This document shows positions 1-64,000 of a stretch of DNA of 64,000 nt, in pieces (positions within the stretch are counted from its first letter, which is position 1; each line of letters opens with the position of its first letter). Both the position numbers and the translations under genes were made by a program. Under the pieces are notes generated by a model. The model saw only the letters and a program-made list of their open reading frames with translations. It searched no databases and had not been told where the DNA came from. Source of the stretch: Effusibacillus pohliae DSM 22757 (GTDB taxonomy: Bacteria > Bacillota > Bacilli > Tumebacillales > Effusibacillaceae); contig NZ_AQXL01000123.1 in NCBI RefSeq assembly GCF_000376225.1, forward strand, positions 1 to 64,000, read 5' to 3'.

Positions 1-108
1 CGGCATCCGTGCCGGAACGCCGAACGAGGCTGCAGCCAGTGATTCCGGGGTTCCCGCAAAGTACTCGGAATTCACTGCGAAGCTGCACGTCACTTTGCGG
101 AGTATGTT
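1..108. other. rRNA-operon spacer upstream of 5S
   Basis: No protein gene is visible. The first 14 bases form a small hairpin (CGGCA/TGCCG). Positions 41-108 hold copy A of the dispersed repeat described separately. I do not recognise a 23S 3' end here, so this is most likely the spacer between 23S and 5S, with the 23S gene outside the window. Confidence 0.5.
41..104 (+). repeat. Dispersed structured repeat, copy A
   Basis: Copy A aligns without gaps to copy B (47911-47975) and, in reverse orientation, to copy C (42871-42930). Shared core words are ACTCGGA, CTGCGAAG and CGTCACTT. A 9-bp stem pairs 54-62 (CCGCAAAGT) with 92-100 (ACTTTGCGG). The same stem in copy B has different bases that still pair. 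It sits immediately before the 5S gene. Function is unknown; a REP-like or MITE-like element is the simplest reading. Confidence 0.7.
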
Positions 109-225
<117 letters not shown>

Positions 226-235
226 GATATTGGGG

Positions 236-269
236 AACGCTTTAGCCGAAGATGGCTAAAGCGTTTTTT
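236..269 (+). terminator. rRNA operon terminator
   Basis: A 12-bp stem (AACGCTTTAGCC with GGCTAAAGCGTT) with a short loop is followed by a T6 run. It lies 11 bases after the 5S gene, as expected for the end of an rrn operon. Confidence 0.92.
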
Positions 270-396
270 GTATTTTCGGATGTGGATTGTGATCATGGGC
301 TGTGGTATACTTCGTTGAAGGAAAAACTGGCGTCGCCGGAAGCTGCATTCTGTACATACTAAAATCGGGATGTCGCAAACAACTGGGTGATCTTGT

Positions 397-1272
397 GTGA
401 AACGCAATCGGACTCGTGTATCGCCATCCCGTTCATGGGTACGCGATGTCGTGTTCGTCACAATTGGCGCTTTTTTGATCGCGGTTTCCGTCAATTGGGT
501 GTTTGTTCCGAACCAGATTGTAACGGGCGGGCTGACCGGCGTCGGTATTCTGTTGGAGTACTTGTTCGGCCTGCCGATTTCCGTTACAACGCTTTTGTTG
601 AACGTCCCCTTGTTTGTTGCCGGGTGGAGGATGTTGGGCGGACAAGCGTTCGGAGTCAAAACGCTGTATGGTTTTGTCATCTTGGCCGGGATGATTCAGG
701 CCACCCATGATCTCAGAACGGCGCCCCTCACCAACGAGCCGCTATTGGCCTCGATCTACGGTGGGGTGTTACTGGGAGCCGGTCTCGGGGTCGTATTCCG
801 CGGGCGTGCCACGACGGGAGGCACCGATCTGCTGGCCCGTTTGGCGCAGAAGCTGACCGGGATCTCACCGGGCGTATTGCTGCTGATCATCGACGGAGTG
901 ATCATCGCCACGGCCGCTGTCATGTTCAGCCTGGAGCGCATTTTGTATGCGCTGGTCAGCCTGTTTGTCACCGGCAAGACGATCGATTTTATACAGGAAG
1001 GCTTGGCCCGTTCCAAGATGGCTTTTATCATTTCGTCACATAGCGGTGAAATCAAAGAACAAATCTTACATAGACTCGACCGGGGGGTCACCCAGATCGA
1101 AGCAGTGGGCGGCTATACGGGGGAGGAGCGCAGCATTTTGCTCTGTGTCGTCAGCCAATCGGAAGTATCGAACCTGAAAGATCTCGTACGGTCGATCGAT
1201 CCGAACGCGTTTGTGATCGTCGCCGATGCGCATGAAGTGTTGGGAGAAGGGTTCCGCCTTCCCACCATGTAA
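397..1272 (+). CDS. YitT family membrane protein
   Basis: Predicted polytopic membrane protein of 291 residues in the YitT/YvjA/YpjC family (DUF161 plus DUF2179), a typical length. Hydrophobic segments run from about residue 17 ([13 protein letters not shown]) to about residue 205, with the family-typical glycine-rich stretch [11 protein letters not shown] near residue 135. The last 75 residues form a soluble domain with the DUF2179 motif [15 protein letters not shown]. The start is GTG at 397 after a weak GGTGA; no better upstream start exists. Its substrate or role is not established for most family members. It stands alone between the rRNA operon and the transketolase gene. Confidence 0.88.
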
Positions 1273-1346
1273 AAATATGCCTTATCGCCCCAGATCAATG
1301 CGTGCGGCATCAGCTAACAGAACATTTTTTGGAGGGAGAGTCATCC

Positions 1347-3350
1347 ATGACAGTGAACTCAGTCGAACAACTGGCGGTTAACACAATCCGCACCCTGTCC
1401 ATCGATGCGGTAGACAAGGCGAACTCCGGCCATCCGGGCATGCCGATGGGAGCAGCGCCGATGGCGTACGTCCTGTGGACCCGGTTTATGCGGCACAATC
1501 CTGCCAATCCGTCCTGGTTCAACCGCGACCGGTTCGTGCTGTCGGCCGGACACGGATCGATGTTGTTGTACAGCCTGCTTCACCTGTGCGGCTATGATGT
1601 GACGATGGACGATCTGAAAAAATTCCGGCAATGGGGCAGCCGCACGCCCGGACATCCGGAGTACGGCCATACCCCCGGCGTCGAAGCGACAACCGGGCCA
1701 CTCGGGCAAGGGATCGCGATGGCGGTCGGGATGGCGATGGCGGAACGCCATATGGCGGCGCTGTATAACCGGCCGGGCCATGAACTGGTCGATCACTACA
1801 CCTATTCGATCTGCGGAGACGGTGACCTGATGGAAGGCGTGTCAGCAGAAGCGGCTTCTTTGGCGGGCCACTTAAAATTGGGCCGGCTGATCGTTTTGTA
1901 CGATTCGAACCAAATTTCGCTGGACGGAGAAACCGATCTGGCATTCACGGAAGATGTAGGCAAAAGGTTTGAAGCGTATGGCTGGCAAGTGTTGCGGGTG
2001 GAAGACGGAAACGACTTGGACGCGATCGAAAAAGCGATTGCGCAAGCAAAAGAGGAGAGCGAGCGTCCGAGCCTGATCGAAATTCGCACGACGATCGGCT
2101 ATGGAAGCCCGAACCGGGCAGGAACCTCTGAGGTGCACGGGGCGCCGCTTGGCGAAGCAGAATCGAAACTGACCAAACAGGCATATAACTGGCCGCATGA
2201 ACCGTTCCATGTGCCGGATGAAGTGCGGGAACTGTTTGCCCAAGTGAAGCAAAAGGGGCAACAGGCGGAAGCTGAATGGAATGAACGATTTGCCCGTTAT
2301 CGACAGGAATTTCCCGATTTGGCCAAACAATTTGAGAGCGCCATGCAGAATCAACTTCCGGCCGGCTGGGATTCACATCTGCCGAAATTCTCGCCTGCCG
2401 ACGGAAAAATCGCAACGCGCGATGCATCCGGCAAAGCGTTGAACGCGATTGCCAAGACAGTTCCTTTCTTCCTGGGTGGATCGGCTGATCTGGCGTCCTC
2501 CAATAAAACGACGTTAAAAGAGGCTGCCGTTTTCAGTGCAAAAGACTACAGCGGCCGAAACATCTGGTTTGGTGTGCGCGAGCATGCGATGGGCGCGATC
2601 CTCAACGGCATGATGCTGCACGGCGGGGTGAAGGTATACGGAGGCACGTTCTTCGTGTTTTCCGATTATTTGCGTCCGGCGATGCGGTTGTCCGCTTTGA
2701 TGAAACTGCCTGTCATCTATGTGCTGACGCACGACAGCATCGCCGTTGGCGAAGATGGTCCGACCCACCAACCGATCGAGCATCTGGCGGCGATCCGGGC
2801 AATTCCCGGCATCACGGTGCTGCGTCCGGCCGACGCAAATGAAACGGTGGCTGCCTATCGCTACGCCGTGGCGGAAAGCGAAGAGCCGGTCGCGATGGTA
2901 TTGTCCCGGCAGGGGTTGCCGGTGCTGGAACAGACAACCGACAACATTTTTGAAAAAGTGGCTCGCGGCGCCTATGTGATTGCAGATGCTCCGTCCGGTC
3001 CGCAAGTGATTCTAATTGCGACCGGCTCCGAAGTCAGCCTGGCGCTGAAAGCCCAACAAGAATTGAATCAAAAAGGCATTGCGACTCGTGTGGTCAGCAT
3101 GCCGAGCTGGGAGTTGTTTGAGAAGCAACCGCAAGCATACAAAGATGAGGTTTTGCCGCCAAATGTGAAAGCCCGTGTAGCGATTGAGATGGGCCATCCG
3201 ATGGGGTGGGAACGCTATGTCGGCGAACAAGGCGCAATCATGGGCATTACGCAATTTGGCGCCTCGGCACCGGGTAACAAAGTGATCGAAGAGTATGGAT
3301 TCACCGTCCAAAATGTGATTGCGACGGTTGAACGAATCCTGAAACCATAG
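1347..3350 (+). CDS. tkt: Transketolase
   Basis: Cytosolic thiamine-diphosphate enzyme that moves two-carbon ketol units between sugar phosphates in the non-oxidative pentose phosphate pathway. The 667-residue length fits the family. Visible landmarks are the substrate histidine in SGHPGMPMG (about residues 27-35), GHG at 68-70, and the ThDP motif starting GDGD at 157 and ending in N188. The pyrimidine-domain glutamate lies in [10 protein letters not shown], and the C-terminal domain ends in [16 protein letters not shown]. An upstream in-frame ATG at 1302 is rejected because GGAGGGAG sits 6 bases before the ATG at 1347. Monocistronic by spacing. Confidence 0.97.
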
Positions 3351-3419
3351 CGTCACAAATCTTTCAACCCTTCCGGTTTCGAATTGTGGTAAGATGTCAA
3401 TCGGACAGGAGGGAATCAG

Positions 3420-3803
3420 ATGAAACAGCATGCCACATGGATCGCTATGGCCGTTGTATCGCTTGCCGTGCTGGCCGGATGCGGCGGTAACCAATCGGCG
3501 GCGATTCCCGATCCGACATTTACCAATGAACCGCAAAAGGCGAAAATCGTCGGATCGAACTACAAGTTTGAAGTGACGCAAGGCGAGCTGAAAGCCGGAC
3601 AACCGGTCACACTGACGCTGGAAGACCAATCCGGAGCGCATGGGTTCCTGATCACCAATACAAACATCAATGAAAAACTGAAAAGCGGCGAGCAAAAGAC
3701 GATCACCTGGACGCCGGACAAACCGGGCGACTATCTGGTGGTCTGCTCGGTTCCTTGCGGCTCCGGACACAGCAGCATGCAAGCGAAAATCGTCGTGAAG
3801 TAA
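3420..3803 (+). CDS. Lipoprotein with CuA-like cupredoxin domain
   Basis: Predicted exported lipoprotein of 127 residues. The signal peptide ends in the lipobox LAGC, giving Cys21 as the lipidated residue. The rest is one cupredoxin domain like that of cytochrome oxidase subunit II. The ligand set is complete for a binuclear CuA centre: His74 in SGAHGF and Cys109, Cys113, His117 and Met120 in CSVPCGSGHSSM. There is no transmembrane hairpin, so it is a stand-alone domain tethered outside the membrane. Likely roles are electron transfer to a terminal oxidase or copper handling; no oxidase genes are nearby to decide. Strong RBS AGGAGGGAATCAG precedes ATG. Confidence 0.85.
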   Translation: MKQHATWIAMAVVSLAVLAGCGGNQSAAIPDPTFTNEPQKAKIVGSNYKFEVTQGELKAGQPVTLTLEDQSGAHGFLITNTNINEKLKSGEQKTITWTPDKPGDYLVVCSVPCGSGHSSMQAKIVVK

Positions 3804-3808
3804 ACGGG

Positions 3809-3838
3809 TACCCCCGAATCGGATCGGGGGTATTTTTA
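3809..3838 (+). terminator. Intrinsic terminator after CuA-like lipoprotein
   Basis: TACCCCCGA pairs with TCGGGGGTA over a short loop and is followed by TTTTTATT. It begins 6 bases after the stop codon. Confidence 0.88.
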
Positions 3839-3847
3839 TTAGGTGCC

Positions 3848-4294
3848 TTACTTTTGTGGTTTCAACTGCGCATTTTCTGTCAATTTGCAAAATAGTTTCC
3901 CCACCACACCCGGGAATTTTCGGGCAAGCAAGAGATATAGGCTCGTTTGGAAATTGGGAGTTATTACAGGACGGGTGGACAAAATTTTTCCGGCGAGTTT
4001 GCGACCCACAGATTGGGGATCTGCCATGGCTTGTACGGGAATGCCTAGCGGTGCAGCCGATTTTGTATTGGTTAAGGGTGGATGCATAAGAGTGAAGCAG
4101 ATGCCGTGGCCGCCAAACTCGAGCGACAAACTTCTTGTAAGCGATTCAATCGCTCCTTTGGTCGATGCATAGCCGCTGATTCCCCGAAACCCTGTGATGC
4201 CTACCCCCGAACTTACGTTATGGATAATCCCACTGCCTTGCGCCTTCATGTACAGATTGTCTGTTTCTGCAATTTTGGTTGAGATTTTATTCAT
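3848..4294 (-). pseudogene. Truncated short-chain dehydrogenase (SDR) remnant
   Basis: A 148-residue reading frame matches only the second half of an SDR oxidoreductase. It has the NVSSG strand with catalytic serine near residue 28, YASTK with Tyr42 and Lys46, and the HPPLTNT segment. The N-terminal Rossmann half with the TGxxxGIG cofactor loop is absent; homology starts abruptly around residue 15. Family members are about 250-280 residues long. No RBS precedes the ATG. The region is AT-richer than its neighbours. The upstream edge now carries the argC promoter/operator, so the break lies at or near 4250-4295. It is probably non-functional. Confidence 0.7.
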
Positions 4295-4315
4295 ACATAT
4301 GTATAATCATTCATA
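4278..4315 (+). promoter_or_regulatory. argC promoter with paired ARG boxes
   Basis: Two 18-bp sites resemble the ArgR/AhrC box TNTGAATWWWWATTCANA: 4278-4295 and 4298-4315, with starts 20 bp apart. They lie over a good promoter: -35 TTGAGA at 4279-4284, a 17-bp spacer and -10 TATAAT at 4302-4307. Box 2 matches all but about two consensus positions and box 1 all but about three or four. The carA site (10291-10328) has the same layout. Arginine-dependent repression by ArgR is inferred. Confidence 0.68.
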
Positions 4316-4372
4316 TGGTTCGGTATCGAACCCATTTCAGAACTGGCAAGGTTTCGGGCTGGAGGGAGAAAC

Positions 4373-5410
4373 ATGATCCGCACCGCGGTTGTGGGAGCGT
4401 CCGGGTATACGGGCATTGAGCTATTGCGCCATTTGCATCGTCATCCGCAGGTGGAAATCACATATATGGCCGGGGATTCTTCGGCAGGCAAGCAGATTCA
4501 AGACATCTATCCGCATTTTCAAGGGCTTTACGACCACCGGGTGGAAACGGCCGATCCCGATCAGATCGCAGAACGGGCGGATGTCGCGTTGATCGCGCTT
4601 CCCAGCGGTCACGCTGCCGGGATTGTGCCGTCTCTGATCGGGAAAGGCGTGCGGGTGATCGATCTCGGAGGCGACTTGCGGTTGCCTGCCGAACTGTATG
4701 AGACTTGGTACGGAAAAACACCCGTCCCGGAATCGTTGCAAAACCAGGCTGTGTACGGACTGTCCGAATGGTATCGGGGTGAGATACAAGGCGCCCGGTT
4801 GGTCGCTAATCCGGGATGCTATCCGACAGCCACGCTGCTGGCATTATTGCCGCTTGTGAAGGAGGGCGCGATCGAACTGGATTCGATCATCGTCGACGCC
4901 AAGTCGGGCGTATCGGGAGCGGGACGGACGGCCGCGGTCGGGTCGATTTTTTCGGAGGTCAATGAGAATTTCAAAGCGTACCGGGTGAATCAACATCAGC
5001 ATACGCCGGAGATCGAGCTGCAGTTGTCGCGGGTTGTCGGGGCGCCGGTGCTGATCACTTTCACCCCCCACCTGGTGCCGATGACAAGAGGGATTTTGGC
5101 CACCTGTTATGCGAAAGTGGCCGAAGGGTGGACGCAAGAGCGGCTGTTTGATCTATACCGCAGCACTTATGCAGGGAAGCAGTTCGTTCGAATCCGACCG
5201 GAAGGGAATTATCCGCAGACGAAGGAAGTGAGCGGGTCCAACCTGTGCGACATCGGATTGTCGCTCGATTCTCGAACGGGGCGGCTGACCGTATTGTCCG
5301 CGATCGACAACCTGGTCAAAGGTGCTTCCGGGCAAGCGATTCAAAACCTGAACATCATGATGGGGCTGGAGGAGACAACCGGGTTGGTGTCGGTACCTTT
5401 GTACCCGTAA
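4373..5410 (+). CDS. argC: N-acetyl-gamma-glutamyl-phosphate reductase
   Basis: Third step of arginine synthesis: NADPH-dependent reduction of N-acetylglutamyl-5-phosphate to the semialdehyde. 345 residues, normal for the family. The nucleotide loop GASGYTG is at residues 8-14. The active-site cysteine is Cys149 in NPGCYPT. HQHTPEIE and the downstream TPHLVPMTRGI are typical family blocks. RBS GGAGGGAGAA precedes ATG. It is the first gene of argCJBD, directly downstream of the ARG-box promoter. Confidence 0.97.
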   Translation: MIRTAVVGASGYTGIELLRHLHRHPQVEITYMAGDSSAGKQIQDIYPHFQGLYDHRVETADPDQIAERADVALIALPSGHAAGIVPSLIGKGVRVIDLGGDLRLPAELYETWYGKTPVPESLQNQAVYGLSEWYRGEIQGARLVANPGCYPTATLLALLPLVKEGAIELDSIIVDAKSGVSGAGRTAAVGSIFSEVNENFKAYRVNQHQHTPEIELQLSRVVGAPVLITFTPHLVPMTRGILATCYAKVAEGWTQERLFDLYRSTYAGKQFVRIRPEGNYPQTKEVSGSNLCDIGLSLDSRTGRLTVLSAIDNLVKGASGQAIQNLNIMMGLEETTGLVSVPLYP

Positions 5411-5533
5411 GCAAATTCCCATCGTGCATGAGCCGGGAGCCAGTGCTGGGTCTGGTAGACAGTGACGGGTTCACACAATTTTTTAAAGGGAGAGCGGAGT
5501 CTTTTCCGATTTCTGTGGGGGGAGGGGCACATT

Positions 5534-6769
5534 GTGTTGAAGGCGGCAAGCAAAATCAAGATTCTCGAAAACGGCGGCTTGACATCGCCGAAAGGATACA
5601 GGGCGGCAGGAGTGGCTGCCGGGGTGAAAAACGGCAATCGAACGAAAAAAGATGTAGCAATCTTGGTATCGGACGTGCCGGCGGCGGCGGCCGGGGTGTA
5701 CACGACCAATGCAGTGCAGGCAGCGCCGGTGCTGGTTACCAAGCAATCGCTGGCAAAAAAAGGCCAGCTGCAAGCGGTGGTTGTCAATTCCGGCAACGCG
5801 AATGCGTGTACAGGTGAGCAAGGTCTGCTGGACGCGCAGGCCATGCAAGCCTTGACTGCGGAATCCTTGCACATCGACAAGGAACTGGTGGGAGTCGCAT
5901 CGACCGGCGTGATCGGTGTGTTGTTGCCGATGGACCGGATCGAAGCGGGGATTGCGGAAGCCATGCGCCAGTTGTCCGGGCAGGGCGGCGGTAATTTTGC
6001 AGAAGCGATCATGACCACCGATTTGGTGAAAAAAGAGACGGCCGTGCAGGTGACAATCAATGGTCAACCGGTCACCATCGGCGGAGTGGCGAAAGGGTCC
6101 GGCATGATTCATCCGAATATGGCGACGATGTTGGCGTTTCTTACGACCGATGCGGCAGTTGAGCAGGCGGCGCTGCAAGACCTGCTGCGGCAGGTGACAA
6201 ACCGTACATTCAACCGCATCACAGTCGACGGAGATACTAGCACCAACGATATGGTGCTGGCGCTGGCGAACGGGATGGCCGGGAGCGATACGTTGACTCC
6301 CGCGCATGCGGAATGGCCGATTTTTGCTGAGGCGTTTGAAGCGGTGGCGCTGCATTTGGCAAAGGCGATCGCGCGCGACGGGGAAGGCGCCACCCGCTTG
6401 ATCGTCGCTGAAGTAACCGGGGCCCGTACCGAGCAGGATGCGGAAAAAGTGGCGAAGACGATCGTCGGTTCCAGTCTGGTGAAAACGGCCGTGTTTGGCG
6501 CGGATGCGAATTGGGGACGGCTGATGATGGCGGTCGGGCGTTCCGGGGCGTATGTCGATCCGAGTCGGGTGGGCATCTGGATCGGAGACGTGCAGGTGGC
6601 GGCGAACGGCATGGGGCTTTTGTTCGATGAAGCGGCGGCGACGCGGGAATTGGAAAAAGATCCGGTTGTGTTCAAAGTGAACCTGCAAGTCGGCGAGGCG
6701 GAAGCGACCGCCTACGGCTGCGATCTGACCTACGAATATGTAAAAATCAATGGAAGCTATCGCACGTAA
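5534..6769 (+). CDS. argJ: Bifunctional glutamate N-acetyltransferase / ornithine acetyltransferase
   Basis: Transfers acetyl from N-acetylornithine to glutamate (the recycling route) and in bifunctional forms also uses acetyl-CoA. With the GTG start at 5534 the protein has 411 residues, the usual length. GGGGAGGGG lies 6 bases upstream, and the 24 extra codons from 5462 are unlike the family. The precursor self-cleaves at an Ala-Thr bond; the motif KGSGMIHPNMATML is intact with Thr198 as the nucleophile. The 123-bp gap after argC holds no gene and no convincing terminator, so it is likely co-transcribed. Confidence 0.96.
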   Translation: MLKAASKIKILENGGLTSPKGYRAAGVAAGVKNGNRTKKDVAILVSDVPAAAAGVYTTNAVQAAPVLVTKQSLAKKGQLQAVVVNSGNANACTGEQGLLDAQAMQALTAESLHIDKELVGVASTGVIGVLLPMDRIEAGIAEAMRQLSGQGGGNFAEAIMTTDLVKKETAVQVTINGQPVTIGGVAKGSGMIHPNMATMLAFLTTDAAVEQAALQDLLRQVTNRTFNRITVDGDTSTNDMVLALANGMAGSDTLTPAHAEWPIFAEAFEAVALHLAKAIARDGEGATRLIVAEVTGARTEQDAEKVAKTIVGSSLVKTAVFGADANWGRLMMAVGRSGAYVDPSRVGIWIGDVQVAANGMGLLFDEAAATRELEKDPVVFKVNLQVGEAEATAYGCDLTYEYVKINGSYRT

Positions 6770-6807
6770 GAGACACATGCACCGGTGCAAAAGCGGGAGG
6801 AGACGGA

Positions 6808-7665
6808 ATGACGGAGTGGACAGCGAAGGCATCCGTGTTGATCGAGGCATTGCCCTACATTCAGCGGTTTGCCGGCAAAACGATGGTGATCAAATACGGC
6901 GGTTCCGCGATGGGCGGTCCGTTTGAACAGGTGATTCTCGACATCATTTGGCTGAAGCAGGCGGGGATTCGGCCGGTGGTTGTGCACGGCGGCGGCAAAG
7001 AGATATCCGGGCTCCTCAAGCGTTTGCAGATCGAGTCCCGGTTTGTTGACGGACTGCGCGTTACCGACCCGGAGACGATGCATGTGGTCGAAATGGTGCT
7101 GGGCGGAAGTGTCAACAAACGAATCGCAGCCACCTTCTACAAACACGGCGTGGCGGCCGTCGGGCTGACCGGCGTCGACGGCGGATTGCTGCAAGTGCGG
7201 CAAAAACGGGAAGACCTCGGCCTGGTGGGGGAAGTGATCGGTGTCAACAGCGCCTTCATTGAACAACTGATCGATGCGGGGGTGGTGCCGATCATTGCGC
7301 CGATCGGCGTCGACGATCAGGGAGTCCGTTACAATGTGAATGCGGACTCGGCGGCAGGCGCGATTGCGGGCGCCTTGCAGGCGGAAAAATTGGTCCTGTT
7401 GACCGACGTGCCCGGCATTATGCGCGAAACGCCGGCCGGCAAGGAGATTCTCAACCAGGTGACGCCGCAAGAGATTCAGGCTCTGCTGGCGGAAGGCCAG
7501 ATCACGGGCGGCATGGTGCCGAAGGTAGAGGCCTGTTTGCAGGCGTTGGCGGCGGGAGCGAAGCATGTTCATATTTTGAACGGAGAAGAGCCGCATGCGC
7601 TGCTGCTGGAAGTATTTACCGATCAGGGGATCGGAACGATGGTGATCGGAGGGGAATCCGCATGA
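6808..7665 (+). CDS. argB: Acetylglutamate kinase
   Basis: Phosphorylates N-acetylglutamate, the step usually feedback-inhibited by arginine. 285 residues of the amino-acid kinase fold. Phosphate-binding loops are VIKYGGSAMG (about residues 27-36) and VHGGGKEIS. NADSAAGAIAGAL and TDVPGIM in the second half form the nucleotide site, and MVPKVEAC is near the C-terminus. A longer N-terminus (about 20 residues before the first loop) is the feature associated with arginine-sensitive hexameric enzymes; sensitivity here is inferred. RBS GGGAGGAG; its end overlaps argD in ATGA. Confidence 0.97.
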   Translation: MTEWTAKASVLIEALPYIQRFAGKTMVIKYGGSAMGGPFEQVILDIIWLKQAGIRPVVVHGGGKEISGLLKRLQIESRFVDGLRVTDPETMHVVEMVLGGSVNKRIAATFYKHGVAAVGLTGVDGGLLQVRQKREDLGLVGEVIGVNSAFIEQLIDAGVVPIIAPIGVDDQGVRYNVNADSAAGAIAGALQAEKLVLLTDVPGIMRETPAGKEILNQVTPQEIQALLAEGQITGGMVPKVEACLQALAAGAKHVHILNGEEPHALLLEVFTDQGIGTMVIGGESA

Positions 7666-8870
7666 GCAACACAACAAGCCAAAATCAGGCGCACATCAGC
7701 AATCCTGTCATGCAGACCTACGGCCGTTGGCCGGTGACAATGGTCAAGGGGGAGGGCGTCTGGCTGTATGATGCGGAGGGCAAGCGGTATCTCGATTTTA
7801 CGGCGGGCATTGCGGTGACCGCGCTCGGGCACGCCCATCCGGAGATCGCCCAGGCGATCGCGGAACAGGCCCGGACGCTGCTGCATTGCTCCAACCTGTA
7901 CCACATTCCCGGCCAGATCGAACTGGCGCAAAAATTGACGGAGTTGTCTTGTTGCGACAAGGTCTTTTTCTGCAACTCGGGGGCGGAAGCGATTGAAGGT
8001 TCGATCAAAATGGCCCGCCGCTACGCATATCAGACATACGGCCCGCACAAACACGAGATCATCGCGTTTGAGCATTCCTTCCACGGGCGCACACTGGGAG
8101 CGCTGACCGCCACTTGCCAGGCCAAGTATCAGGAAGGGTTCGGGCCGTTGGTGCCGGGGTTTCACTATGCAAAACCGGGTGATCTCGCGTCGGTGCAATC
8201 GCTTGTCTCTGAGAAGACCTGCGCGATTTTGCTGGAACCGGTGCAGGGGGAAGGCGGCGTACGCCCGTTCGGCCAGGAGTTTTTGGCAGCGATCCGGCAA
8301 TTGTGCGACGAGCACGGCATCCTGCTGATTTTTGATGAAGTGCAGACCGGCGTCGGCCGGACCGGGACATTTTTTGCGTATGAACAGTTGGGAGTGGAAC
8401 CAGATATCATCGCACTGGCCAAAGGATTGGCGAACGGAGTACCGATCGGTGCCGTTCTGGCGAAACAAAAGATCGCCGCTGTGATGGTGCCGGGGACGCA
8501 CGCGAGCACGTTTGGCGGCAACCCGCTGGCGACCGCCGCCGGGCTTGCCACGGTGAACATTTTGCTGCAGCAGGGAATCCTCGCACACGTGCGGGAAACT
8601 GGCCAATACCTGGCGGGAAAATTGCAGACGCTGGCAGACAAACATCCGGTTGCGCAAGAGGTGCGCGGTATGGGATTGCTGGTTGGATTGACGCTCGACC
8701 GCCCGGCTGGAGAGGTAGTGCAGGCGTGTCTGGAAAAAGGGCTGCTGCTGACGGTGGCCGGCGGCAACACGGTTCGCTTCACGCCGCCTTTGGTCGTAAC
8801 GAAGGAACAGATCGACCAGGCAGTCGAGATTCTGGATCAGGTTCTGGCAAAATTGTATCAGCCCGTTTGA
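7662..8870 (+). CDS. argD: Acetylornithine aminotransferase
   Basis: PLP-dependent class III aminotransferase converting N-acetylglutamate semialdehyde to N-acetylornithine. 402 residues. Landmarks are CNSGAEA near residue 105, FHGRT near 141, the PLP aspartate in IFDEVQTGVGRTG (about 223-235) and the Schiff-base lysine Lys254 in ALAKGLANG. It starts inside the argB stop (ATGA), indicating translational coupling. Last gene of argCJBD; a terminator-like hairpin follows at 8959. Ornithine aminotransferase is an alternative only by fold; the operon settles it. Confidence 0.96.
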   Translation: MSNTTSQNQAHISNPVMQTYGRWPVTMVKGEGVWLYDAEGKRYLDFTAGIAVTALGHAHPEIAQAIAEQARTLLHCSNLYHIPGQIELAQKLTELSCCDKVFFCNSGAEAIEGSIKMARRYAYQTYGPHKHEIIAFEHSFHGRTLGALTATCQAKYQEGFGPLVPGFHYAKPGDLASVQSLVSEKTCAILLEPVQGEGGVRPFGQEFLAAIRQLCDEHGILLIFDEVQTGVGRTGTFFAYEQLGVEPDIIALAKGLANGVPIGAVLAKQKIAAVMVPGTHASTFGGNPLATAAGLATVNILLQQGILAHVRETGQYLAGKLQTLADKHPVAQEVRGMGLLVGLTLDRPAGEVVQACLEKGLLLTVAGGNTVRFTPPLVVTKEQIDQAVEILDQVLAKLYQPV

Positions 8871-8958
8871 TCGCAAAAAACCGCTCACATAGCGGATGAC
8901 CAGACAGCGATTGAAGCTTGCGTCCCATGCAGGTGGGCCGCATATATTTTGATACAAA

Positions 8959-8992
8959 AAGCCCACAGTCACTTGGTGACAGTAGGGCTTTT
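8959..8992. terminator. Bidirectional terminator hairpin after argD
   Basis: AAGCCCAC-GTCAC pairs with GTGAC-GGGCTT around a TTG loop, followed by TTTT on the plus strand and preceded by AAAAA, which gives a T run on the minus strand. It lies between the convergent argD and acetyltransferase genes. The span 8871-9151 holds no supported gene. Confidence 0.7.
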
Positions 8993-9122
8993 CCTATGTG
9001 GTCTGATTGCTTGTGGATGTCAAAACGGCGGCGGTGGTGCACCCGGAAACAAAGGGATAAAATTGCCGCGGCCGAATGCGCCGCAATCCAAACATCCCTG
9101 CGTCATCCGCTCCAAGCAACAA

Positions 9123-9147
9123 GGCCGCCCTTCGCAGGCGGCCCATT
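9123..9147 (-). terminator. Hairpin at the end of the acetyltransferase gene
   Basis: GGCCGCC at 9123-9129 pairs with GGCGGCC at 9137-9143. It sits just beyond the stop of the minus-strand acetyltransferase gene. The T tract is stronger on the plus strand (CATTTTC) than on the minus strand, so the efficient direction is uncertain. Confidence 0.5.
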
Positions 9148-9151
9148 TTCT

Positions 9152-9607
9152 TCACTCCATTACCCGCAACATCGCGGTTTCGTCGCAGGTCGGGAACTTG
9201 CTGCAATTGATGCAATCCTTCCATACTTTGTGCGGCAGCGTGTCTTTTGGCACGATCTGAAACCCGCATTTCAGGAAGAAGTCGACCTGGTAGGTGAGCG
9301 ACAACACGCGGGGAATTCCCAGTTGGAACGATTCCTTGACCAAGCGCGACACAAGTTCCCGGCCGAGCCCTCTCCCTTTTTTGTCCGGGGCGATCGCCAG
9401 CGACCGGATCTCCGACAGATCTTTCCACAGGATGTGCAGGCCGCCCACCCCGATGATCCGCCCGTCTTCTTCGATCACCGTCAAGGATTGCAGATTCTCA
9501 TATATCGAAATGCGCGGACGCGGCAACAGCAGTCCAAGATCCGCATTCATCTGAATCAGCTCGTAAATCGCTTCCGTATCGCCCATTACGGCTTTGCGAA
9601 ACTGCAT
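9152..9607 (-). CDS. GNAT acetyltransferase, candidate short ArgA
   Basis: 151-residue GNAT-fold acetyltransferase, cytosolic. The acetyl-CoA loop is KGRGLGREL near residue 78, preceded by LHILWKDLSEIRSLAIAP. That block and the following LGIPRVLSLTYQVDFFLKCGF resemble the short N-acetylglutamate synthases (S-ArgA type, as in actinobacteria). The C-terminal part carries CINCSKFPTC, a cysteine cluster that could bind a metal or respond to redox. It lies convergent to argCJBD and beside carAB-argFGH, so providing N-acetylglutamate to prime the ArgJ cycle is a reasonable inference. RBS is weak. Assignment as amino-acid N-acetyltransferase rests on motif memory and context. Confidence 0.72.
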   Translation of the reverse strand: MQFRKAVMGDTEAIYELIQMNADLGLLLPRPRISIYENLQSLTVIEEDGRIIGVGGLHILWKDLSEIRSLAIAPDKKGRGLGRELVSRLVKESFQLGIPRVLSLTYQVDFFLKCGFQIVPKDTLPHKVWKDCINCSKFPTCDETAMLRVME

Positions 9608-9624
9608 GGGAATCCACTCCGTAA

Positions 9625-9655
9625 ATAAGTATACAAAATTTAGTATAAGTATACA
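9625..9655 (-). promoter_or_regulatory. Direct repeats upstream of the ArgA-like gene
   Basis: On the coding (minus) strand the exact 11-mer TGTATACTTAT occurs twice, at 9645-9655 and 9625-9635, exactly 20 bp apart and just before the gene. A 20-bp period places both on the same helix face. Each copy contains a TATACT that could serve as a -10. The regulator is unknown; the sequence does not match the ARG boxes found upstream of argC and carA. Confidence 0.5.
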
Positions 9656-9850
9656 CGTAGCTGCATGTCCCGTCTACGGTTTTTTTGTGTAATGGGTGTC
9701 AGAAAATTGGCAAGCCCATTTTGTGCGGACCAGGGCGGCTGTCCATACGCCGGTTGCAAAGCGGGCGTACAATAGACCAGCACAGAATTCTGCGAGTGGA
9801 CTCAGCAAACACAAGTCCGCCGCGGAAAGAGCTAACGGGAGGGAGTACGC

Positions 9851-9985
9851 ATGTTTCCGTTTGCAGGTGCGCCCGGTGCCGGCTTCTGGGGAGGCTGGTC
9901 TTGGTGGGCGATCGCTTTTCTGATTGCGTTTATCGTATTTTTTGGCATTGCCCTGGTCGGGGCGGGATGGGCAGGTTTTCGATAG
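9851..9985 (+). CDS. Small hydrophobic membrane protein (44 aa)
   Basis: A 44-residue reading frame with a strong RBS (GGGAGGGAGTACGC before ATG) and its own terminator 1 base after the stop. The product begins MFPFAGAPGAGFWGGW and continues as one long hydrophobic segment (AIAFLIAFIVFFGIALVGAGW), so it is predicted to sit in the membrane. Size and composition recall small glycine-rich sporulation peptides such as YjcZ, but I cannot show homology. It lies between the ArgA-like gene and carA. Function is unknown. Confidence 0.55.
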   Translation: MFPFAGAPGAGFWGGWSWWAIAFLIAFIVFFGIALVGAGWAGFR

Positions 9986-10017
9986 ACCCGGTATCGGCAC
10001 CGGGTTTTCTTCTTTTT
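9986..10017 (+). terminator. Terminator after the 44-aa gene
   Basis: ACCCGGT pairs with ACCGGGT over a 6-base loop, followed by TTTCTTCTTTTT. Confidence 0.85.
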
Positions 10018-10290
10018 ATAAAAACGCACACGCGTCGGCTTGAACGGGGGATGAGGGAGCGGCGGTTGCCCTGCGAGCAAAATAAAAAGGCCCGTGGGCC
10101 TTATAAGAGGGGCTCTTCCGGAAAGAGCATCTATATCAACGCTCCGCTCCCTTTGTCTATACACCTCCGTACGGGATGGAGCGGTGCCTGGGATACTGTA
10201 CTATATGCGGCGGGGGCCGGAATGGTGCCCGCCGTTCCAGTTTTTCCGGCATCGGGACAAGCGCTCTCCGAAAGTGCCCTTCGAAAAAAC
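10018..10290. other. Intergenic region upstream of carA with several hairpins
   Basis: No gene is supported here. It holds the perfect palindrome AAGGCCC-GT-GGGCCTT (about 10087-10102), which with TTTTTATTTT on the minus strand could terminate leftward transcription. A second hairpin is at 10111-10128 (GCTCTT/AAGAGC) and a third at about 10209-10233 (GGCGGG/CCCGCC). The carA promoter starts at 10291, so these hairpins are upstream of transcription rather than in the leader. Confidence 0.4.
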
Positions 10291-10328
10291 ATTGCAAATT
10301 TATTCATGTAAACGTATAATAATTCGAG
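10291..10328 (+). promoter_or_regulatory. carA promoter with paired ARG boxes
   Basis: Consensus-like promoter: -35 TTGCAA at 10292-10297, 17-bp spacer, -10 TATAAT at 10315-10320. Two partial ARG boxes cover it at 10291-10308 and 10311-10328, again 20 bp apart. Relative to the box starts, the -35 and -10 are at the same offsets as in the argC site, and the two 38-bp sites can be aligned without gaps (shared TTATTCAT and GTATAAT blocks). Individually the boxes match the consensus less well (about four and five mismatches); the shared architecture is the stronger argument. Confidence 0.65.
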
Positions 10329-10381
10329 ATGATGCATTTATATACAAAAGAGAGAGTGAATGTTTCAGGGAGGGAATCGGG

Positions 10382-11533
10382 ATGTCGCATACAACCAGCA
10401 TAAGCCAGGCCAGGGATACCGCGTGTTCCGGCCGCGCGTTGAAGGGACGGCTGATCCTCGAGAACGGACAGATGTTTGCTGGCACGATCATCGGAAAGCC
10501 GCGACGAGGTTACGGAGAAGTCGTCTTTCATACCGGAATGACGGGGTATCAGGAGATTCTGACCGATCCCTCTTACGCCGGACAAATCGTGGTGATGACC
10601 TACCCGCTGATCGGCAACTATGGCATCAACCCGCAGGATTTTGAGTCCCGCAAGCCGTGGCTTTCCGGTTTTGTAACGGCAGAGGCGTGCGACGAACCGA
10701 GCCATTGGCAAAGCAACCAAACCTTGTCCGATTATCTCACTGAACAGGGAATCGTCGGACTGACCGGTGTCGATACAAGAACGATCGTGCGCATGATTCG
10801 CGACAAAGGGGCGCTGAAAGGCTGGATCGTCCCCGATGAAGGCGGTGATCCACCAACCGCCGACGAACTCGACTTCCCGGAGACAATGAAAGGGCATGTG
10901 GAACGGGTGACGACTCCCGCCATGTATCAAGCTTCCGAAAGCGGCAGGTACCACGTTGTGGTGATCGACTTCGGAACCAAAACGAACATCATTCGCTCGC
11001 TGGTACACATGGGCTGCAAAGTCACGGTCGTTCCGGCCAGGACATCGTTCGAAACGATCCGGGAACTGCGTCCGGACGGCATTCTGCTGTCGAACGGTCC
11101 CGGCGACCCGATCGACTGTGCAGACGTGTTACCGACGATTCGAAAATTGGCCGGAACCTATCCGCTGATGGGGATCTGCTTGGGCCATCAGCTACTGGCA
11201 CTCGCGTTCGGAGCGAAAACCGGCAAAATGTTGTTCGGCCACCGCGGCTCCAACCATCCAGTAAAAGAACTGACCTCCGGGCGGGTCTGGATCACATCGC
11301 AGAATCACGGATATGCGGTGCTCGCCGAAGACATCCCGGCTGCGTTGGAAGTGACGCATATCAACGTGAATGACGGATCGATCGAGGGCATTCGTGTGAA
11401 AAGCCTGCCTGCTTTTTCGGTGCAGTTCCATCCGGAAGCATGCCCGGGTCCGCGCGATTCGGAAGGATTGTTTGAGAAATTCTTGCAACATATGGCGGAA
11501 CAGGGGGAACGTCATCTTGTACACGCAACCTAG
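10382..11533 (+). CDS. carA: Carbamoyl-phosphate synthase small subunit
   Basis: Glutamine amidotransferase subunit that supplies ammonia to CarB. With ATG 10382 (RBS GGGAGGGAATCGGG) the protein has 383 residues; an in-frame extension upstream to 10094 covers the promoter and is rejected. Class I amidotransferase triad: Cys266 in MGICLGHQ, His350 and Glu352 in [16 protein letters not shown] near residue 237 is the oxyanion-strand block. The N-terminal CarA-specific domain contains [17 protein letters not shown]. Position beside argF and the ARG-box promoter point to the arginine-specific CPSase rather than the pyrimidine one. Confidence 0.96.
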
Positions 11534-14500
11534 TCCTGTTGCCCGGGAGACGATTCTGGTCATCGGTTCCGGGCCGATCGTGATCGGGCAGGCGGCCGAA
11601 TTCGACTATGCGGGCACGCAGGCGTGCAAGGCGCTGCGGGAGGAAGGCTACCGCGTGGTGCTTGTCAATTCGAATCCGGCCACGATCATGACCGATCTGG
11701 ATGTGGCCGATGTCGTTTATATAGAACCTTTGAATGTGGATACGCTGACGCGGATTATCGAAGCGGAGCGGCCCGGCGGACTGTTGGCCACGCTCGGCGG
11801 CCAGACCGGCCTGAACCTGGCGGTGCAGCTTGATGAGGCGGGAGTGTTGGAGCGGTACGGCGTCAAGCTGCTTGGAACATCGCTTGAGTCGATCAAGCAG
11901 GCGGAGGATCGCCAGCTGTTTAAAGACCTGATGAATTCGATCGGGCAGCCGATTCCCCAGTCGAAGGTGGTGGAATCGCTTGCGGAAGGGATCGAGTTTG
12001 TGGAAAAAATCGGCCTTCCCGTGATTATCCGCCCTGCGTACACGCTGGGGGGAACGGGCGGCGGCATTGCCGAAACGATGGAAGAGTTCAAGGCGATCGC
12101 CACGCGCGGGTTGAAGCAGAGCCCGATCGGCCAGATCCTGGTCGAGCAGAGCATCAAGGGCTGGAAAGAGATCGAGTATGAAGTGATGCGCGATGCGGCT
12201 GACACCTGCATCACGATCTGCAATATGGAAAATATCGATCCGGTCGGGGTGCACACCGGGGATAGCATCGTGGTGGCCCCCTCGCAGACGTTGACCGACC
12301 AGGAATACCAGATGCTGCGGACGGCGGCGGTGGAAATCATCCGGGCGTTGAAAATCGAGGGCGGCTGCAACGTGCAGTTTGCGCTGCACCCGACCAGCCG
12401 GGACTATTGCGTGATCGAGGTGAATCCGCGCGTGTCCCGTTCCTCGGCGCTCGCGTCGAAAGCGACCGGCTATCCGATCGCCAAGATGGCCGCCAAGATC
12501 GCGGTCGGAAAACGGCTGGACGAGATTCTCAACCCGGTCACAGGCAAGACCTATGCGTCGTTTGAACCGGCACTCGATTACGTGGTGGTGAAAATCCCGC
12601 GCTGGCCGTTCGACAAATTCCCGACAGCCGACCGCACGCTGGGAACGCAGATGAAGGCGACGGGCGAGGTGATGGCGCTCGAGCGGTCATTCGAAGCCGC
12701 TTTGCAAAAAGCGATCCGCTCGCTCGACATCGGGCTTGACGGCTTGCAGATGAAAGGCCTGTCCGATCTGCCGGATGCCGATTTGCAGCGGATTCTCGCG
12801 AAGGAACCGGACGACCGCCGGTTGTTTGCAGCGGCGGAAGCGCTACGCCGCGGTTGGCCAGTTGGGCAGATTTGCGGCTTGACGGGGATCGACCGATTTT
12901 TCATCAGCAAGCTGGCCAAATTGATCCGATTCGAAACGGAACTGGCTGCCGTCGGTGCAGCCGGGCTGACCGATGAACTTCTGTTGGAAGCGAAAAAGCT
13001 CGGCTTCTCCGATGAGCGAATTGGGAGACTCACCGGGCTCACCGGCGAAGACATCCGGGCGAAACGGCTTGCGGCAGGCATTCTGCCTTCCTATTTACTG
13101 GTTGATACATGTGCGGCCGAATTTGAGTCGGCGACACCTTACTACTATTCGACTTATCGCTGTCAGGATGAAGTGACGCCTTCCGACCGGAAAAAGGCGC
13201 TTGTCATCGGCTCTGGGCCGATCCGGATCGGGCAGGGGATCGAGTTTGATTACTGCTCGGTGCATGCGGTGTGGGCGCTGAAGCGGCAAGGGTATGAAAC
13301 GGTCATCATCAACAACAATCCGGAGACAGTGTCGACCGATTTTGACACGGCGGACCGGTTGTATTTTGAACCGTTGACGCTGGAAGACGTGCTGGCGGTG
13401 ATCGAAAAGGAAGGTGTCGAGCAGGTTCTGATCCAGTATGGCGGACAGACTGCCATCAATCTGGCAGCCAAGCTGGAAAAAGCGTTGGCCGGAAGCGGCG
13501 TGAAAATCGCCGGAACTCCGCTGGCGGGGGTGAATCGGGCGGAAGACCGCGACCAGTTTCGCCGGTTCCTGCTGGAGCAGGGAATTCCGCAAACGGAAGG
13601 CGGCACCGCAACCGACGTGGAGTCTGCCGTGACGGTCGCGGCGCAGATCGGGTATCCGGTGGTGGTCCGACCGTCCTATGTGATCGGCGGCCGGGCGATG
13701 GCGATTGTCTACAATGAACAGGAACTGCGCGATTACATGCGTCTGGCGGTCGATGTCAACCCGGAGCATCCGGTTTTGATCGACGCTTACCTTGCTGGAA
13801 AAGAAGTCGAAGTCGATGCCGTGTGTGACGGGGAGAACGTGCTGATTCCGGGGATTTTTGAGCATATCGAACGGGCCGGTGTCCACTCGGGCGATTCGAT
13901 GGCGGTCTATCCGCCGCAGTCGCTCACAGAGCAGGAGATTGCCACGATCGTCGATTATACGGAAAAAATCGGCCGGCACCTGCCGGTTATCGGTCTCGTC
14001 AACATTCAGTTTGTGATTTTCGACGGACGCGTGTACGTGCTGGAAGTCAATCCGCGTGCATCCCGCACGGTGCCGATCATCTCGAAAGTGACGGGGATTC
14101 CGTTGATCGATTTGTCGGTGCAGGTGCAGTTGGGACGGAAGCTGACGGACTGCGGCTTCGGCACAGGGCTTGCTGCGAAACAGCCTTATGTGGTGGTGAA
14201 AGCGCCGGTGTTCTCATTTGCAAAGATTACCGGATTCGATATTCACCTCGGTCCGGAGATGAAATCTACCGGCGAAGTGCTGGGTATCGGAAAAGATTAT
14301 GCGGCGGCGGCGGCCAGCGCATTTTCCGGGATCGGCATCGGGCTGCAACCCGGCGGGCTGTTCTGCGCGATCACGGATCGCGAGAAAGCGGCGGCGATTC
14401 CGCTGCTGAAACGGTATGCGGAGCTTGGCTTCACGCTCTACGCAACGCCGCAAACAGCCCGGCTTCTGGCGGAGAACGGGATCCAAGAGGTTGTCCCGGT

Positions 14501-14738
14501 GGAGAAGGAACGCGAGGCGATCGAAGGGTTGTTGAAAGCGGGGGGTATCCAACTGGTCTTGAACATTCCGACGCGCGGCCAGGACCCGGAACGATTGGGC
14601 TTCTGGCTCAGGCGCTACAGCGTGGAAACGCGCGTGCCGTGCCTGACATCGCTCGATACGGCAGGCGCTCTGCTGATGGCGCTGGAACGGCAGCCGGATC
14701 TGGCGCCGCAACCGCTGGCACCCGCTCCGGTCAAGTGA
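11517..14738 (+). CDS. carB: Carbamoyl-phosphate synthase large subunit
   Basis: Makes carbamoyl phosphate from bicarbonate, ammonia and two ATP. A TTG start at 11517, with AGGGGGAA 8 bases upstream and a short overlap with carA, gives 1073 residues, matching the family; the ATG 15 codons earlier lacks an RBS. The two homologous ATP-grasp halves begin [23 protein letters not shown] and [21 protein letters not shown] (about residues 10 and 555). The C-terminal domain (about 930-1050) is the allosteric MGS-like domain. Translationally coupled to carA. Confidence 0.95.
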
Positions 14739-14879
14739 CGGGACAACGTTTCGGTACACCTTGTCCGAGTACATGTGCGGCCGGTGGGATGGAAATTGTC
14801 GTGGGCCATGCGGCGGCCGACGGGGTAACACTTCTTTTATTTATTAGCGGCCCATTTTTGGGTATGGGGGGAGAAAAGG

Positions 14880-15848
14880 ATGGCCAAACCGATGCCTGTG
14901 ATCAAGGAGTGGCAAGTCGATCGGCTGAAAGGCCGCGATTTTATCGATTTTGCGGATTATTCGCCGGCGGAGCTGGACTATCTGATCTCGCTGGCGGAAC
15001 GGATCAAGCACAAGCAGAAAATGGGGGAACCCTATCAGCCGCTGTTGGGCAAGACGCTCGGCATGTTCTTTACAAAAGCGTCGACGAGAACCAGGGTGTC
15101 GTTTGAAGTCGGCATGTACCAGTTGGGCGGGCATGCGATTTTTCTGGCTGGCAACGATACGCAGCTCGGGCGCGGGGAACCGATTTCCGACACGGCGAAA
15201 GTGATGTCGCGTTATGTGGACGCGATCATGATCCGGACGTTTGCCCACGAGGACGTGGTGGAATTGGCCGAACATGCGAGCGTGCCGGTGATCAATGCAC
15301 TGACCGATCTGCACCATCCTTGCCAGGTGCTGGCTGACGTCCTGACGTTGAAAGAATACAAAGGGACGTTAAAAGGACTGACGGTTGCCTATGTCGGGGA
15401 CGGCAACAATATGGCCAATTCCTGGATCCAGGCGGCTCCCAAGTTCGGCCTGAACATGCGGGTGGCAACGCCGGAAGGGTATGAATGCGACCCGGCGGTG
15501 GTCGAACAGGCAAAAGCGTTCGCCGAAGAATCTGGTACAGAATTGGTGTTTACCAAGGATCCGGTGGAAGCGGTGAAAGACGCGGATCTGGTGTATACCG
15601 ACGTATGGGCCAGCATGGGGCAGGAAGCGGAACAGGCGGAGCGTGTCGAGAAATTTGCCGTGTACCAGGTGAACGAAGCGCTCTGCCGCCATGCAAAGCC
15701 GGATTACCTGTTTATGCACTGCCTGCCGGCGCACCGCGGGGAGGAAGTGACTTCCGAGATCATCGACGGTCCGCACTCGGTTGTTTTTGATGAAGCGGAA
15801 AATCGGCTGCACGTCCAGAAAGCGATTCTGGTTGCCACCATTGGGTAA
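14880..15848 (+). CDS. argF: Ornithine carbamoyltransferase
   Basis: Transfers carbamoyl from carbamoyl phosphate to ornithine to form citrulline. 322 residues. The carbamoyl-phosphate loop is S68-TRTR-72. HPCQVLAD is the substrate histidine block, and HCLPAHRGEEV near the C-terminus carries the catalytic cysteine. RBS GGGGGGAGAAAAGG precedes ATG. The gap from carB is 141 bp and contains no gene; with no clear terminator there, carAB-argF is probably one transcript, which places carbamoyl-phosphate production next to its user. Confidence 0.96.
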   Translation: MAKPMPVIKEWQVDRLKGRDFIDFADYSPAELDYLISLAERIKHKQKMGEPYQPLLGKTLGMFFTKASTRTRVSFEVGMYQLGGHAIFLAGNDTQLGRGEPISDTAKVMSRYVDAIMIRTFAHEDVVELAEHASVPVINALTDLHHPCQVLADVLTLKEYKGTLKGLTVAYVGDGNNMANSWIQAAPKFGLNMRVATPEGYECDPAVVEQAKAFAEESGTELVFTKDPVEAVKDADLVYTDVWASMGQEAEQAERVEKFAVYQVNEALCRHAKPDYLFMHCLPAHRGEEVTSEIIDGPHSVVFDEAENRLHVQKAILVATIG

Positions 15849-15867
15849 CGGCAGGTGCGGGGCCACG

Positions 15868-15905
15868 GACGCCGGAGCCGGTGCAGGCAATGGTCACCGG
15901 AACCG
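15868..15905 (+). other. GC-rich stem-loop between argF and argG
   Basis: GCCGG...CCGGC encloses an inner CCGGTG/CACCGG pairing. It lies 20 bases after the argF stop. There is no T tract, so it may be a Rho-type pause or an mRNA-stabilising end rather than an intrinsic terminator. Confidence 0.4.
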
Positions 15906-15930
15906 GCGTAGGCCGGGACCGTTGGCGCGG

Positions 15931-15959
15931 TTGACAGGCTCTGTGTTTTTATAGACAAT
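15931..15959 (+). promoter_or_regulatory. argGH promoter
   Basis: Perfect -35 TTGACA (15931-15936), 17-bp spacer, -10 GACAAT (15954-15959). It implies argGH can be transcribed separately from carAB-argF. No convincing paired ARG box is visible here, only half-site-like TATATTCA about 35 bp downstream. Confidence 0.6.
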
Positions 15960-16024
15960 GATGCCTGTATGTGCAGAGTGAAAAGGAAGCTTATTATATT
16001 CAGTTGAACGGAGCGAGGAAACCG

Positions 16025-17263
16025 ATGGCAAAGCGGAAAATTGTATTGGCGTACTCTGGCGGATTGGATACGTCTGTGATCCTGACCTGGCTGAAAGAGA
16101 CTTATGATGCTGAGATTATCGCCTTTACGGCAGATATCGGGCAGAAAGAGGAATTGGAAGGGCTCGAGGAAAAAGCGATGCGCACGGGCGCGAGCAAAGT
16201 GTACATCGACGATCTGCGTGAAGAGTTCGCACGCGATTTTATTTTTCCGATGTTCCAGGCGGGGGCGCTGTACGAAGGACAGTACTTGCTCGGCACGAGC
16301 ATTGCCCGCCCGCTGATCGCCAAGCGGATGGTGGAAATCGCCAGGGCCGAGGGGGCAACCGCGATCGCGCACGGTGCCACCGGCAAGGGCAACGACCAGG
16401 TGCGGTTTGAGCTTACGGCGGCGGCCCTGGCTCCGGAACTGGAAGTGATCGCACCGTGGCGGCTCGAGGAGTTTCGTGAACAATTTCCGGGCCGGGCGGA
16501 AATGATCGCGTATGCGGAGAAGCACGGCATCCCGGTACAGGCAACGGCGTCGAAGCCCTATTCCATGGATCGCAACCTACTGCATATCAGCTTTGAGAGC
16601 GGCGTTTTGGAAGACCCCTGGTTCGACGCCAGCAGCGAGGAAATGCGGGACATGTATGTGCTCACCGTTGCGCCGGAGGAAGCGCCGGATCAGCCGGAAT
16701 ACGTGGAATTGGATTTTGAACAGGGCAATTGCGTCGGCCTGAACGGGGAACGCCTGACCCCTCTGCAAGTCATGGAGAAGCTGAACGAGTTGGGGGGCAA
16801 GCACGGAATCGGACGCGTGGACATGGTTGAGAACCGGTTCGTCGGCATGAAGAGCCGCGGGGTTTATGAAACGCCGGGGGGCACCATTCTGTTTATTGCC
16901 CACCGCAAAATGGAGTCGCTCACAATGGATCGCGAAGTGATGCAGCTGCGCGATTCGCTCATCCCGCGTTACAGCTCGCTTGTCTACAATGGTTTTTGGT
17001 TTGCGCCGGAACGGTTGGCGCTGCAGGCACTGGTCACCGAGAGCCAGAAAAATGTAACCGGTACGGTTCGCGTAAAACTTTACAAGGGGAACGTGATCGC
17101 GGCCGGAGTGAAGAGCCCGGTCAGCTTGTACAATCCGTATATCGCCACGATGGAAGCCGACCCGACGCAGGCGTACAACCAATCGGATGCGACCGGTTTT
17201 ATCCGTTTGAACGCGCTGCGTTTGAAAGTAGCGGCCGGGGTGCGGCAGAGCGTAGATGAATAA
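16025..17263 (+). CDS. argG: Argininosuccinate synthase
   Basis: ATP-dependent condensation of citrulline with aspartate. From ATG 16025 the protein has 412 residues, normal length. The PP-loop AYSGGLDTS is at residues 9-17. [31 protein letters not shown] and [13 protein letters not shown] are typical family blocks that bind citrulline and aspartate. RBS GAGCGAGG sits 5 bases upstream. The in-frame ATG at 15971 would add 18 unrelated residues between promoter and RBS. Confidence 0.96.
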
Positions 17264-17318
17264 GACGTCCCGTTCGGCTTGCAAAAGGAACAATATGGCG
17301 CGAAAGGAAGTAGGAAAA

Positions 17319-18749
17319 GTGTCGAAGCTATGGGGCGGACGTTTTACCAAACCGACGGATAAGCTGGTCGAAGAGTTTACCGCTTCGATCCGTTTTGACC
17401 AAAAATTGGCCGTGGACGACATCCGCGGCTCGCTTGCGCATGTGAAAATGCTGGGGGCATGCGGCATTATTCCGCAGGAAGATGCGGACCAGATCCGGGC
17501 CGGACTCTTATCGATTTTAACAGATGTGAAGGCGGGTAAGCTCGAGTACGCGGTCGAAAATGAAGACATCCACATGAACATTGAGAAAAATTTGATTGAG
17601 CGGATCGGGCCGGTCGGCGGCAAACTGCATACGGGACGTTCGCGCAACGACCAGGTCGCGACCGACATGCATCTATATCTGCGGCGCGAGACAAAGCAGA
17701 TTATCGCTTTGCTGGCCGATGTATTGCAAGCGCTGGTGGACACGGCCGAAAAGCACATCGATGTGATCGTTCCCGGCTATACCCACTTGCAGCGGGCGCA
17801 GCCGGTCTTGTTTGCGCATCATCTGTTGGCTTATGTCGGCATGTTCTCGCGCGATGCGGAACGCCTGCAGGACGCATTGAAGCGGATCGACATGCTGCCG
17901 CTGGGAGCAGGTGCGTTAGCCGGCACCACTTTTCCGATCGACCGCGAACTGGTGGCAAAAGAGCTGGGCTTCTCCCGCATCTACGAGAACTCGATGGATG
18001 CGGTGAGCGACCGCGATTTTATTCTCGAGTTTCTCAGCGGCGCGTCGATTCTGATGATGCACCTGTCCCGTTTTTGCGAGGAACTGGTGCTTTGGTCGTC
18101 GACCGAGTTCGGATTTGTCGAGCTGGATGATGCGTACTGCACCGGATCGTCGATCATGCCGCAGAAGAAAAATCCCGATGTGGCCGAATTGATCCGCGGA
18201 AAATCAGGGCGGGTGTACGGCAACCTGTTCGGGCTCTTGACGGTCCTGAAGAGCCTGCCGCTCGCCTATAACAAAGATCTGCAGGAAGACAAAGAGGGCA
18301 TGTTTGATACGGTCGAGACGCTGAAAGGGTCGCTGGCCCTGTTTGCCGGCATGATCCGGACGATGGAAGTGCGGCGGGAGCGGCTGTCTCAGGTTGTGAA
18401 GGAAGATTTTTCCAACGCGACCGATCTGGCCGACTATCTGGTGCGCAAAGGGCTGCCGTTCCGGCAAGCGCACGAGGTGATCGGCAAGCTGGTGCTCTAC
18501 TGCATCTCGCATGGCAAATTCCTGGCGGATCTAACGATGGAAGAATACAAGCAGCACAGCCCGCTGTTTGAGCAGGATGTGTTTCAAGTGATCGACATCC
18601 GGACGGTGGTGGACGCTCGCAATGTGCACGGCGGAACGGGCAGCGAACAGGTTCGGCGGGCGCTGGAACGGGCAAAAAGTCAGACCGCCGATTTGGCAAA
18701 CTGGGTGGAAACGGCGCTGGAACAGGAAGAATGGGAGCCAAAGGCCTGA
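17319..18749 (+). CDS. argH: Argininosuccinate lyase
   Basis: Last step of arginine synthesis: cleaves argininosuccinate to arginine and fumarate. The fumarase/aspartase signature [13 protein letters not shown] is intact, as are TGRSRNDQV and [10 protein letters not shown] with the catalytic histidine. The start is ambiguous: GTG 17319 (476 residues, beginning [11 protein letters not shown] like most homologues, preceded by AAGGAAGTAGG), ATG 17295 (484 residues, RBS AAAGGA) or ATG 17256, which overlaps argG. I favour 17319 on family alignment. Ends the arginine cluster. Confidence 0.94.
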
Positions 18750-18914
18750 CCGAGTGTAGATCGGGAATTCGTTGCCACGATGGGCAGAAGTGTTCCAGGT
18801 GTGTTGAATCCTGTCGGCCACAGTCGGAATTCGCCAGGAAATAAGTGAAAAAAACTCCCTTAGGAAAACAGAAGATTTGCAGTCTGTTACTACACACCAT
18901 GAAGCAGGACGACA

Positions 18915-18971
18915 CTGACCCCCGCGACCTTCCAAAGATTCAACCGGTCGCGCGGGGTCAGTATGCTTTTT
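18915..18971 (+). terminator. Long stem-loop, possible argH terminator
   Basis: CTGACCCC-CGCGACC (18915-18929) pairs with GGTCGCG-C-GGGGTCAG (18946-18961), 15 bp with one bulge. CTTTTT follows 4 bases later. It is 165 bp past argH, so termination for that operon is plausible but not certain. Confidence 0.5.
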
Positions 18972-19141
18972 GTCACGAAGTCAAGAGTGGTTACCAGGTT
19001 GTAGATGCGGAATCCCGCGATATCAAGGAAGCCATTTGGCTGGACATGCTGCGAACGTATGGAGAGAATCATAAAAACACGATCCGGCTCCCCTGTTAAA
19101 CCGCTGGCACGGGAGTTTTCATCAAATTGGCAAACAATACC

Positions 19142-19172
19142 TTGCCAGCAGGCGGGCAAACTCCTGTATAAT
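19142..19172 (+). promoter_or_regulatory. Candidate ftsEX promoter
   Basis: A perfect -10 TATAAT is at 19167-19172. The best -35 is TTGCCA at 19142-19147 with a long 19-bp spacer. The leader to ftsE would be about 145 bases. Confidence 0.45.
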
Positions 19173-19324
19173 TTCTCAATGAAACAGGATTTTCAGGAAC
19201 ACTGTCGAAAACAAGAAGTGGATTGACAGGGGCGGACGGGCTTCGCGGGGTGAGGCGGCGCACGGTTTGCTGGCGGCGAATCGGGGCCGCATCAGCGAAT
19301 AAGGGTGGAGGATGTGAAAAAAAC

Positions 19325-20011
19325 ATGATCGAGATGCATAACGTGTGGAAGACCTATCCGAACGGCGTCTCGGCTTTAAACGGAATTGACGTGAAAATCG
19401 ACCGAGGCGAATTTGTGTATGTGGTCGGACCGAGCGGAGCGGGAAAATCCACCTTTATCAAATTGATGTACCGGGAAGTCAAACCCACGAAGGGTACGAT
19501 TTACGTCAACGGATTCAATGTCGACCGGCTGAAAGAGCGGAAAATTCCACTGTTGCGCCGGCAAATCGGCGTTGTGTTCCAGGATTTCAAGCTGCTGCCG
19601 CAGCTGACGGCGGCGGAAAATGTAGCGTTTGCGATGGAAGTGATTGAGGCTCCCCGGAGGAAAATCAAGCAACGCGTAAAAGAAGTAATGGAGTTGGTGG
19701 GGCTCGGTGACAAACTGAATAACCTGCCGAACCAACTGTCCGGGGGCGAGCAGCAACGGGTGGCGGTCGCCCGCGCGCTGGTGAACAAACCGGCTGTGAT
19801 CATCGCGGACGAGCCCACCGGCAATCTGGACCCGGAAACTTCCTGGGAGATTATGAATCTGTTCGACAAAATCAACCAACAGGGCACAACGATCGTGATG
19901 GCGACTCACAACAAGGAGATCGTCAACACGATGAAACGGCGGGTACTGGCGATCGAGGACGGACGGATTGTGCGCGACGAACGACAGGGGGCATACGGAT
20001 ATGAAGATTAG
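19325..20011 (+). CDS. ftsE: Cell-division ABC ATPase FtsE
   Basis: Cytosolic ATPase of the FtsEX complex, which drives peptidoglycan hydrolases at the membrane (in Bacillus the hydrolase CwlO). 228 residues from ATG 19325, the B. subtilis length; the track of upstream codons to 19223 is unrelated. Walker [10 protein letters not shown] is at 35-43, the signature [14 protein letters not shown] near 137-150, and Walker B VIIADEP near 158. [16 protein letters not shown] is the FtsE-type Q-loop region. Overlaps ftsX by 11 bp. Confidence 0.95.
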
Positions 20012-20882
20012 CACACTGTTTCGTCACATCCGGGAAGGTCTGAAAAATATGGGGCGCAACGGATGGATGACATTTGCCGCCATCGGATCGGTCGTGGTGT
20101 CGCTGCTGATCCTTGGCGTGTTCCTGACGGTGGCGATGAATTTGCAGGCGCTCACCAAAGATGTGGAATCGCAGGTGCAAATGGACGTGTTCATCCTGCA
20201 AGGGACCTCCCGCGCCGATATCCAGAAAGTGGAGGACAAGCTGAAAGCGTTGCCCGGCGTCAAATCGGTCGAATTTGTCGCAAAGGAAGACGCCGTCAAG
20301 CAAATGGTGGAGAAATACAAGGAGCACCGGGATCTGTTCTCCGGTTTGGAAATGGAAAATCCGCTGCCTGACAAATTTGTCGTGAAAGCGGAGAATCCGC
20401 GTGATACGCTGAAGCTGGCCGACCAGATCCGGACGTTTCCGTTTGTCGAAAAGGTGAAAGACGGCCGCGACACGGTCGAAAAGCTGTTCCGCGTAATGGA
20501 CGTGGTCCGCTGGGTGGGTGGCGCTCTGATTGTCGGCCTGGCGCTGACGGCCGTCTTCCTCATCTCGAATACGATCAAGATCACGATCTATTCGCGCCGG
20601 CGCGAAATCGAAATCATGAAGCTGGTCGGCGCCACCAACTGGTTCATCCGCTGGCCGTTTTTCTTTGAAGGGCTGCTGATGGGGGCTTTGGGTGCACTGA
20701 TTCCGATCGGTCTGCTGGTTGCCGGCTATTCGTACGCGTTGGGCAACTTTGCCAATACGTTTATTCCTTTGATCCCGCTGCAATCGTTGGTGGTTCAGGT
20801 GGGCGGAGCACTGCTTTTGATCGGTTCGTTGATCGGCATTTTCGGATCGACCTTCTCCGTTCGCAAATTCCTCAAAATCTGA
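20001..20882 (+). CDS. ftsX: Cell-division ABC permease FtsX
   Basis: Membrane partner of FtsE. 293 residues. One transmembrane helix lies at about residues 22-46, followed by a roughly 120-residue extracytoplasmic domain and then three helices from about 175 to the end, the FtsX layout. The conserved cytoplasmic loop SRRREIEIMKLVGATNWFIR is present. ATG 20001 lies within the end of ftsE and has GGGGG upstream. The B. subtilis locus has the same ftsE-ftsX-ctpB order. Confidence 0.95.
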   Translation: MKISTLFRHIREGLKNMGRNGWMTFAAIGSVVVSLLILGVFLTVAMNLQALTKDVESQVQMDVFILQGTSRADIQKVEDKLKALPGVKSVEFVAKEDAVKQMVEKYKEHRDLFSGLEMENPLPDKFVVKAENPRDTLKLADQIRTFPFVEKVKDGRDTVEKLFRVMDVVRWVGGALIVGLALTAVFLISNTIKITIYSRRREIEIMKLVGATNWFIRWPFFFEGLLMGALGALIPIGLLVAGYSYALGNFANTFIPLIPLQSLVVQVGGALLLIGSLIGIFGSTFSVRKFLKI

Positions 20883-20959
20883 ACCTTGCTTGGCAAGTAC
20901 TAGACTGACAACTTGTCTCATATACTCGCTGTGAGACAGGAGACAAAGGCGGTGAATCG

Positions 20960-22384
20960 ATGCATCTGCGCAAACGCACCCTCGCCCTGTTGCTGGTTGT
21001 TTCGTTGTTGACCGGAGCCGCTTCCACCTACGGGTTTTTGCAGTGGAGAACGGGTGGCATGTCGGTTGCCGGTGTCGCGTTCGGGTCCGGGCAGCAGGCG
21101 GCCAATTTTGCCAAATTCAACGAAGTCTACCAGACGATTCGAGGGAACTACTACCAGGAAGTCGATGACCAAAAACTGCTTGATGGCGCCATATCCGGCA
21201 TGATCGCCGCCCTTGGCGATCCGTATTCCACCTATATGGACAAGGAAACGGCCGACCAGTTTCATATGTCCCTCTCCTCTTCGTTTGAGGGAATTGGCGC
21301 GACAATCGAATCGATCGACGGCCGCGTCACGATCGCTTCCCCGATCAAGGGATCGCCGGCGGAAAAAGCGGGACTGCGCGCGGGCGACCAGATCCGCAAA
21401 GTGAACGGCCAGACACTGGACGGCATGGACATCAACCAGGCGGTCTTGCTGATTCGCGGCAAGAAAGGCACAAAAGCCGAGCTGGAAATCACGCGTCCCG
21501 GTTCGCCCGATGTGCTGCATGTGACGATCGTTCGCGACGAAATTCCGCTGGAGACGGTCTACGGGGAGAATCTCGGGAACGGGATCGGCAAGATCCAGAT
21601 TACCTCTTTCTCCGAACAAACGGCGAAACGGTTTGAGGAAGAGCTCAAAAAGCTGGAAGCACAAGGCATCAAAGGGTTGATCATCGACGTTCGCGACAAC
21701 CCGGGCGGTCTGTTGGATCAGGTGAACGAAATCGCCAACTTGCTGGTTCCGAACAAAGGCGTGATTTTGCAAGTTGAGTACCGGGACGGCCATAAAGATG
21801 TGATCAAATCGACTCTGCAAACGGCCAAGTATCCGATCGTCTGCCTGATCAACGGCGGTTCCGCAAGCGCCTCCGAAATTCTGGCGGCCGCGCTGAAAGA
21901 GTCGGGCGGTTACCCGCTGGTCGGCGAAAAGACGTTTGGCAAGGGCACTGTCCAGACCAGCCACGATTTTAAAGACGGGTCGAACTTCAAGTATACGATG
22001 GCAAAATGGTTAACCCCGAAAGGCAACTGGATTCACAAAAAAGGCGTGGAACCCGATTATCAGGTATCGCAGCCGGTGTACTTCAATCTGCCGGCGCTCA
22101 ATCCGGACACTCCGTTAAAGCGTGACATGACCGGAGCGGCAGTGAAGACGCTGCAGCAGATGCTGATCGGAGTAGGCTTGGTTCCGGGCAGGGACGACGG
22201 ATATTTCAGCACGCAAACGGAAGAAGCGGTGAAAACGTTCCAGCGGATGAACGGCCTGCCGGTGACCGGCGTGGTGGAAGGACAAACCACCGTCAAATTG
22301 ATGGACGTGATCCGCGAAAAGAAGAAAACGAACGACACGCAGCTTGAAAAAGCGATTTCCGTGTTGCAATCGATGATCAAATAG
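20960..22384 (+). CDS. ctpB: Carboxy-terminal processing protease CtpB (S41)
   Basis: Secreted, membrane-anchored serine protease. In B. subtilis the homologue cleaves SpoIVFA during sporulation. 474 residues: signal anchor at 5-25, PDZ domain at about 105-190, S41 catalytic core at about 200-375, and a peptidoglycan-binding domain at the C-terminus (MTGAAVKTLQQMLIGVG). The Ser-Lys-Gln triad is visible: Ser303 in GSASASE, Lys328 and Gln332 in TFGKGTVQ. Own RBS; located 77 bp after ftsX. Confidence 0.93.
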   Translation: MHLRKRTLALLLVVSLLTGAASTYGFLQWRTGGMSVAGVAFGSGQQAANFAKFNEVYQTIRGNYYQEVDDQKLLDGAISGMIAALGDPYSTYMDKETADQFHMSLSSSFEGIGATIESIDGRVTIASPIKGSPAEKAGLRAGDQIRKVNGQTLDGMDINQAVLLIRGKKGTKAELEITRPGSPDVLHVTIVRDEIPLETVYGENLGNGIGKIQITSFSEQTAKRFEEELKKLEAQGIKGLIIDVRDNPGGLLDQVNEIANLLVPNKGVILQVEYRDGHKDVIKSTLQTAKYPIVCLINGGSASASEILAAALKESGGYPLVGEKTFGKGTVQTSHDFKDGSNFKYTMAKWLTPKGNWIHKKGVEPDYQVSQPVYFNLPALNPDTPLKRDMTGAAVKTLQQMLIGVGLVPGRDDGYFSTQTEEAVKTFQRMNGLPVTGVVEGQTTVKLMDVIREKKKTNDTQLEKAISVLQSMIK

Positions 22385-22412
22385 CAGGTAATGACGGTCT
22401 TGCCGTCGAATA

Positions 22413-22447
22413 TTCCCTTGAGGACGAACGTTCTCAAGGGGTTTTTT
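22413..22447 (+). terminator. Terminator after ctpB
   Basis: CCCTTGAGGAC pairs with GTTCTCAAGGG over a 4-base loop, followed by T6. It overlaps the start region of the next gene's leader. Confidence 0.9.
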
Positions 22448-22468
22448 GTTTCAGGGGGGGAATGGCTG

Positions 22469-23755
22469 ATGCAGGTGTGGCCTTTTGTTTCGGAGTTGGC
22501 ACGGGGATTTGGCGGAATCCTGCTGCAGCCGTTCTTTTACGTCGCGATTCTTTTGGTGTACCTGCAATACCGCAGACAAGTCCAGCTGGAACGAAAAATG
22601 TTCGGCGTCCGTGTGACATCAGCCGAATCGCAGACCGTCCGATCGCTGGCGTACGGGATTTTGGGCGGTGCGGCGGCGACGCTTCTGATCGCCGGGATCG
22701 GCATCGTGCTGAACCCGACCGACTTTGTTTATGTGTGGGCGGTCACGGTCCTGCTGGCGTTGTTCAACTTGCGGTTTATCTGTTTTGCCTACGGGGGCGG
22801 CATTTTGTCCGTGCTGGCGTTGGGGCTCAAGGCGTTGCCGGAGTATTCGATCCGCTGGCCGTGGCTGGCCGACACATACGCCAATCTGCGGGCTCTGTCA
22901 GTTCCGCATTTGCTGGCGCTGGTTGCCACACTGCATCTGGTGGAAGCGTTGTTGGTGTGGCTGCAGGGAAAAGAAGGAGCGAGTCCTGTGTTCATACAGG
23001 GAAAACGGGGGCGGCTGATCGGCGGCTTCATCCTGCAGAAGTTCTGGGTGTTACCGTTGGCGGCTGTGGTGGTGACCGGAAGCGGCGGACTGCAACCGCC
23101 CGCCTGGTGGATCCTGCTACCGGCAGCCGCCGTACAGGGGCTGCAAATCTTTCCGATTCCAGCCGTACTTGGTTATTCGGGTGTGGCGCTGTCCCGCCAT
23201 CCGGCCGAAAAAGCGGCGAGAACCGCCGGCTGCCTCGCCCTGTACGCGATCATCCTGCTGGGGCTGACGCTGCTTGGGGACAGGTGGGTTCCTGCTTTGC
23301 TGTGGGCGGCGGCGGTATTTTCGCCGGCCGCGCACGAACTGCTGATCAAATGGGACATGCAGGACGAAAAAGTTCGCCAGCCCCGCTTTGTCAAGCCGCT
23401 GCAAGGGTTGCGCATCCTGGCCGTACTGCCGGGAAGTCCGGCGGAAAGCTTGGAGCTGAAACCGGGCGAGGTGATTGTGAAGGCGAACGGAGTGCCGGTC
23501 AACACACCGTTTGATCTGCACTTTGCGCTGAACCAAAATCCGGCTTTTATCAAACTGGAAGTGGTGGACGAACAAGGGGAAATCCGGTTTGCGGGCAAAC
23601 CGCGCTTTACGGGGGAACCCCACAGTCTGGGGCTGATCCTGGTGCCGGATGAGAGCACGCAGGAATATGTGCGCCTCGACGCGCCCCCGCTGTGGAAACG
23701 CATCCGCGATTCATTCGGCAGGGCGGCAAAGCGGAAGAAAAACACAACGGCGTAA
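22469..23755 (+). CDS. minJ: PDZ-containing polytopic membrane protein, MinJ-like
   Basis: 428 residues from ATG 22469, with GGGGGG 8 bases upstream. Some eight hydrophobic segments occupy residues 10-310, followed by a C-terminal PDZ-like domain (about 325-400) with GLRILAVLPGSPAESLELKPGEVI. This is the layout of B. subtilis MinJ (YvjD), which links DivIVA at poles and septum to MinD, and the gene sits directly after ctpB as in Bacillus. The function is inferred from architecture and synteny because sequence conservation in this family is low. Confidence 0.75.
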   Translation: MQVWPFVSELARGFGGILLQPFFYVAILLVYLQYRRQVQLERKMFGVRVTSAESQTVRSLAYGILGGAAATLLIAGIGIVLNPTDFVYVWAVTVLLALFNLRFICFAYGGGILSVLALGLKALPEYSIRWPWLADTYANLRALSVPHLLALVATLHLVEALLVWLQGKEGASPVFIQGKRGRLIGGFILQKFWVLPLAAVVVTGSGGLQPPAWWILLPAAAVQGLQIFPIPAVLGYSGVALSRHPAEKAARTAGCLALYAIILLGLTLLGDRWVPALLWAAAVFSPAAHELLIKWDMQDEKVRQPRFVKPLQGLRILAVLPGSPAESLELKPGEVIVKANGVPVNTPFDLHFALNQNPAFIKLEVVDEQGEIRFAGKPRFTGEPHSLGLILVPDESTQEYVRLDAPPLWKRIRDSFGRAAKRKKNTTA

Positions 23756-23789
23756 CGATGGAAACTTGTGACAACAGGAGGAAGCGGAA

Positions 23790-24599
23790 ATGGATATCAC
23801 GACAATCCTCGGCCTGATTCTCGGTGTCGGCTTTTTGACGGGGGCGTTTGTGCTGGAAGGCGGACATATCGGCTCCCTGTTTCAGGGAACCGCCGCCATG
23901 ATTGTGATTGGCGGGACGTTGGCGGCACTGATGGTCAGCACTCCGCTGGAACAACTGAAGCAATTGCCGAAGATCCTGAAAATCGCATTTACCCACAAGC
24001 CGAAGGATCCGCTGGATGTGATCGACGAACTGGTGTCACTGGCGACGATCGCCCGCCGGGAAGGGATCCTGGCGCTGGAAGAAAAGATCGAATCGTATGA
24101 TGACGATTTTTTTAAAAATGGAATCCGCTTGGTCGTTGACGGGGTGGACCCGGAACTGGTGCGCAGCATCATGGAAACCGAGCTGTCGTTCATCGAGGAC
24201 CGCCATTCGAAAGGGGCAGCCCTCTTCGAGCAGGCGGGCGGTTTTGCGCCGACGATGGGGATCATCGGAACGGTGATGGGGCTGGTGCATGTGCTCTCGA
24301 ACCTGGAGGACGCCAGCAAACTAGGACCCTCGATCGCCGTCGCGTTCATTGCTACGCTCTACGGCGTCGCTTCCGCCAACGTGGTGTGGCTGCCGATCGC
24401 CAACAAGCTGAAGGTGCGCAGCAAGCAGGAAATTTTGATCCGCGAACTGATGATCGAAGGCATCCTGTCGATTCAGGCAGGTGAGAACCCGAGCATTCTC
24501 GGGCAGAAACTGAAAGTGTTCCTGGCGCCCGCGAATCGCGAAAAGAAAGAGGAAACAGCCGGGCGGGAGGTAGGCGAGGCGGATGTCGAGACGGCGTAA
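23790..24599 (+). CDS. motA: Flagellar motor stator protein MotA
   Basis: Four-helix stator subunit that, with MotB, forms the ion channel powering flagellar rotation. 269 residues. N-terminal helices are ILGLILGVGFLTGAFVLEGG and FQGTAAMIVIGGTLAALMV. The large cytoplasmic loop (about 60-155) carries the charged torque-generating segment. The last two helices include FAPTMGIIGTVMGLVHVL and FIATLYGVASANVVWLPI. Stop overlaps motB by 17 bp. The flagellar genes it serves lie outside the window. Proton versus sodium use cannot be settled from this alone. Confidence 0.92.
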   Translation: MDITTILGLILGVGFLTGAFVLEGGHIGSLFQGTAAMIVIGGTLAALMVSTPLEQLKQLPKILKIAFTHKPKDPLDVIDELVSLATIARREGILALEEKIESYDDDFFKNGIRLVVDGVDPELVRSIMETELSFIEDRHSKGAALFEQAGGFAPTMGIIGTVMGLVHVLSNLEDASKLGPSIAVAFIATLYGVASANVVWLPIANKLKVRSKQEILIRELMIEGILSIQAGENPSILGQKLKVFLAPANREKKEETAGREVGEADVETA

Positions 24600-25335
24600 C
24601 TCCCATGCCGGCACGCATGAAAACCATGAGCGCTGGCTGTTGACCTATGCGGATCTGATCACGCTACTGATGATTTTTTTCGTCGTGTTATACGCGATGT
24701 CAAAAATCGACATCACTCGGTACGAGCAACTTGCGATCTCCCTGAATCAGTCGTTTTACGACGGTTCGACCGGTGTGATGAGAACGAAATTTGAGAAGTC
24801 GCAGGGGCAACCGAACGAAGCGGGCAACTCGGTCGACAAACAGACGCTGGAAGCGAGCCGTAAACTGGCGGAAGAAACCCAGCGTTTGAAGGAAGCGGAG
24901 CAGAAGCTGAAACAGTACATCCAACAAAACAACCTGGGCGACAAAGTGATGGTGGAACTGAACGAAAGAGGTGTGCAAATCACGTTGCGTGATGTGGCGC
25001 TGTACGACACCGGCTCGGCGGTGATCAAACCGGAAGCGGAACGGATTCTCGACGGGATTGCCCCATTTTTAAAGGCGCTGCCGAATAAAATTTCGGTCGA
25101 AGGCCACACCGACAATGTGCCGATCCGCAACAGCCAGTTCCGGTCCAATTTTGACCTGTCGGCCGCGCGGGCGCTCAACGTGCTGTATTATTTGCAAACT
25201 CGCGAGGTGAAGCCGGATCGGCTGTCGGCAACCGGATACGGCGAGTATATGCCGGTGGCAAGCAACGACACGCCGGAAGGGCGGGCCGCCAATCGGCGGG
25301 TTAACATTCTCATTTTGCGCAGCGCTGTCCAGTGA
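24583..25335 (+). CDS. motB: Flagellar motor stator protein MotB
   Basis: Stator subunit that conducts the ion and anchors the motor to peptidoglycan. 250 residues: a single transmembrane helix after WLLTYADLITLLMIFF, with the essential ion-binding Asp24. A coiled linker (about 85-112: EASRKLAEETQRLKEAEQKL) follows, then an OmpA-like peptidoglycan-binding domain at about 120-248 with VEGHTDNVPI and RRVNI. Overlaps motA. The YADLITLLMIFF segment resembles both proton (MotB) and sodium (MotS) types. Confidence 0.93.
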   Translation: MSRRRNSHAGTHENHERWLLTYADLITLLMIFFVVLYAMSKIDITRYEQLAISLNQSFYDGSTGVMRTKFEKSQGQPNEAGNSVDKQTLEASRKLAEETQRLKEAEQKLKQYIQQNNLGDKVMVELNERGVQITLRDVALYDTGSAVIKPEAERILDGIAPFLKALPNKISVEGHTDNVPIRNSQFRSNFDLSAARALNVLYYLQTREVKPDRLSATGYGEYMPVASNDTPEGRAANRRVNILILRSAVQ

Positions 25336-25400
25336 CCGTTGGCAGATTGAAAAAACAGGTTCAAACTAGTGGCATTCAACCAATATACATTCCGGACGTC

Positions 25401-25459
25401 AAAAAAGCTTCCTCTATATAATGGGCAGTTCGTCAGAAGTGCCTCGGAGGAAGCTTTTT
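25401..25459. terminator. Bidirectional terminator after motAB
   Basis: AAAAAAGCTTCCTC pairs with GAGGAAGCTTTTT across a loop of about 30 bases. The long A/T flanks allow termination from either side. Confidence 0.7.
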
Positions 25460-25503
25460 CATTATGCCCAATTCTGCAAGTGGATTTTTTTTCTCGGTTC
25501 CGC

Positions 25504-25523
25504 TACAATAGAACAGAAGTTCG
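25504..25523 (+). promoter_or_regulatory. uvrB promoter with LexA (SOS) box
   Basis: A -10 TACAAT (25504-25509) is immediately followed by GAACAGAAGTTCG at 25511-25523. This matches the Gram-positive LexA/DinR box CGAACN4GTTCG at all but the first base. The -35 is poor (TGGATT, 17 bp upstream). SOS induction of uvrBA is known in Bacillus; its use here is inferred from the site. Confidence 0.75.
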
Positions 25524-25616
25524 TGTTCGGTTTCTATAGTCTGGTTGCACAATAAAAATGTTATGTTACCTGCCGGTCGAAGGAGTATAATAGGAGGTAT
25601 GGAAAGGGTGGGGATG

Positions 25617-27602
<1,986 letters not shown>

Positions 27603-27604
27603 GC

Positions 27605-27720
27605 AAGCTGCCGCGTTTGGTGGCGGTGGTTTGACCGGTTGCACCGTTGGTTGAAATGGAGTGAGTAAGCCGTGCGTTTGGCGAGGCGGCTTGACCGGCT
27701 GCAACTTTGTCGAAGCGGCT
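27605..27720 (+). repeat. Imperfect tandem duplication between uvrB and uvrA
   Basis: Two units about 60 bp apart share a 19-mer with three differences: GGTGGTTTGACCGGTTGCA at 27625-27643 and GGCGGCTTGACCGGCTGCA at 27685-27703. Similarity extends upstream through GCGTTTGG. No reading frame is convincing in this 242-bp gap. Confidence 0.55.
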
Positions 27721-27844
27721 TGTCAGGTGCGGTACATCCCTGTTTTGCATCCTTTTTTTCGCGCCGTGGTCGATTCGACAACGGGCCGGCCGCTTTCGAC
27801 GTTTTTCCCGGGAAATGTAGAAACGTGCAGAAAAGGAGAGCTTT

Positions 27845-30730
27845 ATGGCACAGGAATATATCGTCGTCAAAGGTGCGCGCGTCCATAACCTGAAAAATAT
27901 CGATGTGCAGATTCCCAGAGACAAGCTGGTCGTGTTGACCGGCCTCAGCGGCTCCGGGAAATCTTCGCTTGCGTTCGACACGATTTACGCGGAGGGGCAA
28001 CGCCGCTATGTCGAATCGTTGTCCGCTTATGCCCGGCAGTTTTTGGGGCAGATGGACAAACCGGATGTCGATTCGATTGACGGGTTGTCGCCTGCCATCT
28101 CGATCGACCAAAAAACGACCAGCCGCAATCCCCGTTCAACGGTCGGCACGGTAACCGAGATCTACGATTATTTGCGGCTGCTGTTTGCCCGCGTCGGACA
28201 ACCTTTCTGCCCTAACTGCGACATTCCGATCGCTTCGCAAACGGTCGAGCAAATGGTGGACCATGTGCTGGAATTGCCGGAACGGACGAAGATCCAGATT
28301 TTCGCTCCGCTGATTCGTGGGCGCAAGGGAGAGCACAGCAAACTGTTCGATGACATCCGCAAGCAAGGCTATGTCCGCGTCCGCGTCGACGGCGAAATTC
28401 GCGATTTGTCGGAAGACATCGAACTGGAAAAAAACAAGAAGCACACGATCGAAGTGGTGGTCGACCGGATCGTGGTGAAAGACGATGTGGCAACCCGCCT
28501 TGCTGACTCCCTGGAGACCGCCTTGAACCTGTCGGGCGGCATTGTGACCGTCGGGGTGGTCGGCGGGGAGGAGATGATTTTTTCGCAAAATCTGGGCTGC
28601 CCGGAATGCGGATTCTCCTTGCCGGAACTGAGCCCGCGCATGTTTTCGTTCAACTCGCCGTACGGGGCGTGCGAAACCTGCTCGGGACTCGGGACGAACA
28701 TGGAAGTCGACCCTGATCTGGTACTGCCGGACCGTTCGAAAACGTTGGCGGAAGGGGCGTTTGTCCCGTGGGCCGGTTCGTCGTCCAATTACTACCCGCA
28801 ACTGCTGGCGTCCGCTTGCAAACATTTCGGCATTCCGATGGATGTGCCGGTAGAGGAGATCCCGCAAGACAAGCTGGATAAACTTTTGTACGGCGCGCCA
28901 AGAGAGAAAATCCGCTTTCATTATGAAAACGACTTCGGACAGACGAAAGTGGCGGAAGTGTTGTTCGAGGGGTTGATTCCCAACCTGGAGCGGCGCTACC
29001 GGGAAACGGCGTCCGATTACGTGCGGGAATTCATCGAGGAGTTTATGAGCTCCAAGCCGTGTCCCGCCTGCAACGGCGACCGGCTGAAACCGGAAGTGCT
29101 GGCGGTTCGCATTAACGGCTGCAATATCGCGGAAGTCACACGTCTGTCGGTGAACGAGGCGCTCGATTTCTTCGAAAACCTCCGCCTCACGGACAAGCAA
29201 GAGGCGATCGCACGTTTGATTCTCAAGGAGATTCGCTCCCGGCTTGGATTTTTGCGAAATGTCGGGCTGGACTACCTGTCGCTCAGCCGGGCGGCCGGAA
29301 CGCTCTCCGGTGGAGAAGCCCAGCGGATTCGGCTGGCGACGCAGATCGGCTCCGCTTTGACCGGGGTGCTGTATGTGCTCGACGAACCGTCGATCGGCCT
29401 GCACCAGCGGGATAACGTGCGGCTGATCAGGACGCTCGAACACATGCGCGATCTCGGCAACACATTGATTGTCGTCGAACATGACGAAGATACGATGCTG
29501 GCGTCCGATTACATCATCGACATCGGACCGGGGGCGGGGATTCACGGCGGACAGGTGGTGGCGCAAGGAACGCCGGAACAGATCATGCAGGATGAGAATT
29601 CCTTGACCGGCCAGTATCTGTCCGGCAAGAAAATGATTCCGGTTCCCGACAGGCGGCGCAAGCCGAACGGCAAGTGGCTGGAAATCCAGGGGGCCTGCGA
29701 AAACAATCTGAAAAATATCAACGTCAAAATTCCGCTCGGTGTGTTCACTTGCGTGACGGGTGTGTCCGGGTCAGGCAAGTCGACGCTGGTGAACGAAATC
29801 TTGTACAAAGCGCTTGCCCAGCAGTTGAACGGGGCCCGTACCAAACCGGGTGCGCACAAGAAGATCAGCGGGCTGGAACATCTCGATAAGGTGATCGACA
29901 TCGACCAATCGCCGATCGGCCGGACACCCCGTTCCAATCCGGCGACATACACGGGGGTGTTTGACGACATCCGGGACGTGTTCGCCACCACCAATGAGGC
30001 GAAAATCCGCGGCTACAAAAAAGGCAGATTTTCGTTCAACGTGAAAGGCGGCCGCTGTGAAGCGTGCCGCGGCGATGGGATTATCAAAATCGAAATGCAC
30101 TTCCTGCCGGATGTGTACGTACCGTGCGAGGTCTGCAAAGGGCGGCGCTATAACCGGGAGACGTTGGAAGTCAAGTACAAGGGCAAAAGCATCGCGGATG
30201 TGCTCGACATGACGGTGGAGGACGCACTGGAATTCTTTAAAAATGTGCCGCGCATTCAACGCAAACTGCAGACGTTAAATGATGTCGGTCTTGGCTATAT
30301 CCGGTTGGGCCAGCCTGCAACCACGCTGTCCGGTGGGGAAGCGCAGCGGGTCAAGCTGGCGTCCGAACTGCACCGGCGCAGCAACGGACGAACGATGTAC
30401 ATTTTGGATGAGCCGACCACCGGCCTGCATATCGCCGATATTGAGCGCTTGCTGCAAGTGCTGCAGCGGCTCGTCGATGCGGGGGATACGGTGCTGGTAA
30501 TCGAACACAACCTGGAAGTGATCAAGACGGCCGACTACCTGATCGATCTCGGGCCAGAAGGCGGCGACCGGGGCGGTAGGATCGTTGCGGCGGGAACGCC
30601 GGAAGAGGTGGCCAAGGTGCCAGAATCGCATACAGGGGCATTTCTCGGGCCGATTTTGGAGCGGGACAAACAGCGGGCCAAACAGCGACAGGGCAAGTCG
30701 ACAGCGAAAACAGGCGCGGCGGTTTCGTAG
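27845..30730 (+). CDS. uvrA: UvrABC excision nuclease subunit A
   Basis: DNA-damage recognition ATPase of nucleotide excision repair. 961 residues, family length. It has two ABC-type halves: Walker [10 protein letters not shown] near residue 31 and GVSGSGKST near 640, signatures [14 protein letters not shown] and [14 protein letters not shown], and Walker [13 protein letters not shown] and [12 protein letters not shown]. Zinc-binding cysteine pairs are seen in CPECGF...CETCSGLG and CEACRGDG...[22 protein letters not shown] before ATG 27845. Likely co-transcribed with uvrB under LexA control. Confidence 0.97.
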
Positions 30731-30779
30731 GCGGCTCATTTTGGCGCTTACTCGCATTCTGCAAACGAAAGTCTGAAAA

Positions 30780-30820
30780 ACAGAAGCCGCTAGAAGAGAC
30801 ACAGCGGCTTCTGTCGTTTT
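30780..30820 (+). terminator. Terminator after uvrA
   Basis: ACAGAAGCCGCT pairs perfectly with AGCGGCTTCTGT over an 11-base loop, followed by CGTTTT. Confidence 0.87.
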
Positions 30821-31139
30821 GGCTCCCCTGCAAAAGCGGGCGGAGAGTAGTTACATTCAGCGATGGCGGTGGCGACGGCAGCGGACAAGAACGCTTTGGC
30901 CGGGCTTCAAAACGATTGTGATGCGACGGCGGCGACGCATGTGGTTCCCCCCTTTCTTTTCAGGTACTATATTATATAAGGGAAGGTTGTTCGGGGAAAG
31001 GGACGGGAGACAGGGGCAAGAGTCTGTTTTCGCAAGAGGGATGAGGAGAATTTGCTGACTCATCGCGTTTCTATGTAGAAAGCGAACGGTCAGGGAGGTT
31101 GATCGTTCGTATACAGCCGATCAAAAGGAGCGATTGACT
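30821..31139. other. Intergenic region upstream of the pspC remnant
   Basis: No gene is visible. An AT-rich block TACTATATTATATAA (about 30964-30978) looks like a promoter -10 region. A hairpin CGAACGGTCA/TGATCGTTCG lies at about 31083-31109 with GGGAGG in its loop. An AGGAG RBS precedes the remnant's ATG at 31140. Confidence 0.4.
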
Positions 31140-31222
31140 ATGAAAAAATTGTTTCGTTCCCGCAAAGAGCGAGTGATCGCCGGTGTGTGTGGCTGTGCAT
31201 CATTATTCCGGTCGAGCGTTAG
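31140..31222 (+). pseudogene. PspC-domain (YvlC-like) remnant with internal deletion
   Basis: A good RBS and ATG open with MKKLFRSRKERVIAGVCG, the canonical PspC N-terminus. Instead of the following membrane helix, the sequence jumps, one frame away, to CIIIPVER and a TAG stop, which looks like the usual PspC tail (IIxPEE type). Roughly 30-40 codons are missing, with a frameshift at the joint inside GTGTGTGTGGCTGTG. The TAG directly abuts the yvlD Shine-Dalgarno, so the original stop-RBS context is preserved. In B. subtilis yvlC and yvlD are adjacent. Read in the first frame it would give a 35-residue peptide ending at 31247. Confidence 0.75.
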
Positions 31223-31237
31223 GAGGTGGAAACCATC

Positions 31238-31585
31238 ATGGGACTGATCTGGCGTATTTTGCTGAATGCGCTGGCGCTTGTGCTGGTCTCCTGGCTGTTT
31301 GAGGGAATTTCGTTTGCGGCAGGTAGCAGGGGCGTGATCGCCGCCCTCTGGGCCGGGTTGGTGCTGGGGGTGGTCAACGTGACGATCAAGCCGCTCATCA
31401 AGCTGCTGACGCTGCCGGTGAACATTCTCACGCTCGGGCTGTTTGGGTTGCTGGTAAACGCGCTGATGCTGAAAGTGGTCGACTGGCTGTCACCGGGGTT
31501 TGAAGTGCACGGCTTTTTTGCCGCATTTTTTGGGGCGATCGTATTGGCGGTCATCTCATCGGTGTTGAACCTACTGTTCGAGTAG
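31238..31585 (+). CDS. yvlD: Phage-holin-IV family membrane protein (YvlD-like)
   Basis: 115-residue integral membrane protein with four hydrophobic segments: LLNALALVLVSWLF, VIAALWAGLVLGVVNV, LPVNILTLGLFGLLVNAL and FFAAFFGAIVLAVISSVLNL. This pattern and the VNVTIKPLIKLLTLPVNI loop are those of the PF04020 family, which includes B. subtilis YvlD. AGGAGG lies 11 bases before ATG 31238; a GTG at 31226 overlaps the RBS. Despite the family name it is a chromosomal envelope protein, usually paired with PspC. Here the partner is broken. Confidence 0.88.
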   Translation: MGLIWRILLNALALVLVSWLFEGISFAAGSRGVIAALWAGLVLGVVNVTIKPLIKLLTLPVNILTLGLFGLLVNALMLKVVDWLSPGFEVHGFFAAFFGAIVLAVISSVLNLLFE

Positions 31586-31781
31586 GCCCGGGCGGGGGAT
31601 CGTACCGACGTGCGGCAGGAAAAACTTGTTTCCGCCTGCAGGGAATGCTACCGGCGGACGATCCGCAAGGCGATCGAACAGGCAGAGATCGTGACATGCT
31701 GCAGGCCGCATGTATGCGTCCGCCCAACGGTTCGCCCGTTAGTGGGAACTGAATGCTCAGCCGATCACGTACCAGGGACGG

Positions 31782-32834
31782 ATGATAACGGGGCAGAACA
31801 CGCACCATGCAGTATGGGCGGGAAGGGGGTGGTTCGATTTGGATTGTCTCCGCGAACTGCAAAAAATTCTCGGCGACCGCGTCCGTTTCGAGCAGGCGGA
31901 CGACGCCGAAGCGGACGGGAGGCGCTCTTTTGTGCGGGACAGCGAAGAGTGGATTCCGATAGGAAACGGACGGTATGCGGTGGTCGACCTGAACCGGTTG
32001 TCGGACGAAACGGCGAAGCTGGTGCGGCTTTTGATTGAAACCGTAACCGGAGGGTTTCGGCAGCCGCACGATGAATGGTTTCCACGACTGATCCACGGGG
32101 AATGGGACGCCGGCCGGTTTGCGAACGAAGCGTTGGCACGGCGGTGGAACATCCCGCTGCCGGGGGTGGTTGCCATTTTGCAACTGCATGGGGAGGACGC
32201 GGAAGCAGCACTCGCCTTGCTGGAGGAAATCTTTTCGGACCGCGAATGGAACGGATTGACGGATGGGGGCGGCCGCAGAGTCTTGCTCTACTTGCCGCTG
32301 CAAGCGGAAGAATCGGTCGGTGATGTACAGCAGATCGGCAGCCGGTTGTTGGATACTTTGCAGACGGAAATTTACGTGAGCGGAAATTTGGCCGTCAGCC
32401 GGCCAGTCCGCAGCCTGCAGGAACTGCCGTCCGCCAAAAGGCAGGCGGAAATCGCGCTGCAGGCCGGCAGGTCGTTTCACAACGGACAGAAAATCTATCA
32501 GTATGGGCAATTGGGGCTTGCCCAATTGTTGTATGGGGTGTCGGAGGAAGCCAAAGCCGCTTTTTTGCAGGAGGTGTTGCCGCGCGAAAAACACGAGGCG
32601 CTGACACGGGAATTGCGGGAAACGGTCCATTCGTTCGCGCAGCATGCACAAAACATCGCCGAGACGGCGCGGGCGCTGTACATCCACCGCAACACGCTGC
32701 TTTACCGGTTGGACAAGATCCAGGAAGTGACGGGCAAGGACATTCGGAAATTTAGGGAGCTGGCCGAGTTGTGGATCGCCTTAATTTTGCGAAATGAAAA
32801 ACATGCACAAAAATCAGACGGCGATTTCGTATAG
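31782..32834 (+). CDS. PucR-like helix-turn-helix regulator
   Basis: About 350 residues ending in the PucR/CdaR-type C-terminal helix-turn-helix: [32 protein letters not shown], roughly residues 300-332. The region before it resembles the GGDEF-like middle part of such regulators ([23 protein letters not shown]). No periplasmic or PAS domain is evident. Start uncertain: ATG 31782 has a weak RBS, while TTG 31839 has AAGGGGG nine bases upstream and opens [12 protein letters not shown] more like homologues. Directly upstream of the sugar-ABC ATPase gene, 68 bp away, so control of carbohydrate import is possible. Confidence 0.75.
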
Positions 32835-32902
32835 AGCGTCCAATAGGCGGGGCGCTCGCTTTATTTTATAGTGGAGGTAACGAATCACAAGGGGGGGACG
32901 AA

Positions 32903-34012
32903 ATGGCACGCGTTCAGCTCAAACATGTATACAAGCGCTACCCGGGAGATGTTGTGGCGGTGAAAGATTTTAACCTGGACATCCAGGACCAGGAGTTTCT
33001 GGTGCTGGTCGGGCCGTCCGGTTGCGGAAAATCGACCACGCTCCGCATGGTGGCGGGACTTGAGGAAATCTCCGAGGGCGAGTTGTGGATCGGCGATCGG
33101 CTGGTGAATGACGTTCACCCGAAAGACCGCGATATTGCAATGGTCTTCCAAAACTATGCGCTGTACCCGCACATGAATGTGTATGACAATATTTCGTTCG
33201 GTCTGAAACTGCGGAAAGTTCCGAAGCAGGAGATCGACCGGCGGGTGCGGGAAGCGGCCAAAATTCTTGACATCGAGCACCTGCTCGACCGGAAGCCGAA
33301 AGCGCTTTCCGGCGGTCAGCGGCAGCGGGTGGCGCTCGGCCGGGCGATCGTTCGCGAACCGCAAGTGTTCCTGATGGACGAACCGCTGTCCAATCTGGAC
33401 GCAAAACTGCGCGTGCAGATGCGGACGGAGATCGCGAAGCTACACAAGCGGCTGAAAACGACCGTGATCTACGTGACGCACGACCAAACGGAAGCGATGA
33501 CGATGGGTGACCGGATCGTCGTGATGAAAGACGGCGTGATCCAGCAGGTCGGATCTCCGATCGAGCTGTATAACCATCCGACCAACATGTTCGTTGCGTC
33601 GTTCATCGGTTCGCCGGCGATGAACTTCCTGAACGGCCAACTGGTGGAGGAAAGCGGCTCCATCTATTTCCGGGCGCCAGGCATCCATCTGCTGATTCCG
33701 GAAGGACGTTACGGATTGCTGCGCGATAAGGGGGCTGTCGGCAAAGAGGTGGTATTTGGCATCCGGCCGGAAAACATCCACGATGAGCCGATGTATCTGG
33801 AAACCTATGCGGATGCGACGATCCGGGCGGAAGTAGAGGTCGTCGAAATGTTGGGGGCGGAAGAATACCTGTACCTGAACGTCAACGGTCAGTCGGTAAC
33901 CGCTCGTGTGGATGCACGTTCTGACGTGAAAGCAGGTGGCAACGTGACGCTTGCGTTCGATATGAACAAAGCGCATATTTTTGACAAGGAAACCCAACAG
34001 GCGGTATTCTAA
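32903..34012 (+). CDS. ugpC: Sugar ABC transporter ATP-binding protein (MsmX/UgpC type)
   Basis: 369-residue ATPase that energises CUT1-type carbohydrate or glycerol-phosphate importers; in Bacilli one such subunit often serves several transporters. Walker [10 protein letters not shown] is at 38-46, the signature [14 protein letters not shown] near 135, Walker [14 protein letters not shown]-loop [16 protein letters not shown]. The C-terminal regulatory OB-type domain (about 240-369) contains FGIRPENI. No permease or binding-protein genes are nearby, which supports a shared-subunit role. Very strong RBS GGGGGG. Confidence 0.9.
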
Positions 34013-34024
34013 AAACACGTGGCA

Positions 34025-34078
34025 CACTTCCGTGTCCGGGAGCGATCTGGTATCCTAGTACACGGAAGTGATTTTTTT
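34025..34078 (+). terminator. Terminator after ugpC
   Basis: CACTTCCGTGT pairs with ACACGGAAGTG over a 24-base loop, followed by ATTTTTTT. It ends 16 bases before the hprK start. Confidence 0.85.
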
Positions 34079-34094
34079 GCATGAGGTGAGCCGA

Positions 34095-35030
34095 TTGCAC
34101 AAATCGATACAAACGAGGGATCTGATTGAGGAACTCGACCTCGTGCTGCTCAACCCGGGAGCGGACACTCAGCGGGAAATAACCGTCAGCGACATCAATC
34201 GGCCGGGCCTGGCACTGGCCGGATTTTTCATATACCATCCGGCGGAACGGGTGCAACTGTTGGGACAAACCGAGCTGGCCTTTTTTAACTCGATGCAAGA
34301 GCACGAGCAACGTGCCCGCGCCGATTCATTGTGCCAGTTTGTGCAAACACCCTGCATCGTGGTGTCACGGGATCAAACATTGCCTGACATTCTGCTGGAG
34401 GCTGCGACCCGCTACCGGCTCCCCGTGTTGCGGGCGAAGCTAGGGACATCGAAGCTGGCGGGCAGGCTGCAGCGGTTTCTGGATCTGAAGCTGGCACCGG
34501 AAACGCAGGTGCACGGCGTATTAGTCGATGTGTATGGAATCGGCATTCTGATCATGGGCAGTTCCGGAATCGGCAAAAGCGAGACCGCGCTGGAGCTGAT
34601 CAAGCGAGGGCACCGGCTGGTGGCCGACGATGCGGTGGAAATCCGGCAAGTGGACGATCAGGTGCTGGTCGGGGAAGCGCCGGAACTGCTGAAAAATCTG
34701 CTCGAGATCCGGGGGCTCGGCATTTTGAATGTGATGACGCTCTTTGGGGCAGGAGCGATTCGGACCCGCAAACAGATTGAGTTCGTCATCCGGCTCGAGA
34801 TGTGGAAAGACGAGATGTTGATCGACCGGCTGGGGTTGGATGAAAATACGACGCGCATCCTCGACACGGACCTCCCTTGCATCACGCTGCCTGTCATGCC
34901 TGGCCGCAACTTGGCGGTGCTGATCGAGGTGGCGGCGATGAACCAGCGGTTAAAGCGAATGGGCTATAACGCGGCGAAAGATTTGTCGGAAAAACTGCTG
35001 CACGTGATCGAAGAGCAGGAGCACCACTGA
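34095..35030 (+). CDS. hprK: HPr kinase/phosphorylase
   Basis: Phosphorylates and dephosphorylates Ser46 of HPr/Crh in response to glycolytic intermediates, the trigger of catabolite repression. With a TTG start at 34095 the protein has 311 residues and aligns with B. subtilis HprK from residue 1; GAGGTGA lies 5 bases upstream. The GTG at 34068 sits in the terminator T run and is rejected. P-loop GSSGIGKS is at 155-162, His140 in VHGVLVD, and the HprK signature EIRGLGILNVMTLFGAGA near 207. An HPr with Ser46 is encoded at 55798. Confidence 0.95.
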   Translation: MHKSIQTRDLIEELDLVLLNPGADTQREITVSDINRPGLALAGFFIYHPAERVQLLGQTELAFFNSMQEHEQRARADSLCQFVQTPCIVVSRDQTLPDILLEAATRYRLPVLRAKLGTSKLAGRLQRFLDLKLAPETQVHGVLVDVYGIGILIMGSSGIGKSETALELIKRGHRLVADDAVEIRQVDDQVLVGEAPELLKNLLEIRGLGILNVMTLFGAGAIRTRKQIEFVIRLEMWKDEMLIDRLGLDENTTRILDTDLPCITLPVMPGRNLAVLIEVAAMNQRLKRMGYNAAKDLSEKLLHVIEEQEHH

Positions 35031-35282
35031 TGCCGCATGATGCTTCGGTGGAAGCTGCACAACTCCGCGTTGCGCTGCATCCGGATGTGCCAAGATCGAA
35101 CACGCGAATGGGCTAGCGATTGTTCGTCAAAGGGCCGGTAACAGCGCTTCAGGCGGAGTTTCGTTTTTTCGACAATTTTGTAATGCAATTGCAACATTTA
35201 CCTGCAGGATCATGACGATTTCTATCGAATATACACTTTTGGTTTTACATATATAGCTTAGTAGGGAGAAGGAGGTTGAGGC

Positions 35283-36728
35283 ATGGCAGATTTCCATTCA
35301 ACATGGCATACGCATCTCAGAACAATCGCCGTTGCCAATAAACAATACACGATTGACCAGTTGTCGCAGATTGATGTGAAGCATATCATGCAAGACATCA
35401 AAGATCAGGTCAGCAAGACGTTCACCGTACGGAAGACGGCGGCAGTCGCTTTGCTGGTGACGATGACGGCGCTGGGCGGGACAGCCGTCCACGAAACGGT
35501 CGGCAAGACCGATCTGTATTATCAGGTGTACCTGGATGGGCAGTATGTGGGAATGGTGAAACAGCCCGATTTTGTGTACGATAAAATCGCTGCTTTGGGC
35601 GACCGGCTGAAAGCGTCCGTCAAACTGGTACCCGTTCACCAACGGACAACCGGTGGCCCGGCGGAAGCGGAAGTGGCGCTGGCGATGAATCAGGCGGCGA
35701 ATCCGCAGGTGGAGGCGGTCATGATTCGGGTGGACGGCCAGGATGTGGCCGCAGTCAAAGACATGGCAACCGCGCACACAGTGATCGACAGGATCAAAGC
35801 GAAATTCGCCTCTGGTGACAATGCCGTCAAACAGGTGAAAATCGAACAAACGATCGATTTTCTGGCGACACATGTCAATAGAGACGAGGTTCGCTCCGTG
35901 GATTCGGTTGTGGCAATGCTTCTGCAAAGCAAGGAGAAGCCGAAAAAATATCTGGTCTCGCGCGGCGAGTCGCTGTGGACCATCGCCATGAAAAATCAGC
36001 TGACGGTCGACAAGTTGAAAGCGGTCAATCCTCAGATCAGCAACGAGAACGCGCTGCAAGAAGGGCAGGAAATCACGATCGGTGCAGTCGAGCCGTTGGT
36101 GACGGTGGAAACGGTGGAAGAAATCACGCGCACCGTGCCGATCCCGTTTGAAACGGAATATCAGGACGACGACTCGATGAACAAAGGGGAACAGCGTGTC
36201 GTCACCGAGGGGCAGCCGGGTGAAAAAACGCAAAAGGTGCAGATCCTCAAGAAAAACGGCCAGGTGTACGGGGAGGTCGTCCTGTCCGAACAGGTGACGA
36301 AAGAAAAGGTGAACAAGGTGGTCGTGCGCGGCACAAAGATTCCGGATCAGGCGTCGGGTGACTGGTTCTGGCCGGTTGCATCCCACACCATCTCGTCCTA
36401 CTTCGGGGAGTGGCGGGGGAATAGCCGGCATTGGGCGATCGATATCAGCGCTCCGATCGGCACTCCGGTTTACGCGTCGAACAACGGACGGGTGATTTAC
36501 GCCGGCTGGGACGGCAGCGGCTACGGCAATGCGATCCGGATCAGCCACGGCAACGGAATCGTTTCGATTTACGGCCATCTGTCCTCGATCAACGTGTCGG
36601 TCGGCCAGCTGGTGAGCAAGGGAGAAGTGATCGGCGGGGTCGGATCGACCGGCCAATCTACCGGACCGCATCTGCATTACGAAGTTCAGGTTAACGGTGT
36701 GAGAGTCAATCCGGCTCCGTATATGTAA
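35283..36728 (+). CDS. M23 peptidase with LysM and G5 domains
   Basis: 481-residue cell-wall endopeptidase anchored in the membrane. A transmembrane helix at about 57-75 (AAVALLVTMTALGGTAV) is followed by an extracellular part: an uncharacterised region, LysM at about 219-264 (YLVSRGESLWTIA...), a G5 domain at about 270-352, and an M23 domain at about 370-478. Zinc ligands appear in HWAID (HxxxD) and GPHLHYE (HxH), so it should be active. RBS GAAGGAGG. In B. subtilis the lgt gene occupies the slot after hprK; here it is this gene. Confidence 0.9.
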   Translation: MADFHSTWHTHLRTIAVANKQYTIDQLSQIDVKHIMQDIKDQVSKTFTVRKTAAVALLVTMTALGGTAVHETVGKTDLYYQVYLDGQYVGMVKQPDFVYDKIAALGDRLKASVKLVPVHQRTTGGPAEAEVALAMNQAANPQVEAVMIRVDGQDVAAVKDMATAHTVIDRIKAKFASGDNAVKQVKIEQTIDFLATHVNRDEVRSVDSVVAMLLQSKEKPKKYLVSRGESLWTIAMKNQLTVDKLKAVNPQISNENALQEGQEITIGAVEPLVTVETVEEITRTVPIPFETEYQDDDSMNKGEQRVVTEGQPGEKTQKVQILKKNGQVYGEVVLSEQVTKEKVNKVVVRGTKIPDQASGDWFWPVASHTISSYFGEWRGNSRHWAIDISAPIGTPVYASNNGRVIYAGWDGSGYGNAIRISHGNGIVSIYGHLSSINVSVGQLVSKGEVIGGVGSTGQSTGPHLHYEVQVNGVRVNPAPYM

Positions 36729-36738
36729 AGGATGATCA

Positions 36739-36765
36739 GAGGTCTCGCGCGAGGCCTCTTTTTTG
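36739..36765 (+). terminator. Terminator after the M23 peptidase
   Basis: AGAGGTCTCG-CGCGAGGCCTCT hairpin followed by TTTTTT, 10 bases past the stop. Confidence 0.88.
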
Positions 36766-36806
36766 CTATAATGGTGTCAATTGCAGCGAGAGGAGAGAAC
36801 GGGAGC

Positions 36807-37763
36807 ATGGAACGCGGCGTATGGCGGCGCGGATTACGTGTAGGGATCCAGACAACCTGGGTGCTCAGCAAAGTGATCGTCCCGGTTACGATTGTGGTGA
36901 CCGTGTTGAAACATACTCCGGTGATCGGCTGGATTATCAAACTGTTTGCACCGTTGATGAACGTCTTGGGGCTGCCGGGAGAGGCGGCCATCGTGCTGGG
37001 ACTCGGCTTTCTCCTCAATCTGTACGCGGGGATCGGCGCGATGTTCGTGTTGCCGCTCGGCGGTTACCAGATTTTTGTATTGTCGGTGATGTTGAGCTTT
37101 GCCCACAATCTGCTGGTCGAGACAGCCGTTTCGAAGCGGGCGGGGCTTTCTGCCACCCTGATTTCGTTGGTTCGGGTGGGCACCGCCTTCCTGTTTGCCG
37201 GCGTGATCCGGTTGTTCACTCCCGCCGGATCGGTAGCCGATGCGGCGCACACGGAGCAGGTGAAGCTTGATCCTTATTTATGGCAGATGGCTCCTTCAGC
37301 GTTTTTGCTGGAACTGCTGGACAAGGCGTGGGCGGCCGTTTGGCAGTTGGTGCTGATCGTCATTCCGCTCATGTTTGTGATCCAGATTCTGAAGGAGATC
37401 CAGTTTCTCGACCGGCTGGCGGGCTGGATGCGGCCGGTTACCCGGGCGCTGGGCTTGCCGGAAAAAGCGGCTGTTCCGTTTCTGGCAGGCATCTTCTTCG
37501 GACTGGCGTACGGGGCGGGCGTGATTCTGCAGGCGACGGAGGAGGTAAACTTCACCCGGCGGGAACTGTACCTGATGTTTGTCTTCCTGATTTTGTGCCA
37601 CGCGGTGGTGGAAGATACACTGCTGTTCGTTCCGCTGGGCGTCAACGGATGGCTGCTGCTGGCAACGCGGCTGTTGACGGCGATTGTGATCACCGCCCTA
37701 TTGGCCCATATCTGGCGGGAGCCTTCTGTGGGGCCGAAAATAGCAGTGACGAACGGCAAATGA
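36807..37763 (+). CDS. yvoD: Nucleoside-recognition (Gate) membrane protein, YvoD-like
   Basis: 318 residues from ATG 36807. Two Gate/nucleoside-recognition halves are visible: GLGFLLNLYAGIGAMFVLPLG (about 72-92) and LAGIFFGLAYGAGVILQATEEV (about 230-250), each within several membrane helices. B. subtilis YvoD has the same position before ppaX. A transport or gating role is presumed for the family, but no substrate is known. RBS AGAGGAGAG is rather far upstream. Confidence 0.85.
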   Translation: MERGVWRRGLRVGIQTTWVLSKVIVPVTIVVTVLKHTPVIGWIIKLFAPLMNVLGLPGEAAIVLGLGFLLNLYAGIGAMFVLPLGGYQIFVLSVMLSFAHNLLVETAVSKRAGLSATLISLVRVGTAFLFAGVIRLFTPAGSVADAAHTEQVKLDPYLWQMAPSAFLLELLDKAWAAVWQLVLIVIPLMFVIQILKEIQFLDRLAGWMRPVTRALGLPEKAAVPFLAGIFFGLAYGAGVILQATEEVNFTRRELYLMFVFLILCHAVVEDTLLFVPLGVNGWLLLATRLLTAIVITALLAHIWREPSVGPKIAVTNGK

Positions 37764-37800
37764 CTCTGTGACTGCATGACACATCCGATGGAGGAACGGC

Positions 37801-38442
37801 ATGAAGTATCCGTACATTCTGTTTGACCTGGACGGCACTCTGGTGGACACCAATGAACTGATTTTGCAGTCGTTTGAACATACGCTGGAACACTATTTTC
37901 CGGGACGGTATTCACGGCAGGACGTATTGCCGTACATGGGGGAACCGCTGGTCAAGCAGTTCGCCCGTTGGGCACCGCCGGAGCAGGTGTCCGAGCTGGT
38001 GCAGGCGTACCGCAAGTATAACGTGGAGAATCACGACCGGCTGGCGACCATTTTTCCGAATGTGCCGGAAGTGTTGGCCGAACTGAAAGCGCAAGGCTGC
38101 CGGATGGCGGTTGTGACAAACAAAATGCGGCTGACCGCCGAGAGGGGGTTGCGGCTGTTTGGCCTTGACCGCTATCTGGAAACTGTTGTGACGGTGGAAG
38201 ATACGGACCAGCACAAGCCGCATCCGGCGCCGCTGCAGATTGCGATCGAGCGGTTGGGCGGGGAACCTGCCGGCACGTTGATGGTGGGGGATTCTCCCTA
38301 CGATATTCTGGCCGGACAAGCGGCCGGTACGGCTACCTGCGCAGTGGCCTGGAGCTTGCGGGGGTGTGAAGGATTGGCTTCCTATAAACCCGATTATCTG
38401 ATTGACGAGATGCGGGAACTTTTGGAGATTGTGCGGGGATAG
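37801..38442 (+). CDS. ppaX: Pyrophosphatase PpaX
   Basis: HAD-superfamily hydrolase that removes pyrophosphate released when HprK dephosphorylates P-Ser-HPr. 213 residues. Motif I DLDGT has nucleophile Asp9 and acid Asp11; motif II is VVTN near residue 103, and motif III/IV is KPHPAP...MVGDSPYDI. Located between yvoD and yvoF as in B. subtilis. RBS GGAGG before ATG. Confidence 0.93.
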   Translation: MKYPYILFDLDGTLVDTNELILQSFEHTLEHYFPGRYSRQDVLPYMGEPLVKQFARWAPPEQVSELVQAYRKYNVENHDRLATIFPNVPEVLAELKAQGCRMAVVTNKMRLTAERGLRLFGLDRYLETVVTVEDTDQHKPHPAPLQIAIERLGGEPAGTLMVGDSPYDILAGQAAGTATCAVAWSLRGCEGLASYKPDYLIDEMRELLEIVRG

Positions 38443-38443
38443 C

Positions 38444-38935
38444 ATGCGAAAGACGGAACGGTATCCGGTGCAGGGGTCAAATTCGCTGTGGCAGATGTAC
38501 AAAACGGTGTCTTTCTGGAAAGTGGCGCGCAATTTTGCGGTGATTCAGGTCTCACGCTACACCCCTTTTTTGCCGTTGAAAAATTGGATGTACCGGACGT
38601 TTCTCGGAATGCAGGTGGGCGAGCGGACGGCGTTCGGACTGATGGCGATGCCGGACGTGATGTTCCCGGAACGGATCCGGATCGGCAGTAACTCGATCAT
38701 CGGCTACAATACGACGATCCTGGCACATGAGTATTTGATCGATGAGTACCGGCTGGGGGATGTGGTGATCGGCGACCATGTGATGATCGGCGCGAACACC
38801 ACCATTCTGCCCGGTGTGACGATCGGCGACAGGGCGGTGGTGGGAGCCGGCTCGCTTGTCAACCGGGACATCCCGGCGGGGGCGTTTGCCGCCGGCAATC
38901 CGGTACGCATCATTCGGCAGCCGCAAACGGAGTAG
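38444..38935 (+). CDS. yvoF: Hexapeptide-repeat acyltransferase (YvoF-like)
   Basis: 163 residues from ATG 38444, starting 1 base after the ppaX stop. The C-terminal two thirds form a left-handed beta-helix with hexapeptide repeats (IRIGSNSIIGYNTTI, VVIGDHVMIGANTTI, VTIGDRAVVGAGSLV) and the usual end IPAGAFAAGNPVRII. This is the O-acetyltransferase fold; the substrate is unknown. Synteny matches yvoF before hisZ. Confidence 0.85.
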   Translation: MRKTERYPVQGSNSLWQMYKTVSFWKVARNFAVIQVSRYTPFLPLKNWMYRTFLGMQVGERTAFGLMAMPDVMFPERIRIGSNSIIGYNTTILAHEYLIDEYRLGDVVIGDHVMIGANTTILPGVTIGDRAVVGAGSLVNRDIPAGAFAAGNPVRIIRQPQTE

Positions 38936-39011
38936 GACAGTGGCGGAATGGCATGGTAAAATTTTTGCGAAGGGTGGCCATGATGAGTTCACCGACAAGC
39001 AAGCCCTTCCA

Positions 39012-39075
39012 TTGACATCTGCCGCCGCTTTTGTTACCATGTGAAATCATACTTTAGTATATTAGCAGACTAAAG
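39012..39075 (+). promoter_or_regulatory. his operon promoter and leader hairpin
   Basis: Perfect -35 TTGACA (39012-39017), 17-bp spacer, -10 TACCAT (39035-39040). The leader starts around 39047 and holds CTTTAGT (39052-39058) and its inverted copy ACTAAAG (39069-39075). This could be a repressor operator (the HisR/YerC repressor of Bacilli is a candidate) or a small RNA hairpin. No T-box features are seen. Confidence 0.55.
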
Positions 39076-39096
39076 CAAGCTTGGTGGTGGAACCGG

Positions 39097-40329
39097 ATGC
39101 AAAAGCCGTTGGTATTTGAGAAGCCGCAGGGGGTGCGGGATTTTTTGCCCGATACGGCAGCCAATAAACGGCAGATTGAGCGGCAGATTTCGAACAGTTT
39201 CGCCCGTTGGGGGTACCGCGAGATTATCACCCCAATGTTTGAATATATGGAAACGTTTCAGACCGGGATTCGGGGGGCGGAAGATCGGGTCTTTAAATTT
39301 GTCGACCGGTCCGGCCGGATGGTCGCCTTGCGCGCCGACATGACCGCGCCGATTGCGCGTGTGGCCGCTTCCTTGCTGAAAAATTCGCCACTCCCCATCC
39401 GCTTATCGTATACCGCCAGCATTTTCCGGCAGCAGGAGCTGACGGCCGGACGCGATACCGAGTTCACGCAAGCGGGTGTCGAGTTGATCGGCGACTCGTC
39501 GCCGGACGCGGATGCGGAGATGCTGGCGCTGGCCGTTTCCGCTTTGCAGGAGATCGGGCTGGAAGGATTCCGGCTTGCGTTGGGGCAAGTCGGATTTTTG
39601 CATGGCCTGCTGCTGGAGCATGTGGACGACGCGGAGATTCGAGAGCGGTTGCAAAACGCTTTGGCCGATAAAGATTATGTCGGATTCGAACGGATCGTCA
39701 AAACGCAAACGGCGGGTCCCGCCTGCGACGTTCTGCTGCAGATTCCCCGGCTGCGCGGCGGTGTGGAGATCCTGGCCGCTGCGAAAGATTTGACAAGCAG
39801 CCCGCCGGCACAGGCTGCTCTGCAAAATCTGCAGGAGATCTGGCAGGTGCTGGAGATCCACGGCGTGACGGAGCATGTGCAAATCGACCTCAGCTTGCTG
39901 CTGGGGCTGAACTACTACACGGGAGCGGTGTTTGAGGGATACGCCCCGCTGATGGGCTTTCCGATCTGCGGCGGCGGCCGCTATGACGAACTGCTGGGAA
40001 AATTCGGCCGGCAAGCCCCCGCAACCGGATTTGTGATCGGGATCGAACGGGTGTTGGAGATCCTGGAGAAAAAAGGCGCTTTTTCCGCCCAGCCGCGTTA
40101 TCTGCTCGGCTATCGGCAGGCCGAGCGGGCAACCGCGTTGCGGTTTGCCGCATTTTTGCGGAAGCGGCAGGCTGCGGTTGCGACAATTCTGCTGGTTGAC
40201 GGGGAAGCGCCGCCGAAGATCGACGGAGCGGAAACGGCGCAGCTGCAGGCCGGCCACCTGGAAACGGACGCGCAGCAGCTTCGCATTCTATATGAAGCGT
40301 TTTGCAGGGAAGGAGGGGGCGCGAGGTGA
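39097..40329 (+). CDS. hisZ: ATP phosphoribosyltransferase regulatory subunit
   Basis: Class II tRNA-synthetase-like protein without aminoacylation activity that activates the short form of HisG. 410 residues. HisS-like motifs include GVRDFLPDTA at the N-terminus, RADMTAPIARVAAS (motif 2 region) and GLNYYTGAVFEGYAP. First gene of the his operon. Its presence agrees with the short HisG encoded next. RBS GGTGGTGGAA before ATG. Confidence 0.94.
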   Translation: MQKPLVFEKPQGVRDFLPDTAANKRQIERQISNSFARWGYREIITPMFEYMETFQTGIRGAEDRVFKFVDRSGRMVALRADMTAPIARVAASLLKNSPLPIRLSYTASIFRQQELTAGRDTEFTQAGVELIGDSSPDADAEMLALAVSALQEIGLEGFRLALGQVGFLHGLLLEHVDDAEIRERLQNALADKDYVGFERIVKTQTAGPACDVLLQIPRLRGGVEILAAAKDLTSSPPAQAALQNLQEIWQVLEIHGVTEHVQIDLSLLLGLNYYTGAVFEGYAPLMGFPICGGGRYDELLGKFGRQAPATGFVIGIERVLEILEKKGAFSAQPRYLLGYRQAERATALRFAAFLRKRQAAVATILLVDGEAPPKIDGAETAQLQAGHLETDAQQLRILYEAFCREGGGAR

Positions 40330-40988
40330 CAAACGATCCGCAACAGCTGACAGTCGCCCTGTCCAAAGGACGGATCATGCAAGACACACTGCGCCTGCTG
40401 CAGCAGGCGGGGATTCCGGTTCCGGCAGATCTTGCGGAGTCCCGCAAGCTGATCCTCGAATCGGAGGACCGGTCGCTCCGCTACATTCTGGCGAAACCGG
40501 TCGATGTCCCGACGTATGTGGAATACGGTGCGGCCGATGTCGGGATTGTCGGGAAAGACGTGCTGCTCGAGGCGGAACGGGATCTGTATGAGCTACTTGA
40601 TTTGGGGATCGGCCGCTGCCGCATGTGCGTCTGCGGGCTTCCCGGCAGCGCCGGCGGCATGGTCAGCCGGGTGGCCAGCAAATATCCGCGGATTGCGGCC
40701 GATTATTTTCGCAGCCAGGGGCAGCAGGTGGAAGTGATTTTTCTGAACGGGTCTGTGGAACTGGCGCCGCTGATCGGACTGGCCGACCGGATCGTCGACC
40801 TGGTCGAGACCGGGCGGACGCTGGCGGAAAATGGGCTGGTGGTGCAGCGCGAGATTTTGCAGATTTCGACGCGGGTGGTGGCCAACCGCATGAGTTTTCG
40901 GCTAAAAAGTGAACAGATCGACCATTTTGTCGCACGGCTACGGCAGGTGGCGGAGCCGGCTGTGGACGCCGGACAGGCGGGGAGGTAA
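40326..40988 (+). CDS. hisG: ATP phosphoribosyltransferase, short form
   Basis: Catalyses the first step of histidine synthesis from ATP and PRPP. A GTG start at 40326 overlaps the hisZ stop, with GGAGGGGG 7 bases upstream; 220 residues, typical for HisZ-dependent enzymes lacking the C-terminal regulatory domain. Motifs: LTVALSKGRIMQDT at the N-terminus, GAADVGIVGKDVL, and the PRPP-binding loop IVDLVETGRTL. The strong RBS rules out the earlier ATG at 40302. Confidence 0.94.
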   Translation: MTNDPQQLTVALSKGRIMQDTLRLLQQAGIPVPADLAESRKLILESEDRSLRYILAKPVDVPTYVEYGAADVGIVGKDVLLEAERDLYELLDLGIGRCRMCVCGLPGSAGGMVSRVASKYPRIAADYFRSQGQQVEVIFLNGSVELAPLIGLADRIVDLVETGRTLAENGLVVQREILQISTRVVANRMSFRLKSEQIDHFVARLRQVAEPAVDAGQAGR

Positions 40989-40992
40989 GCGA

Positions 40993-42279
40993 ATGATTCG
41001 GATTGTCGAGGCAAGGAACTTTGCGTTACAGAGGGAAGAAGCGGAACCGTACGAAAAAGAGCGCGAGATCGTACTGGATATCATCCGGCAGATCCGGCAA
41101 TATGGAGATGAAGCGCTGCGGGCATTCACAAGACGGTTTGACGGAGTCGACCTGTCCGATTTTCGCCTGTCGGAAACGGCGTATGAAAATGCGTATGACC
41201 GGGTAACTCCGGAGTTCGTCGAGGCGCTGCGGGAAGCGATCGCGAATATTCGCCGTTTCCATGAGGCCCAGCGCAGGCAGTCGTACATGCTGGTGGACGC
41301 GGAAGGCACGATGCTGGGGCAGTTGGTGAGACCGCTGCAACGGGTCGGCGTATATGTGCCGGGCGGGACAGCCGCCTATCCGTCCACCGTACTGATGAAT
41401 GTCATTCCGGCACAGGTGGCGGGGGTGGCGGAAATCGTGGTGGTGACGCCGCCTGACAAGCAGGGCAATGTGCATCCGGGCGTCCTGGTGGCCCTCAAGG
41501 AACTGGGGATTGCGGAAGCGTACCGGATCGGCGGTGCGCAGGCGATTGCAGCTTTGGCATATGGCACGGAATCGATCCGACCGGCAGACAAGATCGTCGG
41601 TCCCGGCAATATTTATGTAGCGCTCGCCAAACAGGCGGTGTTTGGCAAAGTGGGGATCGAAAGCATCGCGGGTCCGTCCGACATCCTAGTCGTGGCGGAC
41701 GATTCGGCAGATCCGGAGTATGTGGCGGCCGATTTGCTGTCACAGGCGGAACACGGGGAACTGTCACAGGTGATTCTGGTGACGCCTTCCCGCGAACTGG
41801 CGGAAAAAACGGCCCGGGCGCTGGAGCAACAATTGGCGGTATTGCCGCGGCGGGAGATCACCGAGGCTTCCATCCACAGCCGGGGGGCGATTGTGGTTAC
41901 GCGCGATCTGGCGGAAGCGATCGAAGTGGCGAACCGCGTGGCGCCGGAGCATCTCGAGCTGATGGTGGAAAATCCAGATGATTGGATCGGCTGCATCGTC
42001 AACGCCGGGGCGATTTTCGTCGGCGCGTATTCGACCGAACCGGTCGGCGATTATTACTGCGGCACCAACCATGTGCTGCCGACTGAGGGAACGGCCCGTT
42101 TTTCTTCGCCGCTGAATGTGGAAGACTTTTTGAAAAAGACTTCGTTGATCCGCTACAGCAAATCGGCGTTGTTGGCACACGGGCAGAAAATCATCGCGCT
42201 GGCGGAAGCGGAAGGTCTCGAGGCGCATGCGAACGCGGTGCGGATTCGTCTGAAAAAGGAAGGAATGGGACGGTCATGA
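40993..42279 (+). CDS. hisD: Histidinol dehydrogenase
   Basis: NAD-dependent zinc enzyme for the last two oxidations to histidine. 428 residues from ATG 40993 with GGAGGTAA upstream. Signature block [21 protein letters not shown] and [31 protein letters not shown] are present, with [16 protein letters not shown] for NAD binding. Overlaps hisB in ATGA. Confidence 0.96.
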
Positions 42280-42869
42280 GCGACAATCGGATTGGCGAAA
42301 TCAAGCGCGACACGCTGGAGACGCAGATCTCCCTGCGGCTGGATCTGGACGGGGAAGGCAAGCGGGATCTGCTGCTGCCGGTGCCCTTTTTGCAGCATAT
42401 GCTGGATCTGTTCGCGAAACACTCCGGTTTTGATTTGACGATCGACGCGGAGGGAGACACGGAGATCGACGACCATCACACGGTTGAAGACATCGGCATT
42501 TGTCTGGGACAGGCGTTCAAGCAGGCGGTCGGCGACAAGGCGGGGATCCGCCGTTACGGGAACCGGTTCACCCCGATGGACGAATCGCTTGCTCAGGTGA
42601 CGGTCGACATTTCGGGCCGCTCCTACTTGGTGTTTAATGCCAAATTCCCGGCGGAAAGAGTCGGGACTTTCCAAACGGAGCTGGTACAGGAATTTTTCCA
42701 GGCGTTCGCGGCGAATGCGGGCGTCACCTTGCACATCAATCTGCACTACGGCACCAATACGCACCACATGATCGAGGCGATTTTCAAAGCGTTTGCCGGA
42801 GCGCTGGCGGAAGCGACCCGCAGGGATGAGAAGATCCGCGGTGTGCTTTCGACCAAGGGAACGCTATAA
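42276..42869 (+). CDS. hisB: Imidazoleglycerol-phosphate dehydratase
   Basis: Manganese-dependent dehydratase of histidine synthesis. 197 residues. Metal-binding motifs [15 protein letters not shown] (about residue 65) and the C-terminal [15 protein letters not shown] are intact. A monofunctional dehydratase: the histidinol-phosphatase domain found in enterobacterial HisB is absent. Overlaps hisD. Followed by the repeat copy C rather than directly by hisH. Confidence 0.96.
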
Positions 42870-42870
42870 A

Positions 42871-42930
42871 CACCCGTCGAAGTGAAGCAAAGCTTTGTAC
42901 CCTATTCCGAATGCTTTGCCGGGGCCCCAA
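42871..42930 (-). repeat. Dispersed structured repeat, copy C (reverse)
   Basis: Read on the minus strand, this aligns without gaps to copy B: 35 of 49 core positions agree by my count, most differences being transitions (for example GCAAAGCATTCGGAATA against GCGAAGCACTCGGAGTA). The main stem is partly decayed. It contains the palindrome CAAAGCTTTG. It sits between hisB and hisH inside the his operon. Confidence 0.6.
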
Positions 42931-42969
42931 AAAGAAATCGCTTGATCACCAATGTAGTTGGGAGTTGAC

Positions 42970-43593
42970 ATGATGATCGCAATTGTAGACTACGGGATGG
43001 GGAATCTGCGGTCTGTCCAGAAAGCGTTTGAAAAAATCGGCCACGAAGCGGTCGTCACCAGTGATCCACAGCAGGTGGAAGCGGCGGCCGGCGTGCTGCT
43101 GCCGGGGGTCGGGGCGTTTGGCGACGCTATGTTCCATTTGCGGCAGTTGGGACTGCTTGATGCCGTCAAGCGGGTCGCGAAGCAGGAGAAGCCGCTGCTC
43201 GGCATCTGTCTTGGCATGCAGCTGTTGTTCAGCACGTCGGAGGAACATGGCCACCATCTCGGGCTGAACCTGATTCCCGGCCATGTCAAACGGTTTAAGG
43301 GAAAGTTCAAAATTCCGCACGTCGGCTGGAACAGTTTGCAGGTCAAGCGGCCGCATCCGCTGCTGGAAGGTGTCCGCAACAATGATTACGTCTACTATGT
43401 GCACAGCTATCTGGTCGATCCGGCAGACCGCAGCGTGATCCTTGCAACCAGCGACTATTACGGGGAAGTTCCGGGAGTGGTCGGATACAAGAACGTGTTC
43501 GGCATCCAGTTTCACCCGGAAAAAAGTTCGTCGGTCGGCCTGCGCATGCTCGACAATTTCGGCCGCATGTGCAAGGAAGGAGTGTTGGCATGA
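42970..43593 (+). CDS. hisH: Imidazole glycerol phosphate synthase subunit HisH
   Basis: Glutaminase subunit of IGP synthase, passing ammonia to HisF. 207 residues from ATG 42970 (an ATG follows at 42973), with GGGAG upstream. Class I amidotransferase residues: nucleophile cysteine in LGICLGMQLL (near 80) and His-Pro-Glu in FGIQFHPEKSS near the C-terminus. Stop overlaps hisA. Confidence 0.95.
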   Translation: MMIAIVDYGMGNLRSVQKAFEKIGHEAVVTSDPQQVEAAAGVLLPGVGAFGDAMFHLRQLGLLDAVKRVAKQEKPLLGICLGMQLLFSTSEEHGHHLGLNLIPGHVKRFKGKFKIPHVGWNSLQVKRPHPLLEGVRNNDYVYYVHSYLVDPADRSVILATSDYYGEVPGVVGYKNVFGIQFHPEKSSSVGLRMLDNFGRMCKEGVLA

Positions 43594-44360
43594 AACAGAA
43601 TGACGAATTTGTTTTGTATCCCGCGATCGACATCCTGGGCGGCAAAGCGGTGCGTTTGCTGCGGGGAGATTACGACGAGCAAACGGTCTATCACGACAAT
43701 CCGGTTGATGCAGCCCGCCAGTGGGTCGGGCAGGGGGCCGAGTTTATCCATGTGGTGGACCTCGATGGGGCGAAAGCAGGCTCACAGCAAAATCGGCCTG
43801 TGATCGAGCAGATTGTGAAAAGTGTCCCGGTGCCGGTGCAGGTCGGCGGCGGCATCCGGAACGGCGAGACGCTGGAAGCCCTCTTTTCGCTCGGGGTGGC
43901 ACGCTGCATTCTGGGGACCGCCGCTGTGCGGGAACCTGATTTTGCCAAGCAGGCTTTGGTGGAGTACGGAGAGCGGATCGTCATCGGACTCGACGCAAAA
44001 AATGGCTGGGTGGCCGTCAACGGCTGGCTGGAAACATCGGACGTTTCGGCGATCGAACTGGGCCGACAGCTGAAGGAGTGGGGGGCAACCCGGGTGATTT
44101 TTACCGATATCGCGCGGGATGGAACCCTGTCCGGTCCCAATCTGGCGGCCAACATCGAGCTGGCCGAGCAGACCGGCCTGAAAGTGATCGCGTCGGGCGG
44201 CGTGAAAGAAACGAACGACCTGCTGCAACTGGTGAAATACCGGCATGTCGGAGTGGCCGGGGCGATCATTGGCAAGGCGCTGTACACCGGCAGCATCCGA
44301 TTGCAAAGCGCGGCTGAACAGGTCAAGCAAGCGCTGGCGGCCGACGGAGGGGAAGCTTGA
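43590..44360 (+). CDS. hisA: Phosphoribosylformimino-AICAR-ribonucleotide isomerase
   Basis: TIM-barrel isomerase opening the ribose ring of ProFAR. 256 residues from ATG 43590, with AAGGAAGGAG 7 bases upstream. Catalytic Asp lies in [15 protein letters not shown], the second acid in [25 protein letters not shown] and [11 protein letters not shown] are phosphate-binding loops. Overlaps hisH and hisF by a few bases. Confidence 0.95.
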
Positions 44361-45121
44361 TGCTGACCAAGCGCATTATTCCGTGTTTTGACGTGAAAAA
44401 CGGCCGGGTCGTGAAAAACGTATCGTTTCTGACCAACGAGCGGGATGCGGGCGATCCGGTCGAGTTGGCCGCCTATTATGAGGAAGCGGGCGCCGATGAA
44501 CTGGTGCTGCTTGATATTACCGCGTCTGTCGAAGGGCGCTCGACGATGATGGACATCGTCCGCCGCACGACAGAACAGGTATTTATCCCGTTTACGGTCG
44601 GCGGCGGTATCTCGTCGGTCGACGACATCCGGGAGATCTTGAAGGCGGGAGCCGACAAGGTGTCGATCAATACGGCCGCCGTGAAAAATCCGAAACTGAT
44701 CGCGGAAGGGGCCAAACGGTTCGGGCAACAGTGCATCGTCGTGGCGATTGACGGCCGCTATGACCGGTCGAAAGGCGACTGGGAGGTGCTGATCCACGGG
44801 GGACGCACATCCACCGGCATGAGTGTGATCGACTGGGCGAAGAAGGCGGAGTCGCTGGGGGCCGGCGAGATTTTGCTCACTTCCTTCGACCAGGACGGGC
44901 AAAAAGACGGCTACGATCTGACCCTCACCCGGTTGGTGTCGGAGGCGGTTTCGATCCCGGTGATCGCGTCGGGTGGGGCGGGCAAGAAGGAGCATTTTTA
45001 TGAGGTGTTCACAGAAGGCAAGGCGGACGCCGCGCTGGCTGCATCGATTTTTCACTTTAAAGAGACGTCGGTCGGGGAAGTGAAAAATTACTTGAAGAAA
45101 AAAGGGGTGCCGATCCGGTGA
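44360..45121 (+). CDS. hisF: Imidazole glycerol phosphate synthase subunit HisF
   Basis: Cyclase subunit of IGP synthase. 253 residues from ATG 44360, sharing bases with the hisA stop. Catalytic aspartates appear in [14 protein letters not shown] (near residue 11) and [15 protein letters not shown] (near 130). [12 protein letters not shown] and [13 protein letters not shown] are phosphate-binding loops. GAGGGG RBS. Confidence 0.96.
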
Positions 45122-45879
45122 CAACCGACAGCAAGGAGAGGGGATGGGTGGACGGCCTGCGGTATGACGAGCGCGGGCTGATTCCGGCGATCGTGCAGGA
45201 TGCGGAGAGCCAGGCGGTGCTGATGCTCGCGTATATGAATCGCGACTCGCTGCTGAAAACGCTGGAAACCGGGCAAACGTGGTTTTGGAGCCGGTCGCGC
45301 AACGAGCTGTGGAACAAGGGGGCGACGTCCGGACATGTGCAGCAGGTGCAAAGCATCGCGTATGACTGTGACCGGGACGCGTTGCTGCTGCAGGTGAAGC
45401 AAACGGGAGCCGCTTGTCACACCGGCGCGTACACCTGTTTTTTTGAACAGGTTGTGGGCGAACCGGGCTGCGTGACGGATTGTGAGGACAAGCAGGGAGA
45501 GGGTGTCAGCAAGCAGCGTGATGCGGCTGCAAGCGCGGCTGGGACATCGGTCGAGCCGGCTGCACGCGACAGGTATGGGATTCTCACGGACCTGATCGAG
45601 ACGATCGATCGCCGCTATGCAGAACGGCCGGAAGGAGCCTACACCACTTATCTGTTTGCAAAAGGAATCGACAAAATCCTCAAGAAAGTCGGGGAAGAAG
45701 CGACCGAAGTGATCGTGGCCGCGAAAAACGGGGATGCGGCTGAATTGGTGGCCGAGGCGGGCGATTTGCTCTATCATTTGCTGGTCTTGCTGAAACAGCA
45801 GGGAATTCCGTTCGACGCCGTGCTGGCGGAACTGGAAAAACGTCATGGAGCGAAGGACATGCCGAATAAAACGAAATAG
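45118..45879 (+). CDS. hisI: Bifunctional phosphoribosyl-AMP cyclohydrolase / phosphoribosyl-ATP pyrophosphatase
   Basis: HisIE fusion doing steps two and three of histidine synthesis. 253 residues from GTG 45118, overlapping hisF. The HisI domain (about 1-115) has [26 protein letters not shown], the aspartates of YDCDRDALL and zinc cysteine in GAACHTG. A linker of about 30 residues rich in Ala/Glu/Ser follows, then HisE (about 155-245) with [21 protein letters not shown] and [15 protein letters not shown]. Last gene of the operon. Confidence 0.95.
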
Positions 45880-45978
45880 ACGGGGCGTCGCCTCGATACT
45901 CCCGTGCAAACCGGCGCCTGGCAACAGGCAACGAGGCAGCATGGGAGCAGTGAGGATGGCGCGGTCGCAAGCGAGGTC

Positions 45979-46015
45979 AGACTTTCCGGTGGAGGTCTGG
46001 CCTTATTGCATTGTC
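45979..46015 (+). terminator. Possible his-operon terminator
   Basis: AGGTCAGAC pairs with GTCTGGCCT (one G-T), followed by an imperfect T-rich stretch (TATTGCATTGTCTT). It is about 100 bp after hisI. Confidence 0.45.
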
Positions 46016-46157
46016 TTGCGTTGGCAATATTGATACTATGGGAGTGATGCAGAATTTGCGGAAAAGAGGACGATCGGCGCTTCGTCCGTCTGCGATCTGT
46101 GGTATACTGGGACTGAAGTGAACATCATGTTTCCGTTGATCGCGGGAGGTGACTTGA

Positions 46158-47810
46158 TTGGACCGGCAACAGCAAAAAAAGCGTCGGCGCCCGGACAGCA
46201 ATCTGATTCCGTTTCGGCTTGATGCCGCCTTTTTCTTTGAACGGGCCGTACGGCACCTGGACCGCCACAACCTGCAAAATGCTCTCAAGTATTTTCGCAA
46301 AGCGGTCGAATACGAACCGGACAATCCGGTGAACCACTGCAATTTGGCGGGCGTCTTGTCGGAGATGGGTTCGTTTGAGGAATCGAACCGGATTTTGGAG
46401 AACGTGCTGGAGTCCATCGACCCGCAGATGTATGAGTGTTATTTTTATATGGCGAACAATTGGGCCAATCTTGGCGATTACGATAAAGCGGAAGAATATG
46501 CCGCCCGCTATCTGGATCTTGAACCACAGGGGGAATTCGCGCAGGACGCGGAGGAGATGCTGCAGATTCTGATCGAGGAGTTCGGTGGCGGCGAAGTGCT
46601 TCGCCAGCGCCTGGCGGAACGGGAGGCGGAGCGGCGGGAGCAGGATCTGCCGCGCAAGCTGCTGGAGCAGGGGAAGTTCATGGAGGCGGTCGCCCATCTG
46701 CAAAAAACGATCGAGCAGCACCCGGAGCTGACGGCGCCGCGCAACAATCTGTCGCTTGCCTATTATTACCTCGGACGGCTCGACAAGGCGGTCGAGATCG
46801 CGCGGGAAGTGCTGGTAATAGATCCGGGGAATCTGCACGCAAGGTGCAACCTCGCCGTATACCTGCAGCACCTGGAGCGGACAGACGAACTGGCGGTATT
46901 GCTGGAGGGGCTGCGCAAAGTCTACCCGCTGCAGTTTGACCAGTGCTACAAGCTGGCTACCACGATGGGCATTCTGGGCGAACATCAGGTGGCGCATCGC
47001 CTGTTTTTGCAAATGGCCCGCTGGAGCGAGCAACCGGATGCGCCGTTGTTACACTGTGTTGCTGCATCCGCCTGCAACAGCGGCCATTACGGCCTGGCCC
47101 GGCGGATCTGGAAAGATATTCAGTTGCTCGACCCGGACGGGGAAGTGGCGCCGTTCTATTTGCGGGCGCTAGAGGAAGCGGAAGCGGCCGGCATCGAAAT
47201 GCGGCAGGTGTCTTACCATTACCAGATTCCGTTTAACGAACAGGTAAGGCGGATCCAGGAACAGATGAGAATGGGCAAACCGGGCAACTGGCGGAACGAC
47301 CCGCTGATTCGCTCATCCCTGTTCTGGGCGCTGCAGCATGGCGAACTGGAAACAAAGATTCAGGTCATCCAGACGTTCGCGCTGATTGCCGACCGGGAAG
47401 TGGAGCAAGCGCTGCGCGAGTTTGTTTGCCGGCCGAATGAGCTGGAACAGTTGAAGCTGCTGGCCATCTATGTGTTGAAGCATATCGGCGCAGACGGACC
47501 GTTTACGGACGTTCCCGCCTTGAACAAGGATTGGAAAGCGATTTTGGAAAAGGCGCGGGCGGCCGTGGAAGCGTACGCCGACCACCTGGGAGATGTGACT
47601 TGCCGCATCTGGTCCGATTTTCTCGTGCAAAGTTTGCAACAACCGCCGCAGATTGCAAGCCTTAATACATGGGCGGCGGGGTTGGCTTATTTCACGTTGC
47701 GGCTGCACGGGATCTCCGTCACACAGGCTGCGGTGGCGGAACGGTTCGGCGTTTCCCCCAGCAGCGTTTCGAAGATTTTCCGGCAAATCGGGCAAACGCT
47801 CGAATCGTGA
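46158..47810 (+). CDS. yvcD: TPR-repeat protein with C-terminal HTH (YvcD-like)
   Basis: 550-residue soluble protein. Tetratricopeptide-like helical repeats fill residues 20-330, for example ALKYFRKAVEYEPDNPVNHCNLAGVLSEMG and LAYYYLGRLDKAVEIAREVLVIDPGNLHARCNL (each shortened here to its start). The C-terminus ends in a helix-turn-helix-like segment, VTQAAVAERFGVSPSSVSKIF. The start is TTG 46158 with GGGAGGTGA upstream. It matches the position of B. subtilis yvcD before trxB. Function unknown; a scaffold or regulatory role is only a guess. Confidence 0.8.
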   Translation: MDRQQQKKRRRPDSNLIPFRLDAAFFFERAVRHLDRHNLQNALKYFRKAVEYEPDNPVNHCNLAGVLSEMGSFEESNRILENVLESIDPQMYECYFYMANNWANLGDYDKAEEYAARYLDLEPQGEFAQDAEEMLQILIEEFGGGEVLRQRLAEREAERREQDLPRKLLEQGKFMEAVAHLQKTIEQHPELTAPRNNLSLAYYYLGRLDKAVEIAREVLVIDPGNLHARCNLAVYLQHLERTDELAVLLEGLRKVYPLQFDQCYKLATTMGILGEHQVAHRLFLQMARWSEQPDAPLLHCVAASACNSGHYGLARRIWKDIQLLDPDGEVAPFYLRALEEAEAAGIEMRQVSYHYQIPFNEQVRRIQEQMRMGKPGNWRNDPLIRSSLFWALQHGELETKIQVIQTFALIADREVEQALREFVCRPNELEQLKLLAIYVLKHIGADGPFTDVPALNKDWKAILEKARAAVEAYADHLGDVTCRIWSDFLVQSLQQPPQIASLNTWAAGLAYFTLRLHGISVTQAAVAERFGVSPSSVSKIFRQIGQTLES

Positions 47811-47910
47811 GCGGCCTCACAGTTTCCAGCGGCCTGTTTTGTTTATACTAGGGGCAGGGGGATTCAATCCTGCCCGTTAATTCTGGATGACACACTCCGC
47901 GCGGCCCAGG

Positions 47911-47975
47911 GATTTGGTGCCCCAGCGAAGCACTCGGAGTAAGCTGCGAAGGGCAGCGTCACTTCGCTGGGTGAT
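47911..47975 (+). repeat. Dispersed structured repeat, copy B
   Basis: Best-preserved copy. A 10-bp stem pairs 47921-47930 (CCCAGCGAAG) with 47962-47971 (CTTCGCTGGG). An inner hairpin pairs GCTGC (47943-47947) with GCAGC (47953-47957). Further out, ACTCCGC (about 47894-47900) and GCGGAGT (about 47992-47998) form a possible outer inverted repeat. It sits between yvcD and trxB. Confidence 0.75.
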
Positions 47976-48019
47976 GTGGCGGGTGCTGTGAGCGGAGTTT
48001 CCTATGTTGAGGTGATCAC

Positions 48020-48970
48020 ATGTACGATTTGTTGATTATCGGCGCCGGGCCGGCCGGCTTGTCGGCGGCCGTGTACGGGGCGCGCGCGAACCTGCAGGTG
48101 GCGCTGCTCGAGAAAGGGCTTCCCGGCGGACAGATGCAAAATACAACCGAAGTCGAAAACTACACCGGCTTCAAAATGATCATGGGGCCGGAGCTGTCAC
48201 AAGTGATGTACGAACACGCCCTGCATCTCGGTGTCGATTACCACACCGCGGATGTGGAAAAAGTCGAGCTGGAAGGCCGAATCAAAAAGGTTCACACGAC
48301 GAAGGGCGTATTCGAAGCGAAAGCGCTGTTGATCGCGACCGGGGCGGAGCCGAAGCAACTCGGCGCAAAAGGCGAAACGGAATTTCGCGGCCGCGGTGTC
48401 AGCTACTGCGCCACGTGCGACGGCGCCTTCTTCAACGAAAAGCGGCCCGGCATGGACAAAGGGCTGATCGTCGTGGGAGGCGGCGACTCGGCCGTCGAGG
48501 AAGGAGCGTTCCTCACCCGGTTCAACAAAGTGACGCTGATTCACCGGCGGGACAAATTGCGCGCCCAGCCGATTTTGCAAAAGCGGGCGTTTGAAAATCC
48601 GCGCATGAGCTTCATTTGGGACAGCACCGTCGAGGAGATCATCGGTGACCAAGCGGTCACCGGGGTGCGGGTAAAGAATTTGAAGACGGGTGAGGTGCGG
48701 GAACTGCCGGCCAACGGGGTATTCATCTATGTCGGCATGCAGCCGAACACCGATTTTCTCGCTGGATCGAAGATCTTGAATGAAGCTGGCTATATCGTCA
48801 CGGATGAAACGATGAAAACTTCGATTCCGGGCGTGTTTGCCGCCGGCGACGTACGGGACAAGGGGCTGCGGCAGATCATTACCGCCGCTTCCGACGGCGC
48901 GATCGCGGCGATGTCGGCGTATCATTACATCGAGTCGCAGGAAGATGCAAAAGCGGACCCAATTGGCTAA
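48020..48970 (+). CDS. trxB: Thioredoxin reductase
   Basis: NADPH- and FAD-dependent reductase of thioredoxin. 316 residues. FAD motif GAGPAGLSAA is at 8-17, redox pair Cys130-Ala-Thr-Cys133 in SYCATCDG, NADPH motif VVGGGDSAVEEG, and the C-terminal FAD block GVFAAGDVRDK. RBS TTGAGGTGATCAC before ATG. A thioredoxin-linked peroxiredoxin is encoded at 56899-57432. Confidence 0.95.
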   Translation: MYDLLIIGAGPAGLSAAVYGARANLQVALLEKGLPGGQMQNTTEVENYTGFKMIMGPELSQVMYEHALHLGVDYHTADVEKVELEGRIKKVHTTKGVFEAKALLIATGAEPKQLGAKGETEFRGRGVSYCATCDGAFFNEKRPGMDKGLIVVGGGDSAVEEGAFLTRFNKVTLIHRRDKLRAQPILQKRAFENPRMSFIWDSTVEEIIGDQAVTGVRVKNLKTGEVRELPANGVFIYVGMQPNTDFLAGSKILNEAGYIVTDETMKTSIPGVFAAGDVRDKGLRQIITAASDGAIAAMSAYHYIESQEDAKADPIG

Positions 48971-48998
48971 ATCTGTTACAAAAACAGGGGGATCGCGG

Positions 48999-50927
48999 GT
49001 GGCAGACAACCGGTTTATCATTGTGGGAACGGCCGGTCATATCGACCACGGGAAGACGACGCTGGTGAAAGCGTTGACCGGCCTGGACACGGATACGCAC
49101 AAGGAAGAAAAGGAGCGGGGCATCTCGATCGACATCGGGTTTGCGCCGCTGACGCTCCCCGATGGCAAGCGCATCGGGGTTATTGATGTTCCCGGCCACG
49201 AGCGGTTCATCAAAAATATGCTGGTCGGTGCCGCCGGGATCGATCTGATTTTGCTGGTGATCGACGCGAACGAAGGGATTATGCCGCAGACCCGGGAGCA
49301 TCTGCATATCGTCGAGATGCTGCACGTGCAAAAAGGGATCGTCGTGCTCACAAAAATTGACACGGTCGACGACGAATGGCTGGCGCTGGTCACGGAAGAA
49401 GTACGGGAAGGGCTGCAAGGCACGGTGTTGGCCGACGCGCCGATCGTGCCGGTGTCCGCCTACACAGGACAGGGCATCGACCAATTGCGCGGCCTGATCG
49501 CCGAGGTGGCGAAAGAGATCCAACCGCGTGAAGTGAACGCCCCGTTTCGCATGCCGGTCGACCGCGTGTTCTCGGTCCCTGGTTTCGGGACGGTCGTTAC
49601 CGGAACGATTCTCGCTGGATCGGTGACAGTAGGCGATGCGGTGGAAATCCAGCCTTCGGGGGAACAGGTGCGCGTCCGTTCGATTCAGGTGCACGGCGTC
49701 GTGACGCAGAAGGCACAAGCAGGGCAGCGGACGGCGTTAAATCTGGTTGGCGTCGAGCGCAGCGAATTGTCACGCGGGTTTGTGGTTGCGGCGCCGGGCG
49801 TCTTGAAGCCGACAACGCTGATCGATGCCCGGTTTCGTCTGTTGTCCGACAGCCCGCGGACGCTGACGAATCGAATGCGCGTCCGCCTTTATGTCGGGAC
49901 CAGCGAGGTGTTCGGGCGGGTGGTTCTGCTCGACCGGGATGAGATGCAGCCGGGCGAGGACGCGCTGATCCAGATCGATTTGGAAGCGCCAGTCGTGTGT
50001 GAGGCGAAGGATCATTTTATCCTGCGCACGTATTCGCCGATGTACACGATCGGCGGCGGTGTGGTGATCGACCCGCACCCGGCCCGTTTGCACAGGCGGC
50101 GCCGCCCGCATATTCTGGAGGAACTGGAGGCGCGGGAAAAAGGCGGCCCGCACGAGCGCATCCTGCAAATCCTCGACGCGGAGATCGGCCTGAATCTTTC
50201 GGAACTCGCCGCCCGCATGAAAGCGACGATGGAGCAAACGAAAAGCTGGCTCGACGAATTGCTGGCCCGCCACCAGGTCTTGGAACTCCCCGGCACCCCC
50301 GGCTTTGTCGCCGTTAAATCGCTGCACGTATTGCTCGATGAAATCGAAGACAAAATTCGGGCCCACTATTCCCGTGAACGGTTTCATGCTTATGTAGCAA
50401 AGGCGCAGGTGCATTCCCAACTGTCGAAAAAATTGAAGCCGAAAGTGTATGACGGCATCCTCGAACTGGCGTCGCAAATGGGCCGAATCGAAGTCCGCCA
50501 GGACCGGATCCGGCTGGCCGGTTACACGGTTCCGCTGTCTTTGCGGGAAAAGCAGCTGTTGCAGGAAGTGAAAAGCAAATTTGTGCAGCGGCCGTACCAT
50601 CCGCCGACCTTGCAGGAACTGCTGGCGATGTACAAAGGCCGGGAAAAAACGGTGCAAGGCATCGTCAGTCTGCTGAAAGAACAGGAGGAACTGGTCGAGG
50701 TCGAAGACGGGCTGCTGTTTGCGGGCGAGGCGATCACCGATGCGCCGCGGATTTTGGCTGAAATCTCGGGGGAAGAAGGATTTACGGTTGCCGAGTTTCG
50801 CGATCGGGTCGGCACTTCGCGCAAATTTGCACTGGGGCTGCTCGAATATATGGATCGCATGAAATGGACCAAGCGGATCGAAGACCGGCGCGTTTTGCTG
50901 AAAAAGCCGGGAGAGGGCGGTTCGTGA
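48999..50927 (+). CDS. selB: Selenocysteine-specific translation elongation factor SelB
   Basis: GTPase that delivers selenocysteyl-tRNA to UGA codons marked by a SECIS hairpin. 642 residues from GTG 48999 with AGGGGG upstream; the long upstream extension overlaps trxB and is rejected. G1 motif GHIDHGKTT is at 13-21 (histidine variant typical of SelB), G3 DVPGHERFIKNM, G4 TKID. Domains II-III at about 175-350. The C-terminal half holds winged-helix domains that bind SECIS RNA (for example near GFVAVKSLHVLLDEIEDKIRAHY). No selA, selD, tRNA-Sec or obvious selenoprotein gene is in the window. Confidence 0.93.
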   Translation: MADNRFIIVGTAGHIDHGKTTLVKALTGLDTDTHKEEKERGISIDIGFAPLTLPDGKRIGVIDVPGHERFIKNMLVGAAGIDLILLVIDANEGIMPQTREHLHIVEMLHVQKGIVVLTKIDTVDDEWLALVTEEVREGLQGTVLADAPIVPVSAYTGQGIDQLRGLIAEVAKEIQPREVNAPFRMPVDRVFSVPGFGTVVTGTILAGSVTVGDAVEIQPSGEQVRVRSIQVHGVVTQKAQAGQRTALNLVGVERSELSRGFVVAAPGVLKPTTLIDARFRLLSDSPRTLTNRMRVRLYVGTSEVFGRVVLLDRDEMQPGEDALIQIDLEAPVVCEAKDHFILRTYSPMYTIGGGVVIDPHPARLHRRRRPHILEELEAREKGGPHERILQILDAEIGLNLSELAARMKATMEQTKSWLDELLARHQVLELPGTPGFVAVKSLHVLLDEIEDKIRAHYSRERFHAYVAKAQVHSQLSKKLKPKVYDGILELASQMGRIEVRQDRIRLAGYTVPLSLREKQLLQEVKSKFVQRPYHPPTLQELLAMYKGREKTVQGIVSLLKEQEELVEVEDGLLFAGEAITDAPRILAEISGEEGFTVAEFRDRVGTSRKFALGLLEYMDRMKWTKRIEDRRVLLKKPGEGGS

Positions 50928-51081
50928 CGCAGACGGGGCGGTTGCGTTGCCAACTCTGTACGCCAGGCGACAAACAATCTGTCACAAATTTTTAACGGGA
51001 TCGTAATATAAACGAAATAATCCCTGGGTATACTGTAAATGTATCACATTTGACCCCCTTTTTGATATATACTTCTTGCTT

Positions 51082-51115
51082 GGCGTGGGTGGAGAGACAC
51101 GCCTCTTTTTTTTTT
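51082..51115 (+). terminator. Terminator downstream of selB
   Basis: GGCGTG pairs with CACGCC over a 10-base loop, followed by TCTTTTTTTTTT. It lies 155 bp after selB. A promoter-like TATACT near 51030 precedes it, so it could also end a short transcript. Confidence 0.85.
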
Positions 51116-51174
51116 GCTTGCATTGTCTTGGCGAATCCTGCGTGATATTCTAGTGACGGCAGGAGTTGATAAGG

Positions 51175-51648
51175 ATGCAATTGGTGACAAACTGTATTTT
51201 ACGCTGGGAGGATCGGCTGCTGATGCTGCGGAAACCGCGCAGAGGCTGGTGGGTGGCGCCAGGTGGGAAAGTCGAGACCGGCGAATCGCTGTTGGAAGCG
51301 GTTACGCGGGAGTATCGGGAAGAGACGGGACTGACGCTGATCCGGCCGGAGTTGCGTGGTGTTTTCACTGTGATCGTGCAAAACGGTGAAGAGTTGGTCA
51401 ACCATTGGATGCTGTTTACGTTTTATGCGGAATCCTTTAGCGGACTGGTGAATGCCACTTCACAGGAAGGCCACCTGGAATGGGTGGGGATCGATACGCT
51501 GCCGAACCGTCCGATGGCGGAAGGCGACCGGATTTTTATTGAACATATCGTGCATCATCCGACTCTTCTGACCGGCAAGTTCACATACACACCCGATTAC
51601 AAACTGCTCGGGTGGAAACCGGAAAACACGTTGCCGGTCTTTCGATAA
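51175..51648 (+). CDS. yvcI: Nudix hydrolase (YvcI-like)
   Basis: 157-residue Nudix protein. The Nudix box is complete: GGKVETGESLLEAVTREYREETGL, about residues 35-58 (spanning the pattern Gx5Ex7REUxEExGU), with preceding WVAP. Substrate is likely a nucleoside diphosphate derivative but is not known. ATG 51175 follows AGGAGTTGATAAGG. In B. subtilis yvcI lies between trxB and yvcJ; here selB has intervened before it and glucokinase after it. Confidence 0.87.
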   Translation: MQLVTNCILRWEDRLLMLRKPRRGWWVAPGGKVETGESLLEAVTREYREETGLTLIRPELRGVFTVIVQNGEELVNHWMLFTFYAESFSGLVNATSQEGHLEWVGIDTLPNRPMAEGDRIFIEHIVHHPTLLTGKFTYTPDYKLLGWKPENTLPVFR

Positions 51649-51772
51649 AAAGCGCTGAACGGTTCCGTCGGACGCGTAGGGCGGATCATTGCTTTTGCGG
51701 AAAGGATCGACGGTGCCGGTCGGAGCGGGAGTTTTGTTGATTGGTTTCAAAGTACTGGGAGGGACGAGAGCA

Positions 51773-52714
51773 GTGAGGCGAAAAGTTGTGGGGATCGACG
51801 TAGGCGGCACATTCCTGAAAGCGGCTGCCGTCACGGAAGAAGGGCGAATCGTGGTGAAGGAAGAATGGCCGACCGAGGTAGTGCAAGGAACGGCCGCCGT
51901 GCTTGACCGGATGGCCGGGATCGCCCGGGCGGTAGCGGAAAAAGCGGGCTGGACCTGGCACGAGGTGGACGGCATCGGTTTGGGGGTGCCGGGCTTTCAC
52001 GATTTTCAAAATGATCTGTGTGAAGAATCGGTCAACCTTGGCTGGAAGAACGTCCCGGTGATCGCGGAGATGGAAAATCGGCTGGGTGTCCCGGTGCGGT
52101 TTGACAACGACGCGAATGCGGCCGCTTTGGGCGAGGCGTGGGTTGGTGGCGGCAAGGATTACCGTCACACGCTGTTTGTTACGCTCGGCACCGGAGTCGG
52201 CGGCGGGATTGTGATCGATGATCAAATCTACCGAGGCGCCAACGGAATGGCAGGTGAAATCGGTCATTTGGTGCTTGAGCCGGAACATGGCGAGCGTTGC
52301 AATTGCGGCCATATCGGCTGTTTGGAAACGATCTCGTCGGCAACCGCCATCCTGCGCGCCGCCAAGCAGCGGTTGCAGCGGGGAGACGAGTCGTCCCTGC
52401 GAATGGTGGAAAATCTGACGACCCGCGATGTGTTCGAACACGCAGCACAAGGGGATCGCGTCGCGGCGGACGTAATCGATTACGCGGTGCATAAATTGGG
52501 GTATGCGCTCGCCTTGCTTGCCAATACGCTGAACCCGGAAGTGATCGTCATCGGCGGCGGGCCCTCGAAAGCGGGAGATGTGCTGTACAAACCGCTCAAC
52601 CGGTATTTTCAAACATACGCGTTAAAGCGGGTAGTGGAGGCTGCCGAGATTCGGCCGGCCGAACTCGGCAACGACGCAGGCGTGCTGGGGGCGGCAAAAT
52701 TGGTGTTGGGGTGA
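51773..52714 (+). CDS. glcK: ROK-family glucokinase
   Basis: ATP-dependent phosphorylation of glucose. 313 residues from GTG 51773 with GGGAGGG about 9 bases upstream. ATP motif GIDVGGTFLKAA is at 7-18. The ROK zinc site is complete: His165 in GEIGHLV and Cys176, Cys178, Cys183 in CNCGHIGCLE. Sugar contacts are predicted in FDNDANAAALGE (about 110-121). Feeds the glycolytic genes whose repressor CggR is encoded downstream in the window. Confidence 0.9.
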   Translation: MRRKVVGIDVGGTFLKAAAVTEEGRIVVKEEWPTEVVQGTAAVLDRMAGIARAVAEKAGWTWHEVDGIGLGVPGFHDFQNDLCEESVNLGWKNVPVIAEMENRLGVPVRFDNDANAAALGEAWVGGGKDYRHTLFVTLGTGVGGGIVIDDQIYRGANGMAGEIGHLVLEPEHGERCNCGHIGCLETISSATAILRAAKQRLQRGDESSLRMVENLTTRDVFEHAAQGDRVAADVIDYAVHKLGYALALLANTLNPEVIVIGGGPSKAGDVLYKPLNRYFQTYALKRVVEAAEIRPAELGNDAGVLGAAKLVLG

Positions 52715-52745
52715 GCTTCACGTCACTTTGTCGGGTATTCGGTTC
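52711..52745 (+). repeat. Partial dispersed repeat, copy D
   Basis: The right half of the repeat: AGCTTCACGTCACTTTG at 52714-52730 corresponds to AGCTGCACGTCACTTTG in copy A, followed by CGGGTAT. The left half is missing or merged with the glcK 3' end. Confidence 0.5.
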
Positions 52746-52765
52746 GCTCTTCCGGGGAATTTTTC

Positions 52766-52774
52766 TGGTATAAT
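52766..52774 (+). promoter_or_regulatory. Extended -10 promoter for rapZ operon
   Basis: TGGTATAAT matches the extended -10 consensus TGnTATAAT. The -35 is poor (GCTCTT), as is common with extended -10 elements. It lies about 35 bp before rapZ and just after repeat copy D. Confidence 0.6.
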
Positions 52775-52809
52775 AAAAGAAAGTGGTTTGGAAAGCGGGA
52801 GAGTGTAGT

Positions 52810-53679
52810 ATGCATCCATCTGTCAAAGTGCTGATCTTGACAGGTTTGTCCGGGGCGGGGAAATCGGTGGCGCTGCAGTGCCTGGAAGACCTCGGATATT
52901 TTTGTGTCGACAACCTGCCGCCCGCTTTGATTCCGAAGCTGGGAGAACTGATTCTGCAATCGGACGGGAAAGTGTCGAAAGTGGCGCTCGTGTGCGACCT
53001 GCGCGCGCGGGCTTTTGACAAGGAATTGTTTGAAGCTGTCAAAGAACTGGAGGAGCGCAGCGAAATCACCTGCCAGGTGGTTTACATGGAGGCGGATGAC
53101 GAGACGCTCGTCAACCGTTACAAGGAAACGAGGCGGCGCCATCCGATGGCACCCGAAGGACGGATCACGGAAGGTATCGCCAAGGAACGCAAGAAGCTGG
53201 AAGAGATCCGCGGGCGGGCCGACTGGATTTTCAACACCAGCAAGATGAAGCCTTCGGAACTGAAAGCGCTGATCATGGAGCGGTTTGCGAACCTTGATGA
53301 CCGCAAGCTGAATATTCATATCATGTCTTTCGGTTTCAAGCATGGCGTGCCGATCGATGCCGACCTGGTGTTTGACGTCCGGTTTTTGCCGAATCCGCAT
53401 TATGTCGAGTCGCTGCGTCCGTTAACGGGCAAAGATCCGGAAGTGTACGAGTATGTGATGAAGTGGCCGGTGACGCAGCAGTTTGTCGAGAAACTGGTCG
53501 ATCTGATCGACTTCCTGATTCCGCATTTTGAAAAAGAAGGCAAACAGCAGGTTGTGATTGCGGTCGGTTGTACGGGGGGACAGCATCGTTCCGTGTCGAT
53601 TGCGGAACTGCTCTACCGCCATCTGCAGAAAAATGATTCAGTCGTTGTCACCCATCGCGACTGTACAAAGGAACGATAA
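52810..53679 (+). CDS. rapZ: RNase adapter / nucleotide-binding protein RapZ (YvcJ)
   Basis: 289-residue P-loop protein: Walker A TGLSGAGKS at 11-19, then the C-terminal RapZ domain with LNIHIMSFGFKHGVPIDADLVFDVRFLPNP and the terminal VAVGCTGGQHRSVSIAELL. Bacillus YvcJ hydrolyses ATP and GTP and affects competence; the enterobacterial homologue is an RNase adapter in amino-sugar control. Start ATG 52810 with GGGAGAG. First gene of rapZ-yvcK-whiA-HPr. Confidence 0.93.
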   Translation: MHPSVKVLILTGLSGAGKSVALQCLEDLGYFCVDNLPPALIPKLGELILQSDGKVSKVALVCDLRARAFDKELFEAVKELEERSEITCQVVYMEADDETLVNRYKETRRRHPMAPEGRITEGIAKERKKLEEIRGRADWIFNTSKMKPSELKALIMERFANLDDRKLNIHIMSFGFKHGVPIDADLVFDVRFLPNPHYVESLRPLTGKDPEVYEYVMKWPVTQQFVEKLVDLIDFLIPHFEKEGKQQVVIAVGCTGGQHRSVSIAELLYRHLQKNDSVVVTHRDCTKER

Positions 53680-53682
53680 CGC

Positions 53683-54915
53683 ATGGTCAAAAAATGGTGG
53701 TTGCTCGCCTGGACACTGTGCGTGTTCGGGCTAGGCCTGATCACGGCGGGGGCGGGTCTGCATTCGGTAACCGGACAATCATCCGTCGTCGGACTGGCGT
53801 GTCTCTTGGTGGGGTCTGGCCTGCTGGCGCTTGGCTGGTGGCGGGACGAGCAAATCGGGCGCAAGGAAATGCTGGCCAAACTGGGCCGCCGCAAGCTGGT
53901 CGTGATCGGCGGCGGCACGGGACAGTCGGTTCTGCTGCGGGGTCTCAAAGAATACGATGTAGAGATTACGGCGGTTGTCACCGTGGCGGATGACGGCGGA
54001 TCGTCCGGACGGCTGCGGTCCGATTTTGACATGCCACCGCCGGGCGACATCCGCAACTGTCTGGTTGCTTTGGCTGATACGGAACCGTTGATGGAACGGC
54101 TCTGGCAGCACCGCTTCAAGTCAGGCGAAGGACTGGCCGGGCACAGTTTCGGCAACCTGTTTATCGCAGCCATGGCTGACGTCACCGGTGACTTTGAAAC
54201 GGCGATTCGCGAGACATCGCGGGTGCTTGCCGTCCGCGGACGGGTTCTGCCGGCCGTCAACCGGGCGGTGATCCTGAAAGCGCATATGACGGACGGAACG
54301 GTCGTCACGGGGGAGTCGCGGATTCCCACCGTCGGCAAGAAAATTCGCCGCGTCGAGATCGATCCGCCGGACATCAGCCCGCTGCCGGAAGTCATCCAGG
54401 CTTTGCAGGAAGCGGACGCGATCATTGTCGGACCGGGCAGCCTCTACACCAGCATCCTGCCGAACCTGTTGGTGCCTGGCATTGCTGACGAGATCCGCCG
54501 CTCGAAAGCGAAAAAAATCTACGTCTGCAACGTGATGACGCAACCGGGGGAAACGGACAATTACACCGCTTCCCAACACGTGAAAGCGATCTATGATCAT
54601 GTCGGGCCGGGTCTGTTTGAGTACGTGCTGGTCAATTCCGCGCCGATCCCGCCCGCCGTCATCGAGCAGTACCGGGAACAGAAGGCGGCGCCCGTCGTAG
54701 CGGATACGTGGAATTTGCAACAAATGGGGCTGAACGTGATCGCCCGCAACTTCCTCCATTATGCGATCTACGCGAGACACGACGCCAGACGGATCAGCGA
54801 ACAGATTTTGTCGATCCTGGCGCGGGATTTGAAGAAGCGACAAACCAGTTTCCAGGAGGCCCGCCATGTCGTTCGCATCCACAACCAAGAAGGAATTGAC
54901 ACAACTGGAGAGTAG
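53683..54915 (+). CDS. yvcK: Gluconeogenesis/morphogenesis factor YvcK with N-terminal membrane anchor
   Basis: 410 residues. The YvcK (CofD-like) core runs from about residue 70: [44 protein letters not shown], and [15 protein letters not shown], blocks that bind UDP-sugar nucleotides. In B. subtilis it is about 317 residues and supports cell shape during gluconeogenic growth. Here the first 55 residues form two hydrophobic helices (about 4-24 and 33-51), so the protein should be membrane-bound. The ATG is 3 bases after rapZ, and no start inside the core has a better RBS. Overlaps whiA by 50 bp. Confidence 0.92.
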
Positions 54916-55816
54916 GCCTTGCTGCCAACTGGCCGAACTGTCCGCCATGGTCCGCCTGAACGGCAAAATCGTTGAGTCGGACGGGCGGCCGATCCTTGAT
55001 ATCGCAACAGAGAACGCGGCGATCGCCCGCCGGATGTACACGCTGACACGGAAGCTGTTCGGCGTGCATGCCGAAGTGCTGGTGCGCAAGAAAATGCGCC
55101 TGAAGAAAAATAATGTATATATGGTGCGCGTGCCGTTTCGGGTGCAGGAAATCCTGCAACAATTGAAAATCGCCGAAATCGGTGTACAATATAAGCAAAG
55201 CATCGATCCGGAGTTGATTCGAAAAACTTGTTGCAAACGCGCTTACCTGCGGGGAGCGTTTTTGGCGGCCGGTTCGGTCAACGACCCGGAAAGCAATTCG
55301 TACCATCTGGAGATTGCGGTCGACGGCGAACCGTTCGCCCAATCTCTGCTGCAGCTTCTCAACGAGTTTGAACTGAACGCGAAGCTGATCGAGCGCAAAA
55401 AGCTGTTTGTGGTCTACCTGAAAGAAGGGGACAAAATTATTGAATTCTTAAACATCATTGGAGCTCACCAGGCGCTTCTCCATTTTGAGGATGTGCGCAT
55501 TTTGAAGGGCATGCGCAATCAGGTCAACCGGCTGGTGAATTGCGAAACAGCCAATCTGAACAAGACGATTCACGCCGCTGTACGACAGGTTGAAAACATC
55601 CGACTGGTGGAACAGATGATCGGGCTGGAAAATTTGCCGCCCCATTTGAAGGAAGTGGCCGAGCTTCGGTTGAAATATCCCGAAATCAACCTGAAGGAGC
55701 TGGGTGCGATGCTGCCCGGCAACGTGTCAAAATCGGGAGTCAACCACAGATTGCGCAAGCTGGAGGAAATGGCTGAGAAACTGAAGGAGGGGTTCGCATG
55801 GCCGAAAAAACTGTAA
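54866..55816 (+). CDS. whiA: DNA-binding protein WhiA
   Basis: 316 residues, with an N-terminal degenerate LAGLIDADG homing-endonuclease-like part (about 90-200, including [19 protein letters not shown]) and a C-terminal helix-turn-helix (about 265-305, [30 protein letters not shown]). In Bacilli it affects cell division and metabolism; in actinomycetes, sporulation. RBS GGAGGCCCGCC before ATG 54866, inside yvcK. Its end overlaps the HPr gene. Confidence 0.95.
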
Positions 55817-56055
55817 CCGTCAACCTGCGCGCGGGATTGCATGCCCGCCCGGCTGCTCTGTTCGTCCAACAGGCAAACAAATTTACCAGCGAGATTTTCG
55901 TTGAGAAGGCCGGCAAAACCGTCAACGCGAAAAGCATCATGGGGATCATGTCGCTGGCCATCTCGAAAGGCTCCGAGATCACAATCAAAGCCGAAGGGTC
56001 GGACGCCGAACGGGCCGTCGAAACGTTGGCCGAGATGGTGTCGCGGGAAGACTAG
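55798..56055 (+). CDS. HPr-family phosphocarrier at the crh locus
   Basis: 85-residue HPr-fold protein. It occupies the crh position (after whiA), but where B. subtilis Crh has Gln15 this protein keeps His15 in [12 protein letters not shown]. It also has Ser46 in [12 protein letters not shown], the HprK target. It could therefore act in both PTS phosphotransfer and CcpA-dependent repression. Whether a separate ptsH exists elsewhere cannot be seen. GGAGGGG lies 6 bases before ATG 55798, within the whiA 3' end. Confidence 0.92.
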
Positions 56056-56060
56056 GCAGC

Positions 56061-56357
56061 ATGAATCCGCTCGATTGGACCCATGCCTGGGACGACTTTG
56101 AGATGATGCTGTATGTGGGGAAGGACGACACCGGGCAGGAGAAAATTTTTATGCAGGTGTCGAAAATCACCCGCACGGAGCAGGCGACGGAGCAGGAAAT
56201 CTTGTACGACCGGGAGATCGGGCTGTTGAATCTGGAGATCATTCGCGGCGTCGACCGGGATGCTTGGGAAGAAAAACAACTGAAATGGTTTTTGGATACA
56301 CATCCCGACCTGGTGGAACGGGAAAAAGCGTATCTGAAAGAATGGCTGAAAAAATAA
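56061..56357 (+). CDS. Hypothetical protein (98 aa)
   Basis: 98-residue, acidic, soluble-looking protein beginning MNPLDWTHAWDDFEMMLYVG and ending KAYLKEWLKK. No signal peptide, membrane helix or cysteine is seen, and I do not recognise the family. It starts 5 bases after the HPr stop with a weak AGACTAGG upstream, so it is probably the last gene of the rapZ-yvcK-whiA-HPr transcript. Codon use resembles neighbours, which favours a real gene. Confidence 0.65.
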   Translation: MNPLDWTHAWDDFEMMLYVGKDDTGQEKIFMQVSKITRTEQATEQEILYDREIGLLNLEIIRGVDRDAWEEKQLKWFLDTHPDLVEREKAYLKEWLKK

Positions 56358-56380
56358 AGCGGTTGCGTGTCACTTCAACA

Positions 56381-56412
56381 GAAAAAGCGGCCACTTGCGA
56401 GTTGGCCGCTGT
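56381..56412 (-). terminator. Terminator of the redoxin/peroxiredoxin genes
   Basis: AGCGGCCA (56386-56393) pairs with TGGCCGCT (56403-56410). On the minus strand the stem is followed by TTTTTC, so it best serves the minus-strand genes; the plus-strand operator-distal side has only TTCCTTT. Confidence 0.8.
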
Positions 56413-56416
56413 TCCT

Positions 56417-56875
56417 TTATGAGTGGGAGATGCCCAGCAACTGCTCGATTTTCGGTTTCAGATTTTGAAATCCTTTATCGCCCGCTGCTCGGAAATATAG
56501 CTTTCCTTCCTTGTCAAACAGGAAGAAGGCGGGCACGAACTGATTTTGAAATGCGTCGGTAATCTTGTGCAGATTGTCGACTGCAACCGGTTGCGTGATG
56601 CGGTAGTCGGCGATGTCTTTTTTCACTTTTTCCAGGTCGGTGTCGCTTTCCTGCTTCGGCATGTGCACGCCCACCAGCTTCAGTCCATGTTCCTTGTACA
56701 GGTCGCGATACGATACGACTTCCGGCATCACTTCATGGCAGATATGGCAGGATACCGCCCAGAAATGGACCAGCACGGGATGATTCCGAAGGCTGTCGGG
56801 ATCGAACCCGTCCGTGTTGAACCACTCGGTCGCTCCCTCCAGAGAGGGCATCGGGCTGCCCAGTCGCATTGGCAT
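56417..56875 (-). CDS. TlpA-like thiol redoxin
   Basis: 152-residue thioredoxin-fold protein with the redox pair Cys43-His-Ile-Cys46 in HFWAVSCHICHEVMPE and the cis-proline region FVPAFFLFDKEGKLYF. No signal peptide or anchor is visible, so it is likely cytosolic. The TlpA/ResA-like insertion is present (about 60-110). Start chosen at ATG 56875, which has GGAGG 10 bases upstream; a TTG two codons earlier is too close to it. Lies 23 bp downstream of the peroxiredoxin gene on the same strand, so the two are probably co-transcribed and may exchange electrons. Confidence 0.85.
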   Translation of the reverse strand: MPMRLGSPMPSLEGATEWFNTDGFDPDSLRNHPVLVHFWAVSCHICHEVMPEVVSYRDLYKEHGLKLVGVHMPKQESDTDLEKVKKDIADYRITQPVAVDNLHKITDAFQNQFVPAFFLFDKEGKLYFRAAGDKGFQNLKPKIEQLLGISHS

Positions 56876-56898
56876 TCGCAAACCGCCTCCGTTTCCGG

Positions 56899-57432
56899 TT
56901 AGAGCGTTTTTTGACCCGGTTTCCAGTCGGCCGGGCAGAGCCCCCCTGCTTGCAGCGCTTCCAGCACGCGCAGCGTTTCGTCTACGCTGCGGCCCACGTT
57001 CAGGTCATGCACCACCTGGTAGCGGATGATGCCTTCCGGGTCGATGATGAACAGCCCGCGCAGGGCGACCCCTTTTTCTTCAATCAGCACGTCGTAGGCG
57101 CGCGACACTTCTTTCGTGATGTCGGACGCCAACGGGTAGTTCACTTCTCCAATTCCTCCCTTGTCACGGGGTGTTTGAATCCACGCGCGGTGTACATATA
57201 CGCTGTCCACCGATACACCGAGGATTTCGGCACCGAGGTCGAAGAACTCTTGCGCGCGATCGCTGATCGCGGTGATCTCGGTCGGACATACGAACGTAAA
57301 GTCCATCGGCCAGAAGAACAGGACGAGCCATTTTCCTTTGTAATCTTCCAGCGTTGCGACGTGATCGAGTTTTTCCAGATTTTTCGTCGTCAGCATTTTA
57401 AAATCAGGCGCTTTTTGGCCAACCAACGGCAT
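56899..57432 (-). CDS. Typical 2-Cys peroxiredoxin
   Basis: 177-residue thiol peroxidase reducing hydrogen peroxide and organic peroxides. The peroxidatic Cys49 is in DFTFVCPTEI and the resolving Cys166 in GGLCPADWKPG. RGLFIIDPEGIIRYQVVHDLNVGR is the conserved second half (given only in part). Start ATG 57432 follows AAAGGAGGTTGTACAT, an excellent RBS; the upstream in-frame start at 57462 is rejected. Reduction by thioredoxin (trxB is at 48020) or an AhpF-like partner is inferred. Confidence 0.93.
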   Translation of the reverse strand: MPLVGQKAPDFKMLTTKNLEKLDHVATLEDYKGKWLVLFFWPMDFTFVCPTEITAISDRAQEFFDLGAEILGVSVDSVYVHRAWIQTPRDKGGIGEVNYPLASDITKEVSRAYDVLIEEKGVALRGLFIIDPEGIIRYQVVHDLNVGRSVDETLRVLEALQAGGLCPADWKPGQKTL

Positions 57433-57514
57433 ATGTACAACCTCCTTTTGAAGATGACCCAAGCGGCGCAGGAACCATGGCGACAGCTCCTGCGCTTGGG
57501 TATTAGCGTAGACA

Positions 57515-57535
57515 GTTATATGGTACCATTATAAC
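57515..57535 (-). promoter_or_regulatory. Palindrome over the peroxiredoxin -10 region
   Basis: A 21-bp near-palindrome with perfect centre TGGTACCA and outer arms GTTATA/TATAAC shifted by one base. On the minus strand it contains TATAAT, a likely -10, about 85 bp before the peroxiredoxin ATG. Size and place suggest a repressor site; a Fur/PerR-family protein is a candidate, but the 7-1-7 PerR pattern is not matched well. Confidence 0.45.
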
Positions 57536-57705
57536 AAAATTTTATCAAGTTCATAACAAAATTGTTTGTTGGTGATTCCGCAGGGAAAAAATATGTACCA
57601 AATATTGGTATATAAAGCGAAGAGTATTTGTCGGAACAGGATTTCCCGTGATCTCGTTCGGTTTCCTGCTCACCAGCGAGGGAGGCTGGAGGCAAGCAGA
57701 CGATT

Positions 57706-57927
57706 GTGACACTTGGCGTTGTGGCAGTTTGGATGTTTGCGTACAGCATCCGGAAGAATCGTGAGGAGGTACAGCAACTTCGGAGCGAATTGGCTGTTTT
57801 GAAATATAGAAATCCGTTTGTACGAGCCGCTTTGAAAACGTTTGTGGGCTATTTTGGTTTGTCACTTATTTCCGTTCGTATCCTGAAGCAATCGAAAAAA
57901 ATAACAGCCAGCTTCCATAGAAGCTGA
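57706..57927 (+). CDS. Possible small membrane protein (73 aa)
   Basis: A GTG-initiated frame gives one hydrophobic helix (LGVVAVWMFAYSI), a charged coil (RKNREEVQQLRSELAVLK) and a second hydrophobic stretch (ALKTFVGYFGLSLISV). GGAGG is 14 bases upstream, rather far. The 3' end runs into the terminator of the convergent tRNA gene. The amphipathic pattern looks protein-like, but I know no family. Treat as tentative. Confidence 0.35.
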   Translation: MTLGVVAVWMFAYSIRKNREEVQQLRSELAVLKYRNPFVRAALKTFVGYFGLSLISVRILKQSKKITASFHRS

Positions 57928-57932
57928 CTGTT
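57894..57932 (-). terminator. tRNA-Arg terminator
   Basis: On the minus strand AACAGTCAGCTTC pairs with GAAGCTGGCTGTT over a 4-base loop, followed by ATTTTTTT. It begins a few bases past the tRNA CCA end. Confidence 0.9.
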
Positions 57933-57938
57933 TCTATC

Positions 57939-58013
57939 TGGTGCACCCGAAGAGAATCGAACTCCTACCTCAGGCTCCGGAGGCCTGCGTCCTATCCATT
58001 GGACCACGGGTGC
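57939..58013 (-). tRNA. tRNA-Arg (anticodon CCG)
   Basis: Full cloverleaf on the minus strand. The acceptor stem GCACCCG pairs with CGGGTGC. Anticodon stem CAGGC/GCCTG holds the loop CTCCGGA, anticodon CCG, which reads the arginine codon CGG. T-arm TAGGAGTTCGATTCTCTTC includes the TTCGA loop. Discriminator A is followed by an encoded CCA (57941-57939). It has its own promoter and terminator. Confidence 0.95.
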
Positions 58014-58043
58014 ATTATGTTATTTTCGCAAGCGACGTTTTTT

Positions 58044-58072
58044 ATCATACACGATGCGAATCGTTTTTGCAA
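58044..58072 (-). promoter_or_regulatory. tRNA-Arg promoter
   Basis: On the minus strand: -35 TTGCAA (58072-58067), 17-bp spacer, -10 TATGAT (58049-58044), about 30 bp before the mature tRNA 5' end. Confidence 0.75.
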
Positions 58073-58281
58073 CCGGCAATAACAGGAACTGTACAACCAA
58101 TATCCGCCAAATTGCAGCAAATTGCAAACCTGGCACCGTTGACCGGGCCGTTTTTTCGCTTTTACAATAGAACACGAAAGCGTGGCATTGTACGATGGTC
58201 GATGGGAGTGCCGGTTAGGACGGCGCGTTCAAGTTCATGTTATCCTATTTTATCGTTACGAAAATTGGGGAGGAACTGCAC

Positions 58282-59082
58282 ATGACAATTGCACGGGCTT
58301 TAACGATCGCCGGTTCGGATAGCGGGGGCGGAGCGGGCATTCAGGCTGACCTGAAGACGTTTACGGTGCTCGGCGTTTTTGGAATGTCTGCCATCACCGC
58401 GATTACGGCGCAAAATACGCTTGGTGTACACGGGATCTACAATCTGCCGCTGGAAGCGATCGGGAAACAAATTGACGCGGTGGTGACCGATCTCGGGGTG
58501 GATGCGGCAAAGACGGGCATGTTGTCGCAGGCGTCGATCATCGAGCTTGTGGCGGAAAAAATTCGGCAGTACTCGATTCGCAATCTGGTGGTCGATCCGG
58601 TCATGGTGGCCAAGGGAGGCACCCGGCTGTTGGAGGAGTCGGCGCAACATGCGCTGATCCGCTACCTGCTGCCGCTGGCGCAAGTGGTCACTCCGAATCT
58701 GCCGGAGGCGGAAGTGCTGACCGGCCGTGAGATCCGCACGGTTGACGACATGCGGGAAGCGGCCAGGCGGATTCGGGAGTTTGGTGTGGGCACGGTGGTC
58801 GTCAAAGGCGGCCATCTGGAAGCGGATGCGATCGACGTTGTCTATGACGGGGAAACATTCGAGGAACTGCGTTCGCCAAGGATTCACACGCGGCATACGC
58901 ACGGTACCGGCTGCACGTTTTCGGCCGCGGTAACAGCCGAATTGGCGAAAGGCAAGAGCGTGATGGAGGCGGTTCGGGCGGCAAAAGAGTTTATCACATG
59001 CGCGATTGCCGATTCGCTCGAACTCGGGGGCGGGCACGGACCGACCAACCACTGGGCATATGGAAAAAAGTTCCATACATAA
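58282..59082 (+). CDS. thiD: Hydroxymethylpyrimidine/phosphomethylpyrimidine kinase
   Basis: Phosphorylates HMP and HMP-P in thiamine synthesis (some paralogues act on pyridoxal). 266 residues of the ribokinase fold from ATG 58282 with GGGGAGG upstream. Motifs: TIAGSDSGGGAGIQADLKT at the N-terminus, TAITAQNT, VDPVMVAKGG, and the catalytic HGTGCTFSAAV near residue 212. Monocistronic. No TPP riboswitch is recognisable in the 268-bp region before it. Confidence 0.92.
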   Translation: MTIARALTIAGSDSGGGAGIQADLKTFTVLGVFGMSAITAITAQNTLGVHGIYNLPLEAIGKQIDAVVTDLGVDAAKTGMLSQASIIELVAEKIRQYSIRNLVVDPVMVAKGGTRLLEESAQHALIRYLLPLAQVVTPNLPEAEVLTGREIRTVDDMREAARRIREFGVGTVVVKGGHLEADAIDVVYDGETFEELRSPRIHTRHTHGTGCTFSAAVTAELAKGKSVMEAVRAAKEFITCAIADSLELGGGHGPTNHWAYGKKFHT

Positions 59083-59172
59083 ACAACCAAAACAAACGGC
59101 ACAAAAACCTTGCACAGATTCCGCGAGGGAAATGTCAACTCCCTTGACGGATTGTTGCGAGGGAACGTCAAA

Positions 59173-59208
59173 AAAGCCCTTGGCAGTATCGTTGCGAGGG
59201 CTTATTTT
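59173..59208. terminator. Terminator between thiD and the comER-like gene
   Basis: AAGCCCTTGGCA pairs with TGCGAGGGCTT (one mismatch and a bulge), with A-rich and T-rich flanks suiting both convergent genes. Confidence 0.7.
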
Positions 59209-59245
59209 CGTACAGTTTATCGCCGGAGGCTGACTGGCGCGCTTT

Positions 59246-60046
59246 TCAATGCGGTTTTCCGTGATGTTCCTGTTTTTGTCTGGTGGCGATCAGCAGCTTG
59301 TCAAACACGCCTTGCACGGCCGGCTGCAGCACTTTCAACCCTTCCTCGGTGATGCCGCCGGGAACGGATACGCGCGAGACGACTTGCGCAAAATCGTACT
59401 GTTCCTCCACCAAAAGTTTCCCCAGTCCGTAGATCATTTGCTTGACCAGATGATCGGCCTGCTCTTCCGAAATTCCCCCCTGGCGGACCGCCGCTTCAGC
59501 AAACGACTGCAACAGCCATGCAAAGAATGCCGGGCCGCAGCTTGCAAGATCCGAACAGATCCGGGTGTCTTCCTCTTGTATGACGACCGGACAAGCGATC
59601 GACCGACAGATCGTCTCAAACTGCTCCCGATCCTGCGATGTCAGACGCGATCCGTACATCGTCAGCATCGCCCCGGACAGAGCTTCCTGGGTGATCGAGG
59701 GAATGATTTTGATCACTTTGCACGGCGTCGCAGACTCCAGTGAGGCGAGCGACCAGGCGGAATTGATCGACACCAAAAATTGGCCGGACGACAGGTGTGG
59801 GCCGATGTCGTCCAGCACAGCCTGCACATCTCCCGGCTTCACGCAAAGGAAGAGAAAATCGCACGATTTTGCCAACGAGGAGGCACTGTCCAGTTTGCGG
59901 ACTTTGGGATATTGGGCGACGAGTTGTTCGAGTTTGGAAGCAGTGCGATTGCAGGCCATGACCTGCAGGTTTGGCAAGTGGGAACGGACGAACGCCCTGA
60001 CCAGCATTCCTCCCATGCTTCCGGTGCCGACGAATCCGATACGCAA
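59246..60046 (-). CDS. comER: ComER-like NAD(P)-binding protein (ProC family)
   Basis: 266 residues with an N-terminal Rossmann motif IGFVGTGSMGGML (about 4-16) and a C-terminal ProC-type dimerisation domain with LASCGPAFFAWLLQSFAEAAVRQG and VSVPGGITEEGL. It resembles pyrroline-5-carboxylate reductase, but the N-terminal half is closer to B. subtilis ComER, which influences sporulation and biofilm entry. Start TTG 60046 follows GGGAGGAGACTGCC; the ATG at 60148 would add 34 unrelated residues. Enzymatic activity as P5C reductase is not excluded. Confidence 0.75.
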   Translation of the reverse strand: MRIGFVGTGSMGGMLVRAFVRSHLPNLQVMACNRTASKLEQLVAQYPKVRKLDSASSLAKSCDFLFLCVKPGDVQAVLDDIGPHLSSGQFLVSINSAWSLASLESATPCKVIKIIPSITQEALSGAMLTMYGSRLTSQDREQFETICRSIACPVVIQEEDTRICSDLASCGPAFFAWLLQSFAEAAVRQGGISEEQADHLVKQMIYGLGKLLVEEQYDFAQVVSRVSVPGGITEEGLKVLQPAVQGVFDKLLIATRQKQEHHGKPH

Positions 60047-60146
60047 GGCAGTCTCCTCCCTCTGTCTGTATCTATTGCAGTGTATTCGAAAGCCGCTTGG
60101 GGCATGACTAAAAATTATAGAATCGGGAGGAAGGGGGCATGCGATC

Positions 60147-60335
60147 ATGGATGTTCGAAAGCCGTTTTATTTGATCGAGCGGGGGAAAATTGTCTACAGC
60201 AATCTGATCGAAATCGGCCGGACCGAGCCGTGGATCCGGGAGCGGCTGCAGGATCTGCAGGTGTATGACATCCGGCAGGTGCGGTATGCCCATCTCGACA
60301 GCGAGGGAACATTGCACGTCCATATCAGGACATAG
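60147..60335 (+). CDS. YetF C-terminal-like small protein (62 aa)
   Basis: 62-residue protein: KPFYLIERGKIVYSNLIEIGRTEPWIRERLQ, then VYDIRQVRYAHLDSEGTLHV (shown in two parts). This matches the pattern of the cytoplasmic C-terminal domain of DUF421/YetF membrane proteins (x-L-I-x-x-G-K-I...L...V-x-Y-A-x-L-x-x-x-G). The usual three membrane helices are absent. GGGAGGAAGGGGG precedes ATG. It could be a stand-alone domain or the surviving end of a larger gene. Confidence 0.6.
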   Translation: MDVRKPFYLIERGKIVYSNLIEIGRTEPWIRERLQDLQVYDIRQVRYAHLDSEGTLHVHIRT

Positions 60336-60352
60336 TGACGGCTCCGCGGCCT

Positions 60353-60447
60353 GTAGGGTAAGATAATGTAAAGAATGGACCCGCTTCTTGACCACCGCGT
60401 CCACGACGCTGCCAGGAGTAGGGTAAGATGATAGAAAGGACTGACCC
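60353..60447 (+). repeat. Direct repeat upstream of rpoN
   Basis: Two 30-base units, 60353-60382 and 60418-60447, both start GTAGGGTAAGAT and end in ACCC, 65 bp apart. About 23 of 30 positions agree. Each contains a TAAGAT/GATAAT that could be a -10 element. Confidence 0.6.
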
Positions 60448-60456
60448 ATGGCCGAC

Positions 60457-60466
60457 GGGGGGGGGG
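60457..60466 (+). repeat. Ten-G homopolymer in the rpoN leader
   Basis: A run of ten G residues lies 7 bases before the rpoN ATG and must act as its Shine-Dalgarno. Such tracts are prone to length change. Confidence 0.8.
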
Positions 60467-60473
60467 TGCTGGC

Positions 60474-61805
60474 ATGCGAATGGGATATGGGTTGTGGCAG
60501 GAGCAGACGCAGAAACTTGTAATGACGCCCGAGTTGCGGCAGGCGATCAGCGTGCTACAATTTTCGGCGCAGGAACTGGTGGAGTTTTTGCAAGCGGAAG
60601 CAGCACAAAATCCGGTCATGGAGCTGGAAGCGCCCGACTGGCTGCAAGTGGCACGGGAGCTTCGCGATAACAAACTGCGCAAAAGCGTGCGTGAGCCGAA
60701 CGAATTTCCGATCGAATCGGTGGTTCGAACCAACCAGTCGTTGGAGGAGTATTTGCGGCGCCAGTTGAATCTCATCCGGGTGGCTGAACCGGAGAGGCAG
60801 TTGGCCGCTTTTATCATCGGCAATCTCGATTCAAACGGGTATCTGCGATTGCCGCTCGACGAGCTTGCAAAAATGCGCAAATGCAGTAAGGAACAGGCGG
60901 AAGCGGCGCTGCGGCTGGTGCAATCGCTGGAGCCGACCGGAGTCGGCGCCCGCACGCTGGAAGAATGCCTGTTGTTGCAGGCGGCTGAAATCCCCGATGT
61001 GAGTCCGGTGGTGCTGGACATCATCCGGCATCACCTGCCGGATGTGGCCCAAGGGCGAGTGAGCAAGATCGCGTCTGCGCTCGGTATTACGACCAAACAG
61101 ACGCAGGAAGCGATCGATTTCATCCGGACGCTGGATCCGAAGCCGGGGCGCTGGTACACAAACGAGCCGCCGGCGTATATCATCCCGGACGTGATCGTCG
61201 AGCGGGTGGCGGGCGACTATGTCGTGGTTGTCAACGATCGATCGGTGCCGCGTCTGCACATCAACGATTTTTACCGCAAGGTGCTGGAGCAAAAAGAAGA
61301 CGGCGTGTCGCGTGAGACAAAAGAGTATATCACCGGCAAGCTGAACTCCGCTCTCTGGCTGTTGAAAAGCATCGAGCAGCGCCGCCAGACGTTGTACAAA
61401 GTGACGGAAGCGATCGTTGAGCTGCAAAAAGAATTTTTCGAGCATGGCGTACGCAAGCTAAAACCCCTGACGTTAAAACAGATCGCCGAGAAAATCGGCC
61501 TGCATGAGTCGACCGTGTCCCGCGCAACGACCGGCAAATATGTACAGACCCCGAGAGGCGTGTTCGAACTGAAATATTTCTTTGACTCGGGTGTCGCCAC
61601 AGCAGCGGGAGAAGGGGCGTCAGCCGAAAGCATCAAACAGAAAATCAAGTCGCTAATCGGGCAAGAAGATCCGACCCAACCGCTGAGCGACCAGAAAATC
61701 AGCGAACTGCTGCAGGCCGAAGGGATTCAGATTTCGCGCCGCACCGTGGCGAAGTACCGGGAAGAGACCGGCATTCCGTCATCGATGCAGCGGAAGCGAT
61801 ACTAG
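60474..61805 (+). CDS. rpoN: RNA polymerase sigma-54 factor
   Basis: Alternative sigma factor (SigL in Bacillus) that needs an AAA+ activator. 443 residues: region I with GLWQEQTQKLVMTPELRQAI (about 5-24), core-binding domain at about 75-260, DNA-binding helix-turn-helix LTLKQIAEKIGLHESTVSRA (about 330-350), and the RpoN box SRRTVAKYREE near residue 425. No bacterial enhancer-binding protein is encoded in the window. Start ATG 60474 (alternative ATG 60480). Placed just before cggR-gapA, unlike B. subtilis. Confidence 0.94.
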   Translation: MRMGYGLWQEQTQKLVMTPELRQAISVLQFSAQELVEFLQAEAAQNPVMELEAPDWLQVARELRDNKLRKSVREPNEFPIESVVRTNQSLEEYLRRQLNLIRVAEPERQLAAFIIGNLDSNGYLRLPLDELAKMRKCSKEQAEAALRLVQSLEPTGVGARTLEECLLLQAAEIPDVSPVVLDIIRHHLPDVAQGRVSKIASALGITTKQTQEAIDFIRTLDPKPGRWYTNEPPAYIIPDVIVERVAGDYVVVVNDRSVPRLHINDFYRKVLEQKEDGVSRETKEYITGKLNSALWLLKSIEQRRQTLYKVTEAIVELQKEFFEHGVRKLKPLTLKQIAEKIGLHESTVSRATTGKYVQTPRGVFELKYFFDSGVATAAGEGASAESIKQKIKSLIGQEDPTQPLSDQKISELLQAEGIQISRRTVAKYREETGIPSSMQRKRY

Positions 61806-61834
61806 TTGCGTTTTTCTTTTGCATCTCATACAAT
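61806..61834 (+). promoter_or_regulatory. Candidate cggR-gapA promoter
   Basis: -35 TTGCGT (61806-61811), 17-bp spacer, -10 TACAAT (61829-61834), starting right after the rpoN stop. It would put the CggR operator about 35-70 bp downstream of the transcription start, the arrangement known in B. subtilis. Confidence 0.55.
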
Positions 61835-61842
61835 GGAGGAGA

Positions 61843-61869
61843 TGGCAGATTTGCCATTTTCTTTTCCGA
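61843..61869 (+). terminator. Small hairpin between rpoN and cggR
   Basis: ATGGCA pairs with TGCCAT over a short loop, followed by TTTTCTTTT. It could end rpoN transcription, but it also lies in the leader of the candidate cggR promoter, so it may act as an attenuator-like element. Confidence 0.45.
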
Positions 61870-61873
61870 TTGA

Positions 61874-61911
61874 TGGGACACAAAAAGTATTATAGGGACA
61901 CATAATGTCCC
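61874..61911 (+). promoter_or_regulatory. CggR operator
   Basis: Two tandem half-operators, TGGGAC-N6-AGTA at 61874-61889 and AGGGAC-N6-TGTC at 61894-61909, spaced by 4 bp (20-bp period). This reproduces the B. subtilis CggR operator layout CGGGACN6TGTCN4CGGGACN6TGTC; the right half fits better. It ends 15 bp before the cggR start. Autoregulation and fructose-1,6-bisphosphate relief are inferred from the family. Confidence 0.85.
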
Positions 61912-61925
61912 AAGGAGGTCCGGGA

Positions 61926-62960
61926 GTGAAACAACTCTCCACCAAAGAGCTGATCCAAATCCAGCAAAAACTGGTCCCCGACCTGCTGCAGGAAATGAAG
62001 CGGCGCTACCGGATTTTGCAGCAGATCAACCTGACGCAGCCGATCGGCCGGCGTAGTCTGGCACAGAGTCTGACCACGACCGAGCGGATTTTGCGCGGGG
62101 AAGTCGAATTCTTGAAAGACCAGGGATTGATCTTGACGGAAACGATCGGGATGCGCCTGACAGATGCGGGAAGGCAGTTGCTGCACAGCCTGGATGAAGT
62201 GATCAGGGAACTCGAAGGGTTTCGCGAACTGGAAGAACGATTGTCCAAGCTGCTCGACATTCCGCGAGTCCTGATCGTTCCCGGCGATTCTCAACAGGAT
62301 CCGTTGGTGAAGCGGGAGATGGGCTACCTGGCCGCCCGGTTGATCAAGGAGCAGCTCACCGAAGGTGTGCTTGCGGTTACTGGCGGCACCACGATCGCTG
62401 CGGTGGCGGAAATGATGCCGAAAGCGCAGGCGTCCCGGCCAGTCGAAGTGCTGCCCGCGCGCGGCGGCGTTGGCGAGAACGTAGAAATCCAGGCCAACAC
62501 GATCGCGGCCCTGTTCGCCGGCAAGCTGGGCGGTACGTACCGGATGCTGCACGTACCTGACAACCTGTCTGAGGAAGCGTACCACACTTTACTGGAAGAG
62601 CCACATACGCAGGAGTACCTGCGGCGCATCCATAACACCCGGATGCTGGTTCACGGAATCGGGCAAGCTATCACCATGGCAAAAAGGCGCGGGGCATCGT
62701 CGGAGATTCTGGCTTTGCTGGAACGGGAACAAGCGATGGGGGAAGCGCTCGGCTATTATTTTGACGCCAACGGACGCATCGTCTACGCGATGAACACAAT
62801 CGGGCTGCGGATGAACGATTTGGAGCGGGTGCAGACGATCATCGCTGTCGCCGGGGGAGCTGACAAAGCGGCGGCGATCCTGTCGGTTGCTCGCGGCAGC
62901 AGGCAAGATGTGCTGGTAACGGATGAAGCTTGTACGGAAGCGATTTTGGCGCATGTTTGA
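61926..62960 (+). CDS. cggR: Central glycolytic genes regulator CggR
   Basis: 344-residue SorC-family repressor of the gapA operon; fructose-1,6-bisphosphate weakens its DNA binding. N-terminal winged helix (about 15-75, QPIGRRSLAQSLTTTERILRGEVEFL) and C-terminal sugar-binding domain with VTGGTTIAAVAEMM, ARGGVGENVEIQANTI and LVHGIGQAITMAKRR. GTG 61926 with AAGGAGGT 7 bases upstream is preferred; the ATG at 61905 overlaps the operator. Followed 42 bp later by gapA. Confidence 0.94.
   Translation: MKQLSTKELIQIQQKLVPDLLQEMKRRYRILQQINLTQPIGRRSLAQSLTTTERILRGEVEFLKDQGLILTETIGMRLTDAGRQLLHSLDEVIRELEGFRELEERLSKLLDIPRVLIVPGDSQQDPLVKREMGYLAARLIKEQLTEGVLAVTGGTTIAAVAEMMPKAQASRPVEVLPARGGVGENVEIQANTIAALFAGKLGGTYRMLHVPDNLSEEAYHTLLEEPHTQEYLRRIHNTRMLVHGIGQAITMAKRRGASSEILALLEREQAMGEALGYYFDANGRIVYAMNTIGLRMNDLERVQTIIAVAGGADKAAAILSVARGSRQDVLVTDEACTEAILAHV

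Positions 62961-64000
<1,040 letters not shown>

Follow-up and report, generated by a model that had tools for sequence, protein, structure and literature searches.

A probable short N-acetylglutamate synthase gene with predicted tandem ARG boxes in the arginine cluster of Effusibacillus pohliae

The arginine biosynthetic cluster of Effusibacillus pohliae is interrupted by a gene on the opposite strand whose product resembles short N-acetylglutamate synthases (NAGS), in a genome that also encodes ArgJ, and whose promoter contains an exact direct repeat. What does this gene encode, why should it stand beside ArgJ, and which regulator reads the repeat? We addressed these questions in the window, the whole 64-kb stretch of DNA analysed here, together with the remainder of the 3.36 Mb genome and collections of related loci.

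The gene and its protein family

The features of the gene and its product are:
9152 to 9607, minus strand: argA-type gene, predicted short NAGS (NCBIfam NF005840 / PRK07757), an open reading frame of 151 aa with an ATG start
9182 to 9214, minus strand: codons C132 to D142 with the triad C132-x2-C135-x5-C141, invariant in the aligned relatives
9122 to 9144, minus strand: possible intrinsic terminator hairpin 3' of the gene, a pattern match only

The gene lies between argD (ending at 8870, plus strand) and carA (starting at about 10382, plus strand), and the cluster reads argC, argJ, argB, argD, argA (opposite strand), carA, carB, argF, argG, argH. Synteny extends to other genomes of the genus and to Alicyclobacillus, where the argA-type gene likewise adjoins argD or carA; in Alicyclobacillus loci including L007, L011, L018 and L024, argB immediately follows argC, argJ is not detected between them, and the short argA stands opposite argD. 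A separate small frame at 9852-9986 (plus strand), judged by eye to encode 44 Gly/Trp-rich, membrane-like residues behind a good ribosome site, is possibly a small membrane protein.

The protein is a full-length match to NF005840, scoring 198 bits against a curated cut-off of 154, with residues 1-150 aligned to positions 3-152 of a 153-position model, cysteine tail included. The runner-up NCBIfam models—PRK07922 (amino-acid N-acetyltransferase), PRK12308 (the ArgH(A) fusion) and classical NAGS—all fall under their own cut-offs, classical NAGS TIGR01890 reaching 64.2 bits where 202.85 are required, and Pfam returns general GNAT domains only. At 151 aa, within the range of about 150-180 aa that marks short NAGS, the product is a single GNAT domain related by descent to the NAT domain of NAGS, and it lacks a kinase-fold domain. 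A profile built from the window protein and 57 relatives (58 sequences) and searched against solved structures retrieved Mycobacterium tuberculosis ArgA (1.4e-34, 122.6 bits), then Neisseria NAGS (1.1e-23) and a Vibrio NAGS domain; GNATs of other kinds reached about 1e-8 or less significant values. Compared with solved structures, the AlphaFold2 model (mean pLDDT 94.5, pTM 0.89) matches Neisseria NAGS 2r8v best (Z 22.4, 1.7 Å over 147 residues); M. tuberculosis ArgA (5yo2/5yge) scores Z 20.7, and the first non-NAGS chain Z 18.0.

Phylogeny had been proposed as the check that might instead place the gene among unrelated GNATs. An earlier tree included eight distant paralogues, two of them with a broken frame; its branches were long and the groups could not be told apart. 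Rebuilt after five of the eight were dropped, a tree of 29 proteins separates 26 NAGS-type rows from three GNAT paralogues with support of 100/99, the Neisseria and M. tuberculosis sequences lying on long branches and the Neisseria branch carrying a warning. We therefore reject a grouping with unrelated GNATs. Since sequence profile, predicted fold and tree all place the protein with short NAGS, the original prediction of a GNAT of this type within the arginine cluster stands. The protein very probably is a short NAGS making the first arginine precursor, catalytic activity on glutamate being suggested by family, predicted fold and genomic context. The kind of enzyme is already known, and the gene is an ordinary member of a known family, probably under ordinary control.

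The cysteine triad

The cysteine triad near the C terminus, a simple and testable point, is the one part of the finding that holds real interest. C132, C135 and C141, together with K127, W129 and E143, are invariant in 58/58 aligned sequences. The cysteine cluster had been described as closing the protein; the cluster is indeed present, but since ten residues (DETAMLRVME) follow C141 it sits near the end rather than at it. C-x2-C-x5-C recurs in 90/90 loci, a figure in which the window gene is counted twice and some genomes appear in two collections. One of the six search peptides (KVWKDCIN) overlaps the motif and biases the sample, although the other loci, chosen by strong argA match, are free of that selection. 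The longer pattern W-x-[DE]-C-x2-C-x5-C-x-E is found in all 30 further loci from a phylum search, chosen by model score. Two actinobacterial short NAGS, taken from plasmid records, carry a longer, cysteine-free tail instead of the triad, and the account of the wider arg(A) alignment in PMC1382215 indicates no strictly conserved cysteine. By these alignments the triad is a hallmark of the subfamily and not special to the argA gene of E. pohliae.

In the AlphaFold2 model the triad lies in a C-terminal arm that leads from helix 126-134 to strand 144-149, where confidence falls to about 79-80 (residues 121-140), making this the least confident part of the structure. The tail peptide retrieved no relative among solved structures, its sole match up to E 10 being an unrelated Frizzled chain (0.38), and our literature search returned neither a published account of the motif's role nor literature on PRK07757. 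In the iron-sulfur loop of endonuclease III the final three ligands are likewise spaced C-x2-C-x5-C. At two Negativicutes loci (L045, L046) the frame just upstream of argA seems to end in a cysteine-rich tail that we presume to be endonuclease III-like.

We read the triad as most likely a metal site, and our guess is that this putative site braces the C-terminal arm. A further reading, which we regard as unlikely, goes beyond a brace: the triad might act as a redox or metal switch that sets NAGS activity, so that the enzyme would be controlled at another level in addition to, and not in place of, repression by ArgR. The invariance of the three cysteines and their neighbours, its extension to the 30 further phylum loci, the position of the cysteines in the least confident, C-terminal arm and the cysteine-free tail of the actinobacterial enzymes are consistent with a switch, but the same invariance fits a plain structural zinc site equally well, no fourth invariant Cys or His occurs within the listed region of the alignment, and the sample was drawn partly by a pattern that includes the motif. 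More doubtful again is the specific proposal of a NAGS subfamily in which a three-cysteine arm takes the place of the longer actinobacterial-type tail and positions a metal or [4Fe-4S] centre close to the substrate pocket. If true, arginine synthesis would depend on metal or redox state from its first step onward, with no arginine-binding kinase domain involved.

Substrate, promoter and the upstream repeat

The presence of a short NAGS beside ArgJ, at first taken as a puzzle, dissolves on comparison with other genomes. In a phylum sample of 299 genomes, 81 have an NF005840 match over cut-off, and 79 of these (counted by hand) have an ArgJ match, partial or weak in two (G170, G275); the two ArgJ-negative genomes (G313, G337) are 63 and 61% complete. 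ArgJ occurs in 135 of the 218 genomes without an NF005840 match. A strong argC match accompanies the gene in 78/81 (by hand), the remaining three genomes being 61-78% complete. Xu, Glansdorff and Labedan (2006) reported 26 species that have ArgJ, lack both ArgE and classical NAGS, and carry short arg(A)-like genes (PMC1382215). Given that report and the co-occurrence counts, the pairing of ArgJ with a short NAGS is the rule and poses no paradox, and the E. pohliae gene is a further case; ArgJ may be monofunctional, or dependent on a supply of starter.

A second count covers 61 closer genomes. A strong argA match (E below 1e-30) is present in 24 of them, all without classical NAGS over cut-off, and ArgJ is absent from seven of the 24, one of which (G003) also lacks a full argC. 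That leaves six genomes with argC over cut-off and neither ArgJ nor classical NAGS, in which the short argA is the evident source of N-acetylglutamate; such relatives are natural tests of N-acetylglutamate production by the subfamily. They also weigh against the idea that the substrate is a different amino acid or small molecule, such as glutamine, and the protein an arginine-regulated side enzyme. This idea draws on the presence of ArgJ in E. pohliae and on the M. tuberculosis short NAGS, whose reported Km for glutamate is very high and which is reported to be more active on glutamine (PMC3827942, PMC4490483); the high Km does mean that glutamate may not be the sole substrate. With the six genomes and the tight link of the gene to the arginine cluster against it, we hold another substrate in place of glutamate to be improbable, and a short NAGS acting on glutamate remains the preferred reading.

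Upstream of the gene, and of argC and carA, we distinguish:
9645 to 9655 and 9625 to 9635, minus strand: the two copies of the 11-mer TGTATACTTAT
9642 to 9655, minus strand: predicted ARG box 1, TGTATACTTATACT, 8.5 bits, including the first 11-mer copy and covering the -10 hexamer
9622 to 9635, minus strand: predicted ARG box 2, TGTATACTTATTTA, 11.4 bits, the fifth best single site in the window, including the second 11-mer copy
9648 to 9676, minus strand: sigma-70-type promoter TAGACG-17-TATACT, its -10 inside ARG box 1
10313 to 10346, plus strand: carA ARG-box pair CGTATAATAATTCG and TGCATTTATATACA, 20 bp apart, both boxes in the training set
10293 to 10306, plus strand: a weaker third carA box
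4280 to 4313, plus strand: argC ARG-box pair, 20 bp apart, a weak box at 4280 and TGTATAATCATTCA at 4300, the latter in the training set

The exact repeat is real: the 11-mer occurs exactly twice in the window, 20 bp apart and upstream of the gene as described from the sequence, and it exceeds chance, since among 2000 stretches of 120 nt simulated with local composition only 3 held an exact 11-mer repeat within about 50 bp. A genome search, suggested as a check, showed the pair (N9 between copies) to be unique even with three mismatches allowed. The repeat had been thought unlike the ARG boxes nearby, implying separate regulation, and neither point survives. Each copy makes up most of one ARG box, giving two 14-bp cores 20 bp apart, and both score as ARG boxes under a 14-position matrix trained only on twelve argC and carA promoter boxes, chosen by eye. 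Among pairs spaced 20 or 21 bp in the window, the argA pair ranks fourth at 19.9 bits, after carA (31.6 and 26.5) and argC (26.0), the next pair reaching 12.2; neither 100 simulated windows nor 2000 stretches of 120 bases simulated with local composition produced such a pair. Within the cluster no pair is weaker than that of argA, so that affinity for ArgR could be low; the 13 to 18 bits of the main argC box and of the carA pair are favoured by their use as training sites. Genome-wide, with one mismatch allowed, ARG-box pairs number 19 against one match for a control pattern, a count in which a near-palindromic pair may be scored on both strands. ArgR is encoded once in the genome (PF02863, 4.4e-30, on contig C127).

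The layout at the promoter is that of an ArgR operator, two imperfect TGNAT-N4-ATNCA palindromes whose centres stand 20-21 bp from each other. A 20-bp spacing corresponds to boxes of 18 bp with 2 bp between them, as published for Streptomyces and for the E. coli argR operator (PMC3293853), and PMC5291005 gives consensus sequences of the ARG box. Among the distinct upstream regions of argA genes, 59/85 contain a significant box pair (p<=0.03 against 100 mononucleotide shuffles of each upstream), spaced exactly 20 bp in 43 of the 59; the 26 without one are mostly from outside the Bacilli. In 33/85 the same promoter arrangement recurs, with a -35 identical or close to TAGACN and a -10 of the form TATAnT. 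Two side observations concern the neighbouring operators. Upstream of carA, three ARG-like boxes stand in 20-bp phase (10293, 10313, 10333) where two are usual. The argC boxes (4280-4313) overlap the apparent start of a divergent frame of 148 aa (3848-4294, minus strand) that by eye resembles a short-chain dehydrogenase without its N-terminal part and is perhaps a remnant.

That the repeat is instead the operator of a separate regulator, independent of ArgR, is a reading which its uniqueness in the genome and rarity by chance might favour but which we reject as very improbable, because relatives in the genus lose the exact repeat (box 2 becoming TGTATATTCATTTA, TGCATATTCATTTG or TGCATATTCATTAG) yet keep a pair of ARG-like boxes at a distance of 20 or 21 bp, further relatives have a near-canonical box 2 (for example TGAATATTTATTCT), the boxes are spaced as they are at carA and argC, and such a pair was absent from the simulations. 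The supposed unknown regulator is thereby removed, and the repeat looks like a tandem ArgR operator whose two boxes happen to agree. As ARG box 1 covers the -10 element, ordinary repression by ArgR is the best explanation.

We accordingly favour, with considerable confidence, a short single-domain NAGS (S-NAGS, arg(A)/argX type) repressed by ArgR through two predicted ARG boxes; binding at 9622-9655 is predicted from the box sequences and their conservation. The gene would be transcribed from its own minus-strand promoter, and ArgR with arginine would bind both boxes, the first on the -10 element, shutting the gene off together with argC and carA. When expressed, S-NAGS would transfer the acetyl group of acetyl-CoA to L-glutamate and so supply or replenish what ArgJ would then recycle between acetylornithine and glutamate.

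Comparison with known systems

Within NF005840 (PRK07757) the window protein is a full-length member that differs in nothing essential. With the M. tuberculosis short NAGS (Rv2747 ArgA, PDB 5yge and 5yo2) it shares a single GNAT domain, the LHxLWxDLxEIR and LTxxxxFF segments and the fold, but the profile match to that enzyme stops ahead of the C-x2-C-x5-C arm. The argX/arg(A) group similarly comprises short arg(A)-like genes alongside ArgJ without classical NAGS, whereas its alignment, as presented in PMC1382215, lacks the strictly conserved cysteines of which the PRK07757 subfamily has three. The C-terminal NAT domain of classical ArgA and of ArgH(A) fusions is a homologous GNAT domain, and PRK12308, the ArgH(A) model, also gives a weak match (E 0.0028) to the cysteine tail; those proteins, however, have an amino-acid-kinase or ArgH partner domain, and the window protein has neither. 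In its control region, finally, the gene shares with the tandem ARG boxes of ArgR/AhrC systems two imperfect palindromes, 20 bp apart, that overlap the promoter, while its outer half sites are imperfect and its half site reads TGTAT where the B. subtilis and E. coli consensus has TGAAT.
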